A stretch of DNA of 64,000 nt from Candidatus Zixiibacteriota bacterium. Its GTDB lineage: Bacteria > Zixibacteria > MSB-5A5 > SM23-73-2. The stretch spans positions 26,283-90,282 of the forward strand of contig JAUWYR010000003.1 in assembly GCA_030615745.1 (NCBI GenBank), given 5' to 3'. Positions 1 to 64,000 of this stretch are shown piece after piece; position 1 is the first letter of the stretch; each line of letters opens with the position of its first letter. The position numbers were made by a program, and so were the translations under genes. The notes under the pieces are model-generated. The model did no database searches and was not told the origin of the DNA. It saw only the letters and a program-made list of their open reading frames with translations.

Positions 1-1
1 A

Positions 2-913
2 AGAAAAGGAATTTTGACCTCTAAGTTTAAGGATTTGGTGAGTCTTCCTGAAAATAAAAGACCGGAAGCTGGAGAAATAGCTAATGAGATTAAGTTAGAA
101 CTCCAGAAAATCGTAAGCCAAAAAATAGAAAAGTTAAAAATTAAGGGTAAAAAAGAGAAAGAGGAAACTTTCGATTACACTTTACCAGGCATAAAAATCG
201 CGACTGGAAAACTTCATCCTTTGACCCAAATATCTTCTCAGATAGTGGAGATATTTTATGGAATGGGATTTGAGGTGGTCTATGGTCCTTTTGTTGAGAC
301 CAACTATTATAATTTCGATGCTTTGAATTTTCCTTTGGATCATCCTGCTCGCGATATGATGGATACTTTCTATATTGATGAGAAAAGATTGTTAAGAACT
401 CACACCTCTCCAGTTCAAATACGAGTATTTGAGAGAAGGAAGCCTCCTGTTCGAATTTTAGCTCCAGGAAGGGTATACAGGAATGAAGCGATAAATGCTC
501 GTTCATATTGTGTATTCTATCAGGTAGAGGGTTTTTATGTTGATTACAATGTCACTATGGCTGATCTAAAAGGGGTGCTTTTAGCCTTTGTTCAGGAGCT
601 TTTCGGAAAAGATGTGAGCTTGAGATTCAGAGCGAGTTTTTTCCCCTTTACCGAGCCTTCAGCTGAAGTTGACATCTCCTGTGTTATATGTGGTGGAAAA
701 GGCTGTAGCGTTTGTAAACATAGAGGATGGCTCGAGATTGGCGGAGCTGGAATGATCGATCCCGAGGTTTTCAAAGCGGTTGGGTACGATCCCGAGACCT
801 ACTCTGGTTATGCTTTTGGAATGGGAATAGACCGGATGGCAATGCTCAAATACAGAATCGATGATATAAGGCTTTTCTATGAGAACGATTTAAGATTCTT
901 ACGTCAGTTCTAA
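2..913 (+). CDS. pheS: Phenylalanyl-tRNA synthetase alpha subunit (5' end lies outside the window)
   Basis: Frame is open to the window edge (RKGILTSKFKDLVSLP...). Class II aaRS motifs HPARDMMDTFY, LLRTHTSPVQIR, GAGMIDPEVF, GYAFGMGIDRMAMLKY. Followed directly by pheT. Confidence 0.96.
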   Translation, partial: RKGILTSKFKDLVSLPENKRPEAGEIANEIKLELQKIVSQKIEKLKIKGKKEKEETFDYTLPGIKIATGKLHPLTQISSQIVEIFYGMGFEVVYGPFVETNYYNFDALNFPLDHPARDMMDTFYIDEKRLLRTHTSPVQIRVFERRKPPVRILAPGRVYRNEAINARSYCVFYQVEGFYVDYNVTMADLKGVLLAFVQELFGKDVSLRFRASFFPFTEPSAEVDISCVICGGKGCSVCKHRGWLEIGGAGMIDPEVFKAVGYDPETYSGYAFGMGIDRMAMLKYRIDDIRLFYENDLRFLRQF

Positions 914-914
914 A

Positions 915-3293
915 ATGAAAGTAAGTTACAGTTGGCTTAAAGATTTTGTTGATATAGATTACCCACCTGAGGAGATTGCCTCTAAACTCACCCTTTCCGG
1001 GAGTGAGGTGGAGACTATTGATGTTATGGGATCGGATTTGAAAAATGTGGTTGTCGGGCAGGTCAAAAAAATAGATTCTCACCCTGAAGCTGAGAAATTG
1101 AAAATCTGCAAAGTTGATGTGGAAAAAGAGGTTCTTCAAATAGTCTGTGGAGCTTCTAATGTAAAAGTAAAAGCTAAAGTTCCGGTTGCCTTAATTGGTG
1201 CTAAGCTTTCAGATGGTAAAGAGATCGAAAAAACTAACCTGAAAGGGATTGACTCATCTGGAATGATATGTTCGGAGGCTGAGCTCGGTTTAGGTGAGGA
1301 TTCGCAAGGGATTATGATTTTGGATGACGAGCTTAGAGTTGGTGAAAATCTTAGCTCCGCTTTGGATTTAGAGGATTTTATCTTCAATTTAGATCTTACA
1401 CCAAACAGGCCAGATTGCCTTTCTATCTTGGGCGTTGCCAGAGAAATATCTGCTCTTTTTGGTTTACCATTAAAAAAACCTACTCCAGTAGTTGAAGAAG
1501 CAGAAATATTGGCTTCTTCTCAAATTAAAGTAAAAATAGATGAAGTTTCTTTTTGCCCTCGTTATACCTGTAGAATAATAAGGGATGTAAAAGTCAGACC
1601 CTCTCCTTTCTGGATTAGAAGAAGACTCCAGTCATGTGGTATTCGATCTATCAATAATGTTGTTGATGCGACCAATTACGTGATGTTGGAGTTAGGGCAT
1701 CCACTACATGCCTTTGATTATGACCTTTTCTCTCAAGGTGAGGTTGTGGTTCGAAAAGCATATCAAAAAGAAAAGTTTGTAACCTTAGATGGAACCGAAA
1801 GAGAACTTGACCCTGAGATTTTGTTGATCACCGATGGTCAGAGGCCGGTTGCAGTTGCAGGAATTATGGGAGGGTTTGAATCTGAGGTGAAAGAAAAGAC
1901 TAAAAACATCCTGCTCGAAAGCGCCTATTTTGACCCGGGTATAATCAGAAGGGGAAGAATCAAACTCGGAATCACCTCTGAGTCCTCTCACCGATTTGAA
2001 CGAGGAGCAGACCCTAATAACGTCGATTTCGCCTGTAATAGGGCAATGGAGCTTATTCATAAAATAGCTGGAGGTGAGGTCTTAAAAGGTTTAGTTGATA
2101 ATTACCCTAAAAAAATACAAGTTAAAAAAATCGATTTAAGACCGAAAAGGGTAAATCAGATTTTGGGAACAGAATTTTCATCATCTGAGATTTCACAAAT
2201 CCTCAAAAGCTTGGAATTCAAGTTAGAGGGAGATAAAGATCTTAAAGTTGAGGTTCCGACATTCAGACCGGATGTGACCCGTGAGATCGACCTTATTGAG
2301 GAAGTTGCTCGAATATATGGGTATGACCGTATCGAAACGCGAATGTGTGCTTCTGGAAATTTGGTTACCACTCTACCTCGAGAGGAAAAATTTTTAATAA
2401 GAGTAAAAGAGATTTTAAAAGGATTGGGTCTTTATGAGGTAGTAACTAACGATTTGGTCGATCCTGAGATGATGCAAAAAATCTTTCCTGAAAAAAAATC
2501 AGTCAAAATTCAAAATCCTTTAAGCCCAGACCTTTCAGTTTTGCGCACCTCTCTTTTTTTCGATCTCCTTTTAGTTGTGAGTCATAACAAGAAAAGAAAA
2601 GAAGACCAGGTGAAGATTTTTGAGATTGGGAAGGTGTTTAAAGACAGAGATGAAGGACTTCCAGAGGAGAAATACAAAATAGGAGTTGCTTTATCCGGAG
2701 CCCAAGAAGTTTTTTTCCGGAACAAAAAAATGGATTTAGAATTTTTCTACATAAAAGGGATTTTAGAGTCATTTTTTGAGAGCTTATCCATAGATTCCTT
2801 TATTCTAATACCTAATACATATCCATCTTTTTCAAAAGGTAGAAGTTTCGATATCAAAATCAAAAAGCAAAAAATAGGGTTTTTGGGTGAAGTTAATGAG
2901 AACATTTTAGGGGATTTTGATATTAAGGATAAAGTTTTTCTATGTGAAATAGATTTCGATTCACTTTTAAGCCGCCTTCCAGATAAGAGGTCATATCAGG
3001 CTTTGCCAAAGTTTCCTCCAGTGGATCGGGATATAGCCATTGTTGTGAATGATAACATCTTAGCTTTTGATGTTGAAAAATTGATCAAGAAAACTGGAGG
3101 AGAGATTTTGGAAAAAGTAACCCTTTTCGACCTTTACAGAGGAGCTCAAATCCCCTTGGGGAAAAAAAGCTTGGCATATTCTTTAAGATATAGGTCAAAA
3201 GAAAAGACCTTAACAGATGAGGATGTGAATAAAATTCATTCTGAGATAATAAAGATTTTGAAAAAAGAATTTGGAGCAAATTTGAGGAGTTAA
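915..3293 (+). CDS. pheT: Phenylalanyl-tRNA synthetase beta subunit
   Basis: 792 aa; MKVSYSWLKDFVDI start, EMAP-like tRNA-binding domain, B3/B4, B5 and C-terminal FDX-ACB-like domain; follows pheS. Confidence 0.96.
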   Translation: MKVSYSWLKDFVDIDYPPEEIASKLTLSGSEVETIDVMGSDLKNVVVGQVKKIDSHPEAEKLKICKVDVEKEVLQIVCGASNVKVKAKVPVALIGAKLSDGKEIEKTNLKGIDSSGMICSEAELGLGEDSQGIMILDDELRVGENLSSALDLEDFIFNLDLTPNRPDCLSILGVAREISALFGLPLKKPTPVVEEAEILASSQIKVKIDEVSFCPRYTCRIIRDVKVRPSPFWIRRRLQSCGIRSINNVVDATNYVMLELGHPLHAFDYDLFSQGEVVVRKAYQKEKFVTLDGTERELDPEILLITDGQRPVAVAGIMGGFESEVKEKTKNILLESAYFDPGIIRRGRIKLGITSESSHRFERGADPNNVDFACNRAMELIHKIAGGEVLKGLVDNYPKKIQVKKIDLRPKRVNQILGTEFSSSEISQILKSLEFKLEGDKDLKVEVPTFRPDVTREIDLIEEVARIYGYDRIETRMCASGNLVTTLPREEKFLIRVKEILKGLGLYEVVTNDLVDPEMMQKIFPEKKSVKIQNPLSPDLSVLRTSLFFDLLLVVSHNKKRKEDQVKIFEIGKVFKDRDEGLPEEKYKIGVALSGAQEVFFRNKKMDLEFFYIKGILESFFESLSIDSFILIPNTYPSFSKGRSFDIKIKKQKIGFLGEVNENILGDFDIKDKVFLCEIDFDSLLSRLPDKRSYQALPKFPPVDRDIAIVVNDNILAFDVEKLIKKTGGEILEKVTLFDLYRGAQIPLGKKSLAYSLRYRSKEKTLTDEDVNKIHSEIIKILKKEFGANLRS

Positions 3294-3314
3294 ACCCTAA
3301 AAAGAGGGGTTTTT

Positions 3315-3599
3315 ATGCAGATGGAAAATTTCAACCAGTTGGAACAGAGAATAATAAAAATAATTGCTCTAATAGACAAACTTAAGCAGGAAAACGAGCA
3401 GGTCACTAACTCCTATAATGGACTTGCATCCAAGATTTTCGAATTTGAGAAAAAAAATAAAAGTTTATTGGAGGAAAACGAACAGCTAAAAAAAGCCTTA
3501 AAGGATGTCGAAAATAAATTTAAAGAAAAAGAGAAAAAGATTAAAGAAAGGATGGATAGTCTTTTGAGCCGATTAAAAATGGTGGAGGAAATTGGGTAA
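3315..3599 (+). CDS. Small coiled-coil protein, possibly ZapB-like
   Basis: 94 aa, almost entirely heptad/charged coiled coil, directly upstream of zapA. Confidence 0.55.
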   Translation: MQMENFNQLEQRIIKIIALIDKLKQENEQVTNSYNGLASKIFEFEKKNKSLLEENEQLKKALKDVENKFKEKEKKIKERMDSLLSRLKMVEEIG

Positions 3600-3678
3600 A
3601 TTAGGACTTGACAAAGCAAATAATAATTTTTTATTAATAGTATAAACTATATAGTGGGGTTAGAGCAAAACTTTATTT

Positions 3679-3984
3679 ATGGAAGATAAAAAACAGATAG
3701 TAAGAGTGAACATTATGGGAGAGGATTATCCTATAAAAGCTGATGCTGATAGAAGCTATATTTTGCAGGTTGCAAAATATGTAGATTCGAAGATGCAAGA
3801 GGTTGCAAATAGAATCTCAGTTCACTCTCCTGTCAAAGTGGCAGTTTTGGCAGCAATGAATATTGCAGGTGAGCTTTTTAAAGAAAGATTAGATAAAGAC
3901 AAAAGATTATCAGATATAGAGGAAAGAGCACAATCACTTTTACAATGGCTCGATAGTAAGATAATAGAAGAAGATTTGCAATAG
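3679..3984 (+). CDS. zapA: Cell division protein ZapA
   Basis: 101 aa; VRVNIMGEDYPIKADADRSYILQVAKYVDSKMQEVA and VAVLAAMNIAGELF are typical of ZapA. Confidence 0.85.
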   Translation: MEDKKQIVRVNIMGEDYPIKADADRSYILQVAKYVDSKMQEVANRISVHSPVKVAVLAAMNIAGELFKERLDKDKRLSDIEERAQSLLQWLDSKIIEEDLQ

Positions 3985-4010
3985 TTGTAAAAGGGATTTT
4001 TTGCTTTTAA

Positions 4011-4065
4011 CCCCATTTTAGCTTTTTGAGACTTATGTCTCAAAAAAGTTCGAAGTGGGGTTTTT
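4011..4065 (+). terminator. Nested hairpin terminator between zapA and rny
   Basis: CCCCA ... inner hairpin TTTTTTGAGAC/TTAT/GTCTCAAAAAA ... TGGGG followed by TTTTTG. Confidence 0.6.
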
Positions 4066-4082
4066 GTTTTGGAGGTGGAAAG

Positions 4083-5645
4083 ATGAATAGTATTATGTTA
4101 ATCGGGATAATTGGGGTGGTAGCTTTTATAGCTTTTTTTGTGGGATGGTTTATTAGCAGGAGAATAGGGGAGTCAAGATTAGCAAGGGCTGAGGAGCTGG
4201 CTAAAAAAATCATAGAGGAGGCAGAAAAAGAGGCGGAGATCAAGAAAAAAGAAGCAACTCTTGAGGCAAGGGATGAATGGTTTAAAGCCAAATCAAATTT
4301 CGAGAAAGAACTTCACTTTAAAAAAGCTGAGTTTTCCCGACGTGAAAAAAAGCTTTATGAAAGGGAATCCTATCTGGACAGAAAAGTTGATATTCTGAAT
4401 AAAAAAGAAAGGGATGTCCAGAACAAGGAGAGGATATTATATGCCAGGGATAAAGCGATCAACTTTCAGGAAAAAGAGCTCCAAAGATTGATAGCTGCTC
4501 AGAACAAGCAGCTCGAAAGAATAGCTCAGATGAGTCAGGAGGAGGCGAAAAAACTATTGATGCAGAATTTGGAAGCTCAAGCCAGGCAGGATGCTACCCA
4601 AATGATTAAGGAGATAAAAGATAAGGCAGAGCAGACCGCGGAAAAGGAAGCCAAAAATATAATTATCTCAGCAATACAGAGGTGCGCAGCTGATTATACA
4701 GTTGAATCCACTGTCTCGGTAGTGAATCTTCCAAACGAGGAAATGAAAGGGAGAATAATAGGAAGGGAGGGGAGAAATATAAGGTCTTTAGAGACTGAGA
4801 CCGGAATAGATGTTATCGTGGATGATACTCCGGAGGCGGTCATTCTTTCTGGATATGATCCTATCAGAAGGGAGATTGCTAAAATGGCTCTCGAAAGGTT
4901 AGTTATGGATGGACGTATTCATCCCGCACGTATCGAGGAGGTAGTTGCAAAAGCTAAAAAGGAGATGGAGATTTTAATAAGGGAGATCGGTGAACAGGCT
5001 TGCTTTGATGTTGGAATTCACGGTCTTCATCCTGAGTTGATCAAACTTTTAGGGAAACTACACTTCCGCACAAGTTATGGTCAGAATGTCCTGCAACATT
5101 CCAAGGAAGTGGCTTTTTTGGCTGGACTGATGGCAGCTGAGCTGAGCTTAGATGCAAACTTAGCAAAAAGGGCTGGGCTTTTACACGACATAGGAAAAAC
5201 AGTGGATAAGGAGACCGAGGGAACCCATTCCCAGATCGGGTATAATTTAACTTTGAAATATGGGGAGCATCCTTTAGTTTTAAATGCCATTGCTGCCCAT
5301 CATGAGGATGTGCCCCATGAATCTCCCTATTCGGTATTAGTTCAGGCAGCTGATGCCATATCCGGAGCCAGACCAGGTGCTCGCAGGGAGACTTTAGAGG
5401 GGTATATCAAAAGACTGCAGAAATTGGAGGAGCTGGCTGACTCCTTTAAAGGAGTAGCTAAAGCCTATGCCATTCAGGCTGGAAGGGAGGTAAGGATAAT
5501 AGTAGAACATAACTTAGTAGATGATACAAAAGCATCTGAACTCGCCTCTGAAATTTCCAAGAAGATCGAGGCTGAGCTCGAATACCCTGGTCAGATTAAG
5601 GTAACGGTGATTCGGGAGATCCGAGCAGTTGAGTATGCTAAATAG
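4083..5645 (+). CDS. rny: Ribonuclease Y
   Basis: N-terminal TM helix, long coiled coil, KH domain ([15 protein letters not shown]) and HD domain (LLHDIGK). Start moved to ATG 4083, which follows GGAGGTGG. Confidence 0.95.
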
Positions 5646-5665
5646 TTTGAGACCAAGGAGAGATT

Positions 5666-6460
5666 TTGAAGATACTTTTCATAGCTGATATTGTGGGAAG
5701 ACCTGGAAGATGGGCTTGCTCCCAGCTCCTTCCTGATCTTAAAAGAAGTTTAGATATTGACTTTGTTATCGCCAATGTGGAAAATGCAGCAGGTGGATTC
5801 GGGCTGACCAAAGAGATCACCCAAAAGATATTTACTTATGGAGTTGATTGTCAGACCTCTGGAAACCACATCTGGGATAGAAAAGAGATTTTCCCATATC
5901 TGGATTGTGAATCACATCTTTTAAGACCTGCTAACTATCCTGAAGGGGCTCCGGGCAGAGGTTGGGGAATTTATCAGACGAAAAAAATGGATAAAGTAGG
6001 GGTGTTGAATATTCAGGGAAGGACTTTTATGTGGGAAATAGACTGTCCTTTTAGAACCTCAAAGAAGCTGATCCAGAGCCTAAAGACCGATACAAAAGTG
6101 ATAATTGTTGATCTCCATGCTGAGGCAACTTCCGAGAAAATGGCTTTGGGATGGTATCTGGATGGAGAGGTCTCTGCTGTTGTTGGTTCTCATACCCATA
6201 TTCAAACAGCAGATGAGGTGATTTTGCCAAATGGAACAGCCTATATAACTGATGCTGGGATGACCGGTTCTCACGATTCGGTTATAGGAATAAGAAAGGA
6301 AGATGCAATCAAAAGATTTTTAACCCAGATCCCTCACAGGTTTAGACTGGGTCTATCGGATATAAAATTTTGTGGTGTTTTAATCGAACTTGATACTCAA
6401 TCAGGAAAAGCAAAAAAAATTGAAAGATTAAAAATAGATGTGCCACAAGAGGAAACTTGA
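5666..6460 (+). CDS. YmdB-family metallophosphoesterase
   Basis: MKILFIADIVGRPGR start, NHIWD, VDLHAEATSEK, VVGSHTHIQTADE; located next to rny. Confidence 0.92.
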   Translation: MKILFIADIVGRPGRWACSQLLPDLKRSLDIDFVIANVENAAGGFGLTKEITQKIFTYGVDCQTSGNHIWDRKEIFPYLDCESHLLRPANYPEGAPGRGWGIYQTKKMDKVGVLNIQGRTFMWEIDCPFRTSKKLIQSLKTDTKVIIVDLHAEATSEKMALGWYLDGEVSAVVGSHTHIQTADEVILPNGTAYITDAGMTGSHDSVIGIRKEDAIKRFLTQIPHRFRLGLSDIKFCGVLIELDTQSGKAKKIERLKIDVPQEET

Positions 6461-6473
6461 GGTTAAAAAATAG

Positions 6474-6543
6474 AAAATGGTAAACAAAAAACGGAAAACA
6501 GTAAACAATTTTGAATTTTTCATTTTAAATTTTGAATTAAATG
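6474..6543. repeat. Degenerate 7-bp periodic array
   Basis: Reads aaaatgg taaacaa aaaacgg aaaacag taaacaa ttttgaa tttttca ttttaaa ttttgaa ttaaatg; runs into the folD start codon. Confidence 0.55.
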
Positions 6544-7431
6544 GCTGAGATAATAGACGGAAAAAAAATAGCTTCGGAGATAAAAGAAGAGGTCAAATCT
6601 GAGATTGAAAAGCTAAAATCTAAGGGCATAACTGTTGGTTTAGCAGCGGTTTTGGTGGGAGAAGATCCACCATCCCAGGTATATATTGGGATGAAATCGA
6701 AAGCATGCCAAAAGGTAGAAATATACTCTGAGGTTTTAAAATTCCCGCAACAGACACCCGAGTCAGAGCTTTTATCTCAAATAGATGTGTTGAATAAAAG
6801 ACCTGATATTCACGGGATATTAGTTCAGCTACCTTTGCCTTTTCATATAAAAGAGGATAAGATGATACAAAGAATAGACCCTAAAAAGGACGTGGATGGA
6901 TTTCATCCTTTTAATGTGGGGATGATGGTGGTGGGAAAACCGATTTTTTTACCCTGCACACCTTTTGGTATTCAACAGCTTTTGACAAGAAGTGGTAACG
7001 ACCCTTCTGGAAAACATGTGGTAATTTTAGGTCGCGGTAACATAGTTGGAAGACCTCTCTCGATTCTCCTTTCACAAAAAGCCCCTGGAGCTAATGCCAC
7101 TGTTACTCTTTGCCATACCAAAACTGACAATATGAGTGAGTTGACAAAAAAGGCAGATATTTTAGTTGCTGCGATGGGAAAACCAAAATTCGTCACTAAG
7201 GATATGGTTAAAAAAGATGCAGTGGTGATCGATGTGGGAGTAAATAGAATAGAGGATCCTCAGTCAAAAAAAGGGTACAGATTGGTAGGAGATGTAGATT
7301 TTGAATCGGTCAAAGAGATTGCCAAATCGATCACTCCTGTTCCAGGAGGAGTTGGTCCTATGACAGTGGCAATGCTTCTTTGTAATACTCTAAAAGCGGC
7401 TAAGCTTCAGACAAAAATTTCTGTCCTATAA
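6541..7431 (+). CDS. folD: Methylenetetrahydrofolate dehydrogenase / methenyl-THF cyclohydrolase
   Basis: VGEDPPSQVYIGMKSKAC, HGILVQLPLP, GRGNIVGRPLSILL, TPVPGGVGPMTVAML. Confidence 0.96.
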   Translation: MAEIIDGKKIASEIKEEVKSEIEKLKSKGITVGLAAVLVGEDPPSQVYIGMKSKACQKVEIYSEVLKFPQQTPESELLSQIDVLNKRPDIHGILVQLPLPFHIKEDKMIQRIDPKKDVDGFHPFNVGMMVVGKPIFLPCTPFGIQQLLTRSGNDPSGKHVVILGRGNIVGRPLSILLSQKAPGANATVTLCHTKTDNMSELTKKADILVAAMGKPKFVTKDMVKKDAVVIDVGVNRIEDPQSKKGYRLVGDVDFESVKEIAKSITPVPGGVGPMTVAMLLCNTLKAAKLQTKISVL

Positions 7432-7448
7432 AATAAATCAGAAATAAC

Positions 7449-7477
7449 TTGACTTTTTAAAGGCGGGTCAATATACT
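7449..7477 (+). promoter_or_regulatory. Sigma70-like promoter for the RRM gene
   Basis: TTGACT - 17 nt - TATACT, about 175 nt upstream of the RRM start. Confidence 0.55.
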
Positions 7478-7651
7478 GATAATAGATTTTATCAATCTCA
7501 GGTCTAAACGATACTGAGAGAATAATAGACTAAAAACCCGAGGCTATATAGACTTCTTCAAAAAAATAAAATTCTAAAAAAGAAAAACTTTAAGTAAGGC
7601 TTAAGATTCCATTTCTACCCAGAGCTTTACTTTATCAGAAAAGGAGAGAAG

Positions 7652-7963
7652 ATGAAAGGTAGTAAATTGTATGTTGGAAATTTAAGTTACTCCATTGGAG
7701 AAAATGACTTAAGGGATGCATTTTCCGAGTTTGGAAATGTAACCTCTGTTAATATTCTCACTGGGAGAGGATTCGCCTTTGTTGAGATGGAGACTCCAGA
7801 AGCAGCCCAAAATGCAATGGAGGCTTTGGATGGGAAGGAGTTAGATGGTCGTAAACTAAGGGTGGATGAGGCAAAACCGCAACAAAAGCAGAAAAGAGGA
7901 GGCTTTAGTAAAGGCGGAGATAGAAAGGATTTTGGAAAAGGAAAAAGACGACCCAGGTGGTAA
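7652..7963 (+). CDS. RRM-type RNA-binding protein with basic C-terminal tail
   Basis: KLYVGNLSY (RNP2), GRGFAFVEM (RNP1), Lys/Arg/Gly-rich tail. Confidence 0.93.
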   Translation: MKGSKLYVGNLSYSIGENDLRDAFSEFGNVTSVNILTGRGFAFVEMETPEAAQNAMEALDGKELDGRKLRVDEAKPQQKQKRGGFSKGGDRKDFGKGKRRPRW

Positions 7964-8119
7964 AGATTCTATAAATTTCCAACATTAGCTAAAAGCTTCA
8001 AAAGATCTGTTTGATCTTATTGTAACGAAATTAAAGAAAGGAATTTCTGAGAGAGCAGGGCAGGTTGCCCTGCTTTTCTGTTTATCAGGAACCGAAAATA
8101 GGTCTCTAATTTTTTGTTC

Positions 8120-8780
8120 TGTCAGGAGCTACTCCTGACAGGGGGTGTCAGGTCTGAGGACCTGACACAACATAAAGGGAGGGGATAAACCCCTCCCCTA
8201 CGGGTGGTCAGTGAAAAGAGGCTGGAGATTTGAGAAAGAGAAAAAAGTTCAGTAGACAGTAGTCAGTATACAGTGAACAGTAGACAGAAAACGGGAAACA
8301 GAAAAAAAAACCTTAATATAGTGGCGTCAGGAGTTTCCTCCTGATGCTTTTTCTGTCGGGAGGTAACTTTTGACAGCACTTTGTAAGGAGTGCGATCCCG
8401 CCTTTGGCGGGACGCATGCAATCCATATGGATTGCACTCCATAAAAGGTCAAGGGTGCCCTCACCCTTGACTAACGAGTGTAGCGTCTATGTTAGTGCGG
8501 GAATTGGATTTCCCGCACGGGGGTAAGGTTGGGGAATTCCAATTCCCCAACCAACAAAAAACGTCTGGGATAAACCCAGACGCTACGACTGATCTGGTGG
8601 CACAGAATCCTGACGGGTCAGCCTGCCCGGCCAGGGGGGACCCGGCAGGCACGTAATTTGTCAAGTTGCATCGGGGTACCTTACCCCGATGCAAAAGAAT
8701 AGGAACAGGTTTTCAAACCTGTCCTGGACCCTTAATTTGAGGATTTTGAAAGTAAAGCTGAAGCTTTACACTCCAGAAGA
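8120..8780. repeat. Palindrome island: at least ten consecutive inverted repeats
   Basis: Hairpins read directly, including TGTCAGGAG/cta/CTCCTGACA (8120-8140), GTGTCAGGTC/tgag/GACCTGACAC (8145-8168), GTCAAGGGTG/ccct/CACCCTTGAC (8448-8471), GGTTGGGGAATT/cc/AATTCCCCAACC (8527-8552), CGTCTGGG/ataaa/CCCAGACG (8562-8582), TTGCATCGGGGTA/cct/TACCCCGATGCAA (8666-8694). Confidence 0.85.
8250..8301. repeat. Degenerate 7-bp periodic array
   Basis: cagtaga cagtagt cagtata cagtgaa cagtaga cagaaaa cgggaaa cag. Confidence 0.7.
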
Positions 8781-8911
8781 AAATTACATCAAATTTTTTT
8801 TGGAGGTTAGATCAATAATACTTCCCGGTATTATTTTGAAAAATCTGCAAAAATCAATTGACAGAAAAGGATTTTTTTGTAAATTAGATAAAAAGTTACT
8901 TTTAAAACGTT

Positions 8912-9418
8912 ATGCTTAGCAGAGCTGTCTTGGTTTTGAATCAAAATTATGAGCCCTTATCTGTATGTACAGTTAAAAGGGCTGTGGTTATGCTTTTTTT
9001 GGGCAAGGTGGAGCTGGTGGAAAAATACGATGGTTATAGGCTTCATTCGGTCACTTTGGTTGTGCCAGTTCCGAGCGTGGTGAGATTGGGATTTTATGTA
9101 AAGTTTCCTCAAAAAAAGATACTTTTAACAAGGAAAAATATTGTCAAACGGGATAGACATACCTGCCAGTATTGCGGAGAAAGCCATACCCAGATGACGG
9201 TTGACCATGTTATTCCCAAAATCTATGGAGGAACAGATTCCTGGGAGAATTTAGTCTGCGCCTGCATTGAATGTAATAACATCAAGGGAAATCGAACCCC
9301 GGAGCAAGCTGGATTGAAACTATTGAGAAAACCTAAAAAACCCAATCATATCACCTTCATCCGTCAGTTCGTTGGAATAGTGGATGATAAATGGAGGCGG
9401 TATCTATTTTTAGATTAA
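8912..9418 (+). CDS. HNH endonuclease family protein
   Basis: RDRHTCQYCGESHTQMTVDHVIPKIYGGTDSWENLVCACIECNNIKGNRTP is a Zn-ribbon HNH motif. Confidence 0.92.
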   Translation: MLSRAVLVLNQNYEPLSVCTVKRAVVMLFLGKVELVEKYDGYRLHSVTLVVPVPSVVRLGFYVKFPQKKILLTRKNIVKRDRHTCQYCGESHTQMTVDHVIPKIYGGTDSWENLVCACIECNNIKGNRTPEQAGLKLLRKPKKPNHITFIRQFVGIVDDKWRRYLFLD

Positions 9419-9470
9419 AAAATCTTTGCGGATGCATCTTGAGATTTTACAAAAATTCTAAATTAAAAAC

Positions 9471-9496
9471 AAAGCGAGGTTTTTCCTCGCTTTAAT
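9471..9496 (+). terminator. Intrinsic-like hairpin downstream of the HNH gene
   Basis: AAAGCGAGG/TTTTT/CCTCGCTTT. Confidence 0.6.
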
Positions 9497-9517
9497 AATA
9501 AAAAGTAAAGGAAAAAA

Positions 9518-10498
9518 ATGGCAAAAGATGTTATCCTTTCTGGAATGCAACCCACTGGAAAATTGCATTTAGGGAATTTAGAAGGAGCTTTAAAAAATTG
9601 GGTAAGTTTGCAGAACGATTATCAGATGTATTGCTGTATTGTGGACTGGCATTCTTTAACCTCTGATTATGCTCATACAGGTGATTTAAAGGAAAGGATT
9701 TTCGAGATGGCTATGGATTATTTAGCTTCAGGCTTGAACCCAGAAAAATGCGCTATTTTTGTTCAATCTCAGATCAAAGAGCATGCTGAATTGCATCTAC
9801 TTTTTTCAATGCTTGTTCCTGTTCCAAGGTTGGCTCGTGTGCCCTCTTTCAAAGAAAAGAGAAAGGAGCTGGGGCTTGATAGTTATGGTTTTTTAGGCTA
9901 TCCCGTGCTTCAGGCTGCAGATATATTGATTTACAAAGCTAAATATGTTCCAGTGGGGCAGGACCAACTACCTCATATAGAGCTAACCAGGGAGATTGCA
10001 AGGAAATTTAATAGCTTTTATGGAGATGTTTTCCCTGAGCCTGAGGCAAAGCTAACTAAGTTTCCAGTAATTCCAGGAATTGATGGCAGGAAAATGAGCA
10101 AGTCCTACAATAACGATATAACCATAGCGGAGTCCCCGGAGGAGACCACCGTAAAGATTATGAAGATGTATACTGACCCCAAAAAGATATATAAGGGCGA
10201 TCCTGGTCATCCAGAGGAATGCCCGGTCTATCTTTTACACCAGATCTATACTCTCGATTATGAAAAGATTTATCCTGTCTGTCATTCAGGTGAATTAGGA
10301 TGTGTGGAGTGCAAGAAGATTTTAGCCAAGAATTTGAACAAAGCTTTAGAACTAATAAGGGCTAAAAGAAAAGAGCTGGAGGAGAATCCAGAAATCGTAA
10401 AGTCTGCCTTAGAATCTGGAGCAAAAAAGGCTCAGAAGAAAGCCAAAGAGACAATGAAAGATGTTAGAAAAGCTATAGGGCTTTGCGGAGCATCTTGA
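9518..10498 (+). CDS. trpS: Tryptophanyl-tRNA synthetase
   Basis: GMQPTGKLHLGNLEGALKNW (HIGH-like), GRKMSKSYNN (KMSKS). Confidence 0.96.
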   Translation: MAKDVILSGMQPTGKLHLGNLEGALKNWVSLQNDYQMYCCIVDWHSLTSDYAHTGDLKERIFEMAMDYLASGLNPEKCAIFVQSQIKEHAELHLLFSMLVPVPRLARVPSFKEKRKELGLDSYGFLGYPVLQAADILIYKAKYVPVGQDQLPHIELTREIARKFNSFYGDVFPEPEAKLTKFPVIPGIDGRKMSKSYNNDITIAESPEETTVKIMKMYTDPKKIYKGDPGHPEECPVYLLHQIYTLDYEKIYPVCHSGELGCVECKKILAKNLNKALELIRAKRKELEENPEIVKSALESGAKKAQKKAKETMKDVRKAIGLCGAS

Positions 10499-10508
10499 CG
10501 ATTTTAAG

Positions 10509-11282
10509 ATGGAGAAAGAATACGATTTTAAAACAAACGAAAAGCTTAAAGAATATCCGGTAAGACTTCCCTGTTTTGAAGGTCCTTTGGACCTTTTATT
10601 CTATCTTATCAAGAAAAACCAGATCGAGATTTACGATATTCCGATCTCTTTGGTTGCCCAGCAATATTTAGAATATCTTGAATTGATGAGGGTTTTGGAC
10701 CTGGAGATAGCTGGTGAGTTTTTGGTCTTGGCTGCAACACTTTTAAGGATAAAGGCTAAAATGCTTTTGCCTCCCACAGAAGATGAAGAAGAGACAGAGG
10801 AAGACCCTTGTGCGGAATTGGTTGAGGCTTTGTTCGATTATCAAAAATACAAAAAGACAGCAGATTTTCTCAGAGAAAAAGAAACTGAGGAGTTTTCGTT
10901 TTACCCTCGCTCTTTTCCCCCCTATCTCGAGGGTTCAGAAGAGATGGAGGACAAATCCAAAAAGGTAAGTTTATATGATCTTTTGGAGGCATTCAAAAAA
11001 GTTTTAGCCAAAGCCACAGAAGAGCCAACACATATTATTACAGTGCTTAAGATAACAATAGAACAAAGGATTAACTATATTTTATCCTTTTTGGATAATA
11101 AAAAAAAGGTAAGTTTTACAGATCTTTTTATGGACAATCCAAAAAGATTGGTTATGATCGTTACCTTCATAGCTATTTTGGAATTGATAAGGTTAAATAA
11201 GATAAAAGTTCTTCAGAGAAAAAAATTCTCTGAGATATGGGTTTATGCGAAGCATTCTTCGAATAAGAAAGATAAGCCTTAA
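10509..11282 (+). CDS. scpA: Segregation and condensation protein A
   Basis: FEGPLDLLFYLIKKNQIEIYDIPI, EFLVLAATLLRIKAKMLLP; adjacent to scpB. Confidence 0.94.
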   Translation: MEKEYDFKTNEKLKEYPVRLPCFEGPLDLLFYLIKKNQIEIYDIPISLVAQQYLEYLELMRVLDLEIAGEFLVLAATLLRIKAKMLLPPTEDEEETEEDPCAELVEALFDYQKYKKTADFLREKETEEFSFYPRSFPPYLEGSEEMEDKSKKVSLYDLLEAFKKVLAKATEEPTHIITVLKITIEQRINYILSFLDNKKKVSFTDLFMDNPKRLVMIVTFIAILELIRLNKIKVLQRKKFSEIWVYAKHSSNKKDKP

Positions 11283-11297
11283 AATTGGAGGGGAAGA

Positions 11298-11903
11298 TTG
11301 AATAATTATCATGGTATGGTTGAAGCGGTCCTTTTTGCTTCGGGTTCACCTTTGAGTTTGGGGAAAATAAGTTCGGTTTTAAAAGAGCTAAATCCTTCTC
11401 AGATAAAAAATATAATCGAGGATTTGAATCAAAAATACAGAAGGGAAAATCACAGCTTTACAATAAGAAAGATAGCCTCAGGTTATCAGATGTTCACGTT
11501 GCCAGAGTATGCTGAATTGATCAGCAAAATCCTTGTAGATCGAGGATTTTATCGTCTTTCAGTTCAAGCCTTGGAGACCTCAGCCATAATCGCTTACCAT
11601 CAGCCGGTAACCAAAGCTAAAATCGAAAAAATAAGGGGAGTGAACTCAGAGGGCGTTTTGACTACCCTTTTAGAAAGGGATTTGATCTGCGTGGAGGGAA
11701 GAGGGGAGTCAGTTGGAAGACCCTTTCTTTACGGAACCACAAAGAAATTCTTGAGCTATTTTGGTCTTTCCTCTCTGGAACAACTGCCCAAAATCGAAGA
11801 GCTCGAAGCTTTCTTAAAAGGAAAAGAAGATTTAAAATCTCCAAAAGAGGAAATTCCTGTTGTGGAAAAAAAGATTTCTGAAATAGGTGATAGTGTAGGA
11901 TAG
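11298..11903 (+). CDS. scpB: Segregation and condensation protein B
   Basis: VEAVLFASGSPLS, LETSAIIAYHQPVTKAKIEKIRGVNSEGVLTTLLERDLI; TTG start after AGGGGAAG. Confidence 0.93.
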   Translation: MNNYHGMVEAVLFASGSPLSLGKISSVLKELNPSQIKNIIEDLNQKYRRENHSFTIRKIASGYQMFTLPEYAELISKILVDRGFYRLSVQALETSAIIAYHQPVTKAKIEKIRGVNSEGVLTTLLERDLICVEGRGESVGRPFLYGTTKKFLSYFGLSSLEQLPKIEELEAFLKGKEDLKSPKEEIPVVEKKISEIGDSVG

Positions 11904-12116
11904 CAAGTATTTTTTAACTTCACCTAATTTTGCCAAAAAGAATAAAAGAGAAATCAAACTTAGTTAAAAAAGCAGAAATAAATCCAAAATATAGGCTCAA
12001 TAAAATTTAGGTCGAAAAAGAACAGGAATTAAAAATTGATTGCGAAAATAAGGATTTCAAGAAAAATTTCGTAAAAAAAGTTATTTTAAAAAAAACTTCA
12101 AGTCAATTCTGATAGA

Positions 12117-12803
12117 ATGAGAAGGATTATAGCCATAGATGGTCCAGCAGGTTCAGGCAAGAGCACCACAGCTAAATTAGTTGCCGAAAAATTGAAATTT
12201 CTATATCTTGATACCGGAGCTATGTATCGAGCTATCACATTGAGGGCTTTAGAAAAGGGGATTGATGTAAGAAGCGAACAGAGGCTAAAAAGATTAGCCC
12301 AGGATTCCAAAATTGAGTTCAAGCACGAAAACTCACAAACTAAAATCCTACTCGATGGAGAAGATGTGACCTTAAAAATAAGGGGCCCAGAAATAGACAG
12401 AAAAGTATCTTTTGTGTCAAAACACAAAAAATTAAGAGAGGCTTTAGTTGAATTACAAAAAGAGATCGGAAAGGAGAATAATTTAGTAGCTGAGGGAAGG
12501 GATACCACAACAGTTGTTTTTCCTCAGGCACTTGTTAAAATCTATATGGATTGTGACCTCAAAAAGAGGGCTAAACGTAGACTTATGGAATTCAAACAAA
12601 GGGGTATTTGTTCCACTTCAGAAGAGCAGGTAAAGGAGTTAGAAAGAAGAGATAAAATCGATTCTAAAAGAAAGACAAGTCCCCTTTTAAAAGATAAAGA
12701 TGCTTTCCTTATCGATACAACTAATTTGACCATCGACCAGCAAGTTCAAAAAGTGCTTGAAATTTATAAAAAAAGATTAAAGAACTATGAAACCTCATTA
12801 TAG
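12117..12803 (+). CDS. cmk: Cytidylate kinase
   Basis: IAIDGPAGSGKSTTAKLVAEKL, YLDTGAMYRAITL, AEGRDTTTVVFP. Confidence 0.94.
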   Translation: MRRIIAIDGPAGSGKSTTAKLVAEKLKFLYLDTGAMYRAITLRALEKGIDVRSEQRLKRLAQDSKIEFKHENSQTKILLDGEDVTLKIRGPEIDRKVSFVSKHKKLREALVELQKEIGKENNLVAEGRDTTTVVFPQALVKIYMDCDLKKRAKRRLMEFKQRGICSTSEEQVKELERRDKIDSKRKTSPLLKDKDAFLIDTTNLTIDQQVQKVLEIYKKRLKNYETSL

Positions 12804-13404
12804 GATAGTCCGGCTTTTGAGTAATTTCCTGTTCCATTCAATCTGGAGAGTTAGAAGAGCGGGCGAGCATAATATTCCTGACTCGGGTGGAGTTATAATC
12901 GCCTCCAACCATAAAGCCTTTTTTGACCCACCCCTTCTAAGCGTAGCTTCTAAGAGGGAGCTTTATTTTTTAGCAAAAAAAGAGCTTTTCAAAATTAAAG
13001 TTTTGGGATGGCTCATTAAGAGGTTAAATGCAATACCTATCTCACGTGGAACCTTTGATCGGGAAGGGATTAAAAGGGCAGTGGATATTTTAAAAAAGGG
13101 TAAGGCTTTAGTTTTGTTTCCAGAGGGAAAAAGGATAAGAAATGGAACTTTTGGTGAGCCTAAATTGGGTGTGGGAAAGATTGCGCTCGAGGCAAAAGTC
13201 CCCATTGTCCCTGCATATATCTTCGGTTCTAATTTTTTTTTCAGATCAATTTTAAAGAATGAAAGGGTCTGTGTGAGCTTTGGTCCTCCAATACACCCGG
13301 AATGGCTCAAAAAGATACCCAAGGACAAAAATGGTTATAAAATGGTGGTGCAGGAGATAATGGAAAGAATAAAGAGTTTAGCTTTTAAGACAAAACTCAA
13401 CTAA
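12787..13404 (+). CDS. plsC: 1-acyl-sn-glycerol-3-phosphate acyltransferase
   Basis: SNHKAFFDPPLL (HX4D-like), FPEGKRIRNG (FPEG). Confidence 0.9.
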   Translation: MKPHYRIVRLLSNFLFHSIWRVRRAGEHNIPDSGGVIIASNHKAFFDPPLLSVASKRELYFLAKKELFKIKVLGWLIKRLNAIPISRGTFDREGIKRAVDILKKGKALVLFPEGKRIRNGTFGEPKLGVGKIALEAKVPIVPAYIFGSNFFFRSILKNERVCVSFGPPIHPEWLKKIPKDKNGYKMVVQEIMERIKSLAFKTKLN

Positions 13405-13424
13405 TTTTTTCGTATAACTTTTTA

Positions 13425-14264
13425 ATGGTAAGAATTTCTGTTGTAAAAAATGCTGGCTTTTGTTTTGGTGTTAGAAGGGCTATAAGACTCGCTTTTTTTG
13501 CAGTCAAAAAGAACAGAAAAAAAGTTTTCACTTTAGGACCTTTGATCCATAATCCACAGATGGTGGATGATCTTAAAAAAAAGGGTGTGTATGTTGTGGA
13601 TGATTTATCTGAAATTGATCAAGGTTGTCTTATTATTCGTTCCCACGGAGTTCATCCAAAAATATTGAAAGCTGCGAAGAAAAAGAAGTTGAAGATTATC
13701 GATGCCACCTGTCCCTTTGTAAAAAAAGCCCAAAACAACGCAAAGCTTTTGTGTGACCAGGGCTATCAGGTGGTTGTGGTGGGTGAGGCGGATCATCCAG
13801 AGGTTAAAAGCATAGTTGGATACACAAAAGATAAAGCTTTAGTAATCAACCATACAAAAAATGGTCTGAATTTAAACAAATTTAAAAAAATAGGTGTGGT
13901 TGCACAAACTACTTTAAACATTGATTTGTTTAAACAGGTGATTGATAAGCTAATCGAGAGCGCTAAGGAGATAAAAATCTACAATACGATATGTAATGCC
14001 ACCAGCTTGATGCAGGGAAAAACTTCAAAAATGGCTCAAAGAGTTGACTTGATGATTGTCGTGGGAGGTTATAACTCAGCCAATACTAACAGGCTAGCAA
14101 AGCTTTGCAAAAGAATCGGAACTAAAACTTACCATGTGGAGACTTCAAAAAAGCTTGAAAAAAGTTGGTTTAAAAACGTTAAAAATGTTGGAGTAACCGC
14201 AGGGACATCCACCCCTCCTTGGATTATTCAGGATGTGGTGAAAAAGATTAAAACCTTTGTTTAG
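13425..14264 (+). CDS. ispH: 4-hydroxy-3-methylbut-2-enyl diphosphate reductase
   Basis: NAGFCFGVRRAI, IIRSHGVHP, DATCPFVKKAQ, TAGTSTPPWIIQDV. Confidence 0.95.
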   Translation: MVRISVVKNAGFCFGVRRAIRLAFFAVKKNRKKVFTLGPLIHNPQMVDDLKKKGVYVVDDLSEIDQGCLIIRSHGVHPKILKAAKKKKLKIIDATCPFVKKAQNNAKLLCDQGYQVVVVGEADHPEVKSIVGYTKDKALVINHTKNGLNLNKFKKIGVVAQTTLNIDLFKQVIDKLIESAKEIKIYNTICNATSLMQGKTSKMAQRVDLMIVVGGYNSANTNRLAKLCKRIGTKTYHVETSKKLEKSWFKNVKNVGVTAGTSTPPWIIQDVVKKIKTFV

Positions 14265-14312
14265 CAAATATGTCCAATTAGGGCAAATTCGATATAAAGG
14301 AGGAATGGTTTA

Positions 14313-16343
14313 ATGCCAGAGAAGAAAAAAGAAAAAAAAGTAAGAACAGAAGGAGGTGAGAAGAAAAGAAGGGCTTCTGGTAGCTCCCGAGTTAAAAGAA
14401 AAGAACAGACCCCAAAAAAAGTAGCTTCACCAAAGAAGAAAACAGAAAAACCCACAGAAACAAGAAAGGCTGAACCAAAAAAAGAGCCTAAAAAGACTTT
14501 TGTGCCTGTTCCTAAGATGAGTTTAGCTGAACTCGAACAGAAAGAATATACCCAAGAGGAGTATCAACAACTTCTCCAGATGTATGAGAAGACCATGCCT
14601 AAGATGAAGGAAGGAGAGCTGGTTAAAGGGAAGGTGATGGGGATAACCAAAGAAGATGTGGTTATTGATGTTGGCTTCAAATCAGAGGGAATAATACCGA
14701 TCTATCAGTTTCCAGAACCTCTCAACATCAAAGTAGGTGATGAGATCGATGTTTATCTTGAGGCGATCGAGGATCAGAATGGTCAATTGGTTTTGTCCAA
14801 ACAGAAGGCAGATTTTATGATGGTCTGGGATAAGATCAAGGATGCTTATGGGAAGGAAGCTTTAGTGGAGGGGCTTTTGGAGAAAAGGATTAAAGGAGGG
14901 ATGGTGGTTAATTTGATGGGCGTGGATGCTTTTCTACCCGGTTCGCAGATCGCTTTGCGCCAGGTTCCTGATTTTAATGCTTTAGTTGGGAAGAAGATGA
15001 TGCTGAAGATAATCAAGCTGAACAAACCCAGAAGAAATATCGTTGTCTCAAGAAGGGTTGTTTTGGAGGAGGAAAGGGAAGCTCAAAGAGCTAAACTTTT
15101 AACTGAGATAAAGCCTGGTCAAGTAAAAGAGGGAATTGTGAAAAACATTACTGATTTTGGAGTGTTCATTGATTTGGGTGGTGTGGATGGTCTTTTGCAT
15201 ATCACCGATATGTCTTGGGGAAGGATCTCCCATCCCTCGGAGATGGTTGCGCTCGGCGATGAGATAAAGGTGAAGATTCTGGATTTCGACAAAAATGTTG
15301 GCAGAGTCTCCTTAGGACTAAAACAACTGACCCCTTATCCTTGGGAGAACGTTGAACTGAGATATCCGATTGGTAAGAAGGTCAGGGGAAAAGTTGTTTC
15401 CATAACTGATTACGGTGCTTTTGTGGAGCTGGAAAAAGGGATTGAGGGTTTGATCCATATATCTGAGATGTCCTGGACAAAACATATCAGACATCCATCT
15501 AAGGTGGTCGCTATCGGGGATATGGTGGATGCAGTCGTTTTATCGGTGGACAAACAGAACGAGAAGATATCTTTGGGTTTAAAGCAGATCGAGCCTGACC
15601 CCTGGGAGAACATCGAGAAAAAATATCCTTTGGGCTCAAAAATTATTGGAAAGGTGAGGAACATCACCGCCTTCGGGGTCTTTGTCGAATTAGAGGAAGG
15701 AATAGATGGATTGATTCATATCTCAGATCTTTCTTGGACCAAAAGGATTCAGCACCCGGCGGAGGTGGTTAGAAGGGGAGATAAAATTGAGGCAGCTGTT
15801 CTTAATATCGATAAGGAGAATCGTAGAATATCTTTAGGTCATAAACAGGTTAAATCGGATCCCTGGCCCTATTATTCTAAAAAATATGCTGAAAGTCGCG
15901 AGGTTACTGGACAGATCACAAAGCTTTCAGATAGGGGTGTGGTAGTTAAATTGGAGGATGATCTGGAGGGATTTGTCCTGACTAACCAGTTGGGCAAAGA
16001 GGATATAACCAAACCAATTGAAGCTTTCTCAGAAGGAGATGTGCTTCCTATGAGGGTTATAGATTTTGACCGAATAGGAAAAAGGATTGTCCTCTCTGTT
16101 ACTGAGTATTATAAGGGGAGGGAAAAGGCTGAGCTGGAGGCGTTCTTAGCTAAACATCCGACCAGAACTCTGAAAGTGGAGGAGGTGGTGGAGGAAGTTC
16201 CTAAAATAGATTTCGAGAAAAAAGAAAAAGAGACTCAACCTGAAACAAAGCCGGAAAAAGAAGAGAAAACAAAACCACCTACAGCTGAAGGGAAAAAACC
16301 CGAAGCTAAACCACCTGAAGAACCTGATAAGAAAGCTGAGTAA
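14313..16343 (+). CDS. rpsA: 30S ribosomal protein S1 with Lys-rich N-terminal extension
   Basis: Repeated S1 domains (GKVMGITKEDVVIDVGFKSEGIIP, VKNITDFGVFIDLGGVDGLLHITDMSWGR, etc.); cmk-plsC-ispH-rpsA order. Confidence 0.94.
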   Translation: MPEKKKEKKVRTEGGEKKRRASGSSRVKRKEQTPKKVASPKKKTEKPTETRKAEPKKEPKKTFVPVPKMSLAELEQKEYTQEEYQQLLQMYEKTMPKMKEGELVKGKVMGITKEDVVIDVGFKSEGIIPIYQFPEPLNIKVGDEIDVYLEAIEDQNGQLVLSKQKADFMMVWDKIKDAYGKEALVEGLLEKRIKGGMVVNLMGVDAFLPGSQIALRQVPDFNALVGKKMMLKIIKLNKPRRNIVVSRRVVLEEEREAQRAKLLTEIKPGQVKEGIVKNITDFGVFIDLGGVDGLLHITDMSWGRISHPSEMVALGDEIKVKILDFDKNVGRVSLGLKQLTPYPWENVELRYPIGKKVRGKVVSITDYGAFVELEKGIEGLIHISEMSWTKHIRHPSKVVAIGDMVDAVVLSVDKQNEKISLGLKQIEPDPWENIEKKYPLGSKIIGKVRNITAFGVFVELEEGIDGLIHISDLSWTKRIQHPAEVVRRGDKIEAAVLNIDKENRRISLGHKQVKSDPWPYYSKKYAESREVTGQITKLSDRGVVVKLEDDLEGFVLTNQLGKEDITKPIEAFSEGDVLPMRVIDFDRIGKRIVLSVTEYYKGREKAELEAFLAKHPTRTLKVEEVVEEVPKIDFEKKEKETQPETKPEKEEKTKPPTAEGKKPEAKPPEEPDKKAE

Positions 16344-16367
16344 AAGTAAAAAAGATATACCTTTTTA

Positions 16368-16400
16368 AAGCGATAATCCTTTGAGATTATCGCTTTTTTT
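16368..16400 (+). terminator. rpsA terminator
   Basis: AAAGCGATAATC/CTTTGA/GATTATCGCTTT followed by T-run. Confidence 0.8.
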
Positions 16401-16604
16401 GTTTACAAATTTTAGCCTGTGGTTTATATTAAAACTTAAGAAGAATTTTATGTGCTGTCGGGAGTTTCCTGGGGACAGCTATCCGAAGGATTCATAGAAT
16501 AGGTGTCAGGAGGTAACTCCTGACACCACCTGTTGAAGGGTTATCGCTTTTCTATTTACAAATTTTTTAAACGGCTTTATATTAATTCTAAAGAAAGAAT
16601 TTTG
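16387..16604 (+). repeat. Imperfect 63-bp direct repeat, each copy with a promoter-like pair, flanking palindromic inserts
   Basis: Copy 1 about 16387-16450 and copy 2 about 16541-16604: ttatcgctttt..tttacaaatttt....tttatatt.aa..taa.aagaatttt. TTTACA-17-TATATT in each copy. Confidence 0.7.
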
Positions 16605-16612
16605 CCTTTAAA

Positions 16613-17908
16613 ATGAAAGCAAAGGCTAAAAAGAAGGTTGCTCTTTTCACAGTTGGTTGTAAGCTCAATCAGTATGAGACCCAGGCTATGGGTGAACTTC
16701 TGGAGAGAGATGGATTTGAAAGGGTGGATTTTAAAAAACCCGCGGATTTATACATTATAAACACCTGCACTGTTACTGGGCAAAGCGATTATAGCTCAAG
16801 GCAGGCGATCTATCGAGCAAAAAGATGGTCCCCTTTTGCGAAAATAATAGTCACAGGGTGTTATGCTGAGCTGAAATTAGATTTCTTAAAAAATCTGCCC
16901 GGGGTGAGTAAAGTTTTTGGAAATGAGGGAAAAAAGAAAATCTCCCAAATTGCTTTAAGCCTTTTTGATTCTAAAAGATTGGATTTTGAAGAGGTTAAGG
17001 AGGAGTTGAAAGTTAAAGGTCATTTTAATCATACAAGAGCTCTGGTAAAGATTCAGGATGGATGCAACCAGAGTTGCTCTTATTGCGTTGTTCCTTTGGT
17101 TAGAGGAAAGGAAAGATCAAGGAATTCTAAACAGATTATAGAGGAGATAGAAAATCTGGTTTCAAATGGATTTAAAGAGGTGGTCTTAACAGGTGTGCAT
17201 GTTGGAAGATATGATTTCTGTGGAGAAGATATAGTAACTTTAACTAAAAAGATTTTAAATTACACCTCTATCGAAAGAATAAGATATAGTTCTATCGAGC
17301 CTGATGAGTTTCCTTTTTATTTAATTGACCTTATCGCAAAAGAAAAAAGAATCTGCAAGCATCTTCACGTTCCTTTACAATCTGGAGATGATGAAATTTT
17401 GAAGTTGATGAACAGGTCTTACAACACAGAATATTATAAAGGTCTTTTATCGAAAATAGTTGAAGCTTTTCCTTTTGTCACAATTGGTGCTGATGTGATA
17501 GTTGGTTTTCCGGGTGAAACTGAAAGGCATTTTGAAAACACCTACAAGTTTATACAGTCTCTTCCTCTGCCATATCTACATGTTTTCAGCTATTCTGATA
17601 GGGAGGGGACCAAAGCATCTTTTTTAAAAGATAAAGTTGATCCAAAGACTATCAAGAAAAGAAGCGAGATTTTGCACGAGCTTGCAAGAGAAAAATGGGA
17701 GAAATTCTTAGACTCTTTTATCGGAAAAAAATTAGAGGTTTTGATTGAGAAAAGAAGAGACAGGAAGACTAAAAAATTAATCGGTCTTTCTGATAATTAT
17801 ATCAGGATTTTGGTGCAGGGTGAGGATGAGTTGTTCAATCAGATTGTTGAAGTTTTTGTTAAAAAGAGGGAGTGGAGATTTTTGATTGGAGAGGTCAAAG
17901 AACAGTGA
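16613..17908 (+). CDS. mtaB: MiaB-family tRNA methylthiotransferase, MtaB-type
   Basis: GCKLNQYETQ, VKIQDGCNQSCSYCVVPLVRG (radical SAM CxxxCxxC), TGVHVGRY, HVPLQSGDDEILKLMNR, GADVIVGFPGE. Confidence 0.92.
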   Translation: MKAKAKKKVALFTVGCKLNQYETQAMGELLERDGFERVDFKKPADLYIINTCTVTGQSDYSSRQAIYRAKRWSPFAKIIVTGCYAELKLDFLKNLPGVSKVFGNEGKKKISQIALSLFDSKRLDFEEVKEELKVKGHFNHTRALVKIQDGCNQSCSYCVVPLVRGKERSRNSKQIIEEIENLVSNGFKEVVLTGVHVGRYDFCGEDIVTLTKKILNYTSIERIRYSSIEPDEFPFYLIDLIAKEKRICKHLHVPLQSGDDEILKLMNRSYNTEYYKGLLSKIVEAFPFVTIGADVIVGFPGETERHFENTYKFIQSLPLPYLHVFSYSDREGTKASFLKDKVDPKTIKKRSEILHELAREKWEKFLDSFIGKKLEVLIEKRRDRKTKKLIGLSDNYIRILVQGEDELFNQIVEVFVKKREWRFLIGEVKEQ

Positions 17909-18073
17909 ACAGTAAACGGAATTGAGATAGAGATTTGAGAGTTGAGAAAGAGAAAAAAAGCTGTAGGCAGAAAATGGATGACGGATGACGAATAACGGAT
18001 GACGAATGACGGATGACGGATGACGGATGACGAGACACGGGTAACGAGGAACGAGAAACGAGTAACGGAGAGA
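17900..18073. repeat. Long degenerate 7-bp periodic array between mtaB and rsmE
   Basis: gaacagt gaacagt aaacgga attgaga ... then 13 clear heptamers 17976-18066: ggatgac ggatgac gaataac ggatgac gaatgac ggatgac ggatgac ggatgac gagacac gggtaac gaggaac gagaaac gagtaac. Confidence 0.85.
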
Positions 18074-18075
18074 AA

Positions 18076-18831
18076 ATGATTACTTATTTTTACGTCAAAC
18101 CAGAAAATGTAGGAAAAGATGGTTTGAAAATCTCTGGGAATGAGGCGAAGCATATTATATCTGTTTGTAGATATAGGGAGGGTGATGAAATTTTTGTTGT
18201 GGATGGAGAGGGTAAAAAGTATAAGGTTAAGATTAGCTCTATTGGTAAAAATAAAGTTGAGGCTAAAATTCTATCGAGGACAAAAGATGAAAATGAGCCG
18301 GATTTATTTTTGACCTTGGCTCAATCGATTGGAAAGGGTCTTAAGATGGACTGGGTGGTGGAGAAGGGGACTGAGATCGGGGTTAGCTCTTTTATTCCTC
18401 TTTTAACCCAAAGAACTGCGGTTAAAATTGAAACCGAGAAAAAAGAGAGGATAAAAATAGATAGGTGGAGAAGGAAAGCCTTATCTTCTATGAAGCAGTC
18501 TCTTAGATGCAGGCTGCCTGTTGTTAATAAGATAATTACTTTAGATGAGCTTCTTTCATGTATAAAAGAGTTCGATTTGTCTTTGTTCGGGAGTCTGGAA
18601 AAGGCCTGCCCGTCCGGGGGGCCAAAAAAGCTAAAAAGTTTGGCTGAGCTTAAAAAACCGAATAAAAAAATTCTTTTAATTGTTGGACCTGAGGCTGGGC
18701 TTACTGATGGTGAATTGAAAAAGCTTTCAGATGCCGGGGCTATTCCTGTTGATTTAGGCAAAAGAAGGCTCAGGACCGAGACAGCGGGGATTGTTTTTTG
18801 TGCGCTGGTTTTGGGGGAGGTGGAGGGGTAG
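18076..18831 (+). CDS. rsmE: 16S rRNA (uracil-1498-N3) methyltransferase
   Basis: NEAKHIISVCRYREGDEIFVVDG, KGLKMDWVVEKGTEIGVSSFIPLLTQRT, LLIVGPEAGLTDGE, LRTETAGIVF. Confidence 0.94.
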   Translation: MITYFYVKPENVGKDGLKISGNEAKHIISVCRYREGDEIFVVDGEGKKYKVKISSIGKNKVEAKILSRTKDENEPDLFLTLAQSIGKGLKMDWVVEKGTEIGVSSFIPLLTQRTAVKIETEKKERIKIDRWRRKALSSMKQSLRCRLPVVNKIITLDELLSCIKEFDLSLFGSLEKACPSGGPKKLKSLAELKKPNKKILLIVGPEAGLTDGELKKLSDAGAIPVDLGKRRLRTETAGIVFCALVLGEVEG

Positions 18832-18904
18832 ATATTCGTTATTGGAGAAACATAAAGACAATCTGGTTTTGGAATTGATGTTTTCCAAGCATTAAGAAAA
18901 ATCT

Positions 18905-19738
18905 CTAATAATTAAGGATTAATATCTCTCTTGCTTTATACCGCTTTCCGTCGGATCGTATCCAACGCGTAACCTTTCGCTGTACGACTCGAAAGCTATT
19001 ATAAAGTGAACGAATGAATTTTGTATCAGCATTTGATACAAGCACCCTGCAGCCTTTTTTGCTTAAACGAATTGCCATTTCTGCTAAAGCCTCATGATCG
19101 GATATACCAAAGCGTTCCTGCGTATAGTGGGTAAAGTATGCTGTTTGGTTCAGAGGGGGATACGGCGGATCCAGATAAACGAAATCGTTTGTCCCTACCT
19201 CTTCTAATATTTGTCGAAAGTCGCCAACTTTAAGGTCGGCGCACTTTAATGCGACAGATGCAGCTTTCAAGTCTTTACTTGATGGTAAGGTCGGTGGTTC
19301 TTTGTAACCGTAAGGTACGTTGAATTCTCCTTTTTCATTTACGCGCCATATGCCGTTGAAGCAGGTCTTGTTTAAATAGATGAACATAACCGACTTCGCA
19401 ATCGAATCATTGGCTCTGTTGTACTTAGTCCTAATTTCATAATAGTAATCCTTTGAAGTAAGTCTAGCGTGTCTACGCAGGTAATTAGCGATTAGATCTG
19501 GGTGTTCGCGCACGGCCTTGAAACATGCTATTAGATCGTGGTTGAGATCTGCAAGAACAGCTCGATACGGTTGTAAAGCAAAGAATAGACTTCCTGCTCC
19601 CAAGAACGGCTCCCAATAAGTAACCTTTTCCAAATCTTGTGGAACTACGCCAAGTATAAAGTCTACTAACCGAGTCTTCCCGCCAGCCCAGCGAAGGAAA
19701 GGTTTTAGAACAGACTTATTTTTATTTTCAATTACCAT
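18905..19738 (-). CDS. D12-class DNA adenine methyltransferase (Dam family)
   Basis: LKPFLRWAGGKTRLVDFIL, YWEPFLGAGSLFFAL, FVYLDPPYPPLN (DPPY). Confidence 0.95.
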   Translation of the reverse strand: MVIENKNKSVLKPFLRWAGGKTRLVDFILGVVPQDLEKVTYWEPFLGAGSLFFALQPYRAVLADLNHDLIACFKAVREHPDLIANYLRRHARLTSKDYYYEIRTKYNRANDSIAKSVMFIYLNKTCFNGIWRVNEKGEFNVPYGYKEPPTLPSSKDLKAASVALKCADLKVGDFRQILEEVGTNDFVYLDPPYPPLNQTAYFTHYTQERFGISDHEALAEMAIRLSKKGCRVLVSNADTKFIRSLYNSFRVVQRKVTRWIRSDGKRYKAREILILNY

Positions 19739-19748
19739 GAACGTAACA

Positions 19749-20693
19749 TTAATTAAGTTTCATTCGGCCTCGCGTAAAGCAAAGTAAGCACTTGCCCACC
19801 GCACAATTGATACCAGATAAGTTGTTAATGAGCTGTACTCTATCCTGTAAAAATCGATCAAATACTTGCCTAAGGATGTTACAATGTTTCGCAATATGCC
19901 AGCTTGTAGCTGCAAGAAGAATTATGCGGCTGCAAGCTCTTGCCATATATGCTAAATCTGGATCATCGCCGGTGACCAAGCTAGGGAGAGATCGCACCTT
20001 ATTTACACCTATTCGTGCTAGATCAGGACGGGAATGATCAGCTGATGCTATCTCCCTGAATCCAGTCTCCAGAATGTAATTGTATGCATTCCTTCTTCTG
20101 ACTTCCTCAATTAGCTCGTCATTTCTCAAGCTGAGTAGGTCTTGAAAACTGTAGCGGAATAGATCGAAATTCCGATAAGCTAAACCGAAATCTAAGCAAG
20201 TCTGTTTGTGATAATTTCTCCAATGATTGAAAAGAATGCAGCGAGGCTGGGTAGTACTCGACATACAGAGAAAGAAACCACGAGGTAATTTATTTAAATC
20301 ATGTGTTGAGATTCTAGCCTTTCCCTGAAGACGGATTAAACCAGACATGGCAAAAAAGCTACTATAGTATGTTGTGATGGTAGCCCAAGAAGAGAATCCT
20401 GAACGATGTAAGGTGAGTTGAGCACAGAAATTGCTTAGCGCACGGTTAAGAAAAGCTTGGGATTCAAGAAATAGAAGATATGGTATTTCGACAGAATTTA
20501 GTTCTATATGGAAATTGTCATCGCTATCTATCGGCATCGCCTTCTTTAAACCTGTACAATTTATAACATATTCTCGAATAGAGGTAAACTGAGAAAGTTG
20601 TGCATTTCTGAACCATTCAGATATTATAGTGAATGGCTCAGATCTATGAAGATATCGATTGCGATCAAAAATGTGTTTTATTTTTGTGGGCAT
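19749..20693 (-). CDS. Uncharacterised 314-aa protein in the Dam/DGQHR operon; possible HEPN-like helical protein
   Basis: Tight operon spacing (11-12 nt) on both sides. The stretch SSWATITTYYSSFFAMSGLIRLQG and several Arg/His helices recall HEPN-type folds, but no confident family assignment. Confidence 0.6.
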   Translation of the reverse strand: MPTKIKHIFDRNRYLHRSEPFTIISEWFRNAQLSQFTSIREYVINCTGLKKAMPIDSDDNFHIELNSVEIPYLLFLESQAFLNRALSNFCAQLTLHRSGFSSWATITTYYSSFFAMSGLIRLQGKARISTHDLNKLPRGFFLCMSSTTQPRCILFNHWRNYHKQTCLDFGLAYRNFDLFRYSFQDLLSLRNDELIEEVRRRNAYNYILETGFREIASADHSRPDLARIGVNKVRSLPSLVTGDDPDLAYMARACSRIILLAATSWHIAKHCNILRQVFDRFLQDRVQLINNLSGINCAVGKCLLCFTRGRMKLN

Positions 20694-20704
20694 TCCAAAA
20701 GTGC

Positions 20705-21730
20705 TTAGTTTTGTTTTTCTAACCCTAAACTTTCTTTTAGGAGTTCGTAGAATGCGATGGCACCACCGATACCGTAAAGTCTGTAGGTTTCCACATCCAT
20801 TGGGAGATCACTGATGGGCTCAATTCTCATTCGAAACTCTTTATATGTTGGCTTTTTTCTATCATCCTCGATCAATGTAACCAAATCTGGTAGCAACCTA
20901 AAGAATGCGTCGATACCTACAGTTTTGCTTACAATAGATTCAGGTTTTCCCCAGTGAGATAAAAAGGTATCACGCACAGCTTTAAAATAGTCGCACAAAA
21001 GCGCTAATTGACGATTGAAAGACGAATATTCTTCTCTTTTAAAAAAACCACCCCTCTTTAAATGGCGTTTTAGGTAAGTGATCAGTGAGGCTTGAGAAAT
21101 AAAACCCTCGCGCTGTTTGCCAGTCATTTGAATATTTTGGTAGAACGGTGATTCTTCTTCTCGATCCAAGCTTTTTACCAGTGCATGCGCACGTTCTTCC
21201 TCATATTCAGCTGTCGATGTGTCGAGATCCAACAGATCGTAAACTAAAGAACGATTAACCGGCTTCTGCTTTCCATTTATCGTTCTAAATATATGAGCTT
21301 TCAAACTAATCGGCACATTGATAAAGGCAACAATTAGCAATTCTATATCTTTGCCCTTTGCGTGGTCAAAACCGTATAACCTGTGTTGACCGTCCAGGAT
21401 AAGAGCTTGGCTTGGTTTTCGAGGTATATGAATAGTGCCTATTCCCGTACCATTTGCAGATTTGAATTTCGCTGTCTTTTCCAAGGCAATAATAATGCTG
21501 TTAGGGAACACCGCGATTTTTCTTTGAATATATCTACCAATCGTTCTGCATCTTGCGTTGCTCAGGTTACGTTCAATACCTTCCTGCGGATTGTCCTTTG
21601 TGCGCTCAGACACATAAGCAATCTCTCGCAGTTCTGAGGCAGATAGGGAGAACGCGTAGAAAGGCTCAGGCACATTTTGTGTGATTGCTATTGCGGGTCG
21701 AACGATCCAATTTTTGTCTTTGCTTTTCAT
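20705..21730 (-). CDS. DGQHR-domain protein (DndB-like superfamily)
   Basis: ALILDGQHRLYGFDHAKGKDIELLIVAFINVPISLKAHIFRTINGKQKPVNRSLVYDLL has the signature DGQHR and FxxINxxQxPVN elements. Confidence 0.9.
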   Translation of the reverse strand: MKSKDKNWIVRPAIAITQNVPEPFYAFSLSASELREIAYVSERTKDNPQEGIERNLSNARCRTIGRYIQRKIAVFPNSIIIALEKTAKFKSANGTGIGTIHIPRKPSQALILDGQHRLYGFDHAKGKDIELLIVAFINVPISLKAHIFRTINGKQKPVNRSLVYDLLDLDTSTAEYEEERAHALVKSLDREEESPFYQNIQMTGKQREGFISQASLITYLKRHLKRGGFFKREEYSSFNRQLALLCDYFKAVRDTFLSHWGKPESIVSKTVGIDAFFRLLPDLVTLIEDDRKKPTYKEFRMRIEPISDLPMDVETYRLYGIGGAIAFYELLKESLGLEKQN

Positions 21731-22000
21731 ATCACTTCCTTTCCTATTCTTGCTTTCTATATAAAAATGCGTGTGCTCTGCTTCATTCCGCCCGGTTAGT
21801 AATTAGGCATTAAGGCTAAAAACTCTGGTGCAACTGGCAACCTGATTTCACCTATAGCTCCTCTTCGCCACATATTCGAGCAGGCCACATGCGGTCTCCT
21901 TGGCATCGATTCAGATTAAGTTATTTTATGTCATTTCCAAGAAAAGTCAAGCCCTTTTTACCCTTAAGCAAAAATTTCTTCAATAAATCGACACTTGAAA

Positions 22001-22061
22001 AATGCCAACTCTATTTGGCTAAAGGGAATTCTCCCGCCTGTGGCGGGATCTTGAGACTATT
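22001..22061. repeat. 61-bp direct repeat, copy 1
   Basis: aatgccaactctatttggctaaagggaattctcccgcctgtggcgggatcttgagactatt; two mismatches to copy 2. Confidence 0.9.
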
Positions 22062-22146
22062 ACCGAAGCACCATAAGGCGGATATGCCGTAGACGGCAAC
22101 ACGTTATTGGCCAAAGAAATCGAGTGAACATCTTCAACGCTTTCTC

Positions 22147-22740
22147 TTATTGATCTCCTACAAAGTATCTCATGATTGGTCGAGTCTCTGACCTCCGGAG
22201 CACTTCCACAAATCCCGCCTTGCGGAATGCGGACGCCACACCAGTCCAGACAAAGGCAGCAGGCATGCTGGTTTTCTTAGGTTCAACAGGATATCCTTCA
22301 ATAATCCTTGCGCCATGCTCTTTGGCGTATTCTGCGGCGGCTTTTAGCAACTTCACCGTGACCCCCTTGCGTCTGAACGATTTTGCAACAAAAAAACAAA
22401 CCACAGACCAAACTGGTTCATCGTCGATTCTTTTCAGTGTCCGAGATCGTTCCAAAACCGGATACGTTTCTCTCGGAGCTACCGAACACCAAGCGATGGG
22501 CTGACCATTAACATAGGCTAAAATACCCGGAATTTCACCTGAATCAACTATTTTCTTCAAGGCCTTCTTGTTCTTTTGACCTTTTTGTTTCTCGAATTGG
22601 GATCGCTTCAATCTCCACCACATGCACCAGCAGCCGCCACAAGCCCCGCGTTCCCCAAACAACTTTTCGAGATCGCACCACCGTTCAGCAGTTAGTGGAT
22701 GAAATTCAAAATCTGGTAGCGTTTTTGTTTTAGGAGGCAT
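22147..22740 (-). CDS. GNAT-family N-acetyltransferase
   Basis: Central AWCSVAPRETYPVLERS...WSVVCFFVAKSFRRKGVTVKLLKAAAEYAKEHGARIIEGYPVE acetyl-CoA binding region; N-terminal CGGCWCMWWRL. Confidence 0.88.
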   Translation of the reverse strand: MPPKTKTLPDFEFHPLTAERWCDLEKLFGERGACGGCWCMWWRLKRSQFEKQKGQKNKKALKKIVDSGEIPGILAYVNGQPIAWCSVAPRETYPVLERSRTLKRIDDEPVWSVVCFFVAKSFRRKGVTVKLLKAAAEYAKEHGARIIEGYPVEPKKTSMPAAFVWTGVASAFRKAGFVEVLRRSETRPIMRYFVGDQ

Positions 22741-22812
22741 CTCTTTTCTCCTTCCGATTTCACATAACTTTTGTGTGTTTGCGAAGAGTCTTTCGATGCA
22801 TCGGGATTAGGA

Positions 22813-22873
22813 AATGCCGACTCCATTTGGCTAAAGGGAATTCTCCCGCCTGTGGCGGGATCTTGAGACTATT
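22813..22873. repeat. 61-bp direct repeat, copy 2
   Basis: aatgccgactccatttggctaaagggaattctcccgcctgtggcgggatcttgagactatt. Confidence 0.9.
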
Positions 22874-22916
22874 CGCGAAACATCAAAAAAAAGCTTCTCC
22901 TTTGATTTTCTTTTAA

Positions 22917-23357
22917 TCACCCCAAAACAAATAAACCTTTCAATTTTTTCCTGAAAAAGATAAGCCATAAAAAGAAGGGTAAGGAAATGCTGAAAAGATA
23001 AAAGATGGGGACTAAGGTGTGATTAAGTTGTGGTTTAAACCTGATTGAATAGAATATCTCAGTGGACATGACATGCCAGATAAATAGTATCAAAACCCCC
23101 CAGCCAAGCTTTTTTAGCCTCTCTTCTAAATTTAGCCCCCTGGTTATAATCATAAGAGAGGCAAAAGGTATGAAATTACTGAAGAGCAGAATTGATAACT
23201 CTGGTATTTTGAAATCCATCCCTAAAAATTCGACAAAATTTTTGAAAACCAGAAGGTAAAAACTCTGGATTTTCCAGAACCAGAATATAAATAGAACTAA
23301 GGAGGCTCCTACAAATTTAAGTATAAACAGGAGAAGTTTTTCTCTCATATTTAACAA
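22917..23357 (-). CDS. Small multi-pass membrane protein, probably exosortase-associated
   Basis: 146 aa with several TM segments; overlaps the 3' end of the exosortase-like gene by 41 nt, consistent with translational coupling. Confidence 0.65.
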   Translation of the reverse strand: MLNMREKLLLFILKFVGASLVLFIFWFWKIQSFYLLVFKNFVEFLGMDFKIPELSILLFSNFIPFASLMIITRGLNLEERLKKLGWGVLILFIWHVMSTEIFYSIRFKPQLNHTLVPIFYLFSISLPFFLWLIFFRKKLKGLFVLG

Positions 23358-23877
23358 TTTTCTGGATCCACCAGACCCAGACAGATAAAATAATTAAAAT
23401 CATGGTTATCTGCCAGAAGTAAAGATGCAAAAATTCAAAGCTTTTTGGATAATAGTTAGCAATTGCAGAGATAAAGACCATTCTTACAATATTTATTCCG
23501 TAAAGCAGGGGAAATCCATATAAAGCGCCTAAAAGTTTCTTTTTATAATTTGCTGGATAAGCAATCATCGCAGCTAAAAATATCAAAATTTCGAAAAGCC
23601 CGGTGCATTCAGCAATGACCTCAATGGAGAGGTTGTCCATACTTATAACTCTTGAGCTTAAATGAGCACCTATCCCTAAAAGATTTAAAATGGAAGCTGT
23701 TAAAAAAGCAGTCCACTCTTCAAGTTTGGTCAAAGGTTTATCGAGATATCTGTCCAATGAAAAATAGATAAAGGTGATAGCTATTAGAAGGATAAAAAAT
23801 AAAAGGCAGAATTTTATTATCGGATTTAGACCCTCTGCTTTTTTTTTATCCTTCTTAGTCTTTCTTTTTTTCTTCAT
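23317..23877 (-). CDS. Exosortase/archaeosortase family protein, plausibly the XrtH (IPTLxxWG) type
   Basis: Multi-TM protein with catalytic-type motifs: Cys in VIAECTGLFEILIF, Arg in GINIVRMVFI, His in FLHLYFWQ. An IPTL-CTERM-like substrate is encoded next door. Confidence 0.85.
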   Translation of the reverse strand: MKKKRKTKKDKKKAEGLNPIIKFCLLFFILLIAITFIYFSLDRYLDKPLTKLEEWTAFLTASILNLLGIGAHLSSRVISMDNLSIEVIAECTGLFEILIFLAAMIAYPANYKKKLLGALYGFPLLYGINIVRMVFISAIANYYPKSFEFLHLYFWQITMILIILSVWVWWIQKIVKYERKTSPVYT

Positions 23878-24063
23878 TAAGTTCGAAGTTTTTCTGTTAG
23901 GTCAAAGTCCCCTTACTCTGACCTTCCTTTTGACTTTCGGGGTAGGGTACCCCGAAAGAACAGGATTTTTTCTTCCTTTATTTATAATAAAAAATCTGGG
24001 TTTAAAGTCAAGTATTATTTAGTTTCTAAAGAAAACAAAATAGATTTTTTCCTACAGCACTAT

Positions 24064-24099
24064 AAAGCCCCCTTTGGATTTTATTCCAAAGGGGGCTTT
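24064..24099 (-). terminator. Strong hairpin terminator downstream of the IPTL-CTERM gene
   Basis: AAAGCCCCCTTTGGA/TTTTAT/TCCAAAGGGGGCTTT. Confidence 0.8.
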
Positions 24100-24139
24100 T
24101 CAGTATCCAGTCGTTTATCTATCTAAGCTCAACTTACAG

Positions 24140-26944
24140 TTACTTTCTCACAGCTACCTTCTTCCTTTTCATCATTATCAGAATTCCAGCTCCGACTATC
24201 AGAAGGATAAGGATCAAAAGACCCCATTGTGAAAGAATGGGGATAGGTCTCGCTTCGACCGTTATCTGGACGTCGCAAAGGGCTTCGAAGCCGTGGTTGT
24301 CGGATATGGTAAAGTTCACAGTATGGACCCCAACTTGAGCAGAGCTCGGAGTCCAGTCGAAGGAGGAGGACTGCGGTGAAGGTCCAGTGAGGGGTAAGTC
24401 TGGAGTCATCGTTGCGCCTGAAGGTATACCACTTCCGGTAATTGTCACGGGATCTCCATCTGGATCAGAGCCGGTGACTACAAAGGTGACATTATCGCCA
24501 TCGTAGATGGTGAAAGGTCCAGGAGGATTGATATCGCACAAAGGAGGATCGTTCGGGTAAACAGTTATCTGGGCGGTACAGGTGTCTGTCAACTGCCCGG
24601 CGTCTGTCACTGTAAACGTTACGGTGTATATGCCTGCATCACCTGGTCCGGTAGCCCAGTTGAAGGTCGATGCCAGTGGTGAAGGACCGGACACGGGCAA
24701 TGGCGGGGCCATCACAGCACCCGGAGGTATACCAGTTCCGGTGATGGTCACTATATCCCCAGCATCAGGATCAGTGACAGTGATGGTAAAGGAGAGAACA
24801 TCACCTTCGGAGATGTTGAAAGGTCCTGGAGGAGCGATGTTGCAGAAAGGAGGGTCGTTCGGGAATAAGACATTGATGGTGTAGTCCTCAACCTCACCCC
24901 AGGATGTAGCACCGCATGGGTCAGGAGTGCCACCATACTGAACACGAACTCTCATCCGGGTATTGCCTAAGACAGCTCCTGTCGGAGGAGTAATAGTTCC
25001 TAGATAAGGACCGTACCCACTACCAGGACTCAGGGTGATTTGTTCACCTGCATCATAGAAATCCAAGTCCTGATTCCAGTCAACCCATAGACCGCCTACA
25101 TCAGAAGAGTAGGAATTACCGATGGTTATGGTTATTGGATATCCGGTGCCTATGACCATATCGGTGGATATGCCGGTATAGTCCGCATAATTATCGCAAC
25201 CAGAGCTGTTGTCGATGGTTCCGACTTGCACTCTCTCGATGTATTCATCGCAGCCACCGCTTGCGTCGCAATAATGAGGCACCCACTCGGTCACCGAGAC
25301 TTCAAATCCGAAGTTCATCGGGTTACCGCTTACGTCCTCCACGTAAACCGGGAACCAGTACTCATTTCCTTTGCCACCTGGGAGGTTCTCCCACCATATC
25401 TGCGGGTTGTCGTCCCCACTGGTGCAAGTTATCCACTCATAACCTGTGCGAAGAATATAGTTGGGACAATCTGGCGGACACTCGTCATACAGGACCACGC
25501 CAACCAACCATATCTCGCCGTCGGTAGGACAGAAGTCGATGTGCACGTCGTTGTTGGCGTAAGGTAGTTCAAACTTGTACCAGACCGCGTTCCAGTCCAA
25601 TAGGCCCGGGCAATCGATTGTCGCTGCAATGTTCGTTCCATATACAGTTGTCGGGAAGGTGCTGATCACTGGGGCATCCTCGCACTCGTCGTTGTCCGGT
25701 GCAGCGGGAGACTCAACAATTATCAGGTCGAAACTGGTTATACAATCCGGGCTGGGCCAGCTATCGATCATAATGTAGTAGGTGCCAGGTGCTAAGGCAA
25801 CGCTGGTCATTCCATGAGGCGAAGCGCCAGAATTAGTGGAAAATGCCATACAGGGGTCATCTGGGGGGCATGCGTCGTCTATAGCGATTCCGGTCCAGGC
25901 GTCACTTCCCGGGTCCAGGGTGATGTCCACAACGACAGCGGAGGTAACGGTCAACTCGTAGATGATATCCTCACCGCCATCATAGAAGCCAAGGCAAGTT
26001 TCTTCGTAATCATCAACCCTGCCGCAGGTGGTCTGGCTCAAATCCTTGTAAAGTGTGTCTCCCGGTCCCTTATTCAGGGTGACCGGTATGGGGTTAGTAC
26101 AATCATCGCCTACACCAACTATGGGGCAGGGGGTAGTGCAGTCGAGACCGTAAGTCCAGGTGCCGGCGAGTCCGGTGCATTCCTCCTCGGTGACGTCAGC
26201 ACAGGTGGGGGACATAGGGTCACCATAACAACAGCGACCTACTGGAGGTGTGTCAACCGAAATAGCATCGAGGCTGGCCTGAGCTCCGTCATACCCATAG
26301 TATCTCCATGCCAGCTTAACATCGGTCTCGGTGAGGTAGGCGGCAAGGTCGACATCGACTCTATACCATGTCCAATCGGTAAAGACTCCTACATCATCTT
26401 CGCACCATAGCTTGGTGTTGAAGTTAGCACCTCCATCAGTGGATATCCAGAGCTCCAGCTCGTAGTTGTCCATGGTCACAGCCCAGTAATAGCTCCCCAT
26501 CCAGTAGAAATAGACGTACCAGCTCGAACCCTTGGTGCTGAGGTCCATGGATGGACTGATCAACCATTCGTCTTGTGTGCCGGTGTAGTCTTCGTCATAG
26601 AAGCACGAGGCATTGTAAGAGCCCTCGTAGGGGCTGTAGCTGTCAATTTCCCAGGTATACGGGTTGTTTACAACCACACTCCATCCTGTGGGAGGAACAG
26701 CACCTCCTTCGAAACCTTCAGTTAACAGCGGGCTGGCACTTGTGATGAGCGTGTAGCCCTGTGGGCCACGTTGTGGAGCCACTTTTGACACCTCCCAGTC
26801 GGTAGTAGTTAACCTGACAGATGTCCCCAAATCTTCGTATTTAGATGGTGGCTTGGTGCGGTCTTGACCTATAAGTAGAGCGCTAAGAGCGAAAACGAAA
26901 ATAAGTACTAATAAAACTGCTAAATTTGTTCTAATTTTTTTCAC
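24140..26944 (-). CDS. Secreted multidomain protein with C-terminal IPTL-CTERM-like sorting signal
   Basis: N-terminal signal peptide; GEVEDYTINV motif; two Ig/cadherin-like repeats (CNIAPPGPFNISEGDVLSFTITVTDPD / CDINPPGPFTIYDGDNVTFVVTGSDPD); C terminus IPILSQWGLLILILLIVGAGILIMMKRKKVAVRK. Confidence 0.88.
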   Translation of the reverse strand: MKKIRTNLAVLLVLIFVFALSALLIGQDRTKPPSKYEDLGTSVRLTTTDWEVSKVAPQRGPQGYTLITSASPLLTEGFEGGAVPPTGWSVVVNNPYTWEIDSYSPYEGSYNASCFYDEDYTGTQDEWLISPSMDLSTKGSSWYVYFYWMGSYYWAVTMDNYELELWISTDGGANFNTKLWCEDDVGVFTDWTWYRVDVDLAAYLTETDVKLAWRYYGYDGAQASLDAISVDTPPVGRCCYGDPMSPTCADVTEEECTGLAGTWTYGLDCTTPCPIVGVGDDCTNPIPVTLNKGPGDTLYKDLSQTTCGRVDDYEETCLGFYDGGEDIIYELTVTSAVVVDITLDPGSDAWTGIAIDDACPPDDPCMAFSTNSGASPHGMTSVALAPGTYYIMIDSWPSPDCITSFDLIIVESPAAPDNDECEDAPVISTFPTTVYGTNIAATIDCPGLLDWNAVWYKFELPYANNDVHIDFCPTDGEIWLVGVVLYDECPPDCPNYILRTGYEWITCTSGDDNPQIWWENLPGGKGNEYWFPVYVEDVSGNPMNFGFEVSVTEWVPHYCDASGGCDEYIERVQVGTIDNSSGCDNYADYTGISTDMVIGTGYPITITIGNSYSSDVGGLWVDWNQDLDFYDAGEQITLSPGSGYGPYLGTITPPTGAVLGNTRMRVRVQYGGTPDPCGATSWGEVEDYTINVLFPNDPPFCNIAPPGPFNISEGDVLSFTITVTDPDAGDIVTITGTGIPPGAVMAPPLPVSGPSPLASTFNWATGPGDAGIYTVTFTVTDAGQLTDTCTAQITVYPNDPPLCDINPPGPFTIYDGDNVTFVVTGSDPDGDPVTITGSGIPSGATMTPDLPLTGPSPQSSSFDWTPSSAQVGVHTVNFTISDNHGFEALCDVQITVEARPIPILSQWGLLILILLIVGAGILIMMKRKKVAVRK

Positions 26945-27519
26945 ATTTACTCTCCTGCATCTTTAGAAGGTTAACGATAAATACTTTAATAGGGATTAAA
27001 GTATAACCTTTCGAAAAATGATATTATTTTTCTACTGATTAGTGTAGTTGTTCGGAGCTACTTAACTTTGTGCCAATAAAATTATAATATAAAAACGTTT
27101 TTTTGTCAAGTCTTTTTTTCAAAAAATTATATATTTTTTGAAGGTTTTTAGAGATTTCTCGGATATAACTCACGGGACTTAACCCATAATATGTTATAAG
27201 TAAACAAGTTACGAAGAAAAAATACCAAAATTTTGCTATAAGATACAAAGCGTCTTTCTGCTTCGGATTTTTTTTAATTTTTCTTTTTTCTTTTAATTTT
27301 TGATGAAAATAATGGTTCAAAGCCAAATATTATTAAATTTCTCAAATAGTGAATTGTGGCGAATTTCCCTGGAGTATAAAGCTTTAGCTTTATAATAATC
27401 CAAGCAAATTAAGAAATTTTATCTTGAGTAAACATAAATGTTTAAACTCCATTCTTGCTTCTCAACAGACTTTCTCGAAACCATTTTAAAACCCCCCTCT
27501 GGAAATACTAACTCTATTT

Positions 27520-27545
27520 GCTTCGGGAATTCCTATTCCCGAAGC
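27520..27545. repeat. Perfect palindrome
   Basis: GCTTCGGGAAT/TCCT/ATTCCCGAAGC. Confidence 0.9.
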
Positions 27546-27648
27546 GTTATTAAAGATTTTTTTACTTAAACTTTTTAACTCTATGATTCGTATTAATTTA
27601 AATAAATATGATAAAATTCATAAATATTTAACTTTTTTAAATCTTTAC

Positions 27649-27677
27649 TTGACATAAGAAAATAATGAATTATTATA
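27649..27677 (+). promoter_or_regulatory. Sigma70-like promoter for rpsU operon
   Basis: TTGACA - 17 nt - ATTATA about 50 nt upstream of rpsU. Confidence 0.55.
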
Positions 27678-27725
27678 TTTATGATTTAAAGATGAAAAGA
27701 AAGGAGGGAAAAGCTAAAGTAGAAT

Positions 27726-27911
27726 ATGACAGGAGTTGTGATAAGAGAAAACGAGCCATTTGAGAGAGCCCTACGGAGGTTCAACAAATCATGTGAAAGG
27801 TCCGGCCTTATGGCTGATATAAGAAAACATCAGCATTTTGAGAAGCCCTCGGAGCGAAAGAAAAGAAAAGCAGCAGCTGCCAGAAGAAAAAACCGCAGAA
27901 GATATTATTGA
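27726..27911 (+). CDS. rpsU: 30S ribosomal protein S21
   Basis: VVIRENEPFERALRRFNKSCERSGLMADIRKHQHFEKPSERKKRK. Confidence 0.93.
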   Translation: MTGVVIRENEPFERALRRFNKSCERSGLMADIRKHQHFEKPSERKKRKAAAARRKNRRRYY

Positions 27912-28366
27912 TGACTCTTAAAGACAAGATTATTAGGGATATGAAGGCAGCACAAAAAGGGGGAGATAAACTCAAGCTTAATGTTACCAGGCTCCCTTTA
28001 TCGGAGATCAAATATAAAGAGAAAGAATTAGGAAAGGAAGCTGAAGACCAGGAAATAACAGAGGTCTTATCCTCTGCTGTTAGGAGAAGAAAAGAAGCAA
28101 TAGAGAAATTCCAAATGGATGCAAGGGATGATCTGGTAGAGAAGGAAAAAGCTGAGCTTGAGCTCATCAAAAACTATCTTCCACCAAAGCTCTCAGAACA
28201 GGAACTTATTTTGTTAATTGATAAAACAATTAATGAAGTAAAAGCTGAGGGATCAAAAGATTTGGGTAAAGTGATGAAAGTGTTAATGTCTAAAGTGAAG
28301 GGAAGAGCTGATGGGAAAGAGGTGAATATTTTGGTCTGCTCAAGACTTGAATCGACTTCATTCTAA
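27911..28366 (+). CDS. GatB/YqeY domain protein
   Basis: LKDKIIRDMKAAQKGGDKLKLNVTRLPLSEIKYKE, EKAELELIKNYLPPKLSEQE; follows rpsU with TGATG overlap. Confidence 0.9.
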   Translation: MTLKDKIIRDMKAAQKGGDKLKLNVTRLPLSEIKYKEKELGKEAEDQEITEVLSSAVRRRKEAIEKFQMDARDDLVEKEKAELELIKNYLPPKLSEQELILLIDKTINEVKAEGSKDLGKVMKVLMSKVKGRADGKEVNILVCSRLESTSF

Positions 28367-28393
28367 GGTGAAAAATGAGGATAAAATTAAAGA

Positions 28394-28426
28394 ACACGTT
28401 GCCTTTTTGGTAACGTGTCTTTTTTT
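28394..28426 (+). terminator. Intrinsic terminator
   Basis: ACACGTTGCC/TTTTT/GGTAACGTGT followed by CTTTTTTT. Confidence 0.8.
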
Positions 28427-28455
28427 AAGTGAAACTTTTAGATGGGGGTAAAAAG

Positions 28456-29082
28456 ATGAATTGGGTCGACTACATTATATTAGGATTACTTTTAGTTGCT
28501 TTAATAATTGGCGTGAGGAGAGGTCTTTTCCACGGGATCAACGGCCTTTTAGGTTTAGCTTTCGGGATAATTATTTCGGTAACTTATGTTGAGCCTGTTA
28601 CCCAAAGGGTCCTATCACATATGCGTATTTCTCCAGTAATGGTAACTTTTGGAAGCCTGGTTATCCTTTTTGTTTTAACCTATCTGGTGTTTAAAATCTT
28701 AGGTTATCTTTTCTATAAGTTTGCAGAGCTGAAACCTCTCGGAAGGATTGGAAGGATTAGCGGGGCTGTTTTTGGAGTCTTTGAAGGAGGGATAGTTATA
28801 GGATTTATTTTAATCCTTTTTATGTTTGTCCCACTTCCTGGAAAAGTAGTTTCAGATCTGGATAGCTCCTTTTTTGCACCCGGGCTAAGAGGGGCAATCC
28901 CTTTTATCTATCAGGAATCTAAATTCATTCACCCTAAAAGCCCAAGCTTTGTCGGGAAGATGAAAAAAGCTTTATTGGCTGATCCAAACCTAACCCAAAA
29001 TCAAAAAAATCTAAGATTTTTTCCAGAAGGGAGGATTGAAAAAATCGTAGAAAAAATGGAGTATTATTTCCCCTCGAGTTAA
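28456..29082 (+). CDS. CvpA family membrane protein
   Basis: MNWVDYIILGLLLVALIIGVRRGLFHGINGLLGLAFGIIIS; multi-TM, before mutS2. Confidence 0.85.
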   Translation: MNWVDYIILGLLLVALIIGVRRGLFHGINGLLGLAFGIIISVTYVEPVTQRVLSHMRISPVMVTFGSLVILFVLTYLVFKILGYLFYKFAELKPLGRIGRISGAVFGVFEGGIVIGFILILFMFVPLPGKVVSDLDSSFFAPGLRGAIPFIYQESKFIHPKSPSFVGKMKKALLADPNLTQNQKNLRFFPEGRIEKIVEKMEYYFPSS

Positions 29083-29116
29083 ACATTTCGAGCATCACTG
29101 AGATTTTTTTTCATAG

Positions 29117-31483
29117 ATGGATGAGCATACCTTAAAGGTCTTAGAATTTGACAAGATAAAAAGAATGCTTGAGGAGGGCTGTGTTTCTGAATTGGGAAAA
29201 GAACTTGCTTTTTCTTGCTCACCACTTTTTGATCTTAAAAAGATAACAAATACTCAGAAAGAGACTACTGAGCTTAAAAATATTTTATCCGCCGAAAAGA
29301 AATTTCCACTTTGCTTTTTTGCGGATATTAGAAAATCTTTGAAAAAAGCCAAATTAGAGGGAACTTTTTTAGAGCCAAAAGAATTAATAAGCATAGAAAA
29401 GGTAACATCTCTTTCTAGTTCCCTTTTGAAGTTCATCAAAGATAAAAATGCGAATGCATCAAGAGAAAAGAAATATCCAAAAATCACTGAACTTATCTCG
29501 CAATTGAAATCTTTTGACAAACTTTCAAAAAAAATAAATCAAACAATAGACCGCAAGGGGGAAATAAAAGATAATGCGAGCTCAGAGCTTGTGTCCATAA
29601 GGCTGAAGAAAAAGACCCAGAGAAACCGACTTCTGGATAGGCTCCACTCTATTTCGGGCTCAAGAAAACCAAAGCAAAGAAGAAGAGATGATCTTATCAC
29701 AATCAGGAATGGAAGATATGTTATCCCTTTAAGTGAACCAGAGTATAGAACCCTGAAAGGAATAGTGCACGACAGGTCTGCATCAGGTGTCACCCTTTTT
29801 GTCGAACCATTGGTTACGGTGGAGTTAAATAACAGATTAAAAGAGCTTGACCTTTCTGAGAAAAATGAGATTGAAAGAATTTTAAAAGAGTTAACATCTT
29901 TTGTTAGATCAGAGCTTAAAGATATAGAGAAATCGCTTGATGTGCTAAAGACCATAGATTTCATCCATTCCAAAGCTCTCCTGTCTTTGAATCTGAAATG
30001 TTCTGAGCCAATTTTTAATCAAAATGGTTATATTAAACTTAAAAATGCTTACCATCCTCTTTTAGCCACTCAAGAAAAAGTTGTTCCACTTTCCTTAGAG
30101 CTGGGAAAAGACTTTTATACCCTTGTTATCACCGGACCTAATACCGGGGGGAAAACAGTTGCCCTGAAAACTGTAGGTCTTTTGGTCCTTATGGCAATGT
30201 CTGGTCTGCATATTCCTGCTGATTTTGGAACAGAGATAGGGATTTTTCCGAAACTCTATGCAGATATAGGGGATGAGCAGTCGATCGAAGCATCTTTATC
30301 TACTTTTTCCTCTCATGTTTTGCAGATCATCAAGGCATTAAAGAATGCAGATGAGAAAAGCTTAATTCTTTTGGATGAGCTTGGAGCTGGAACTGATCCC
30401 AAAGAGGGTGCTGCTTTGGGGGAGGTAATTATTTCCTTTCTTACCCAGAGGAAAGCAAAATCTGTTATCACCACTCACCAGGGAGCATTGAAAGTTTTAG
30501 CTGAGATTTATCCTGATGTGGAAAATGCATCCTTTGAATTTGACAAAAAAACTTTAAAGCCCACTTACAGATTTCACCTCGGATTTCCTGGAGCAAGCTA
30601 TGGCGTTGAAATTGCAAGTAGGCTGGGAATGCCTGAGAATATAGTAAAAAAAGCATCTGAGTTAGTTGGGAGCAAAGAGAGAGATTTAGGTGTTTTAATT
30701 GAAAAGGTTCAGAAAAACTTAAAGATTGTAAAGGAGAATAGAGCTAAACTCGACGTAGAGAGAAAAACATCTGAACAGCTTTTAAACCTTTATCGCGACA
30801 GGTTGAAAAAGTTTGACCAGAAAAGAAAAGAGGAGGAGAAAAAGACTTTTAGAAAATTACAGAAAATGGTAGAGGATGCAAGAAAGAAGATAGAGGGTCT
30901 TGTCTTTCAGATCAGAAAAACTCAGGCGGAGAAACAAGCGATCAAGGATGCTCAGAGATTTCTGGAAAAGAAAAAAGAAGATATAGAAAAAGAGATAAAA
31001 AAAGAGAGAAAAGGGGAAAGGATAAAAAAGAAAGTGAAGATAAAAGTTGGGGATTTTGTATGGGTCGACTCTCTTTCGATTGAGGGAGAGGTTTTGTCAA
31101 AACATGATAAGTCTGGAAATGTTAAAGTAAGAATCGGTAATATAACTTCTATTGTGCAAGAAGAAGAGTTGTCAAAAATTGATGGGGGGAAAAAGATAGT
31201 CTCCACAATAAAATATGATCTCCCTTCTGTAGAGGAGATAAAGCCAGAGATAGATTTAAGGGGTCTTGCCTCTGATGAAGCCATAGAGAGAGTTGACAAA
31301 TATCTTTACGATTCCTATTTAGCAGGTCTTTTCACCGTTAATATCATTCACGGAAAAGGTACGGGAGTCTTAAGGAAAAAAATTTTGGAATTTTTGAAAA
31401 ATCATCCGAAGATCGAATCTTACAGACTGGGGGAGTGGGATGAAGGTGGCTCAGGTGTGACGGTGGTTAAGTTGAAGGAGTAA
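29117..31483 (+). CDS. mutS2: Endonuclease MutS2
   Basis: TGPNTGGKTVALKTVGLLVLMAMSGLHIPA (Walker A), LLDELGAGTDPKEGAALGEVI, C-terminal Smr domain (IDLRGLASDEAIERVDKYL...IIHGKGTGVLRKKI). Confidence 0.96.
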   Translation: MDEHTLKVLEFDKIKRMLEEGCVSELGKELAFSCSPLFDLKKITNTQKETTELKNILSAEKKFPLCFFADIRKSLKKAKLEGTFLEPKELISIEKVTSLSSSLLKFIKDKNANASREKKYPKITELISQLKSFDKLSKKINQTIDRKGEIKDNASSELVSIRLKKKTQRNRLLDRLHSISGSRKPKQRRRDDLITIRNGRYVIPLSEPEYRTLKGIVHDRSASGVTLFVEPLVTVELNNRLKELDLSEKNEIERILKELTSFVRSELKDIEKSLDVLKTIDFIHSKALLSLNLKCSEPIFNQNGYIKLKNAYHPLLATQEKVVPLSLELGKDFYTLVITGPNTGGKTVALKTVGLLVLMAMSGLHIPADFGTEIGIFPKLYADIGDEQSIEASLSTFSSHVLQIIKALKNADEKSLILLDELGAGTDPKEGAALGEVIISFLTQRKAKSVITTHQGALKVLAEIYPDVENASFEFDKKTLKPTYRFHLGFPGASYGVEIASRLGMPENIVKKASELVGSKERDLGVLIEKVQKNLKIVKENRAKLDVERKTSEQLLNLYRDRLKKFDQKRKEEEKKTFRKLQKMVEDARKKIEGLVFQIRKTQAEKQAIKDAQRFLEKKKEDIEKEIKKERKGERIKKKVKIKVGDFVWVDSLSIEGEVLSKHDKSGNVKVRIGNITSIVQEEELSKIDGGKKIVSTIKYDLPSVEEIKPEIDLRGLASDEAIERVDKYLYDSYLAGLFTVNIIHGKGTGVLRKKILEFLKNHPKIESYRLGEWDEGGSGVTVVKLKE

Positions 31484-31528
31484 GATAAGTTGTTGGTAAC
31501 GGGCACTTTGTCCATTTAAGATCGATTT

Positions 31529-31740
31529 TGTCACGGACAAGGGTGTCCGTGACGAACAGTGTATGATGGTTGTGAAACTGAGGGTTCGTCCTCAGTATGC
31601 AGAACCGTAAAGGTTCTGCTACGCGGATCAAAATATTCTTGTTGGTAACGGACACCACCTTCGTTACCAAGTGATTTTTGTCACGGACAAGGGTGTTTTT
31701 AACTATCAAAGGGAAATCAGAGCCATAAAGGCTCTGCTAC
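31529..31740. repeat. Cluster of palindromes with covarying arms and a partial direct repeat
   Basis: GTCACGGACA/aggg/TGTCCGTGAC; AGCAGAACC/gtaaa/GGTTCTGCT-type and AGAGCC/ataaa/GGCTCT, both followed by gctacg; gttggtaacgg....ttttgtcacggacaagggtgt occurs twice. Confidence 0.8.
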
Positions 31741-31779
31741 GTTTTGAAATTTGAAATGTTTAGTAACTAAATAAAGAAG

Positions 31780-33525
31780 ATGGCTAACTTTATTCCACAG
31801 GAGTTGATTGATCGAATAAGGGATGCTAATGATGTTGTTGATGTTATCTCAGAATATCTTCCCTTGAAAAAGAGGGGTAAAAACTGGGTGGGTTTGTGTC
31901 CCTTTCATCCTGAAAAAAAACCATCCTTTTCGGTTAGTCAGGATAAACAGCTTTTTTATTGCTTTGGATGCGGACAAGGAGGCAACGTTGTTACTTTCCT
32001 TATGTTGCATGAGAAGGTCGGCTTTTTTGAGGCTATAACTATTTTAGCAAAAAGAGCAGGGATAAGTTTACCGAAAAAAAGTATTGAGAAAGGTAGATTG
32101 GAGGAAGTAGACAAGATTCATTATGCGAACAAGCTCGCAAACCAGTATTTTGTTTCATCTTTAAAAGAGAAAAATTTGGGAAAGAAAACAAGGGAGTATT
32201 TGGAAAAAAGAAAAGTCCTTCCTGAAAGCATAAAGCTTTTTTCAATCGGTTATGCTCCAAAGTCTTGGGAGGGGCTTTTGAATTATGCTAAAAGGAAAGG
32301 TTTGGACTTAAAAACTCTCGAAAAAGCAGGTCTTGTGGTCAAAAAGGAAAAAAAAGAGGGATACTATGATAGATTCAGGGATAGATTGACCTTTCCAATT
32401 TTTAACCTATCAGGGAAAATAATTGGATTTGGTGGAAGGGACCTCTCAGGAAAAGATGAGCCAAAATATCTGAACTCTCCAGAGACTTTAATTTATCAGA
32501 AGGGTAAAATCCTTTACGGTTTGAACTTCTCCAAGGAGATAATAAGGGGTCAAAAAAAAGCAGTGGTTGTTGAGGGCTATATGGATCTTATATCGCTTTA
32601 TCAGGCTGGATTAAAAAACGTTGTTGCATCCTCTGGCACCTCTTTCACCTCACATCAGGCAAGGCTTTTGTCACGCTATAGTGATGAGACCTATCTTTTT
32701 TTCGATTCCGATTCAGCTGGTATGTCTGCGGCTCTGCGTAGTGTCGATTATCTTTTTGACGCTGGTCTGGAGGTTTGGATAGTTACTTTGCCACAAGAGG
32801 AAGACCCGGATTCCTATGTAAAAAAATTCGGGGTGAAAAAGGTCTTGGAAAAATTAAAAGAGGCAAAATCATTCATAGATTTCAAAAAAGATTTTTTGAA
32901 TAAAGATTTTTCTCAGCTATCCATAAAGGAGCAAGAGAAGATAATCTTTGAGTTTGTCGAGACAGCAAAAAATATAAAAGATGAAATAAGACAGGCGCTT
33001 TTTATCAAAAAGGTTGCAGAAGCTTTTAAAATAAAAGAGGAGTTGCTTTTGGGGAGAGCTAAAAGAACAAGAAAAGAAAAAGAGACCGAAGAAAAAGTGC
33101 CTCATCTTAAAGGTAAGGAGCTTTTGGAGCAAAAACTTTTGAAGATATTTTTAGAGAGAGAAGACCTTTTAGGATTGGCATATGAAAAAATCAACCCTTT
33201 TTGTTTCGATAATCCGAATCATAAAAAGCTTTTTGAGATTATAGTAGAGTTATGGGAGAAGAAAAAATCTTTTTCACCAAAAGTTTTGGTCGATTTTACA
33301 GATGATTTTGAACTGAAAAGGCTGATCTCAAAGATTGTTACCATAGATTTAGGTCCAGCAAATTTAGAGGTTCTTTTAGAGGATTATTTAAAAAGACTTT
33401 TTTTTATTCAAAAGGAGAAAGAAATTTTCAGGCTAAAAGAAGAGATAAAAAATGCTTTGGACGGAAATGATTTTGAAAGTGCAAAAAGATTGACTTTTAA
33501 ATTGCAGGAGTTGATTAAAAGTTAG
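31780..33525 (+). CDS. dnaG: DNA primase
   Basis: CHC2 zinc finger (CPFHPEKKPSFSVSQDKQLFYCFGCGQGG), TOPRIM (VVEGYMDLISLYQAGLKNVVASSGT, FDSDSAG). Confidence 0.96.
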   Translation: MANFIPQELIDRIRDANDVVDVISEYLPLKKRGKNWVGLCPFHPEKKPSFSVSQDKQLFYCFGCGQGGNVVTFLMLHEKVGFFEAITILAKRAGISLPKKSIEKGRLEEVDKIHYANKLANQYFVSSLKEKNLGKKTREYLEKRKVLPESIKLFSIGYAPKSWEGLLNYAKRKGLDLKTLEKAGLVVKKEKKEGYYDRFRDRLTFPIFNLSGKIIGFGGRDLSGKDEPKYLNSPETLIYQKGKILYGLNFSKEIIRGQKKAVVVEGYMDLISLYQAGLKNVVASSGTSFTSHQARLLSRYSDETYLFFDSDSAGMSAALRSVDYLFDAGLEVWIVTLPQEEDPDSYVKKFGVKKVLEKLKEAKSFIDFKKDFLNKDFSQLSIKEQEKIIFEFVETAKNIKDEIRQALFIKKVAEAFKIKEELLLGRAKRTRKEKETEEKVPHLKGKELLEQKLLKIFLEREDLLGLAYEKINPFCFDNPNHKKLFEIIVELWEKKKSFSPKVLVDFTDDFELKRLISKIVTIDLGPANLEVLLEDYLKRLFFIQKEKEIFRLKEEIKNALDGNDFESAKRLTFKLQELIKS

Positions 33526-33538
33526 AGGGGTCAGGGGG

Positions 33539-33608
33539 CAAGATTCAAGATGCAAGAGGCAAGATGCAAGGGGCAAGTAGCAAGGGGCAAGGGTCAAGGG
33601 TCAAGGGT
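33539..33608. repeat. 7-bp periodic array, ten units
   Basis: caagatt caagatg caagagg caagatg caagggg caagtag caagggg caagggt caagggt caagggt. Confidence 0.9.
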
Positions 33609-33836
33609 AGGTTTTATTTTTTTTAAATCATTACAGGTTAGCTTCAAAATACCGATATAAGTATTTAATCGGGGTTTTTTTCAGCGATATTCAGTGTTCT
33701 AAGTGTTGCAATTTGCAAAAATAAAGGCGATATGCCTTAAGCTCAGGTTAATTTCTGAGTGTGAAAAATAATGCATAAAAGCTCTATTCCTTTGGGAAAT
33801 AAAGGAATAGAGTATACAGAGAAGTTCGAAAAAAAA

Positions 33837-33852
33837 GGGCACAGCTTTTGCT
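33837..33852 (+). promoter_or_regulatory. Putative sigma54 (RpoN) promoter upstream of pilin genes
   Basis: gGGCACagcttTTGCt: GG and GC dinucleotides at -24/-12 spacing. Confidence 0.6.
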
Positions 33853-33922
33853 TAAAATTCTCTGGTATTTTTAGAGGGTAAAAGAACTAAAACCTTAAAT
33901 CCCGATGGAAGGGGGTGAAAAA

Positions 33923-34342
33923 ATGTTCAGCAGATTCCACAGAAAAAGCAAAGGTTTCACCTTGATTGAGCTGATGATTGTGGTGGTTATCATCGGAATC
34001 TTGGCAGCATTAGCTATCCCGAGATTCATGAAGGCAACAACCAAATCAAAGCAATCAGAGGCGAAACAGATTCTGAAGCAGATCTATGTGATGGAGAGAG
34101 CCTATCGTCAGGAGAAGGATGTCTATGCAGAAAATGGTGCCTCCGCTTCTGCTGGTGGACAATTTACCACTATTGGTGTAGAGATTATGACCAACGCGAG
34201 ATACACCTATTCCATAGTCGCCGACTCCAACACCTTCACAGCTACTGCCACTGGAAACTTAGACGATGATGCTACCGACGATGTCTGGACAATTGATGAG
34301 GATGGCGATCTCCAGTGTACATCCAATGACGCATCCAGTTAA
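33923..34342 (+). CDS. Type IV major pilin-like protein
   Basis: KGFTLIELMIVVVIIGILAALAIPRF class III signal peptide; RBS GGAAGGGGGTG before ATG 33923. Confidence 0.93.
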   Translation: MFSRFHRKSKGFTLIELMIVVVIIGILAALAIPRFMKATTKSKQSEAKQILKQIYVMERAYRQEKDVYAENGASASAGGQFTTIGVEIMTNARYTYSIVADSNTFTATATGNLDDDATDDVWTIDEDGDLQCTSNDASS

Positions 34343-34503
34343 TGAGGTGGAAAAATTGGTTGGGATGGGGACCAGGGAAGTCCCCATTTTCATCTGAAAA
34401 GAAATTTTTTCTTGGGTAAAGCTTGCAGGCATCCGTTGGGGTAGGGGTTGAACCCCTACCCCAACAAACAGAGAGAATCTGTGCTTACAAAATTTGCCTT
34501 ATA

Positions 34504-34941
34504 ATGAAAAGGTTAAGACTAATGTTAGATAAGACTCTTAATAGCAAAAAAGGTTTCACTTTAATAGAATTGATGATAGTTGTGGTGATAATCGGTATTT
34601 TAGCTGCTATGGCTATTCCCAGGTTTATGAGGACCTCAACTAAAGCCAAACAGTCCGAAGCAAAGAAAATATTAAAACAGATATATGTGTGCGAGAGAAC
34701 CTATCGTCAGGAGAATGATGCCTATGCATGCAACGGTCAAACTGCATCCGCAGGAGGAGGCTTTCCTGAGATCTGGATCGAGATTATGCAAAATGCCAGG
34801 TATACCTATTCCATAACCGCTGACTCTAACTCGTTTACAGCTACTGCTTCCGGCAATATAGATGATGACCCAACTCTGGATACCTGGGAGATAGATGAGA
34901 CCGGAAATTTAGTTTGCAATAGTGACGATACCTCAAGTTAA
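34504..34941 (+). CDS. Type IV pilin-like protein, tandem paralogue
   Basis: KGFTLIELMIVVVIIGILAAMAIPRFMRTSTKAKQSEAKKILKQIYVCERTYRQEND, closely parallel to the preceding pilin. Confidence 0.92.
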   Translation: MKRLRLMLDKTLNSKKGFTLIELMIVVVIIGILAAMAIPRFMRTSTKAKQSEAKKILKQIYVCERTYRQENDAYACNGQTASAGGGFPEIWIEIMQNARYTYSITADSNSFTATASGNIDDDPTLDTWEIDETGNLVCNSDDTSS

Positions 34942-35114
34942 AAAGCTTTAAATTTTGTAGGCACAGATTCCCGTTGGGGCAGGGGTTAACCCTGCCCCAA
35001 CAGAGAATAAATTCATACCTCAACTAAAAATACTGCAAGAGTAAATCCATCAATTATATCTCTTGTATTTTTTTTTCTATTATTTATATTTAAGAAAAAG
35101 TTTGGGAGTTTTAC

Positions 35115-36104
35115 TTGAAACTTCAAGGGAAAAAAGTTTTAGTTACTGGTGCTGGAGGATTTGTGGGAAGCCATCTGGTCGAGGCTTTGGTTAAATATGG
35201 CTCTTTTGTTAAAGCCTTTGTCCACTATAACTCTCGCAACGATTGGGGCTTTTTAGAGGATTTGAAAAAAGATATTTTAAATGAACTTGAGATTTTCTCA
35301 GGGGATCTAAGAGATTCAGATTGTGTTAGAAAAGTGGTCAAGGGTCAACAGGTAATTTTCCATTTAGGAGCATTGATTGGCATTCCATACTCCTATATAA
35401 ACCCATCTGATGTGGTTGAGACTAATGTGAAGGGGACATTGAATCTTCTTTTAGCTTCTCTGGATTATAATATTGAGAGATTCGTTCACACCTCCACATC
35501 AGAGGTTTACGGAACTGCGCAATACACTCCAATAGATGAAAATCACCCTCTGAATCCTCAGTCACCTTATGCTGTAAGCAAAGCCTCGGCTGATTTTTTA
35601 GCAAAAAGCTTTTTTCTCACCTACAGCCTACCTGTGGCGATTATAAGACCTTTTAATCTCTATGGGCCAAGGCAATCAGCTCGCTCTGTTATTCCTAACA
35701 TCGTTGCTCAAGGTTTAATAAAAGACCAGATTAAAATAGGTTCTCTTTCTCCTACCCGTGATTTTACTTATATCGAAGACGCAATCAAAGGATTTATCGA
35801 TTTTGCTGAATGCGAAAAGACTTTAGGAGAGGTGGTTAATCTTGGCTCAGGGAATGAGACCTCAATTGAGAAGTTAATCAAAATAATTGGTGAATTACTT
35901 GATAAAAAATTAAAGATTTTCGAAGAGAAAGAAAGGAAAAGACCCCAAAAAAGTGAAGTTCAAAGATTGGTGTCTAACTCAGAGAAAGCAAAAAAGCTTT
36001 TTGGTTGGAGCCCTGAGATTAGATTTAATGAAGGACTTACCTTAACAATTAATTGGATTAAAAAGAATTTGAACAGATATAAAACTGAAATTTACAACGT
36101 CTAA
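35115..36104 (+). CDS. NAD-dependent epimerase/dehydratase (SDR, nucleotide-sugar type)
   Basis: VLVTGAGGFVGSHLVEAL, STSEVYGTA, SPYAVSKASADFLAKSF (YxxxK), RPFNLYGPRQS. Confidence 0.9.
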   Translation: MKLQGKKVLVTGAGGFVGSHLVEALVKYGSFVKAFVHYNSRNDWGFLEDLKKDILNELEIFSGDLRDSDCVRKVVKGQQVIFHLGALIGIPYSYINPSDVVETNVKGTLNLLLASLDYNIERFVHTSTSEVYGTAQYTPIDENHPLNPQSPYAVSKASADFLAKSFFLTYSLPVAIIRPFNLYGPRQSARSVIPNIVAQGLIKDQIKIGSLSPTRDFTYIEDAIKGFIDFAECEKTLGEVVNLGSGNETSIEKLIKIIGELLDKKLKIFEEKERKRPQKSEVQRLVSNSEKAKKLFGWSPEIRFNEGLTLTINWIKKNLNRYKTEIYNV

Positions 36105-36223
36105 TTTTTGTCTGAAAAATTGTTTTGTAGCAATGTTATTTCATTTGGATGTCAGAGAATATCTCGTAGGGGAGGGGCTTGTCCCCTCCCTTTACGTTTT
36201 AGTTTAATCAATTTGATCTTAAA

Positions 36224-36937
36224 ATGAGAGTGATAATCTTAGCAGGAGGAAAAGGGGAAAGGCTTGAGCCTTATACCACAGTTTTGCCTAAACCCCTTTT
36301 ACCTATTGGTGATTTTCCCATTCTCGAAGTGGTGATAAAGCAACTTAAAAGCTATGGATTTTTGGACATAACCTTAGCAGTGGGTCATTTAGGAAATTTG
36401 ATCCAAAGCTATTTTGGAAACGGAGAAAAACTCGGGGTGAAGATAAAATATAACTTCGAACAAAAACCTTTAGGAACAGTTGGAGCTTTAGCATCGATAA
36501 AAAATTTGAATAAGACTTTTCTTGTATTAAATGGGGACATTTTAACAACCCTTAATTTCTCTAAATTCTTAGCCTATCATAAAAAAAATAAAACTATTGC
36601 CACTATTGCTGTAACAAAGAGGAAAATGAAAGTTGATTTTGGAGTTGCTGAGTGTGATAAGAAAGAAATTTTAGTTAAATACACTGAAAAACCCACTTTG
36701 AAATATCTTGTTAGCATGGGGATTTATTTGTTCGAACCTGAGATCTTGAAATATATATCAAAAGGAAAAAAATTGGATTTCCCTGAGCTTATGAATATCC
36801 TTCTGAAAAAAGGTGAAAAAATCTCCGTTTATCATTCTTTCGATTTCTGGCTCGATCTTGGAAGACCAGAGGATTATAAAAAAGGAATCGAGGAGTTCGA
36901 GAGGATTAAAAATAAACTTTTTAAGCTAAAAAAATAA
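36224..36937 (+). CDS. Sugar-phosphate nucleotidyltransferase
   Basis: VIILAGGKGERLEPYTTVLPKPLLPIGDFPILE, VLNGDILT. Confidence 0.9.
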   Translation: MRVIILAGGKGERLEPYTTVLPKPLLPIGDFPILEVVIKQLKSYGFLDITLAVGHLGNLIQSYFGNGEKLGVKIKYNFEQKPLGTVGALASIKNLNKTFLVLNGDILTTLNFSKFLAYHKKNKTIATIAVTKRKMKVDFGVAECDKKEILVKYTEKPTLKYLVSMGIYLFEPEILKYISKGKKLDFPELMNILLKKGEKISVYHSFDFWLDLGRPEDYKKGIEEFERIKNKLFKLKK

Positions 36938-36946
36938 ATTTCTTTT

Positions 36947-38101
36947 ATGAAGTGGAAAGTAACATTATCTGACTTAGATTTTGATTGGAAGGAACAAGAA
37001 AAAGTCCTTTCTGTGATCAGAAGAAAATGGCTCACGATGGGGGATTTAGTTTTGAAATTTGAAAAGATGTTTGCACGGTTTTTAGGTGTTAGAAATGCGA
37101 TAGCAACTTCATCCGGCACAACAGCCTTGCATCTGGCAATGAGAGCCTTGGATATAGGAAAAGGAGATGCAGTATTGGTCCCAGCTATAAGCTTTGTCGC
37201 ATCCGCTAATGTGGTTTTATATGTTGGGGGGACCCCTGTTTTTGTTGATTCCACCTCCCCATCCGATTTCAATCTCTCTATAGAGGATTTAGAGAAAAAG
37301 ATAACTTCAAAGTCTAAGGCAATTATCTTGGTTCACTATGGTGGTTATTTGGCAGATTTTGATAGGATAAAAATTTTAGCGAAAAAATATAATCTTAAAA
37401 TTGTTGAAGATTCAGCTCATTCTATTGGCGTGAAGTTATCCGAAGGATTCATAGAAAAGGAGGTGATGGCAGGAACGCTTGGAGATATAGGATGTTTCAG
37501 CTTTTATTCTAATAAAAACTTAGCCTGCGGAGAAGGTGGGATGGTTGTCACAAATGATGATAATTTAGCAGAGAAGATCAGGCTTCTTCGTTCCCATGGG
37601 ATGACCTCCTCAACTTTGCAAAGACATAAAGCAAAAAAGTACACCTATGATGTGGTGGAATTAGGATATAATTATAAGATGACAGAGATGGCAGGCGCTT
37701 TAGGAATAGAGCAACTTAAAAAATTAAAAAGAAATAACCTCAGAAGAAAAACGCTTACGAAAATCTATATAAAAAACCTTTCCCGTATACCTGGTTTTTC
37801 CATTCCATTTTTGAACTATCCGAGAAATTCCTCCTATCACATTTTCCCTGTTTTATTAGATGAAAAAGTTAATAGAGAAAATGTGATAAAAAAATTAAAA
37901 GCAAAAAAAATCCAGACAAGTATTCATTATCCACCTATTCACAGATTTTCTTATTATCAAAAAAGATTTGGGTTCAAATCTGGTTTTCTTCCGATAGCAG
38001 AGTATATTGGAAAACACGAGTTGACCCTACCTTTGCATCCTTTGTTGAAAAAAAAGGATGTGGAATACGTTTGTGAGGAGTTGAAAAAAGCGATAATTTA
38101 A
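36947..38101 (+). CDS. DegT/DnrJ/EryC1/StrS family aminotransferase
   Basis: ATSSGTTALHLAMRALDIGKGDAVLVPAISFVASANVVLYVGGTPVFVD, VEDSAHSIG, GDIGCFSFYSNKNLACGEGGMVVT. Confidence 0.93.
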   Translation: MKWKVTLSDLDFDWKEQEKVLSVIRRKWLTMGDLVLKFEKMFARFLGVRNAIATSSGTTALHLAMRALDIGKGDAVLVPAISFVASANVVLYVGGTPVFVDSTSPSDFNLSIEDLEKKITSKSKAIILVHYGGYLADFDRIKILAKKYNLKIVEDSAHSIGVKLSEGFIEKEVMAGTLGDIGCFSFYSNKNLACGEGGMVVTNDDNLAEKIRLLRSHGMTSSTLQRHKAKKYTYDVVELGYNYKMTEMAGALGIEQLKKLKRNNLRRKTLTKIYIKNLSRIPGFSIPFLNYPRNSSYHIFPVLLDEKVNRENVIKKLKAKKIQTSIHYPPIHRFSYYQKRFGFKSGFLPIAEYIGKHELTLPLHPLLKKKDVEYVCEELKKAII

Positions 38102-38103
38102 TT

Positions 38104-38276
38104 TGGAGTATAAACCTTTAAATAGTTGCGTCAGGAACTCTACTCCTGATGCTTAAAAATGTGTCAGGACTTCCACCGAAGGTGGATCCGCCTTTGGCGG
38201 AGAGGTCCTGACACAACACAAACCTTTAGGTTTATCAAGAAAGATTTTACCAGTAAAGCTGAAGCTTTACACTCCA
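38104..38276. repeat. Composite nested palindrome with a 9-bp direct duplication around the inserted element
   Basis: taAAACCTTTA[38121-38219 insert]AAACCTTTAggtttat; the insert has TIR-like ends GTTGcGTCAGGA / TCCTGACACAAC. Confidence 0.8.
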
Positions 38277-38352
38277 GAAGGATTTTTTTGATACAATTAA
38301 AGAGTAACTGCTAAAGATTTAAATTAAAAGAAAACTATTTTTTGAAAAAGAC

Positions 38353-38381
38353 TTGATTTTTTTAAAGGGAGAAGATAGAAT
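38353..38381 (+). promoter_or_regulatory. Sigma70-like promoter
   Basis: TTGATT - 17 nt - TAGAAT. Confidence 0.45.
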
Positions 38382-38537
38382 ATCAAAGAACTAAGGGTAT
38401 GTGAAATTTTTCGCTCCCCGTTGGTATTCTTCACCAACGGGAAATGAACGGCGGGTGAAGAACACCCGCCTATAGCAGAAAGAACTAAAGGCGTATAGTG
38501 TTCATAACCTTAATAAAAATGGAAGGAGGATAAGACT

Positions 38538-39773
38538 ATGAAAGCTTTAGTTTTTGGGGGAACAGGAAAGGTCGGTTCCGCGGTTGCATGGGATTTAGCC
38601 AAAGATAAAGAGATTGAAAAGGTGGGGATTGTGGGTAGGCGGAAGGATGCACTTGATAAGACCAAAAAGTGGATAGGTAGTGAGAAGGTGATATCACATG
38701 TCCTCGACATTGCTAATAAAGAGGATACGAAAAATTTAATGAAGCAATACGATGTTGGTGTGATTGCACTGCCTGATAGAGGAACAAGTTATAAAGTCGT
38801 TCATAGTGCAATTGAGGCTGGATTGAACATCGTTGACATGCTCGAAGATTACCACCGCAGACCGGACCCCTATGAGACCGAGGGATTGGAAATTCCACAG
38901 GGGATGACACTTGATGAATATGGAGATTGGCTTCACAACAAAGCAATAGAGAATGGTGTCACATTCGTTGATGGAATGGGATTTGCACCAGGTTTAAGTA
39001 ATGTTACCCTTGGTGAAGGAATAAGGAAGATAGATACCGCTGAGAAGGCAATAGCCAGGGTTGGTGGTATTCCCTCAAAGGAAGCTGCCCAGAATCATCC
39101 TCTAAGATACATGATCACCTGGGCATTCGAGCATGTATTAAGGGAGTATATGATTAAGTTGAAAGTGATAAAGAACGGTGAGATCGTGGAAGTGGATGCG
39201 ACCAGTGACAGAGAAGGTTTTAGATTCACCGAATTTGGCAAGGATGAGGAGTTAGAGTGCGCTGTTACACCAGGTATGCCCAGTTTTCTTTATACCAGAC
39301 CCCAGCTCAAGGAATTTGCGGAAAAAACTATCCGCTGGCCCGGACACTGGCAGGGTGTACAGACTTTGAAGGAAACTGGATTACTCGATCTTACGCCAGT
39401 GGATTTTAAAAATACAAAGATAGCACCTCGTGAATTCTTATTGTCTCTTATAACCCCTAAACTTCAGCCATCTGAGGGTGAAACTGATGTGTGTATTATG
39501 TATAATACTTTGATAGGAGAAAAAGATGGCAAGAAGATGAAAATCGAATACTTTATGTGGGATGAAGCAGACACAGAGAATGGAATTTCCTCCATGGCCA
39601 GAGTTACCGGATTCCCGGTGGCAATAGCAGCAAAATTTCTATTGACAGAAGAGATAAAAGAGAAAGGGATAGTGCCTCCGGAGGACTGTATAAAAGGAGC
39701 TCTTTACGAGAAATTCTTCGAAGAATTAAAAAAGAGGAACATAAACATAAAAGAGGTCACTACGTCAATATAA
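38538..39773 (+). CDS. Saccharopine dehydrogenase family protein
   Basis: MKALVFGGTGKVGSAVAWDLAKDKEIEKVGIVGRR, GLNIVDMLEDY, FVDGMGFAPGLSNV. Confidence 0.9.
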   Translation: MKALVFGGTGKVGSAVAWDLAKDKEIEKVGIVGRRKDALDKTKKWIGSEKVISHVLDIANKEDTKNLMKQYDVGVIALPDRGTSYKVVHSAIEAGLNIVDMLEDYHRRPDPYETEGLEIPQGMTLDEYGDWLHNKAIENGVTFVDGMGFAPGLSNVTLGEGIRKIDTAEKAIARVGGIPSKEAAQNHPLRYMITWAFEHVLREYMIKLKVIKNGEIVEVDATSDREGFRFTEFGKDEELECAVTPGMPSFLYTRPQLKEFAEKTIRWPGHWQGVQTLKETGLLDLTPVDFKNTKIAPREFLLSLITPKLQPSEGETDVCIMYNTLIGEKDGKKMKIEYFMWDEADTENGISSMARVTGFPVAIAAKFLLTEEIKEKGIVPPEDCIKGALYEKFFEELKKRNINIKEVTTSI

Positions 39774-39808
39774 TAATTGGGGTGTAAACCTTTAGGTTTA
39801 TAGAGATT

Positions 39809-39859
39809 GTAGGCACAGGTTCATCTGTACAAAAAAAGCACGAATAAATTCGTGCCTAC
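39809..39859. repeat. Palindrome interrupted by a 21-nt insert flanked by GCAC duplications
   Basis: gtagGCAC[aggttcatctgtacaaaaaaa]GCACgaataaattcgtgcctac; without the insert it is the perfect palindrome GTAGGCACGAAT/aa/ATTCGTGCCTAC. Confidence 0.8.
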
Positions 39860-40146
39860 AAACTTTTTAGAATTCAGTATTGGAGTGTAAACCTTTCAGG
39901 TTTACCCACATTTTCTGATGCTTCGGGAATCCGAAGGATGCTTCGCATAGGAATTCCCCAAGCGAATGGGCATCGGCATTTCCTAATACCGATGCATCAC
40001 GAGAATTTTGCAAAAAAGTTAGGAATACATACGAAATGGAGGGATAAAGTAAATAGGTTCGGATTATCTCTTATTTAGAAGGATAAATAAACTAATGTTC
40101 GTTTATTTTAAGTTAGGCGAAATCGCTTTCTAAAGGAGAGGGAAAG

Positions 40147-40605
40147 ATGGTAAACAAAAATCTTGTAGGAAGGTGCGGGCACTATTGCGGTGCTTGTTCT
40201 GTCTATCGAGCATGTGAGGATAGAGGCGAGTTGCTAAAAGTAATGGAAAAATCTTGCCCTCCTGATAGAAATCTTTACTGTAAGGGATGTCAGGTAGTAG
40301 ATGAAACCTGTTGGCCTTACAATCATTGCAAAATACGTGAGTGTTTAGATGCGAAAGGGTTTGAGTTTTGTTATGAGTGTGATGAGTTTAAGAAAGGTGG
40401 ATGTGAAGAGTGGAAAAGGTTGGCAGAAGGACACGCTAAAATTGGGATGAATTTGCGTGAAAACTTACTATGGATCAAATCAGGCAAAGTAGAAGGATGG
40501 TTAGAAAAACAAGATAAAAAATGGAGATGTCCCTCTTGTGGAAAGCCGATTAGTGAGGAAGAGAAATGTTACCAATGCGATGCAGAATTGCGAGAAGAGC
40601 CATAG
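40147..40605 (+). CDS. DUF3795-like Cys-rich protein with C-terminal zinc ribbon
   Basis: RCGHYCGACSVYRAC, CKGCQ, CKIRECLDAKGFEFCYECDEF, CPSCGKPISEEEKCYQC. Confidence 0.82.
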   Translation: MVNKNLVGRCGHYCGACSVYRACEDRGELLKVMEKSCPPDRNLYCKGCQVVDETCWPYNHCKIRECLDAKGFEFCYECDEFKKGGCEEWKRLAEGHAKIGMNLRENLLWIKSGKVEGWLEKQDKKWRCPSCGKPISEEEKCYQCDAELREEP

Positions 40606-40626
40606 AAGAAATGATAAGGCGACTTT

Positions 40627-40706
40627 GCCTAACAATGGATAAAAGGGAAATCAAAGATTTCCCCAAATTGCCTTCGGCAACTTCTTTTATCCACATCCCG
40701 TTAAGT
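40627..40706 (+). repeat. Nested palindrome resembling an integron attC site
   Basis: GCCTAAC (RYYYAAC) ... TGGATAAAAG ... CTTTTATCCA ... GTTAAGT (GTTRRRY), with inner triloop hairpins GGGAAATC/aaa/GATTTCCC and TTGCC/ttc/GGCAA. Confidence 0.45.
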
Positions 40707-40755
40707 GAAATGCTCAAGGCGGTTCACATAAAAATTACAATAGGAGGTAATGAAT

Positions 40756-41088
40756 ATGGTGTTTAAAGTAATCTTCCTTGCCCATGCCCCTGATGCAGAG
40801 CCAGAGAAGCACAGGTGCGTGATTGAAACGTCCAGGTTCAAACTCTTTGTAGTGCTGGTTAAGGATCAAGCTCGTGCCATTGAGGTATGCAAAAAGCTTG
40901 TCAAAGAGGAGGGCATTCACTCAATCCTCCTCTGCCCGGGATTTACACATAGAGATATTGCGGAGATATCAGAAGCGGTTGGGGAAAACGTTGGTGTTTT
41001 CGTAGCCAGAGGAGACGGTCCGAGCATCAGGAATGTAATGAAGGTGATGAAAAGGGAAGGGTGGTTTTCAGAAAAAGGAAAAGAGTAA
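40756..41088 (+). CDS. Small conserved protein, possibly DUF6506-like
   Basis: FKVIFLAHAPDAEPEKHRCVIETSRFKLFVVLVKDQARAIEVCKKLVKEEGIHSILLCPGFTHRDIAEISEAV; AGGAGGT RBS upstream. Confidence 0.7.
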   Translation: MVFKVIFLAHAPDAEPEKHRCVIETSRFKLFVVLVKDQARAIEVCKKLVKEEGIHSILLCPGFTHRDIAEISEAVGENVGVFVARGDGPSIRNVMKVMKREGWFSEKGKE

Positions 41089-41218
41089 AATAAATAGTTA
41101 AATAGTTGCGTCAGGAGCTCTACTCCTGACGCTTAAAAACATTTTAGCGCAGATTTTATGAGAAATTTAAAGAGTTCTTTAGAGCACCATTGATTGTCGT
41201 ACAAAATAGACCTAATAC

Positions 41219-41277
41219 GTAGGGGAGACCCTTGTGGTCTCCCACTGGTTGGCGGGAGGGGACAAGCCCCTCCCCTA
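41219..41277. repeat. Palindrome with an inserted hairpin flanked by GGGAG duplications
   Basis: gtagGGGAG[accc..ggc]GGGAGgggacaagcccctcccctac; without the insert it is GTAGGGGAGGGG/acaag/CCCCTCCCCTAC. Confidence 0.8.
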
Positions 41278-41358
41278 CAAAAAAGTAAGAATTGTTAGGA
41301 CTTCCACCGAAGGTGGATCCGCCTTTGGTGGAGAGGGGCTGACACAACGCAAATAATT

Positions 41359-41480
41359 GGAGTATCAACCTTTAGGTTGATAAGTAAAGCTGAAGTAGTA
41401 GATCTCCCGCATTTTGCGGGAGGCTTTACACTGCAGGGAATTTTTTCGATTGATAGAGAAAAGATTGAAAAAAAACTTGA
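41359..41480. repeat. Composite palindrome plus promoter-like repeat, copy 1 (with nested insert)
   Basis: ggagtatcaacctttaggttgataagtaaagctgaag + insert tagtagatctcccgcattttgcgggag + gctttacac ... attgatagagaaaagattgaaaaaaaacttga. Confidence 0.8.
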
Positions 41481-41578
41481 CCTTTGCAAAGGATGATGAT
41501 TGATTAAGATAGATTAGGGATATACAAAGCTTTTTGAGGTAACTAACAAAAACTTAAAGAAGTAACTAGGAGGTTACC

Positions 41579-42544
41579 ATGAAAAAATTTTCTCACGCCT
41601 GGTTGGCTTTTATGGCTATAAAAAGGCTGGAAGAAGCCAAGCTATCTGGTTCAGATCGAAAATATGCTGATAACCTTATCCGATGGTTCAAAAATCATAG
41701 GGACGATGTAACCCAAGGAGCCTGGTATCCTGATGCGGTGATAAAAGATATGGCTAACAGCCACGTCCTAAAACATACTCCTGATGATAAGGGTGAAAAC
41801 AGGTTTAAGCGGCTTCCCGCTACCTATTTAAATTACAAGCACGGCAAAACCTCTCCCTTAAGGAAAAAACCCTTCACAGTAGATGAGCATGACAATTTAC
41901 CCGATCGCTGTGAATCCATCGCTCATTCGGTGATCGATCATCTTAAGATGCAGGAAAGCGAGGAGAAAGGTTCACCTGTTTCGCCGACCGATAATCAGAT
42001 CGCGCTTTTGCTTTTCATGCTGAGTCATTACATTGCCGATGCGCACGTACCTTTCCACTGCGACAGCAGGAGATTTTCAGAGGGAATGAATCTTCACGGA
42101 AAGTTGGAAGGGGAATGGGAGAAGATGATTAAAAACTATTACCAGGTTGATTACGATAACAGTCGATTCTTTTATGATCCGAATGGATATCCCCTGAGGG
42201 AGCCTAAGGCTTTAAAAGACTATAATAAATCTTTTTTGAAATCTGTTGATGTTCAACTGGGAAAAAGGAAATTTTTCATAGGATATGGAACCAAGAACAA
42301 AAACGTCTGGGATTTCATGAATGCCATTTGCCAGTATTCATATCTTTTATCCTTTTGTTTCATCCCAGAGGATTATGATCACACTAATGTGCCCAAAAGA
42401 AAATGGAGCTCTTTGGGCAGTATCTCCTTTGATGATTTCAATGAGGCTGTCATCTCGGATGCGATTGATTCGATTGCCCGGGTTTGGTTCAGGGTATGGC
42501 GAAGGTATCTGAAATGGGAAAGGAAACAGAGAGCCAAAAAATGA
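41579..42544 (+). CDS. S1/P1 nuclease / zinc-dependent phospholipase C superfamily-like protein
   Basis: FSHAWLAFMAIKRL, GAWYPDAVIKD, HSVIDHL, LLLFMLSHYIADAHVPFHCDSR, NLHGKLEGEWE: His/Asp metal ligand pattern. Confidence 0.7.
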   Translation: MKKFSHAWLAFMAIKRLEEAKLSGSDRKYADNLIRWFKNHRDDVTQGAWYPDAVIKDMANSHVLKHTPDDKGENRFKRLPATYLNYKHGKTSPLRKKPFTVDEHDNLPDRCESIAHSVIDHLKMQESEEKGSPVSPTDNQIALLLFMLSHYIADAHVPFHCDSRRFSEGMNLHGKLEGEWEKMIKNYYQVDYDNSRFFYDPNGYPLREPKALKDYNKSFLKSVDVQLGKRKFFIGYGTKNKNVWDFMNAICQYSYLLSFCFIPEDYDHTNVPKRKWSSLGSISFDDFNEAVISDAIDSIARVWFRVWRRYLKWERKQRAKK

Positions 42545-42736
42545 ATGATTCCGACAATACAGATTCTTTTTGTTTTTCAGCAGTGGGGATTGCCAAGGCA
42601 ACTTCCAACTAAGAAAGCTTTGTAGTTGAAGTAAAATTCGCACTTTTTTGCGGTGGCGTCAGGAGTTTCCTTCTGACGCATGATTTCTCTGTCGGGAGGT
42701 AACTCCCGACAGCACAAAAAAATAGATTTTTATATT

Positions 42737-42831
42737 GGAGTATCAACCTTTAGGTTGATAAGTAAAGCTGAAGCTTTACACTCCAGATAGATTTCTTCCA
42801 ATTGACAGAGAAAAGATTGAAAAAAACTTGA
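42737..42831. repeat. Composite palindrome plus promoter-like repeat, copy 2 (uninterrupted)
   Basis: ggagtatcaacctttaggttgataagtaaagctgaagctttacactcc ... attgacagagaaaagattgaaaaaaacttga. Confidence 0.85.
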
Positions 42832-42938
42832 TTTTCTCAGAGTAGAGGATAAATTAGCAAAAGTAAAGAACAAACGAAGTAAGTTCTATCATTAATAAAT
42901 ATGCCTTTTTACAAGGGCAGGAAATATTAGGAGACTAT

Positions 42939-43793
42939 ATGGAGTCATTTTCTCAACGAAAAGGTATCAAACTGGTTAAAAGTGTTGTGCAAGTTGATTC
43001 TATGGATGACGAGTTGAGAAATAGTTTATGGAATGCCTTAACTATTTATTATTGGAATCGCGTAAAGCGCAATACTTTAGGGGATTATTATCTTGCTAAC
43101 GACCATAACGTGGAAGTTCTATGTGAGCGATTATGGCTGAATCATTTTAAGATACCTCTTGACACTTTGCCGACAAGTTGGCCGAATGCCCGCAATAAAA
43201 TACGACAACATTTTTTTAACTGTCAATGGAATGAAGTTTATGATTTTGTAGAATTTGTTGCTATACAATATCCCGATGAATCTGAGAACCGGGAGTTTAT
43301 GAAGTTTTGTAATACAGTATTAGAGCAGGAATTGTCTGCCTACCGTTTCGTTGGAGAAATGATTACTCAAATAACTTCAAAGGAAGAAATCTCTGAAATT
43401 GAAGAAGCCTTGAAGATTCCTTTAAAACCTGTTAATGACCACTTGAGAAGGGCACTGGATCTATTTTCAGATAGGAAATCCCCTGATTACAGAAATTCTA
43501 TTAAAGAGTCTATACTTGCTGTTGAGGCAATTTGTAAATTAATAACCGGCGACGCTAAAGCAACATTAGGACAATGCTTAAAAGTAATAAAAGATAAAGT
43601 TGGCTTACATCCTGCTTTAGAAAAAGCCTTTAATAACCTTTATGGATATACAAGTGATGCAGAAGGAATACGACATGCCCTTTTAGATGAATCCAATCTG
43701 GATTTTGAAGATGCGAAGTTTATGTTAGTAGCTTGTTCAACCTTCATCAATTATCTGATATCGAAATCATCAAAAGCAGGAATCAAAATATGA
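42939..43793 (+). CDS. AbiJ-like (AbiJ_NTD4-type) protein with C-terminal HEPN-like region; possible abortive infection protein
   Basis: N-terminal FSQRKGIKLVKSVVQVDSMDDELRNSLWNAL matches the AbiJ NTD4 pattern; C-terminal YRNSIKESILAVEAICKLITGD...IRHALLDES is HEPN/Abi-C like. Confidence 0.75.
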   Translation: MESFSQRKGIKLVKSVVQVDSMDDELRNSLWNALTIYYWNRVKRNTLGDYYLANDHNVEVLCERLWLNHFKIPLDTLPTSWPNARNKIRQHFFNCQWNEVYDFVEFVAIQYPDESENREFMKFCNTVLEQELSAYRFVGEMITQITSKEEISEIEEALKIPLKPVNDHLRRALDLFSDRKSPDYRNSIKESILAVEAICKLITGDAKATLGQCLKVIKDKVGLHPALEKAFNNLYGYTSDAEGIRHALLDESNLDFEDAKFMLVACSTFINYLISKSSKAGIKI

Positions 43794-44686
43794 CCCTTAA
43801 AACCTATTTCCTCGAAACCCGCCCCCAGTTTTTAATTCTTTCTTTGGTCCTTGTGATCTTAGGAACTTCTATCGCATATTATGATGGATATTTTCATCCA
43901 GTGCATACCCTTTTAGTTCTTGTAGGACTTCTTCTTGTGCATATAGCTGTTAATACTTTGAACGACTATTTTGACTACAAAAGCGGTATTGATCTTAAAA
44001 CAAAAAGAACCCCGTTCAGCGGTGGGAGCGGTGTTCTGGTATCAGGAGAGCTTTCTGCAAAAAAGACCTTCTGGTTTGGCACAATTTCTTTTATGCTCGC
44101 AGTTCCGATAGGCATTTACTTTATCCTCACCAAGGGATGGTTTCTTTTGCCCATTTTTGTTGTTGGCACATTATTAGTGTTCTTTTACAACACTTACTTT
44201 ACAAAGTTAGGCTTGGGTATGCCTGAATTTTGTGCTGGTCTTGGAATGGGCACTTTACCTGTTCTGGGGATATATCTTATCCTTAGCAGAGGTTTTTCAT
44301 CCTCTGCTCTTTTTGCATCTATACCCTCAGGAATTTTAGTTTGCAATCTTTTGCTTCTGAATGAAATTCCTGATGCTGAGGCAGATAAGATCGGGGGAAG
44401 GAAGACTCTGCCGATTATACTGGGAAAAGATAGGACAGCAATAATATATTCAGGTTTAACCCTTTTGGTCTATGTCTGGATTATCTTGGGCGTAATGGGA
44501 CAAATTATGCCTCCCCTCACATTGATTGCACTCTTTACCTTGCCTTTTGCATTTAAGGCAATCAGTGGTTCATTCGCACATACTGATACAAGTAAGATGC
44601 TCCCGGCTCAGGGTGCGAATATAATGGTGGTATTGCTCACTCAATTTCTTTTGGGGATAGGGTATATATTGGCAAAAGTTATATGA
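43790..44686 (+). CDS. UbiA-family prenyltransferase (MenA-like)
   Basis: NTLNDYFDYKSGID (NDxxD), LLLNEIPDAEADKIGGRKTLPIILG (second Asp-rich motif); multi-TM. Start moved to ATG 43790. Confidence 0.88.
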   Translation: MTLKTYFLETRPQFLILSLVLVILGTSIAYYDGYFHPVHTLLVLVGLLLVHIAVNTLNDYFDYKSGIDLKTKRTPFSGGSGVLVSGELSAKKTFWFGTISFMLAVPIGIYFILTKGWFLLPIFVVGTLLVFFYNTYFTKLGLGMPEFCAGLGMGTLPVLGIYLILSRGFSSSALFASIPSGILVCNLLLLNEIPDAEADKIGGRKTLPIILGKDRTAIIYSGLTLLVYVWIILGVMGQIMPPLTLIALFTLPFAFKAISGSFAHTDTSKMLPAQGANIMVVLLTQFLLGIGYILAKVI

Positions 44687-44719
44687 ATATAAGTTTTTTT
44701 TCAGCAAAAGTGTGGCTTT

Positions 44720-44789
44720 TAAATAGTTGCGTCAGGAGCTCTACTCCTGACGCTTGAAAGGGGTGTCAGGACTGAGGTCCTGACACAAC
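44720..44789. repeat. Two-hairpin intergenic element (simple, un-nested form)
   Basis: aaatagttGCGTCAGGAG/ctcta/CTCCTGACGCttgaaagggGTGTCAGGAC/tgag/GTCCTGACACaac. Confidence 0.85.
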
Positions 44790-44796
44790 AACAAAA

Positions 44797-45633
44797 ATGT
44801 TTATGAAAATAATCGACTTAACGAATAAGTATATAAAACACATTTTGGACGATGGGAACTTAGCTTCTTATGAAAAGTCATATCCTGCTTTATTCCAGCA
44901 TTATTTTCGATACTGGGCTAAGAGAAAATATTTTTCAAAGACATTGAACAAAGCAGAGGTTAAAAAGAGATTGAATCTAATAGAGCCAAGACTTTCAAGG
45001 GTCGAGAAGAAAATCAGCAAATTTGGTTTTAATATCTCTTTTTTGAAAATAGTTCTTTTTGTTGGACAGAGCACGTCCAACGGTCATGTGTTCAGAGAAA
45101 ATAAAGAGTTTATTGTTTGGATACCGATCGAGGCATACTCCACACCTTTACAGGTCGATGTATTTATTACTCACGAAATTATACATTCTTTACACTACTT
45201 AAAATCGCCAGATTTTTACTTTAATAATTTCAATGAAAAAAGATTGATCTCACGTCAGTTGATAACCGAAGGGGTTGCCACCTATCTGACAAAACATATA
45301 ATTAAAATTACTCAAGCCAAAGCGCTTTGGGCTGATTTTCTTTCAAAAGAAAAAACAAAAATCTGGTTTCGTGAATGCCAGCAAAAAGAAAAAGAATTAT
45401 TCAAGTTCGTGCTAAAAAATTTTTCTTCTATCAATCCTGAAATCTCACTTTTCTATGCAAAAAATCCTCGGAATATTTATGAGTTCAGAGCTGGATATTT
45501 TGTGGGATTGAAGCTTTTGGATCGAATAGTCAAAACTAAAAAAATAAATCCAAAAAATTTACTTGGTATCCCAAAGAAAAAATTTAAAAAAATGATATTG
45601 GAAGAGTTGAGATTAGGTAGCGTAAGTTGTTGA
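44797..45633 (+). CDS. Putative Zn-dependent protease (DUF2268-like, HExxH)
   Basis: ITHEIIHSLHY (HExxH), LITEGVATYLT. Confidence 0.65.
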   Translation: MFMKIIDLTNKYIKHILDDGNLASYEKSYPALFQHYFRYWAKRKYFSKTLNKAEVKKRLNLIEPRLSRVEKKISKFGFNISFLKIVLFVGQSTSNGHVFRENKEFIVWIPIEAYSTPLQVDVFITHEIIHSLHYLKSPDFYFNNFNEKRLISRQLITEGVATYLTKHIIKITQAKALWADFLSKEKTKIWFRECQQKEKELFKFVLKNFSSINPEISLFYAKNPRNIYEFRAGYFVGLKLLDRIVKTKKINPKNLLGIPKKKFKKMILEELRLGSVSC

Positions 45634-45852
45634 AAATTAAAATATCATCTTTCGCCCCATAGAAAAAAGCGGGGCGACTACCATAATCAGGCTTTGAAGT
45701 AAAGCTGAAGTTGAAGATCCCCCCGCCTCAGGCGGGGGCCTTTACGCTCCAGAATGTTATTCTTATTCAAAAATAATCTCAAATCCCACTAAACTTATTT
45801 TATAAATGTTTCGATTCAGATTAATAAGAAGATTGAAATCTTTCAAGAAAAA

Positions 45853-46632
45853 ATGTCTTTTATTTTATACATTTTCATCATCCTCTTCGGCTTGGCTATT
45901 GGAAGCTTTTTGAATGTCTGTATCTACAGGATTCCTTCAGGCAAATCTATTCTTTTCCCAAGCTCTTTTTGTCCAAAATGCAAAAAGAAGATTTTTTTTA
46001 GAGATAATATTCCACTTTTAAGTTATATTTTGTTAAAAGGGAGATGTCGAAACTGCAAAACTAAAATATCTGTCAGATACCCTCTGGTTGAATTTTTATC
46101 CGCAATATTGTTTTTTTCCATCTTTTTGAAATCAGGATTCAGCTGGGAAAGTTTAGCTTATGTTTTTTTAGGCTCATCACTTATTGTCATCTTTTTTATA
46201 GATTTGAAGCACAGGATAATTCCTGATGTTATCACACTTCCGGGAATAGGTGTTGGGTTGGTCTTCTCTTTTTTAGTTCCAGAGATGAATGTGGTCAATT
46301 CTTTGATCGGGCTTTTGGTTGGGGGAGGGCTTTTCTTTCTCTTTGCCATATTAGGTGAAGCTATTTTTAAAAAGGAGAGCTTGGGTGGAGGTGATATAAA
46401 ATTAGCTGGTATGCTCGGTGCTTTTTTAGGATGGGAGAAGATATTTTTAGTATTTTTCCTTTCAGCGATTTTGGGAAGCATAATCGGGATTATCTTTATG
46501 TTCTTTTCGGAGGAGGTTAGAAAAAAGAAAATTATCCCTTTTGGACCTTTTTTGGCAATAGCTACTTTTTTAGGTATTTTCTGGGGGGAAAAGTTGATCA
46601 GGTTCTATCTTGAGACCTTCATCGGTTTTTAG
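45853..46632 (+). CDS. pilD: Prepilin peptidase / leader peptidase A24
   Basis: GSFLNVCIYRIPSGKS, CPKCKKKI..CRNCKTKIS, FIDLKHRIIPDVITLPG, GGGDIKLAGMLGAFLGW. Confidence 0.93.
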   Translation: MSFILYIFIILFGLAIGSFLNVCIYRIPSGKSILFPSSFCPKCKKKIFFRDNIPLLSYILLKGRCRNCKTKISVRYPLVEFLSAILFFSIFLKSGFSWESLAYVFLGSSLIVIFFIDLKHRIIPDVITLPGIGVGLVFSFLVPEMNVVNSLIGLLVGGGLFFLFAILGEAIFKKESLGGGDIKLAGMLGAFLGWEKIFLVFFLSAILGSIIGIIFMFFSEEVRKKKIIPFGPFLAIATFLGIFWGEKLIRFYLETFIGF

Positions 46633-46690
46633 ACTTCTTTTCCCTTTGCGGTCTTAATCACTCACCAATTAGTAAAAGTCTGAGCTAACC

Positions 46691-46723
46691 TGCCGATAAA
46701 ATTAATGATAAATTTTATCGGCA
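46691..46723. repeat. Perfect 13-bp-stem hairpin upstream of the histidine kinase
   Basis: TGCCGATAAAATT/aatgata/AATTTTATCGGCA. Confidence 0.85.
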
Positions 46724-46776
46724 ATCTCTTGATCCGTACGGAGATGCTCCGCATAAATCAAAAGTTTATTCGAAGA

Positions 46777-48651
46777 ATGTTTCACATGGAGAAAATTTTG
46801 GCTTGGTTAAAGCAAAAATTTAGCTTTGGCTACGAGAAGGAGATAAGACTTTCTCTTTTGGTTTTCATACTCTTTTTAGTCCTTTTAAATTTCGGCACAT
46901 TTTTCCTTTTCGCCAAAACAAAACTTGAATTAGAAAGACAATTTGATCTGAAATTAAAATCAGTTGCAACATCCTGTGCATTTTTATGGAAAAACTCCAA
47001 AGATAAAACCTCCAAATCTTTCCAAAAAATGTTGGAGAGATTAGCTTTTGAAACAGAAGTTAAAAAGATCGCTTACTTAAATCAAAAAGGGGAGGTTTTA
47101 ATCTCCACATCCTCTTTTAATAAAGAATCTGAAGGATCTATAGGAAAAGATTATTCTGGATTTAAAGATACAACAAAAAGAACCGGATATTTTTATAATA
47201 TTTCTTCACCAGATAAAAAAAGACTCTTGAGAAGCTATCTCTATCCGATATTTGATAACGTAACTAAATCGAATATCCTGATTGTTGTTCAATCAGAGGC
47301 AAAGGCTCTTTTTGAAATCGAGAGGCTTTCTAAAATAGAATCGATACTAAGGGGGGCAGGTGTTTTAGCTGCGCTTTTCTTAGCATTTTTTTTCATCCGG
47401 ACAATTCTTAAACCATTTTCTATACTGAGAAAAAAAGCTTTTGAAGCAAAAAAGGAATCGAAGCCACAGAAATCAGATGTTGATTTCGTGATTCAGGTTT
47501 TTTCAGATACCATAGCTGAGCTCAGAAAGAAGGAAAAGATCTTAGAAAAGTTATATCAGGGGACAAAAAAGGATGCGGAAAGGCAATCTTTGTTAAATGA
47601 ATATATTCTAAAAAGCATCTCGAGTGGTGTAATTGTATGCGATAAAGAGGGTAAAATTATAAGATTGAATAAATCCGCTTTGAAAATCTTAGGTCAATCT
47701 CAAGATTATCTCTTTAATCAGCCTTACACAAAAGCTCTGGAAGAATTTGACCAAATGGAGCAGCTTTTAGATCAGGCTTTAAAAGAGAAAAAATTTTGCT
47801 CCAATAAAGAAATAGAAATTCAAGATAGGGAGGGTAAAAAAATCTGGCTGGGGATTTCAACCTCTTTAATTAAAAATGAGGCAGAGGAAATTTTAGGAGT
47901 TATCATGTTTTTAAATGATTTCACCGAGCTAAAGAGATTGCAGGAGGAGATGGCTTTTAAGGAGAAGATGGCAGTTTTAGGGGAGACGTCAGCTGGACTG
48001 GCTCATGAGCTAAGGAACTCCATGGTCTCAATTTTGGGATTTAGTAAACTTCTCAAAAAACTTCTTTTAACTGATGATTCAACCAAAGATATCTTAGAAG
48101 GAATAATAAACGAGTCGTGCGGGATGGAGGTGATGCTCAAAAAGTATTTGAACATCACAAAACCATTGGAGATAGTTCCAACAAAATTTAATATTGAAAA
48201 TACTATAAAGGAAGCACAAAGAAACATAAAAAGGAAAGCTACCAATGTAAAATTTGAATTGAAAATAAAGAAAAATTTACCACATCTTACAGGCGACCCA
48301 TTGCTTTTGAAGCAAGTTTTTCAGAACCTTTTTCAGAATGCTATAGAATCTATGCCTTCAGGAGGAAAACTTTCAGTTTATGTTAAGGTCGAAGGTGGCT
48401 TTTTGGAAACTGTTATCTCCGATACTGGATATGGAATTCCTAAAGAGAACTTAAACAAAATCTTCAACCCATTTTTTAGCTCAAAACAAACAGGGATGGG
48501 GTTAGGATTGAGCTTGGTTAAAAAGATAATAACATCACATAAGGGGAGAATAGAGGTGGAGAGTGAGGAAGGGAAGGGGACGACTTTTAAAGTTTATTTG
48601 CCTATACAATTAAAAGTTGAGGTTAAAAAAGAGGAAAAAGTGAGAAAATAA
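46777..48651 (+). CDS. PAS-containing sensor histidine kinase (PilS/AtoS-like)
   Basis: Two TM helices, PAS, GLAHELRNSMVSILGFSKLL (H box), QNLFQNAIESMPSGG (N), SDTGYGIP, GMGLGLSLVKKI. Confidence 0.93.
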   Translation: MFHMEKILAWLKQKFSFGYEKEIRLSLLVFILFLVLLNFGTFFLFAKTKLELERQFDLKLKSVATSCAFLWKNSKDKTSKSFQKMLERLAFETEVKKIAYLNQKGEVLISTSSFNKESEGSIGKDYSGFKDTTKRTGYFYNISSPDKKRLLRSYLYPIFDNVTKSNILIVVQSEAKALFEIERLSKIESILRGAGVLAALFLAFFFIRTILKPFSILRKKAFEAKKESKPQKSDVDFVIQVFSDTIAELRKKEKILEKLYQGTKKDAERQSLLNEYILKSISSGVIVCDKEGKIIRLNKSALKILGQSQDYLFNQPYTKALEEFDQMEQLLDQALKEKKFCSNKEIEIQDREGKKIWLGISTSLIKNEAEEILGVIMFLNDFTELKRLQEEMAFKEKMAVLGETSAGLAHELRNSMVSILGFSKLLKKLLLTDDSTKDILEGIINESCGMEVMLKKYLNITKPLEIVPTKFNIENTIKEAQRNIKRKATNVKFELKIKKNLPHLTGDPLLLKQVFQNLFQNAIESMPSGGKLSVYVKVEGGFLETVISDTGYGIPKENLNKIFNPFFSSKQTGMGLGLSLVKKIITSHKGRIEVESEEGKGTTFKVYLPIQLKVEVKKEEKVRK

Positions 48652-48776
48652 CTCAGGCAGTGATTTCTGTTACTCTTTCTCTTGATGCATACGCAAATAT
48701 GTGGTATCAGTGATATTTCTACCCCACCTTGAGGCAAGGTGGGGATACCGGATAGCTCGATAGTAAATGAAAAGCG

Positions 48777-48844
48777 GTAACTCAAGGCTTTAGCCTTGAA
48801 AAAAACTCAATCCTGCCTTCCCGGCTAGAGAAAGATTGAGTTAC
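48777..48844. repeat. Interrupted palindrome with AACTCAA direct duplication
   Basis: gtAACTCAA[ggctttagccttgaaaaa]AACTCAAtc...GATTGAGTTAC. Confidence 0.75.
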
Positions 48845-49046
48845 GAACTCCACTCATAGGGCGGGATCAATTCCCGCCTCTATGAAATTACTTATATTTT
48901 GTTGGCGCATCAATAAATTGATGCACTCCAACACCTAAATTTCTATTGCAAAAAGTAATAGACTATTTTCAGTAAGGTCTGGATTTTAGTCTAAAAAATA
49001 TTATATTATCTACAAAACGACAGATTGTGTGGAGACCTCTATTTCG

Positions 49047-49104
49047 GTAGCCGGCCCGCTTTTAGCGGGACGAAAATGTAGCTTACGCCCATATGGGCGG
49101 CTAC
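49047..49104. repeat. Interrupted palindrome with CCCGC-hairpin insert
   Basis: gtagccg[gcccgcttttagcgggacgaaaatgtagcttac]gcccatatgggcggctac; without the insert it is the perfect palindrome GTAGCCGCCCATATGGGCGGCTAC. Confidence 0.8.
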
Positions 49105-49187
49105 CACTTCAAAACACAGTTTTCACACACCCTGATGATGTGCACCAACGGATAAAATTATGGACTTGACTAAAGATATTTGATGTT

Positions 49188-49802
49188 ATGCAATTTAAAG
49201 ATAAATCTGAGGTAAGAAAATATGTCTGGGATTTGATGTTCGAAAAAAAGATCGCCATCTTCCCTTTGCCCCCTCATGGAAGGATTCCCAATTTTAGCCA
49301 GGCGAAAAAAGCCTGTTTTTTCATAAAAAGATTGCCTGAGTATAAAGATTCAAGATGCATCTTTTGCGGACCAGACAGTGTTTTAAGACCTCTTAGAGAT
49401 CTTGTGCTTTCAGATGGAAAGATACTGGCTTATGCTACTCCCCATATGAGGGAAATGAAGATGATAAGACCTAACCTGTCCAATCAGGAAAAAGAGAAGA
49501 TTAATACCAGCATAAAAGGTCTTATTGAAAAAGGTGAAAAACTTGTGGAGAAAGTTCAGATTGCAGTTGTTGGAAGTGTGGCTGTGGATGAGTTTGGGAA
49601 TAGACTGGGCAAAGGCTCAGGTTATGGAGATAAAGAGATCCAATACTTAAAAGAAAAAAATCTTGTTGAGAAAAATTTTAAAACAGGCACTTTAGTCCAC
49701 ACCGTTCAGTTTTTCGGTGACATTTCAAAATTATCTGAGCCCCACGATATTCCAGTAGATTTCCTCCTCACTCAAAAAAGTTTAATCTTTTGTAAAAGGT
49801 GA
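49188..49802 (+). CDS. 5-formyltetrahydrofolate cyclo-ligase-like protein
   Basis: EVRKYVWDLMFEKKIAIFPLPPHGRIPNFSQAKKAC...GSVAVDEFGNRLGKGSGYGDKEIQYL. Confidence 0.78.
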   Translation: MQFKDKSEVRKYVWDLMFEKKIAIFPLPPHGRIPNFSQAKKACFFIKRLPEYKDSRCIFCGPDSVLRPLRDLVLSDGKILAYATPHMREMKMIRPNLSNQEKEKINTSIKGLIEKGEKLVEKVQIAVVGSVAVDEFGNRLGKGSGYGDKEIQYLKEKNLVEKNFKTGTLVHTVQFFGDISKLSEPHDIPVDFLLTQKSLIFCKR

Positions 49803-50038
49803 TTTAAAAAAGTTTTTTAGATTTTTATTTTTAATAAGATTATAAATATTTTCTAACCATTTAAAGAATAAGCGATTTTATCAATCATTTAAAGCAAAGG
49901 ATAAAGATTTTAAATATTTGACAATTTTTTGAATATTTTAATATTGACTTTTAGCAAAATGGATGTTATTTTAATCAAAATGGCTTTGCAAAACAAGTAA
50001 GACTTATTTTTTCATTCCAAAAAGTTAGGAGGTGAAAT

Positions 50039-53000
50039 ATGTTAAAATCAAAGTTTGTTTTAGCGGTCTTTTTGAGTCTCTTTTTCTTTTCCTTTTCTAA
50101 TTTTGCTCAGGCTCAAAATCCAGATCCAGGAGATCCGGATACAGTCTGGATAGAGCAAATTCCCTCTTTGGGACCGAACCAGAGTGTGGTAGTAAATGTG
50201 GTCGCCTATACTGATGAGCTTGTGGCTGGTATTAGTATACCTCTTATTTTCTATGATCCAGACAATACTGATATAGTTTGCGATTCTATTAAGTGGGGAA
50301 GCTGGGTCACCGATGCCAGTCCAAGTATGGAATCAGGGCAGATAGACACTTTGAATTACAAGCTTGCGATGCAAGCTGTATGGTTTACAGGAGGACTACC
50401 TTCAGGTCATGATACACTGGCTAAGATATATTTTCACACAGGACCTGACTGGCAAGCGAACAAAGGGGTTGTGATTGATTCCACTACCTATTATCCTCCT
50501 GACATAGGTATCAGATTTGAGTTCATTGATGAGGCTACAGCTGATGTTTTCATCCCGATCTTGAGTAAGGGTTGTTTAGGATCTGCGATTAAAGTAACAT
50601 CTCCTGATGGAGGAGAGCTCTGGTATGTTGATGAAAGCCACGATATAACCTGGTTTACTGTGCTATTTGACGACAATGTCAAGATTGAGTATTCCACTAA
50701 TAGTGGTAGCGACTGGTCAACTATTATTTCCAGCACCCCTAATGATGGGATTTATCCCTGGACTATTCCTAATACTCCTTCTCCTAATTGTCAGGTAAGA
50801 ATTTCCGATGCAACCGATGGTGCTCCCTGGGATAAAAGCGATTCTAATTTTTCTATTCCTGATTTCGATATCTCTGCTTATCCTGATACCAGCAAAGCTG
50901 AGGCAGGAGAATCAACTACCTTCTGGGTAAAAACTGATTCACTATTTGGTTTTGCCAAACCAATAGCTTTAAGCCTTTCAGATCTGCCTTCTGGAGCAAC
51001 AGAGAGTTTTGTTCCTAATCCAGTTACCCCTGGGGATAGTTCTCTTTTGACTATAGAGACTGATGTGACCACTCCAGCAGGGCATTATACTCTAATCATT
51101 ACTGGAACCGGAAGCCAACAGCATTCAACCCAAGTAACTTTAGTTGTGAATGTGCCGCCTTATGCGTTTAATTTGCTTTCCCCATCGAATGATGACACAG
51201 TTTCAACTTTACAGCCCACATTGTCCTGGGAGCAGGCAACTGATCCTGATCCAGAGGATAATGTTACTTATACTCTTTATTATACCTTAGATCCTGCGTT
51301 TACCACTTACGATTCTGTGCCGGGACTGGTAGATACTTCTTATCAGCTTCCAATTTTAAATGATGACGCTTTATATTACTGGAAAATTGTAGCCATAGAT
51401 AAATGGGAAGACAGTACCTGGAGCAACCAGGCCTGGCAGTTTAATATTTATTATCCTGAACCACCTTTACCTTTCAGTTTAGTATATCCTCCTAATAATG
51501 ATTCTTTAAATCAGACAAGTGTAGAGTTAAAATGGAGATCAACTACAGATCCAGATCCAGGCGATTTTGTTGTTTATGATTTGTATTACGATACTCATTC
51601 CGGGTTTCCTTCTCCCACCGTTGTTCCAGACTTAGCTGATACAACTGACACTATATCGGTTAAAGATGACAGCACCTATTTCTGGAAGGTCTTAGCTAAG
51701 GATACCAATACCTCTGGTAGATGGTCTTCTGTTTTCAAATTCAAAATTGGAATACCGGATCCACCTGGTGCCTTCAGTTTGGTTTCACCCTCAGATGGTG
51801 ATACTGTTATCTTACACCCAACCTTAAGCTGGCAGACTGCGGCTGATCCTGATCCAGGGGATGTGGTTAAATATATCCTTCACTTTTCACTCGACAATAC
51901 CTTTGCCTCTTTTGAAGCAGAAACCACTTTTAATACCAGCTTCACCCTCCCCGAGTTAACCAATGATACTTTCTACTACTGGAAAGTTAAGGCTATAGAT
52001 TTGTTCGATTTAGAAACTTGGTGCACCGAACCTTACCTCTCTTTCTTTGCTCATAATGTAGCTCCAGACGTATTCAGTTTAATCTCACCAGATAGTGGAG
52101 AGACAGTTTCAACTTTAGAACCCACTTTGAGATGGAATCGGTCAACTGATCCGGATCCTTTTGATCCTATTTCCTATACCCTTTATTACTCCTTGAATGC
52201 TAATTTTGCCGAGTCTGTGGAAGTGAATCTCTCTGATACTTTTTATACAACTTCCACATTATTCGATGACACAGTTTATTTCTGGAAAGTGAAAGCAAAA
52301 GATTCGTATGGACTTTCAACTTGGAGTAACCAGTTGCACTGGAATTTCAGAGTCTATTATCCTGAGCCTCCTTATACTTTCAGCCTTTTATCTCCACCAG
52401 ATGATATCACATTAAGCGACTCAACTCTGGATCTGGTTTGGCAGTTGACTCAAGACCCTGACCCAGAAGATATTATAGTTTATGACCTTTACTATGATAC
52501 TCATTCAGATTTCTCCAATCCAACTATAGTGCCCGACCTTTCAGATACAACCTGTGATGTAACAGTCAGAGATGATAGCACCTACTTCTGGAAGGTTCTG
52601 GCTAAGGATACTAATACCTCTGGTAGATGGTCATCTGAGACCTTCAAATTTAATATATACGTCCCTGAACCACCCAATCCATTTAATTTAGTCTCTCCAG
52701 CAGATAAAGAGACAACTTTCACTCTCTCTCCAGAGTTGGTGTGGGAACAGGCAACAGATCCTGATCCAGGTGATTCTGTGCTTTATAATCTCTACTATAC
52801 CCAGGATCCAGACTCTCTCTTTGCGAATGCTGATTCGGTGGTTGATTTGGAAGAGAACTCTCACACTTTATCTGAATTGGATTACGGGACTATCTATTTA
52901 TGGAAAGTTAAAGCAAAGGATACTAATACTGAGGGTAGATGGTGTAATCAGCCACTCTGGAGCTTCTATGTCCCAGCTTGCATTAAGGGAGATGTGAATG

Positions 53001-53179
53001 GAGATGGAAAAATACAGCTTAACGATGTTATCTATATATGTAACTATCTATTCAAAGGAGGTCCTCCTCCTTGGCCAATAAAGCTGTGTGCTGATGTCAA
53101 CTGCGATGGTGTCGTAAACTTGGCAGACGTCATCTACTTGGCAAATTACTTGATCAAAGGTGGTCCACCACCCTGTTAG
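50039..53179 (+). CDS. Secreted multidomain protein with Fn3-like repeats and C-terminal dockerin type I domain
   Basis: Signal peptide; repeats of ...F.L.SP.DgdTvs.L.PtLsWe.atDPDPgD.v.Y.LyYs...YFWKVkAkD; C-term CIKGDVNGDGKIQLNDVIYICNYLFKGG...CADVNCDGVVNLADVIYLANYLIKGGPPPC. Confidence 0.93.
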   Translation: MLKSKFVLAVFLSLFFFSFSNFAQAQNPDPGDPDTVWIEQIPSLGPNQSVVVNVVAYTDELVAGISIPLIFYDPDNTDIVCDSIKWGSWVTDASPSMESGQIDTLNYKLAMQAVWFTGGLPSGHDTLAKIYFHTGPDWQANKGVVIDSTTYYPPDIGIRFEFIDEATADVFIPILSKGCLGSAIKVTSPDGGELWYVDESHDITWFTVLFDDNVKIEYSTNSGSDWSTIISSTPNDGIYPWTIPNTPSPNCQVRISDATDGAPWDKSDSNFSIPDFDISAYPDTSKAEAGESTTFWVKTDSLFGFAKPIALSLSDLPSGATESFVPNPVTPGDSSLLTIETDVTTPAGHYTLIITGTGSQQHSTQVTLVVNVPPYAFNLLSPSNDDTVSTLQPTLSWEQATDPDPEDNVTYTLYYTLDPAFTTYDSVPGLVDTSYQLPILNDDALYYWKIVAIDKWEDSTWSNQAWQFNIYYPEPPLPFSLVYPPNNDSLNQTSVELKWRSTTDPDPGDFVVYDLYYDTHSGFPSPTVVPDLADTTDTISVKDDSTYFWKVLAKDTNTSGRWSSVFKFKIGIPDPPGAFSLVSPSDGDTVILHPTLSWQTAADPDPGDVVKYILHFSLDNTFASFEAETTFNTSFTLPELTNDTFYYWKVKAIDLFDLETWCTEPYLSFFAHNVAPDVFSLISPDSGETVSTLEPTLRWNRSTDPDPFDPISYTLYYSLNANFAESVEVNLSDTFYTTSTLFDDTVYFWKVKAKDSYGLSTWSNQLHWNFRVYYPEPPYTFSLLSPPDDITLSDSTLDLVWQLTQDPDPEDIIVYDLYYDTHSDFSNPTIVPDLSDTTCDVTVRDDSTYFWKVLAKDTNTSGRWSSETFKFNIYVPEPPNPFNLVSPADKETTFTLSPELVWEQATDPDPGDSVLYNLYYTQDPDSLFANADSVVDLEENSHTLSELDYGTIYLWKVKAKDTNTEGRWCNQPLWSFYVPACIKGDVNGDGKIQLNDVIYICNYLFKGGPPPWPIKLCADVNCDGVVNLADVIYLANYLIKGGPPPC

Positions 53180-53190
53180 ATTAATTTTTT

Positions 53191-53229
53191 GAATAAAAAA
53201 CCCTCGCTTGCTGCGAGGGCTTTTTATTC
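53191..53229 (+). terminator. Intrinsic terminator
   Basis: GAATAAAAAACCCTCGC/TTGCT/GCGAGGGCTTTTTATTC. Confidence 0.85.
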
Positions 53230-53329
53230 ATTTTAGTTAACAATTTTTTGAAATTTACGATAATTGAAATTAAGAACTCAACCTTAGTTTTAAAAATAAT
53301 TTTTCAAGAAAAAAAATATAAAATTTCGG

Positions 53330-53358
53330 TTGACAAAGAGAAAAAAAATTATTAATTC
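53330..53358 (+). promoter_or_regulatory. Sigma70-like promoter
   Basis: TTGACA - 17 nt - TAATTC, about 50 nt upstream of the 53407 gene. Confidence 0.5.
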
Positions 53359-53406
53359 TACATTGAAAATAGAAGTTATAAACCTTTTTTCCTCAGGAGG
53401 TGAGGG

Positions 53407-53970
53407 ATGTTAAAAAACAAGTATGTTTTAATTTGCTGGCTGGTTGTTTTTTTCGCTGGTTTTTCTTTTGCTGCTTCAGAAGGTGATCTTAACAAGCCTG
53501 ATACAGTTAAAGTTGAGTCCATACCTGAAGTTGGATCCAATCAGTCCTTTGTGGTTTCAGTTACTGCGTTCACAGATCGGGCGTTGAGAGCCTTTCTTAT
53601 CCCTTTGACTTTTCACAGCAAAGATAATCCTGACATCGCATGTGATTCCATCAAGTGGAGTAAATGGGTTTTAGAGGCAAATCCCACTATTGAGGGAACA
53701 AGTATTGACACTGTTAATTCTAAATTGAAAATGGGAGCGTTCTGGCTCGATAAAGGGCTTCCTCAGGGTGATGAGACACTGGCACGAATATATTTTCATA
53801 CTGGACCTAAATGGAAAAAGGGAAAGGGTCTGGTGATCGATACCACTGTCTATTATCCTCCTTCTATAGGAGTCTCTCTTGAGTTTGTGGAGGAGAAAGA
53901 GGCAGAGAAAGAGGCACAGTCATTTAAACCTGTTTTTGTGAAGGGATATATAGGTCCGGTATCGAAGTAG
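53407..53970 (+). CDS. Secreted protein paralogous to the N-terminal domain of the dockerin protein
   Basis: PDTVKVESIPEVGSNQSFVVSVTAFTD...IACDSIKWSKWV...DETLARIYFHTGPKWKKGKGLVIDTTVYYPPSIGVSLEFV aligns with residues ~30-170 of the upstream protein. Confidence 0.85.
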   Translation: MLKNKYVLICWLVVFFAGFSFAASEGDLNKPDTVKVESIPEVGSNQSFVVSVTAFTDRALRAFLIPLTFHSKDNPDIACDSIKWSKWVLEANPTIEGTSIDTVNSKLKMGAFWLDKGLPQGDETLARIYFHTGPKWKKGKGLVIDTTVYYPPSIGVSLEFVEEKEAEKEAQSFKPVFVKGYIGPVSK

Positions 53971-54000
53971 CTTTACTTGATGAGGTATAAAAATATTTAG

Positions 54001-54034
54001 AAAAAGCCCCAGCTCAAAAAGGTGGGGCTTTTCT
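54001..54034 (+). terminator. Intrinsic terminator
   Basis: AAAAGCCCCA/gctcaaaaagg/TGGGGCTTTTC. Confidence 0.75.
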
Positions 54035-54112
54035 GTCTCAACGCAGAAAATCTCTGAGTATTTTATCGAATGTCACCAAAAGATAAGAGATTATGAAGAG
54101 ACTATTTTAATT

Positions 54113-55156
54113 ATGCTGAAAGATATTGAAAAACATTACACTTTTTTTGATCTGAATGGAGAAAAGATAGATCTAAAGGGGAGAAAAGCTATTGATCAAT
54201 ATAAAGAGATCCATAAAGATTTCTCATTCAATTTCACTTCGATAGTTCTGATCTCCGCAGAAAGGGGAGAGGATACCAAAAGATGCGTCGAAAGCATATT
54301 TAATTATACCCCTGAGCCCTTTGAGATTATAATATCTGATGTGGGTTCATCTGAGGGTACAAAGAAAATCTTGAAAGAGTTAAAAGGAGCAAATTCAAAT
54401 ATTCATATGATATGTAACAAGGATAGCACCGGGACCACCGGACAGAGAAATCAGGGAATTTTCCTTTCTTTAGGAGGGCTTTTGGTATTTATGGATAATG
54501 ACGTTTTAGCTTTACCTAACTGGCTAAAATCTCTTAAAAGTGTGATCCAAAAGGATGAAAAAATAGGAGCAGTAGGAGCTAAGCTTTTGAAACCAGACAG
54601 ACTCACTGTTTACTATTGCGGAGCGCATGCTGTTACTCTGGAAAAAGATGGGGAAATATACGGTATTGGATTGGATAAGGGAGAGGAACTATCTGAGTTG
54701 AGAAAAGATGATCCTATTCCCCAAGTGGAGGGTGAAGTACCATGGTATTCGACTACTACACTTTTGATTAGAAGGGACGTGGTCTATAAATGTGATGGAT
54801 TCGATGATATTATAGGGGGGGAAGGGATATTCATTGCCAATGAGGACAAGGACCTTTCTCTAACCATAAGAAAAGAAGGTTTTAAAATCTGGTATTGTCC
54901 TGAATCCGAGACTATTCACAACCACGATTACTCTCAAGTTAACAGAGAAGACAAATATCATAAGCTTTACAGATTAAGGATGAATCAGATTGAGAAAGAT
55001 ACCTTGTATTTTATGAGAAAGTGGAATTTGACTTATCTCTTAGAAAGACTCCCCCATGAGGATAATACCAAGAAATTGGTGGGTAGCAAGTTGATTCCGG
55101 TCAAGCTTGATCTCTCATCTATTCCTTATTCAGATGATCTTGTTAGATTAAAATAG
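54113..55156 (+). CDS. Family 2 glycosyltransferase
   Basis: TSIVLISAERGEDTKRCVESIFNYTPEPFEIIISDVGSSEGT, GLLVFMDNDV, ANEDKDLSLTIRKEGFKIWYCPESETIHNH. Confidence 0.88.
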   Translation: MLKDIEKHYTFFDLNGEKIDLKGRKAIDQYKEIHKDFSFNFTSIVLISAERGEDTKRCVESIFNYTPEPFEIIISDVGSSEGTKKILKELKGANSNIHMICNKDSTGTTGQRNQGIFLSLGGLLVFMDNDVLALPNWLKSLKSVIQKDEKIGAVGAKLLKPDRLTVYYCGAHAVTLEKDGEIYGIGLDKGEELSELRKDDPIPQVEGEVPWYSTTTLLIRRDVVYKCDGFDDIIGGEGIFIANEDKDLSLTIRKEGFKIWYCPESETIHNHDYSQVNREDKYHKLYRLRMNQIEKDTLYFMRKWNLTYLLERLPHEDNTKKLVGSKLIPVKLDLSSIPYSDDLVRLK

Positions 55157-55176
55157 TTTTTAGAGGAGACTAAATT

Positions 55177-55995
55177 ATGGCTCAAATTGAAAGCTCTATA
55201 ATCATAATATCCGCCTTAAGAGAGAAACAGACCAGGGAATGTCTGGAAAGTATCTTTAAGTATACTGATGAAGGGTATGAGGTCATCGTGGTGGATGTTG
55301 GCTCATATCCGAGCACAATAGAATGGCTGAAATCCTTAAAGCGGACAAAAGACAATTTCAAATTAATACTTAACAGAGAATCCCTGGGGATATCCGTGGC
55401 TCGAAATCAAGGGATTGAAATTGCAGGGGGGAAATATGTCGTTTTCATGGACAATGACTTAATAGTTACCGAAGATTGGCTGGAGGAGTTAATTGAGGTC
55501 GCTTCAAGTTCAGAGGAGATCGGAATGGTGGGATCGAAGATTTTAAGGATGGATGATATGGTGCATTTTTTTTCCGGTTATATGGCGGCTGATTTTGATG
55601 AAAAAGGGAATCTAAAGGGGATGGGGTTGAGATGGCTTGTCCCTTATAAAAGATATGCGCCGGAGGTTACGATTCAAGAGGATGTGGAGTGGTATCCTAC
55701 CACCTGTTTGTTAGCTAAAAGAGCCATCTTGCAAAAGATAGGGGGTTTTGATGAATTCCTTTTGACTTGTGAGGAGGATAAGGATTTGTGCCTTAGGGTT
55801 AGAAGGTCTGGTTACAGGATAGTCTACTGTCCGAGATCTGAGGTCTATCACAATCATGATTATAGCAAGGCGAACAGAGAAAATGAATATCACATGAAGT
55901 TCCGACTTCGAACAGGTCAAGCTGCTAAAAATCAAGCCTATTTTCGGAAAAAATGGAATTGCGAAATAATTTTCGAGAATAAATTGGACTATTAA
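55177..55995 (+). CDS. Family 2 glycosyltransferase, tandem paralogue
   Basis: SSIIIISALREKQTRECLESIFKYTDEGYEVIVVDVGS, GKYVVFMDNDLIV, TCEEDKDLCLRVRRSGYRIVYCPRSEVYHNHDYSKANRE. Confidence 0.88.
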   Translation: MAQIESSIIIISALREKQTRECLESIFKYTDEGYEVIVVDVGSYPSTIEWLKSLKRTKDNFKLILNRESLGISVARNQGIEIAGGKYVVFMDNDLIVTEDWLEELIEVASSSEEIGMVGSKILRMDDMVHFFSGYMAADFDEKGNLKGMGLRWLVPYKRYAPEVTIQEDVEWYPTTCLLAKRAILQKIGGFDEFLLTCEEDKDLCLRVRRSGYRIVYCPRSEVYHNHDYSKANRENEYHMKFRLRTGQAAKNQAYFRKKWNCEIIFENKLDY

Positions 55996-56000
55996 AGAAT

Positions 56001-57236
56001 ATGAAGATTTCTTTGCTAATCCCCACTTACTGGGGCAGAGAGAGGAAAGTAGGGTACAAAGAAGGGGACGATGTTTATGACCACCCCACTCCTTTGGATG
56101 AGGAGAGAACTTTAAAAAGAGCCATCGAAAGCACCAATATTTTGAAGCAAAAAGACTTTCAGCTGGTGATTTTGGGGGTTTCTACTTCCCAGGAGATCGA
56201 GGATAAGGTGGAGGAGAGGATAAAAAGTATTATCAAAGAGTGCAAAAAGAACCTTAAGGTTAAGTTTTTCTCTTATTCACATCTTGAAACATTATGCGGG
56301 TTTTTAAAATCAAAAGGGAAAGATAGTTCCGAAGGATTCATAGAATTTGTTGACCTTCTTAAACTTCGAGGTTATTCCAATGTCAGAAATATGTGTTTGG
56401 TTGTTTCTCATCTTTTGGAATCTGATATTGCTATTCTTGTCGACGATGATGAGATATTTGAAGACCCTTTTTTCATAGAGAAGGCAACTGAGTTTGTTGG
56501 TAAAGAGTTTGAGGGGAAAAAGATATATGGTGTTGCGGGATATTATATAAATCCAGATGGGGATTATCTGATCAAAAAAGAGAGCTTTCCCTGGATGACC
56601 TTCTGGAATAAGACCCGGTGGATGAATCAAGCTTTTAAAGAATTTATCGGATGTGAGCCCAGGTTAAAACCTGCGCCTTTTGTCTTTGGTGGAAACATGG
56701 TTGTTCACAAAGAACTTTTTACCAAAGTTCCATTCGACCCCAATGTTTCAAGGGGGGAAGACATAGATTATCTTTTGAATGCCAAGATGTTCGGATACGA
56801 TTTTTACCTAGACAGAAAACTTTGGATCAAGCATGACCCTCCTCCAAAAACTCATCCCAAGTGGAGACAATTAAGGGAGGATATCTATAGATTTATTTTC
56901 ACCAGATCAAAAATAAAATCTCAGACTCCTAATCCAAATACGAAGATTGTTAAAACAAAGGAGTTGGACCCTTACCCCGGAAGATTTTTGAAAGATGATT
57001 TAGGAGAGCTTATCTTTAAATCAAATACAATGCTGGCAACCGATTATTTGGCTCAGAGCGACTTAGAGGGATACAGGGAATGTATGCGAAATATCTACTT
57101 AGCTGAATATGATGCACCTCCTAAATTCGATCCTTTTTTATCTTTTTTAAACCTTCAAAAAAAATGGGGAGAGTTAATGGAATATTTAGGGCGCAGTGAG
57201 GTCTCATCTTATATCGTGGAGAGGTTATCTTTATAA
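56001..57236 (+). CDS. Glycosyltransferase-like protein
   Basis: MKISLLIPTYWGRER, AILVDDDEIFEDP, GGNMVVHKELF, SRGEDIDYLLNAKMFGYDFYLDRKLWIKH: GT-A DxD-like pattern. Confidence 0.75.
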   Translation: MKISLLIPTYWGRERKVGYKEGDDVYDHPTPLDEERTLKRAIESTNILKQKDFQLVILGVSTSQEIEDKVEERIKSIIKECKKNLKVKFFSYSHLETLCGFLKSKGKDSSEGFIEFVDLLKLRGYSNVRNMCLVVSHLLESDIAILVDDDEIFEDPFFIEKATEFVGKEFEGKKIYGVAGYYINPDGDYLIKKESFPWMTFWNKTRWMNQAFKEFIGCEPRLKPAPFVFGGNMVVHKELFTKVPFDPNVSRGEDIDYLLNAKMFGYDFYLDRKLWIKHDPPPKTHPKWRQLREDIYRFIFTRSKIKSQTPNPNTKIVKTKELDPYPGRFLKDDLGELIFKSNTMLATDYLAQSDLEGYRECMRNIYLAEYDAPPKFDPFLSFLNLQKKWGELMEYLGRSEVSSYIVERLSL

Positions 57237-57373
57237 TCAAAAGCAAGTTAAAGCCAAAATCTTAACTCTTTCCACCCCATTTTTTACTTGAAAAAGAGTT
57301 TTTTGCTTCTATATTAAAAAGAACAAAAGATTTTCTGTAAAAAATAAAGAAAGTTGCGAAACATTTTTTTAAT

Positions 57374-58642
57374 ATGAAAGGAAATTTAGAACAGGAGAAT
57401 CTGAGATTAAAAAGGGCGGTGGAGGAGCTCTCGATTTTAAATGAGCTCTCAATTGCCATCGGGTCCACGATGAAAGTTGAGGAAATTACCAAACTGATCA
57501 TCTCCAGATGTATCAAAAGAATTGGAGTTGAACAGGGAGCAGTAACCCTTCTAAAAGAAGATCGAGATGAGCCTTTCAAGACCTTTGTCAGAGTGATAGA
57601 TAAAAAGCAAGAGGATATTCCATATAGATTGGGAATGAGCTTGTCTGGCTGGATGCTTAAAAATCAAAAGCCCCTTTTGATAAATGACATCTTCACTGAT
57701 GAGAGATTCTCAAAAGTCAGTTTGGAAACAGGAAAAATCAAATCGGTTTTGTCAGTTCCCCTTAAGGTGAAAAATAAAATGATCGGTCTTATATCTTTGT
57801 TCAACAAAAAGGGGGAGGGTTTCACTCAAGAGGACCTGAGGCTTTTGTCAATTATTGCTATTCAATCAGCTCAGACCATAGAAAATGCTCGACTTTACGA
57901 GGAGGAGCGCAAACTTTTAGATTTAGAGGAGGATTTGCGAACCGCTTGGCACATTCAGCAATCCCTTCTGCCCAAAGAAAATCCTGTTATTGAAGGATTT
58001 GAGATTTTTGGTCTTTCCATTCCAGCTAAACAAGTTGGTGGGGACTATTATGATTTCATCCAGATTGATGATTCTCGTCTTGGCATTGCCATAGCAGACG
58101 TCTCTGGCAAGGGGACTTCTGCAGCTTTGCTGATGGCAAATTTGCAAGCCAGTTTAAGGGGTCAAGCATTGATGAGCCGTAATGTGAAGGAAACTGTGAC
58201 CAAAGTCAACTTTATGCTCTCCAGATTTATGGATATGGGAAAATTCATTACCCTTTTTTATGGGATTTTGGATATCAAAAACAAAACCTTTACTTATACT
58301 AACGCTGGACATAACTTTCCTTTTCTTCTGGACAAGGATGGTAATATAAAAAGATTGGAAAAGGGTGGAATAGTTTTAGGAACACTTGATAATTTTGTCT
58401 ATGAAGAGGAGACTGTGCAATTGAAGCCGGGCGACCTTTTGCTTTTATATACTGATGGTATAACCGAGGCGATGAACGAAGAGGATGAGATGTTCGAGAA
58501 GGAAAGGCTTTTAGAACTTCTTAAAGATAACCAGGAGATTTCTACGCAAAAGCTTTCCCAGAAAATTGTTGATTCTGTCCTCTCCTTCCAGGGGACCCTT
58601 CCCCAGGGTGATGATATGACACTGGTTTTGATAAAAGTTTGA
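57374..58642 (+). CDS. GAF domain plus SpoIIE/PP2C-type serine phosphatase
   Basis: GAF region with LSVPLKVKNKMIGLISLFNK; AKQVGGDYYDFIQIDDSRLGIAIADVSGKGTSAALLMA, YTNAGHN, LLLYTDGITEA. Confidence 0.93.
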   Translation: MKGNLEQENLRLKRAVEELSILNELSIAIGSTMKVEEITKLIISRCIKRIGVEQGAVTLLKEDRDEPFKTFVRVIDKKQEDIPYRLGMSLSGWMLKNQKPLLINDIFTDERFSKVSLETGKIKSVLSVPLKVKNKMIGLISLFNKKGEGFTQEDLRLLSIIAIQSAQTIENARLYEEERKLLDLEEDLRTAWHIQQSLLPKENPVIEGFEIFGLSIPAKQVGGDYYDFIQIDDSRLGIAIADVSGKGTSAALLMANLQASLRGQALMSRNVKETVTKVNFMLSRFMDMGKFITLFYGILDIKNKTFTYTNAGHNFPFLLDKDGNIKRLEKGGIVLGTLDNFVYEEETVQLKPGDLLLLYTDGITEAMNEEDEMFEKERLLELLKDNQEISTQKLSQKIVDSVLSFQGTLPQGDDMTLVLIKV

Positions 58643-58704
58643 TTTTTTCGCTTTTCTGTTTATATATTTTCTTTTGATATTCTCGCTCAGCGAGGATGTT
58701 ACAT

Positions 58705-58788
58705 CTGTCTACTGCCTACTGCTTACTTTTAACTCTTTTCTCTTTATTTTTTAATTTTTCATTTTTAACTTTTAATTTTCAATTTCTT
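58705..58788. repeat. Degenerate 7-bp periodic array overlapping the 3' end of the TPR gene
   Basis: ctgtcta ctgccta ctgctta cttttaa ctctttt ctcttta ttttta-type units. Confidence 0.6.
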
Positions 58789-60597
58789 CAGCCTCTCCTT
58801 CGCATCCTCCACCTCAGGTATTCCCGGATCAGCATCCTTCCAGATTTCTAAGAATTCCTCGTATTGCTCAATAGCCTTTTTGGTCCAGCCTGATTTTTCA
58901 TAAGTTATGCCCAAAAGGTAATAAGCTTTCACCGCCCAGATTAGCGTTTTTGCTCTGCTAATGTCATATCTTGAAAGTGCCTTTTCCAACTCAGTTACTG
59001 CCTGACCTAGTCTCTCTGATCCCAGGTAGGCTTTGGAAAGAAAGAACTGCATTCGGAGAAATGGATATGGGGCCTGCTTTTTCGCTTTTTCCAAATGAGC
59101 CACTGCACTTTTTGTATTGCCCTTAGCTAATTCAATAGCGCCGATGGCCAGCCAGTATGAACACATCATAATAGGATTCTTTCCCTCAATATCCCTTTTC
59201 AAACCGCGTGTGACTTCTTCAGCCTTGGCAATTTCTCCACTCTCCGCCAAAATACAGGCGTAAATATCCCGCCAATCCACCGGACTCCGGGGGTGAACAT
59301 TTTTAAGAATCTCCGGCCAAATTTCAGCTTCCCTTAAAGCCGAATTCACATTTTTCTTCTCCCAATAGATACTTGCCTTTAAGAAATGCTTAAACGCATT
59401 CTGCTCTCCTTCCGCCTGCTCCATTCCATCTGCGGCAAGACCATCGTCCAAAATTTCAAGGGCATCCTCGAACTTCCCCTGATAAAGAGGGACATAAGCG
59501 AGATACGTTCTTCCCTGTGACCGAGTGCCTTTCTCACCGCTGGAAGAAAGTTTCTGATAGCAGCTTTCAGCTTTGGCATACTCTCTTTTAAAAAGATACA
59601 TATGCCCCATTTTAGCCAGGGACATATAGAAATCCGGTTTGATCTCCAAAGCTTTTTCGTAAGATTCAATCGCCTGATCTGTCTTACCATTAAAAGCATA
59701 AAGATCGCCTCTGGTGTCATAGGGATTGGCTTCATCCGGTGCTAAGGATATATATTTGTTTATCGCCCAGATAGATTTGTCAAAATCGCCCATATGGTCG
59801 TAAACATAGGCAAGGAACTTATATGGAGGTTTATAGAGAGGGTCTATTTCAACGGCTTTGTTATAGTAGCGGACAGCTTCCTCAAACTGTCGCATAGCAT
59901 AATGGCTTTGTCCTAACCAAAAAAACGCCTCTTTCTCATCGGGAAAGCGTTCCACTATCTTCAGCCACTCTTCAATTGCCCCAGTATAATCCCCGGACAT
60001 AACTGCCTCCCAACCTTTTATATAATATTTCTCCTTCTGGCTGACTTTATCTGAGTAGGTTACTGCTTTGGCTATCATTTCTTTCCGCTCCGAACTCCCT
60101 ATAATCATAGCCAGCCGATAATATGCCATAGCAAAGGTGGAGTCAAACTCCAAAGCCTTCTTGAAGCTTTTCTCAGCATCTGTATAATAAGCCTTATAAA
60201 AGTAGTCAAGTCCTTCCAGATAGTAGCGATATGCTTCCGGTGAATGGGTAGTAACATCTTTCACTGGTTTATCTACCTCCTTTCTCGCCCCCTCCGGCAG
60301 AGACAAATCGTTCTTTATCTCGGCACTCAACTTGTCAACTACCGAGAAAAGATCTTCGCCCATCTGTCCGGTCACACGTTGGGTGGCTAAGATTTCTCCG
60401 GTTGAGGCGTCGGAAATATCTGGGGCCAAAACCATGTTTGGTTCAATCTGAAATACACTGCCTGTCAAAATCCATTTCACTCCAGCCTTGGATGGCTTCT
60501 CGGCCGCAGGCTTTGAGGTGTGCTTTGCATATACACAAGCAAAACCCGCCACTAAACAGGCTGCAACCAAAACAACCAAGATTAACTTTTTGTTCAT
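58765..60597 (-). CDS. Exported TPR-repeat protein
   Basis: Signal peptide MNKKLILVVLVAACLVAGFACVYA; many TPRs (e.g. PDEKEAFFWLGQSHYAMRQFEEAVRYYNKAVEIDP). Confidence 0.9.
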   Translation of the reverse strand: MNKKLILVVLVAACLVAGFACVYAKHTSKPAAEKPSKAGVKWILTGSVFQIEPNMVLAPDISDASTGEILATQRVTGQMGEDLFSVVDKLSAEIKNDLSLPEGARKEVDKPVKDVTTHSPEAYRYYLEGLDYFYKAYYTDAEKSFKKALEFDSTFAMAYYRLAMIIGSSERKEMIAKAVTYSDKVSQKEKYYIKGWEAVMSGDYTGAIEEWLKIVERFPDEKEAFFWLGQSHYAMRQFEEAVRYYNKAVEIDPLYKPPYKFLAYVYDHMGDFDKSIWAINKYISLAPDEANPYDTRGDLYAFNGKTDQAIESYEKALEIKPDFYMSLAKMGHMYLFKREYAKAESCYQKLSSSGEKGTRSQGRTYLAYVPLYQGKFEDALEILDDGLAADGMEQAEGEQNAFKHFLKASIYWEKKNVNSALREAEIWPEILKNVHPRSPVDWRDIYACILAESGEIAKAEEVTRGLKRDIEGKNPIMMCSYWLAIGAIELAKGNTKSAVAHLEKAKKQAPYPFLRMQFFLSKAYLGSERLGQAVTELEKALSRYDISRAKTLIWAVKAYYLLGITYEKSGWTKKAIEQYEEFLEIWKDADPGIPEVEDAKERLKKLKIKS

Positions 60598-60668
60598 TTG
60601 TAGTTTCCTCCTTCAAAATGAACGATTATCAATTTCAAAAAAATCAGTCGATTTTTTGTTTTTTTAAA

Positions 60669-61568
60669 TCACCTTCTTACAATGATAAAAACGATTGAGC
60701 CGGGAACTATAAAGGGGAGAAGCTTCTTTTTGGGCTTTGCCATAACACCAATTGTCGTCTCCTTCTGTAGTCCCTTCAAATCCGCTATGACCTCAGACGC
60801 ACTCTGATACCTGGTGCTGCGATCTTTCTTTAATGCCTTGTTAACTATCCTCTGCAATCCTTCGGGAACATTGGCTTTGAACCTAGCCAATGGCTCAGGT
60901 GTCTCATTTATAATAGAATAGATTATCGCGGCTTCATGCTCACCTTTGAAAGAAAGTTGCCCGGTGATCATCTCATATAAGACCACTCCAAAAGAAAAGA
61001 TGTCGCTTCGGTGGTCAACCTCTTTGCCTTGTGCCTGTTCAGGGGACATATATTGTGCGGTGCCTAAAGTCGTTCCGGTCTTGGTCAGTTTACTAACTCC
61101 TTTTAACTTAGCCAAGCCAAAATCCATAATCTTCACTTGACCTCGAGGAGTGAGCATGATATTGTCTGATTTTATATCCCTATGCACAATTTCCTTCTCA
61201 TGTGCTGTGGTCAAACCTTCACAGACCTGTATACCAATATCTAATACCTTTTTTACCGAGAGTGTCTCCTTTTCAACTATCTTTTTCAAAGTCTTTCCCT
61301 CACAATATTCCATAACTATAAACATCTGTGACTCAAACTCATCAATCTCATGAATGGTGGTGATGTTAGGATGGTTTAATGCTGAAGCTGCTTGAGCCTC
61401 ATGGACAAATCGAGCCTTAGCCTCAGAATCACACAAAAACTCCTGGGGCAGAAATTTCAAAGCGACGGTCCTTTTTAGCCTGGTATCCTTGGCTTTATAG
61501 ACCACCCCCATCCCGCCTTCTCCCAATCTCTCTAAAACTCTGTAATGAGATATTGTTTTGCCAATCAT
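60669..61568 (-). CDS. Ser/Thr protein kinase, short form
   Basis: LGEGGMGVVYKAKDTRLKRTVALKFL, IVHRDIKSDNIML, MDFGLAKL, GTAQYMSPEQAQGKEVDHRSDIFSFGVVLYEM; start at ATG 61568 overlapping the upstream stop (ATGA). Confidence 0.93.
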   Translation of the reverse strand: MIGKTISHYRVLERLGEGGMGVVYKAKDTRLKRTVALKFLPQEFLCDSEAKARFVHEAQAASALNHPNITTIHEIDEFESQMFIVMEYCEGKTLKKIVEKETLSVKKVLDIGIQVCEGLTTAHEKEIVHRDIKSDNIMLTPRGQVKIMDFGLAKLKGVSKLTKTGTTLGTAQYMSPEQAQGKEVDHRSDIFSFGVVLYEMITGQLSFKGEHEAAIIYSIINETPEPLARFKANVPEGLQRIVNKALKKDRSTRYQSASEVIADLKGLQKETTIGVMAKPKKKLLPFIVPGSIVFIIVRR

Positions 61569-63814
61569 TTTTCTAATCCTATCCTCTTCAGTAGCGCTTT
61601 GAACCTCGGATCCGAACGCAGGCTGTCGAAAATGGGATCCGCCTTGAGCCAAGACAGTCCGACAGAGCGATCCTCGTATGCCTTTTCCAGATATTCGAAA
61701 GTCAAGTTTTTCTTACCAAGGCCCAAATAGACTAATGCTATGTTGTCTGGAGGGACGTACCTTCGTTTAGACAGTTGCTCCAATTCATCGAGCACCTTTT
61801 GAGCTTCGCTCCTCTCTCCCGATATTGCATAAGCGTGTCCCAGCTCTGCCGTTACCCACGTGTTGCCTTCATCGAAGGTTTTCGCCTTTTGGAATGCCTC
61901 GATAGCTTCCTCATACATCCCCCTTTCCCTGTAAACCATCCCAAGGACATTCAGTGCTCCGCCGAAGTTCGGGTCCATCTCGAGTACCTTTTGACATTCT
62001 TCTATCACCTGGTCATACCGGTGAGTTCCGCAGAAGATAGCGACTGCGGACGCTACGCTTATGATCAACGATAGCGGATCAAGCTCTTGCGCCCGTTTGA
62101 TCTCTGCAATGGCTTCCGCATACTGTCCCGTCATGGTTAAATGTTCAGCATACCACTGGTGAGCGGTCGCATAACCAGGGTTGAACTCAATTGCTTGCTT
62201 GAATTCCTTCTCAGCACCCATCCAGTCCCAATCGCTAAGCGTTTTGATAAATGCTAACGATGTATGTGCTTCGGCGAGTGTTTCCTCAATCTCCAGAGCC
62301 TTCATTACTGCTGCCTTCGCTCTTGGGAAAGCGTCCTTAGGCGGGAGGAGACTATATTCTGCAAGCAAAATGTGGGAATCAGCCATCCCCGCATAAGCCA
62401 GAGCATAGTCCGGGTCCTTTTCAATTGCCTGCCTAAAGTATTGGATGGCCCTTTCAATATCCTCCTCCGTCCTCTTGCTCCAGAAATAGCGACCCCTTAA
62501 GTACAGGTTATAGGCTTCTTGGTCGTCCGTGAAACGTTTCACGATTTTCGCTTTCTCTACTCCTAAAAGCTTGACCTTCAATTTCTCTACGATGGCCAGA
62601 GAGATTTCATCCTGGATGGCAAAGATGTCTTCTGGGCAGCACCCTTCACCTATGTTGCGATCGTATTTCTCTGACCAGAGATGGTAACCATCAGCTACAT
62701 TTACGAGTTGTGCTGAGATACGCACCCGATTCCCTGCTTTCCGCACGCTTCCTTCAAGCAATGTTTTCACGTTAAGCTTCCTACCAATCTCGCGGATATC
62801 TATCTCTTTGCCTCTGAATGAAAAAGCCGAAGTTCTGGCAACCACGCGCAAATCCTCCACATGCGTCAGGGCATTAATAATCTCCTCTGCCATACCGTCA
62901 CAGAAATACTCCTGCTCTGGGTCAGCACTCAAGTTTGTAAATGGGAGAACGGCAATAGAGGGTTGACGTCTTTTAGCAGAAGGTTGTTCTTTCATAGATT
63001 CGAGCTCCTTTCTGAGCTTTCTTAAGTCAACCAGAATATCACCGGCGTTCTGGTAACGTGAATCCGCATCCTTGGCAAGACCTTTGTTCACTATCAGCTC
63101 CAGTTCCGTAGGCACCTCGGTTCGTAAACCAGTAATCGGCTCTGGCTCTTCATTCAAAATGGAATATATCACCGCCTGCTCATACTCCCCTTTAAAGGGC
63201 AATTGCCTGGTGATCATCTCATATAAAACCACACCAAAGGAGAAAATGTCGCTTCGGTGGTCAACCTCTTTGCCTTGTGCCTGTTCAGGTGACATATATT
63301 GTACAGTACCTAAAGTCGTTCCAGCCTTGGTCAGCTTGCTAACTCCTTTTAACTTAGCTAAACCAAAATCCATGATCTTGACTATTCCCTCGTCGGTCAA
63401 CATAATGTTATCTGATTTTATATCTCTATGAGTAATATCCTTCTTGTGAGCAGTATTCAAACCCTCTGATATCTGAATGGCAATTTTCAAAGTTTCTTCT
63501 ATGGAAAGCTTTTTTTCTTTAATCACTTCTTTTATGGATTCTCCTTTGATATATTCAATAGAGATGAAACATTCACCCTCCACTTCATCAATCTCATAAA
63601 TTGTAGTAATATTGGTATGATTCAACGCTGATGCAGCTTTGGCTTCATGCACAAACCTCATCTTGGCTTCTTCGTCACGCAAAAGATGTTTTGGCAGAAA
63701 CTTCAAAGCGACTATCCGATCCAGCTTGGTGTCCTCGGCTTTGTAGACCACCCCCATACCGCCTTCTCCCAATTTCTCTAAAATTCTGTAATGAGATATT
63801 GTTTTTCCAATCAT
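61565..63814 (-). CDS. Ser/Thr protein kinase with FlgO-like domain and C-terminal TPRs
   Basis: LGEGGMGVVYKAEDTKLDRIVALKFL, ITHRDIKSDNIML, IAVLPFTNLSADPEQEYFCDGMAEEIINAL, GRKLNVKTLLEGSVRKAGNRVRISAQLVNVADGYHLWSEKYDR, TPR array. Confidence 0.95.
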   Translation of the reverse strand: MIGKTISHYRILEKLGEGGMGVVYKAEDTKLDRIVALKFLPKHLLRDEEAKMRFVHEAKAASALNHTNITTIYEIDEVEGECFISIEYIKGESIKEVIKEKKLSIEETLKIAIQISEGLNTAHKKDITHRDIKSDNIMLTDEGIVKIMDFGLAKLKGVSKLTKAGTTLGTVQYMSPEQAQGKEVDHRSDIFSFGVVLYEMITRQLPFKGEYEQAVIYSILNEEPEPITGLRTEVPTELELIVNKGLAKDADSRYQNAGDILVDLRKLRKELESMKEQPSAKRRQPSIAVLPFTNLSADPEQEYFCDGMAEEIINALTHVEDLRVVARTSAFSFRGKEIDIREIGRKLNVKTLLEGSVRKAGNRVRISAQLVNVADGYHLWSEKYDRNIGEGCCPEDIFAIQDEISLAIVEKLKVKLLGVEKAKIVKRFTDDQEAYNLYLRGRYFWSKRTEEDIERAIQYFRQAIEKDPDYALAYAGMADSHILLAEYSLLPPKDAFPRAKAAVMKALEIEETLAEAHTSLAFIKTLSDWDWMGAEKEFKQAIEFNPGYATAHQWYAEHLTMTGQYAEAIAEIKRAQELDPLSLIISVASAVAIFCGTHRYDQVIEECQKVLEMDPNFGGALNVLGMVYRERGMYEEAIEAFQKAKTFDEGNTWVTAELGHAYAISGERSEAQKVLDELEQLSKRRYVPPDNIALVYLGLGKKNLTFEYLEKAYEDRSVGLSWLKADPIFDSLRSDPRFKALLKRIGLEK

Positions 63815-63915
63815 AGACCACACCTCCCGCTTTCGCCTTGCTTCAGCGGGACAGGCATCCCACCCTCGCCTAACTTCTCTAAAATCTTATAATGAGAAAT
63901 TGTTCTCCCATTCAT
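63811..63915 (-). pseudogene. Truncated third kinase start (34-codon remnant)
   Basis: Reads MNGRTISHYKILEKLGEGGMPVPLKQGESGRCGL*; homologous to the first 20 residues of the two downstream kinases, then diverges into a palindromic sequence. TGA overlaps the next ATG. Confidence 0.75.
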
Positions 63916-64000
63916 ACCTTCTCGCTGATTGAGCTTTGACTACACCCTTAATAAATTGAGAAACTACTTGATTGTCAACTAAAAAAGTAAAGAGAAGGAA

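Follow-up and report, generated by a model that had tools for sequence, protein, structure and literature searches.

REPINs are inverted pairs of REPs that occur together with RAYTs (PMC3116915, PMC2817692). The REP heads that have been described are GTAG variants and CGTC (PMC3733652). The tested enzymes cut at CT or CA, and in the proposed model they are guided by the GTAG head; a GTTG head mutant of the Stenotrophomonas REP is not cut by the Stenotrophomonas enzyme (PMC8266576). Elements of the IS200/IS605 type make no larger target duplication (PMC2817692). No report of a GTT-headed family is found in the REP/REPIN literature examined, and one may exist elsewhere. Direct observation of REPIN movement has been lacking so far. 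Here, a GTTG-headed repeat of the uncultured Candidatus Zixiibacteriota bacterium is compared with these systems. The window is the whole stretch of DNA analyzed, 64,000 nucleotides in length, and all positions are numbered from its first letter unless a contig is given.

The 99-bp insert and its host repeat

The features of the window are listed in Table 1. An earlier note, made from the letters of this DNA, claimed that a 99-bp insert lies between 9-bp repeats and splits a palindromic repeat. This is correct, with a pair of AAACCTTTA bounding the insert at 38121-38219. When the insert and one AAACCTTTA are removed, GGAGTATAAACCTTTAGGTTTAT remains, which is the left half of a REP pair; the right half, GTAAAGCTGAAGCTTTACACTCC, is at 38253-38275. 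A pair of this kind is whole at 42737-42784 and related singles are present at 39785, 39881 and 41358, and close paralogues of the host repeat begin at 39881, 41358 and 42736 (the first base of the third is also given as 42737). An uninterrupted TAAACCTTTAGGTTTAT is present, as the note had claimed, but at 39785-39801 rather than 39784-39802. The 99-bp insert interrupts another repeat, because the site without the insert and one AAACCTTTA takes the form of these paralogues. The inverted ends claimed for the insert, GTTGcGTCAGGA and TCCTGACaCAAC, are also found, and each of them folds as a hairpin of its own. The DNA fold has an energy of -30 kcal/mol (z = -7.5).

GGAGTRT-headed REPs, single or paired, are common in the window's genome and its relatives. 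They lie at 38105-38275, 39881-39905, 41358-41380 and 42737-42784, as target or neighbour of the element, and also to the left of the copies on G002 contig C69 and G005 contig C436.

Table 1. Positions of the insert, its host repeat and related copies in the window
Feature	Position	Strand	Basis
Left 9-bp direct-repeat copy, AAACCTTTA	38112..38120	+	target confirmed by uninterrupted paralogues
Right 9-bp direct-repeat copy, AAACCTTTA	38220..38228	+	
REPIN-like insert, 99 bp: two hairpins in inverted orientation and a nested 30-bp insert	38121..38219	+	
Left REP: GTTG head (38125-38128) and CGTCAGGA..TCCTGATG hairpin (38128-38152)	38125..38152	+	fold, alignment
Right REP, inverted: TGTCAGGACT..TCCTGACA hairpin (38160-38215)	38160..38217	-	fold, alignment
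Head of the right REP, CAAC on the + strand	38214..38217		
Double mini-hairpin of 30 bp, TCCACCGAAGGTGGATCCGCCTTTGGCGGA, nested in the right-REP loop	38172..38201	+	
Interrupted target, REP pair of another family, GGAGTATAAACCTTTAGGTTTAT ... GTAAAGCTGAAGCTTTACACTCC	38105..38275	+	comparison with the intact pair 42737-42784
Intact paralogue of the interrupted target (paralogous empty site)	42737..42784	+	
Second copy, split by ~150 bp that include a GTAG-headed REP pair, GTAGGGGAGACC...CCCCTCCCCTAC	41100..41349	+	
Third copy, simple two-hairpin form	44718..44795	+	BLAST, fold, covariance model
Related hybrid pair: left REP GTGG-CGTCAGGAG, right REP CTGTCGGGAGGTAACTCCCGACAGCAC	42653..42714	+	
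Fourth copy, divergent, GTTC-headed	8108..8176 (contig C70:34390-34458)	+	

Copies, anatomy and setting of the family

The earlier note proposed a BLASTN search of the genome. When the 2.28-Mb genome is searched, 58 pieces are found with the long form and 55 with the simple form as query, and the family is real. These pieces, laid out by hand, fall into ~44 places, 27 of them two-ended. The genome holds about 30-45 copies of this two-hairpin mobile repeat, including those that the note had placed at 41100 and 44720. The left hairpin has 18 matches at 3 or fewer mismatches, as compared with none for a reversed control pattern. The family goes far beyond what chance would give.

The element is an inverted pair of REP hairpins, GTTG-YGTCAGGA...TCCTGACR-CAAC. 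Its simple form, TTTAAATAGTTGCGTCAGGAGCTCTACTCCTGACGCTTAAAAAGGTGTCAGGACTGAGGTCCTGACACAACACAAA, contains two strong hairpins in inverted orientation with the GTTG heads outermost, and the REP hairpin written as a single strand is GTTG-CGTCAGGAG...CTCCTGACGC. The termini are alike across copies, being T-rich and then reading AAATAGTTG ... CAAC-RYAAA. The heads in relatives are GTTG, GTTC or GTTT. The inverted hairpin pair is kept in 18 aligned copies from four genomes, in which double changes preserve pairing at 6 of the 19 base pairs. With a covariance model (E up to 0.01), the window's genome has 97 matches, G002 has 59, the sister species G001 has 44 and the others have fewer; many copies are matched on both strands, and the numbers are therefore not copy numbers. 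Identity to the consensus reaches 95-99% in the best copies, suggesting that they moved recently. No match to the element is found in phage records.

The same 30-bp double mini-hairpin is present at the same position of the right-REP loop in at least eight copies at unrelated loci, including the one at 38121, and a 14-15 bp insert of the CCTGGCCGGGCAGG type is present at the same point of the left REP in five copies. Common inserts at common positions of unrelated loci show that the copies descend from one another, and the copies with the 30-bp insert evidently form a subfamily that spread as a unit. In the window, the mini-hairpin TCCACCGAAGGTGGATCCGCCTTTGGCGGA occurs at 38172-38201 and 41303-41332. 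A variant of it is also present in the loop of an unrelated GTAG-type REP (L024, contig C55:4552-4586), so that the mini-hairpin itself may be mobile and aimed at hairpin loops. The CCTGGCCGGGCAGG-type palindrome (14-15 bp) is located in the left hairpin of L002, L003, L004, L025 and L107 and occurs in other places too. Two pairs of copies ~2 kb apart have flanks in common (L114, C61:85485 and 87470; L278, C40:42041 and 43869), as if larger composite repeats had been duplicated.

The copies favour gene ends, the gene setting being based on open reading frames of at least 90 amino acids, not on annotations. The three copies of the window that the earlier note names lie ~11-35 bp past a stop codon in the orientation of the gene. 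Of the 41 copies of this genome that lie between two genes, 23 have the same orientation as both neighbours, 6 are opposed to both and 3 lie between divergent genes. These positions would favour a repeat that is not mobile but is retained by selection at gene ends as a structured RNA or a transcription terminator unit. This explanation is very improbable, since copies are nested in other repeats, a subfamily carries a nested insert, the element is absent at orthologous gene ends in G001, it is linked to a RAYT (see below) and it matches no Rfam family.

Flanking direct repeats

A 9-bp target duplication, as the earlier note described it, is present at the 38112 copy, but most copies lack one. 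This is so for most of the 27 two-ended copies of the window's genome and likewise for most of the 76 from this and related genomes. Thus, of the two features by which the note would have its reading judged genome-wide, consistent termini are found and regular flanking duplications are not. For the 27 copies, the longest direct match is 5.4 bp on average, as compared with 5.2 bp with mismatched flanks, and the anchored within-genome direct-repeat test is borderline (3 copies, p = 0.08). About 5 of the 76 copies carry flanking direct repeats of 9-14 bp, some with a mismatch, at distances of 3-14 from the left end and 2-7 from the right end. Scores of at least 8, 9 and 10 are reached by 6, 4 and 3 of the 76 copies, as compared with 0.93, 0.24 and 0.03 expected, and the permutation p-values are 0.0005, 0.0001 and 0.00005 after several k-mer and scoring settings had been tried. 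The excess is significant only after the addition of 49 copies, 46 of them from related genomes. The excess of flanking direct repeats in a minority of copies is likely to be real. Family-model scores are higher in the copies with direct repeats when all genomes are taken together (p = 0.009), but not when single genomes are taken separately. Inverted repeats across the insertion points are not enriched, and the element thus does not regularly insert into palindromes.

The duplication at 38112 is considered real, though not a trait of the family, and at the 38121 copy the 9-bp repeat probably represents duplicated target DNA. It is possible, though unlikely, that this repeat does not result from the insertion, either because an HUH reaction placed the element, without duplication, between two copies of AAACCTTTA that were already there or beside them, or because the palindrome slipped. 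Palindromes are prone to slippage. Pre-existing copies are suggested by AAACCTTT, which is present to the left of the copies C40a, C52b and C25 without a partner on the right, and by the copy on G002 contig C232, which has the longest exact direct repeat and for which G006 has a second copy of the flank around a different insert. However, with one AAACCTTTA removed, the host repeat has exactly its common form, and the direct repeats exceed chance (4 as compared with 0.24 expected at a score of at least 9, p ~1e-4). This explanation concerns the duplication only and is compatible with a REPIN.

The G002 C232 copy, which is one of the five best, was considered as a proven duplication with near-empty sites in G006 and G008, and was dropped, the same flank being present twice in G006 around the different insert. 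The repeat at this copy may predate the insertion. In G006 (L287, C6:35201-35480), a flank of ~45 bp that includes part of a GTAG-type REP pair lies on both sides of that insert. The insert is located upstream of the gene that in G002 has the element upstream of it.

The RAYT link and comparison with known systems

In G001, which belongs to the same genus, the orthologous gene pair has neither the 38121 insert nor the host palindrome at 38105. The C8:9413 copy is absent from the orthologous intergenic region of G001, and the orthologous intergenic DNA has no element at the exact place of the C27 copy. At the C70 and C8 copies, the intergenic DNA of G001 has diverged too far for the exact bases before insertion to be read. 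The REP-RAYT unit of G001 is itself inserted in a GTAG-type REP pair, which the window's genome has in uninterrupted form. The repeat is evidently real and mobile, and is of a known kind with a variant head.

On contig C24 of G001, a near-identical copy (4303-4374), the best one of this genome, is located directly upstream of a RAYT gene (3742-4287). A matching half-repeat, TGTCGGGACTAGGTCCCGACACAAC, which ends in CGACACAAC, is located downstream, so that the gene is flanked by the same REP in inverted orientation. The protein matches NCBIfam NF047646 with 110.3 bits (cut-off 80) and also Pfam Y1_Tnp, and is thus a REP-associated tyrosine transposase; among solved structures, TnpA-REP (4er8) is its best relative. 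The motifs PEHIHLIVW and VDYIHFNPV, read by eye, agree with an HUH motif and a catalytic Tyr region.

The window's genome contains three Y1 transposases (RAYT genes L077, L078 and L079 on contigs C17, C25 and C65), each flanked by its own, different REP hairpins and none by the REPs of the element. The protein of this genome nearest to the G001 RAYT is 38% identical to it, and its REPs are GTTG-headed and otherwise different. The REP of the C17 RAYT shares its stem, GTCAGGAGC, with the element but has a GTAG head, and therefore cross-mobilisation of the element by the C17 RAYT is conceivable. The cognate RAYT is not found in this assembly (98.6% complete, 74 contigs), and at the locus syntenic to that of the G001 RAYT, a copy of the element is present without the gene. 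The cognate enzyme has therefore been lost or is hidden by a gap of the assembly, or else these hairpins are acted on by a different RAYT. Nearly all RAYTs of 14 related genomes have their own flanking hairpins, and in a tree of 46 proteins several RAYTs with GTT-type heads (assigned by eye) group near the G001 protein.

These results indicate that the element probably represents a GTT-headed REPIN family that is, or recently was, moved by a RAYT (HUH/Y1) on single-stranded DNA. It is a non-autonomous inverted pair of REP hairpins with the GTT(G/C) head outermost on both strands. The RAYT would bind the hairpin on single-stranded DNA and cut near the head, and the strand, excised or copied, would be pasted into a single-stranded target. 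At 38121, one half of another REP pair served as target. We infer this chemistry, and also that the C24 RAYT of G001, or an orthologue since lost, moved the copies in the window's genome. Three findings are against this model. The cognate RAYT is missing although the best copies look recent; the head is GTTG/GTTC, unlike the GTAG/GTGG and CGTC heads of the literature, and a Stenotrophomonas REP with a GTTG head is not cut (PMC8266576); and a 9-bp duplication is unexpected of movement of the IS200/IS605 type (PMC2817692).

The term MITE-like in the earlier note is appropriate for a short, non-autonomous mobile repeat with inverted ends inside another palindromic repeat, but through G001 the element is tied to a Y1/HUH RAYT and is probably a REPIN, not a DDE-derived MITE. 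A classical MITE would have arisen by deletion from a DDE insertion sequence, would carry terminal inverted repeats and would leave a 9-bp target duplication wherever it inserts. The imperfect inverted ends and the clean 9-bp duplication at the 38121 copy are consistent with such an origin, as are the 9-14 bp direct repeats at a few other copies. It is nevertheless very unlikely, because a duplication of fixed length is not seen, most copies having none and its length and distance from the ends varying where it is present; among the copies listed, no pair of element ends encloses a transposase gene and no DDE transposon has these ends; and the transposase that adjoins a copy is of the Y1 type.

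It may further be proposed, as a rather doubtful extension of the REPIN reading, that GTT-headed REPINs form a super-family with a RAYT clade of its own, and that their insertion can leave variable target duplications of ~9-14 bp. If so, the movement would involve staggered cutting or copying of the target, instead of the clean, duplication-free IS200/IS605 reaction. The possible duplications, if confirmed, would constrain the REPIN reaction. In this lineage, many REPIN families have RAYT genes next to them, the GTTG head is one that a tested enzyme rejects, and sister species provide sites that are naturally filled or near-empty, so that head recognition and target handling are testable with one purified enzyme.

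The element resembles MITEs (Correia, RUP) in being small, non-autonomous and intergenic with inverted ends, but differs from them in having neither a DDE partner among the copies listed nor a regular target duplication. It shares with IS200/IS605 the Y1 HUH transposase class, hairpin ends and the lack of a regular target duplication. However, the RAYT proteins pass the REP-transposase cut-off but not the IS200 cut-off, and the ends of the element are two inverted copies of one REP, not distinct left and right ends. Like the GTAG and CGTC super-families, it has a stem-loop with a conserved 5' tetranucleotide and pairs in opposite orientation, and some of those families are inserted in palindromes (PMC3733652). 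The GTAG/GTGG head 5' of the palindrome is not found, and the element appears to be a GTT-headed variant, not a member of the GTAG families, because the head is GTTG/GTTC in nearly all copies. Its stem starts with CGTC/TGTC as in CGTC repeats, but the CGTC lies inside the stem, where it pairs with GACG in the fold, instead of being unpaired at the end of an 8-9 bp stem; CGTC repeats are reported without a dedicated transposase (PMC3733652), whereas the element adjoins one in G001. The REPIN/RAYT systems (Pseudomonas fluorescens GI-GIII, PMC3116915; Stenotrophomonas and enterobacterial REPs, PMC2817692) differ from it in their GTAG/GTGG head, while the element has a spacer of only ~10 bp, occasional flanking direct repeats and no cognate RAYT in the window's genome. 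As in these systems, two short REP hairpins lie close together in inverted orientation, in many and mostly extragenic copies, nested in or next to other repeats, and one copy is located beside an NF047646 tyrosine transposase.
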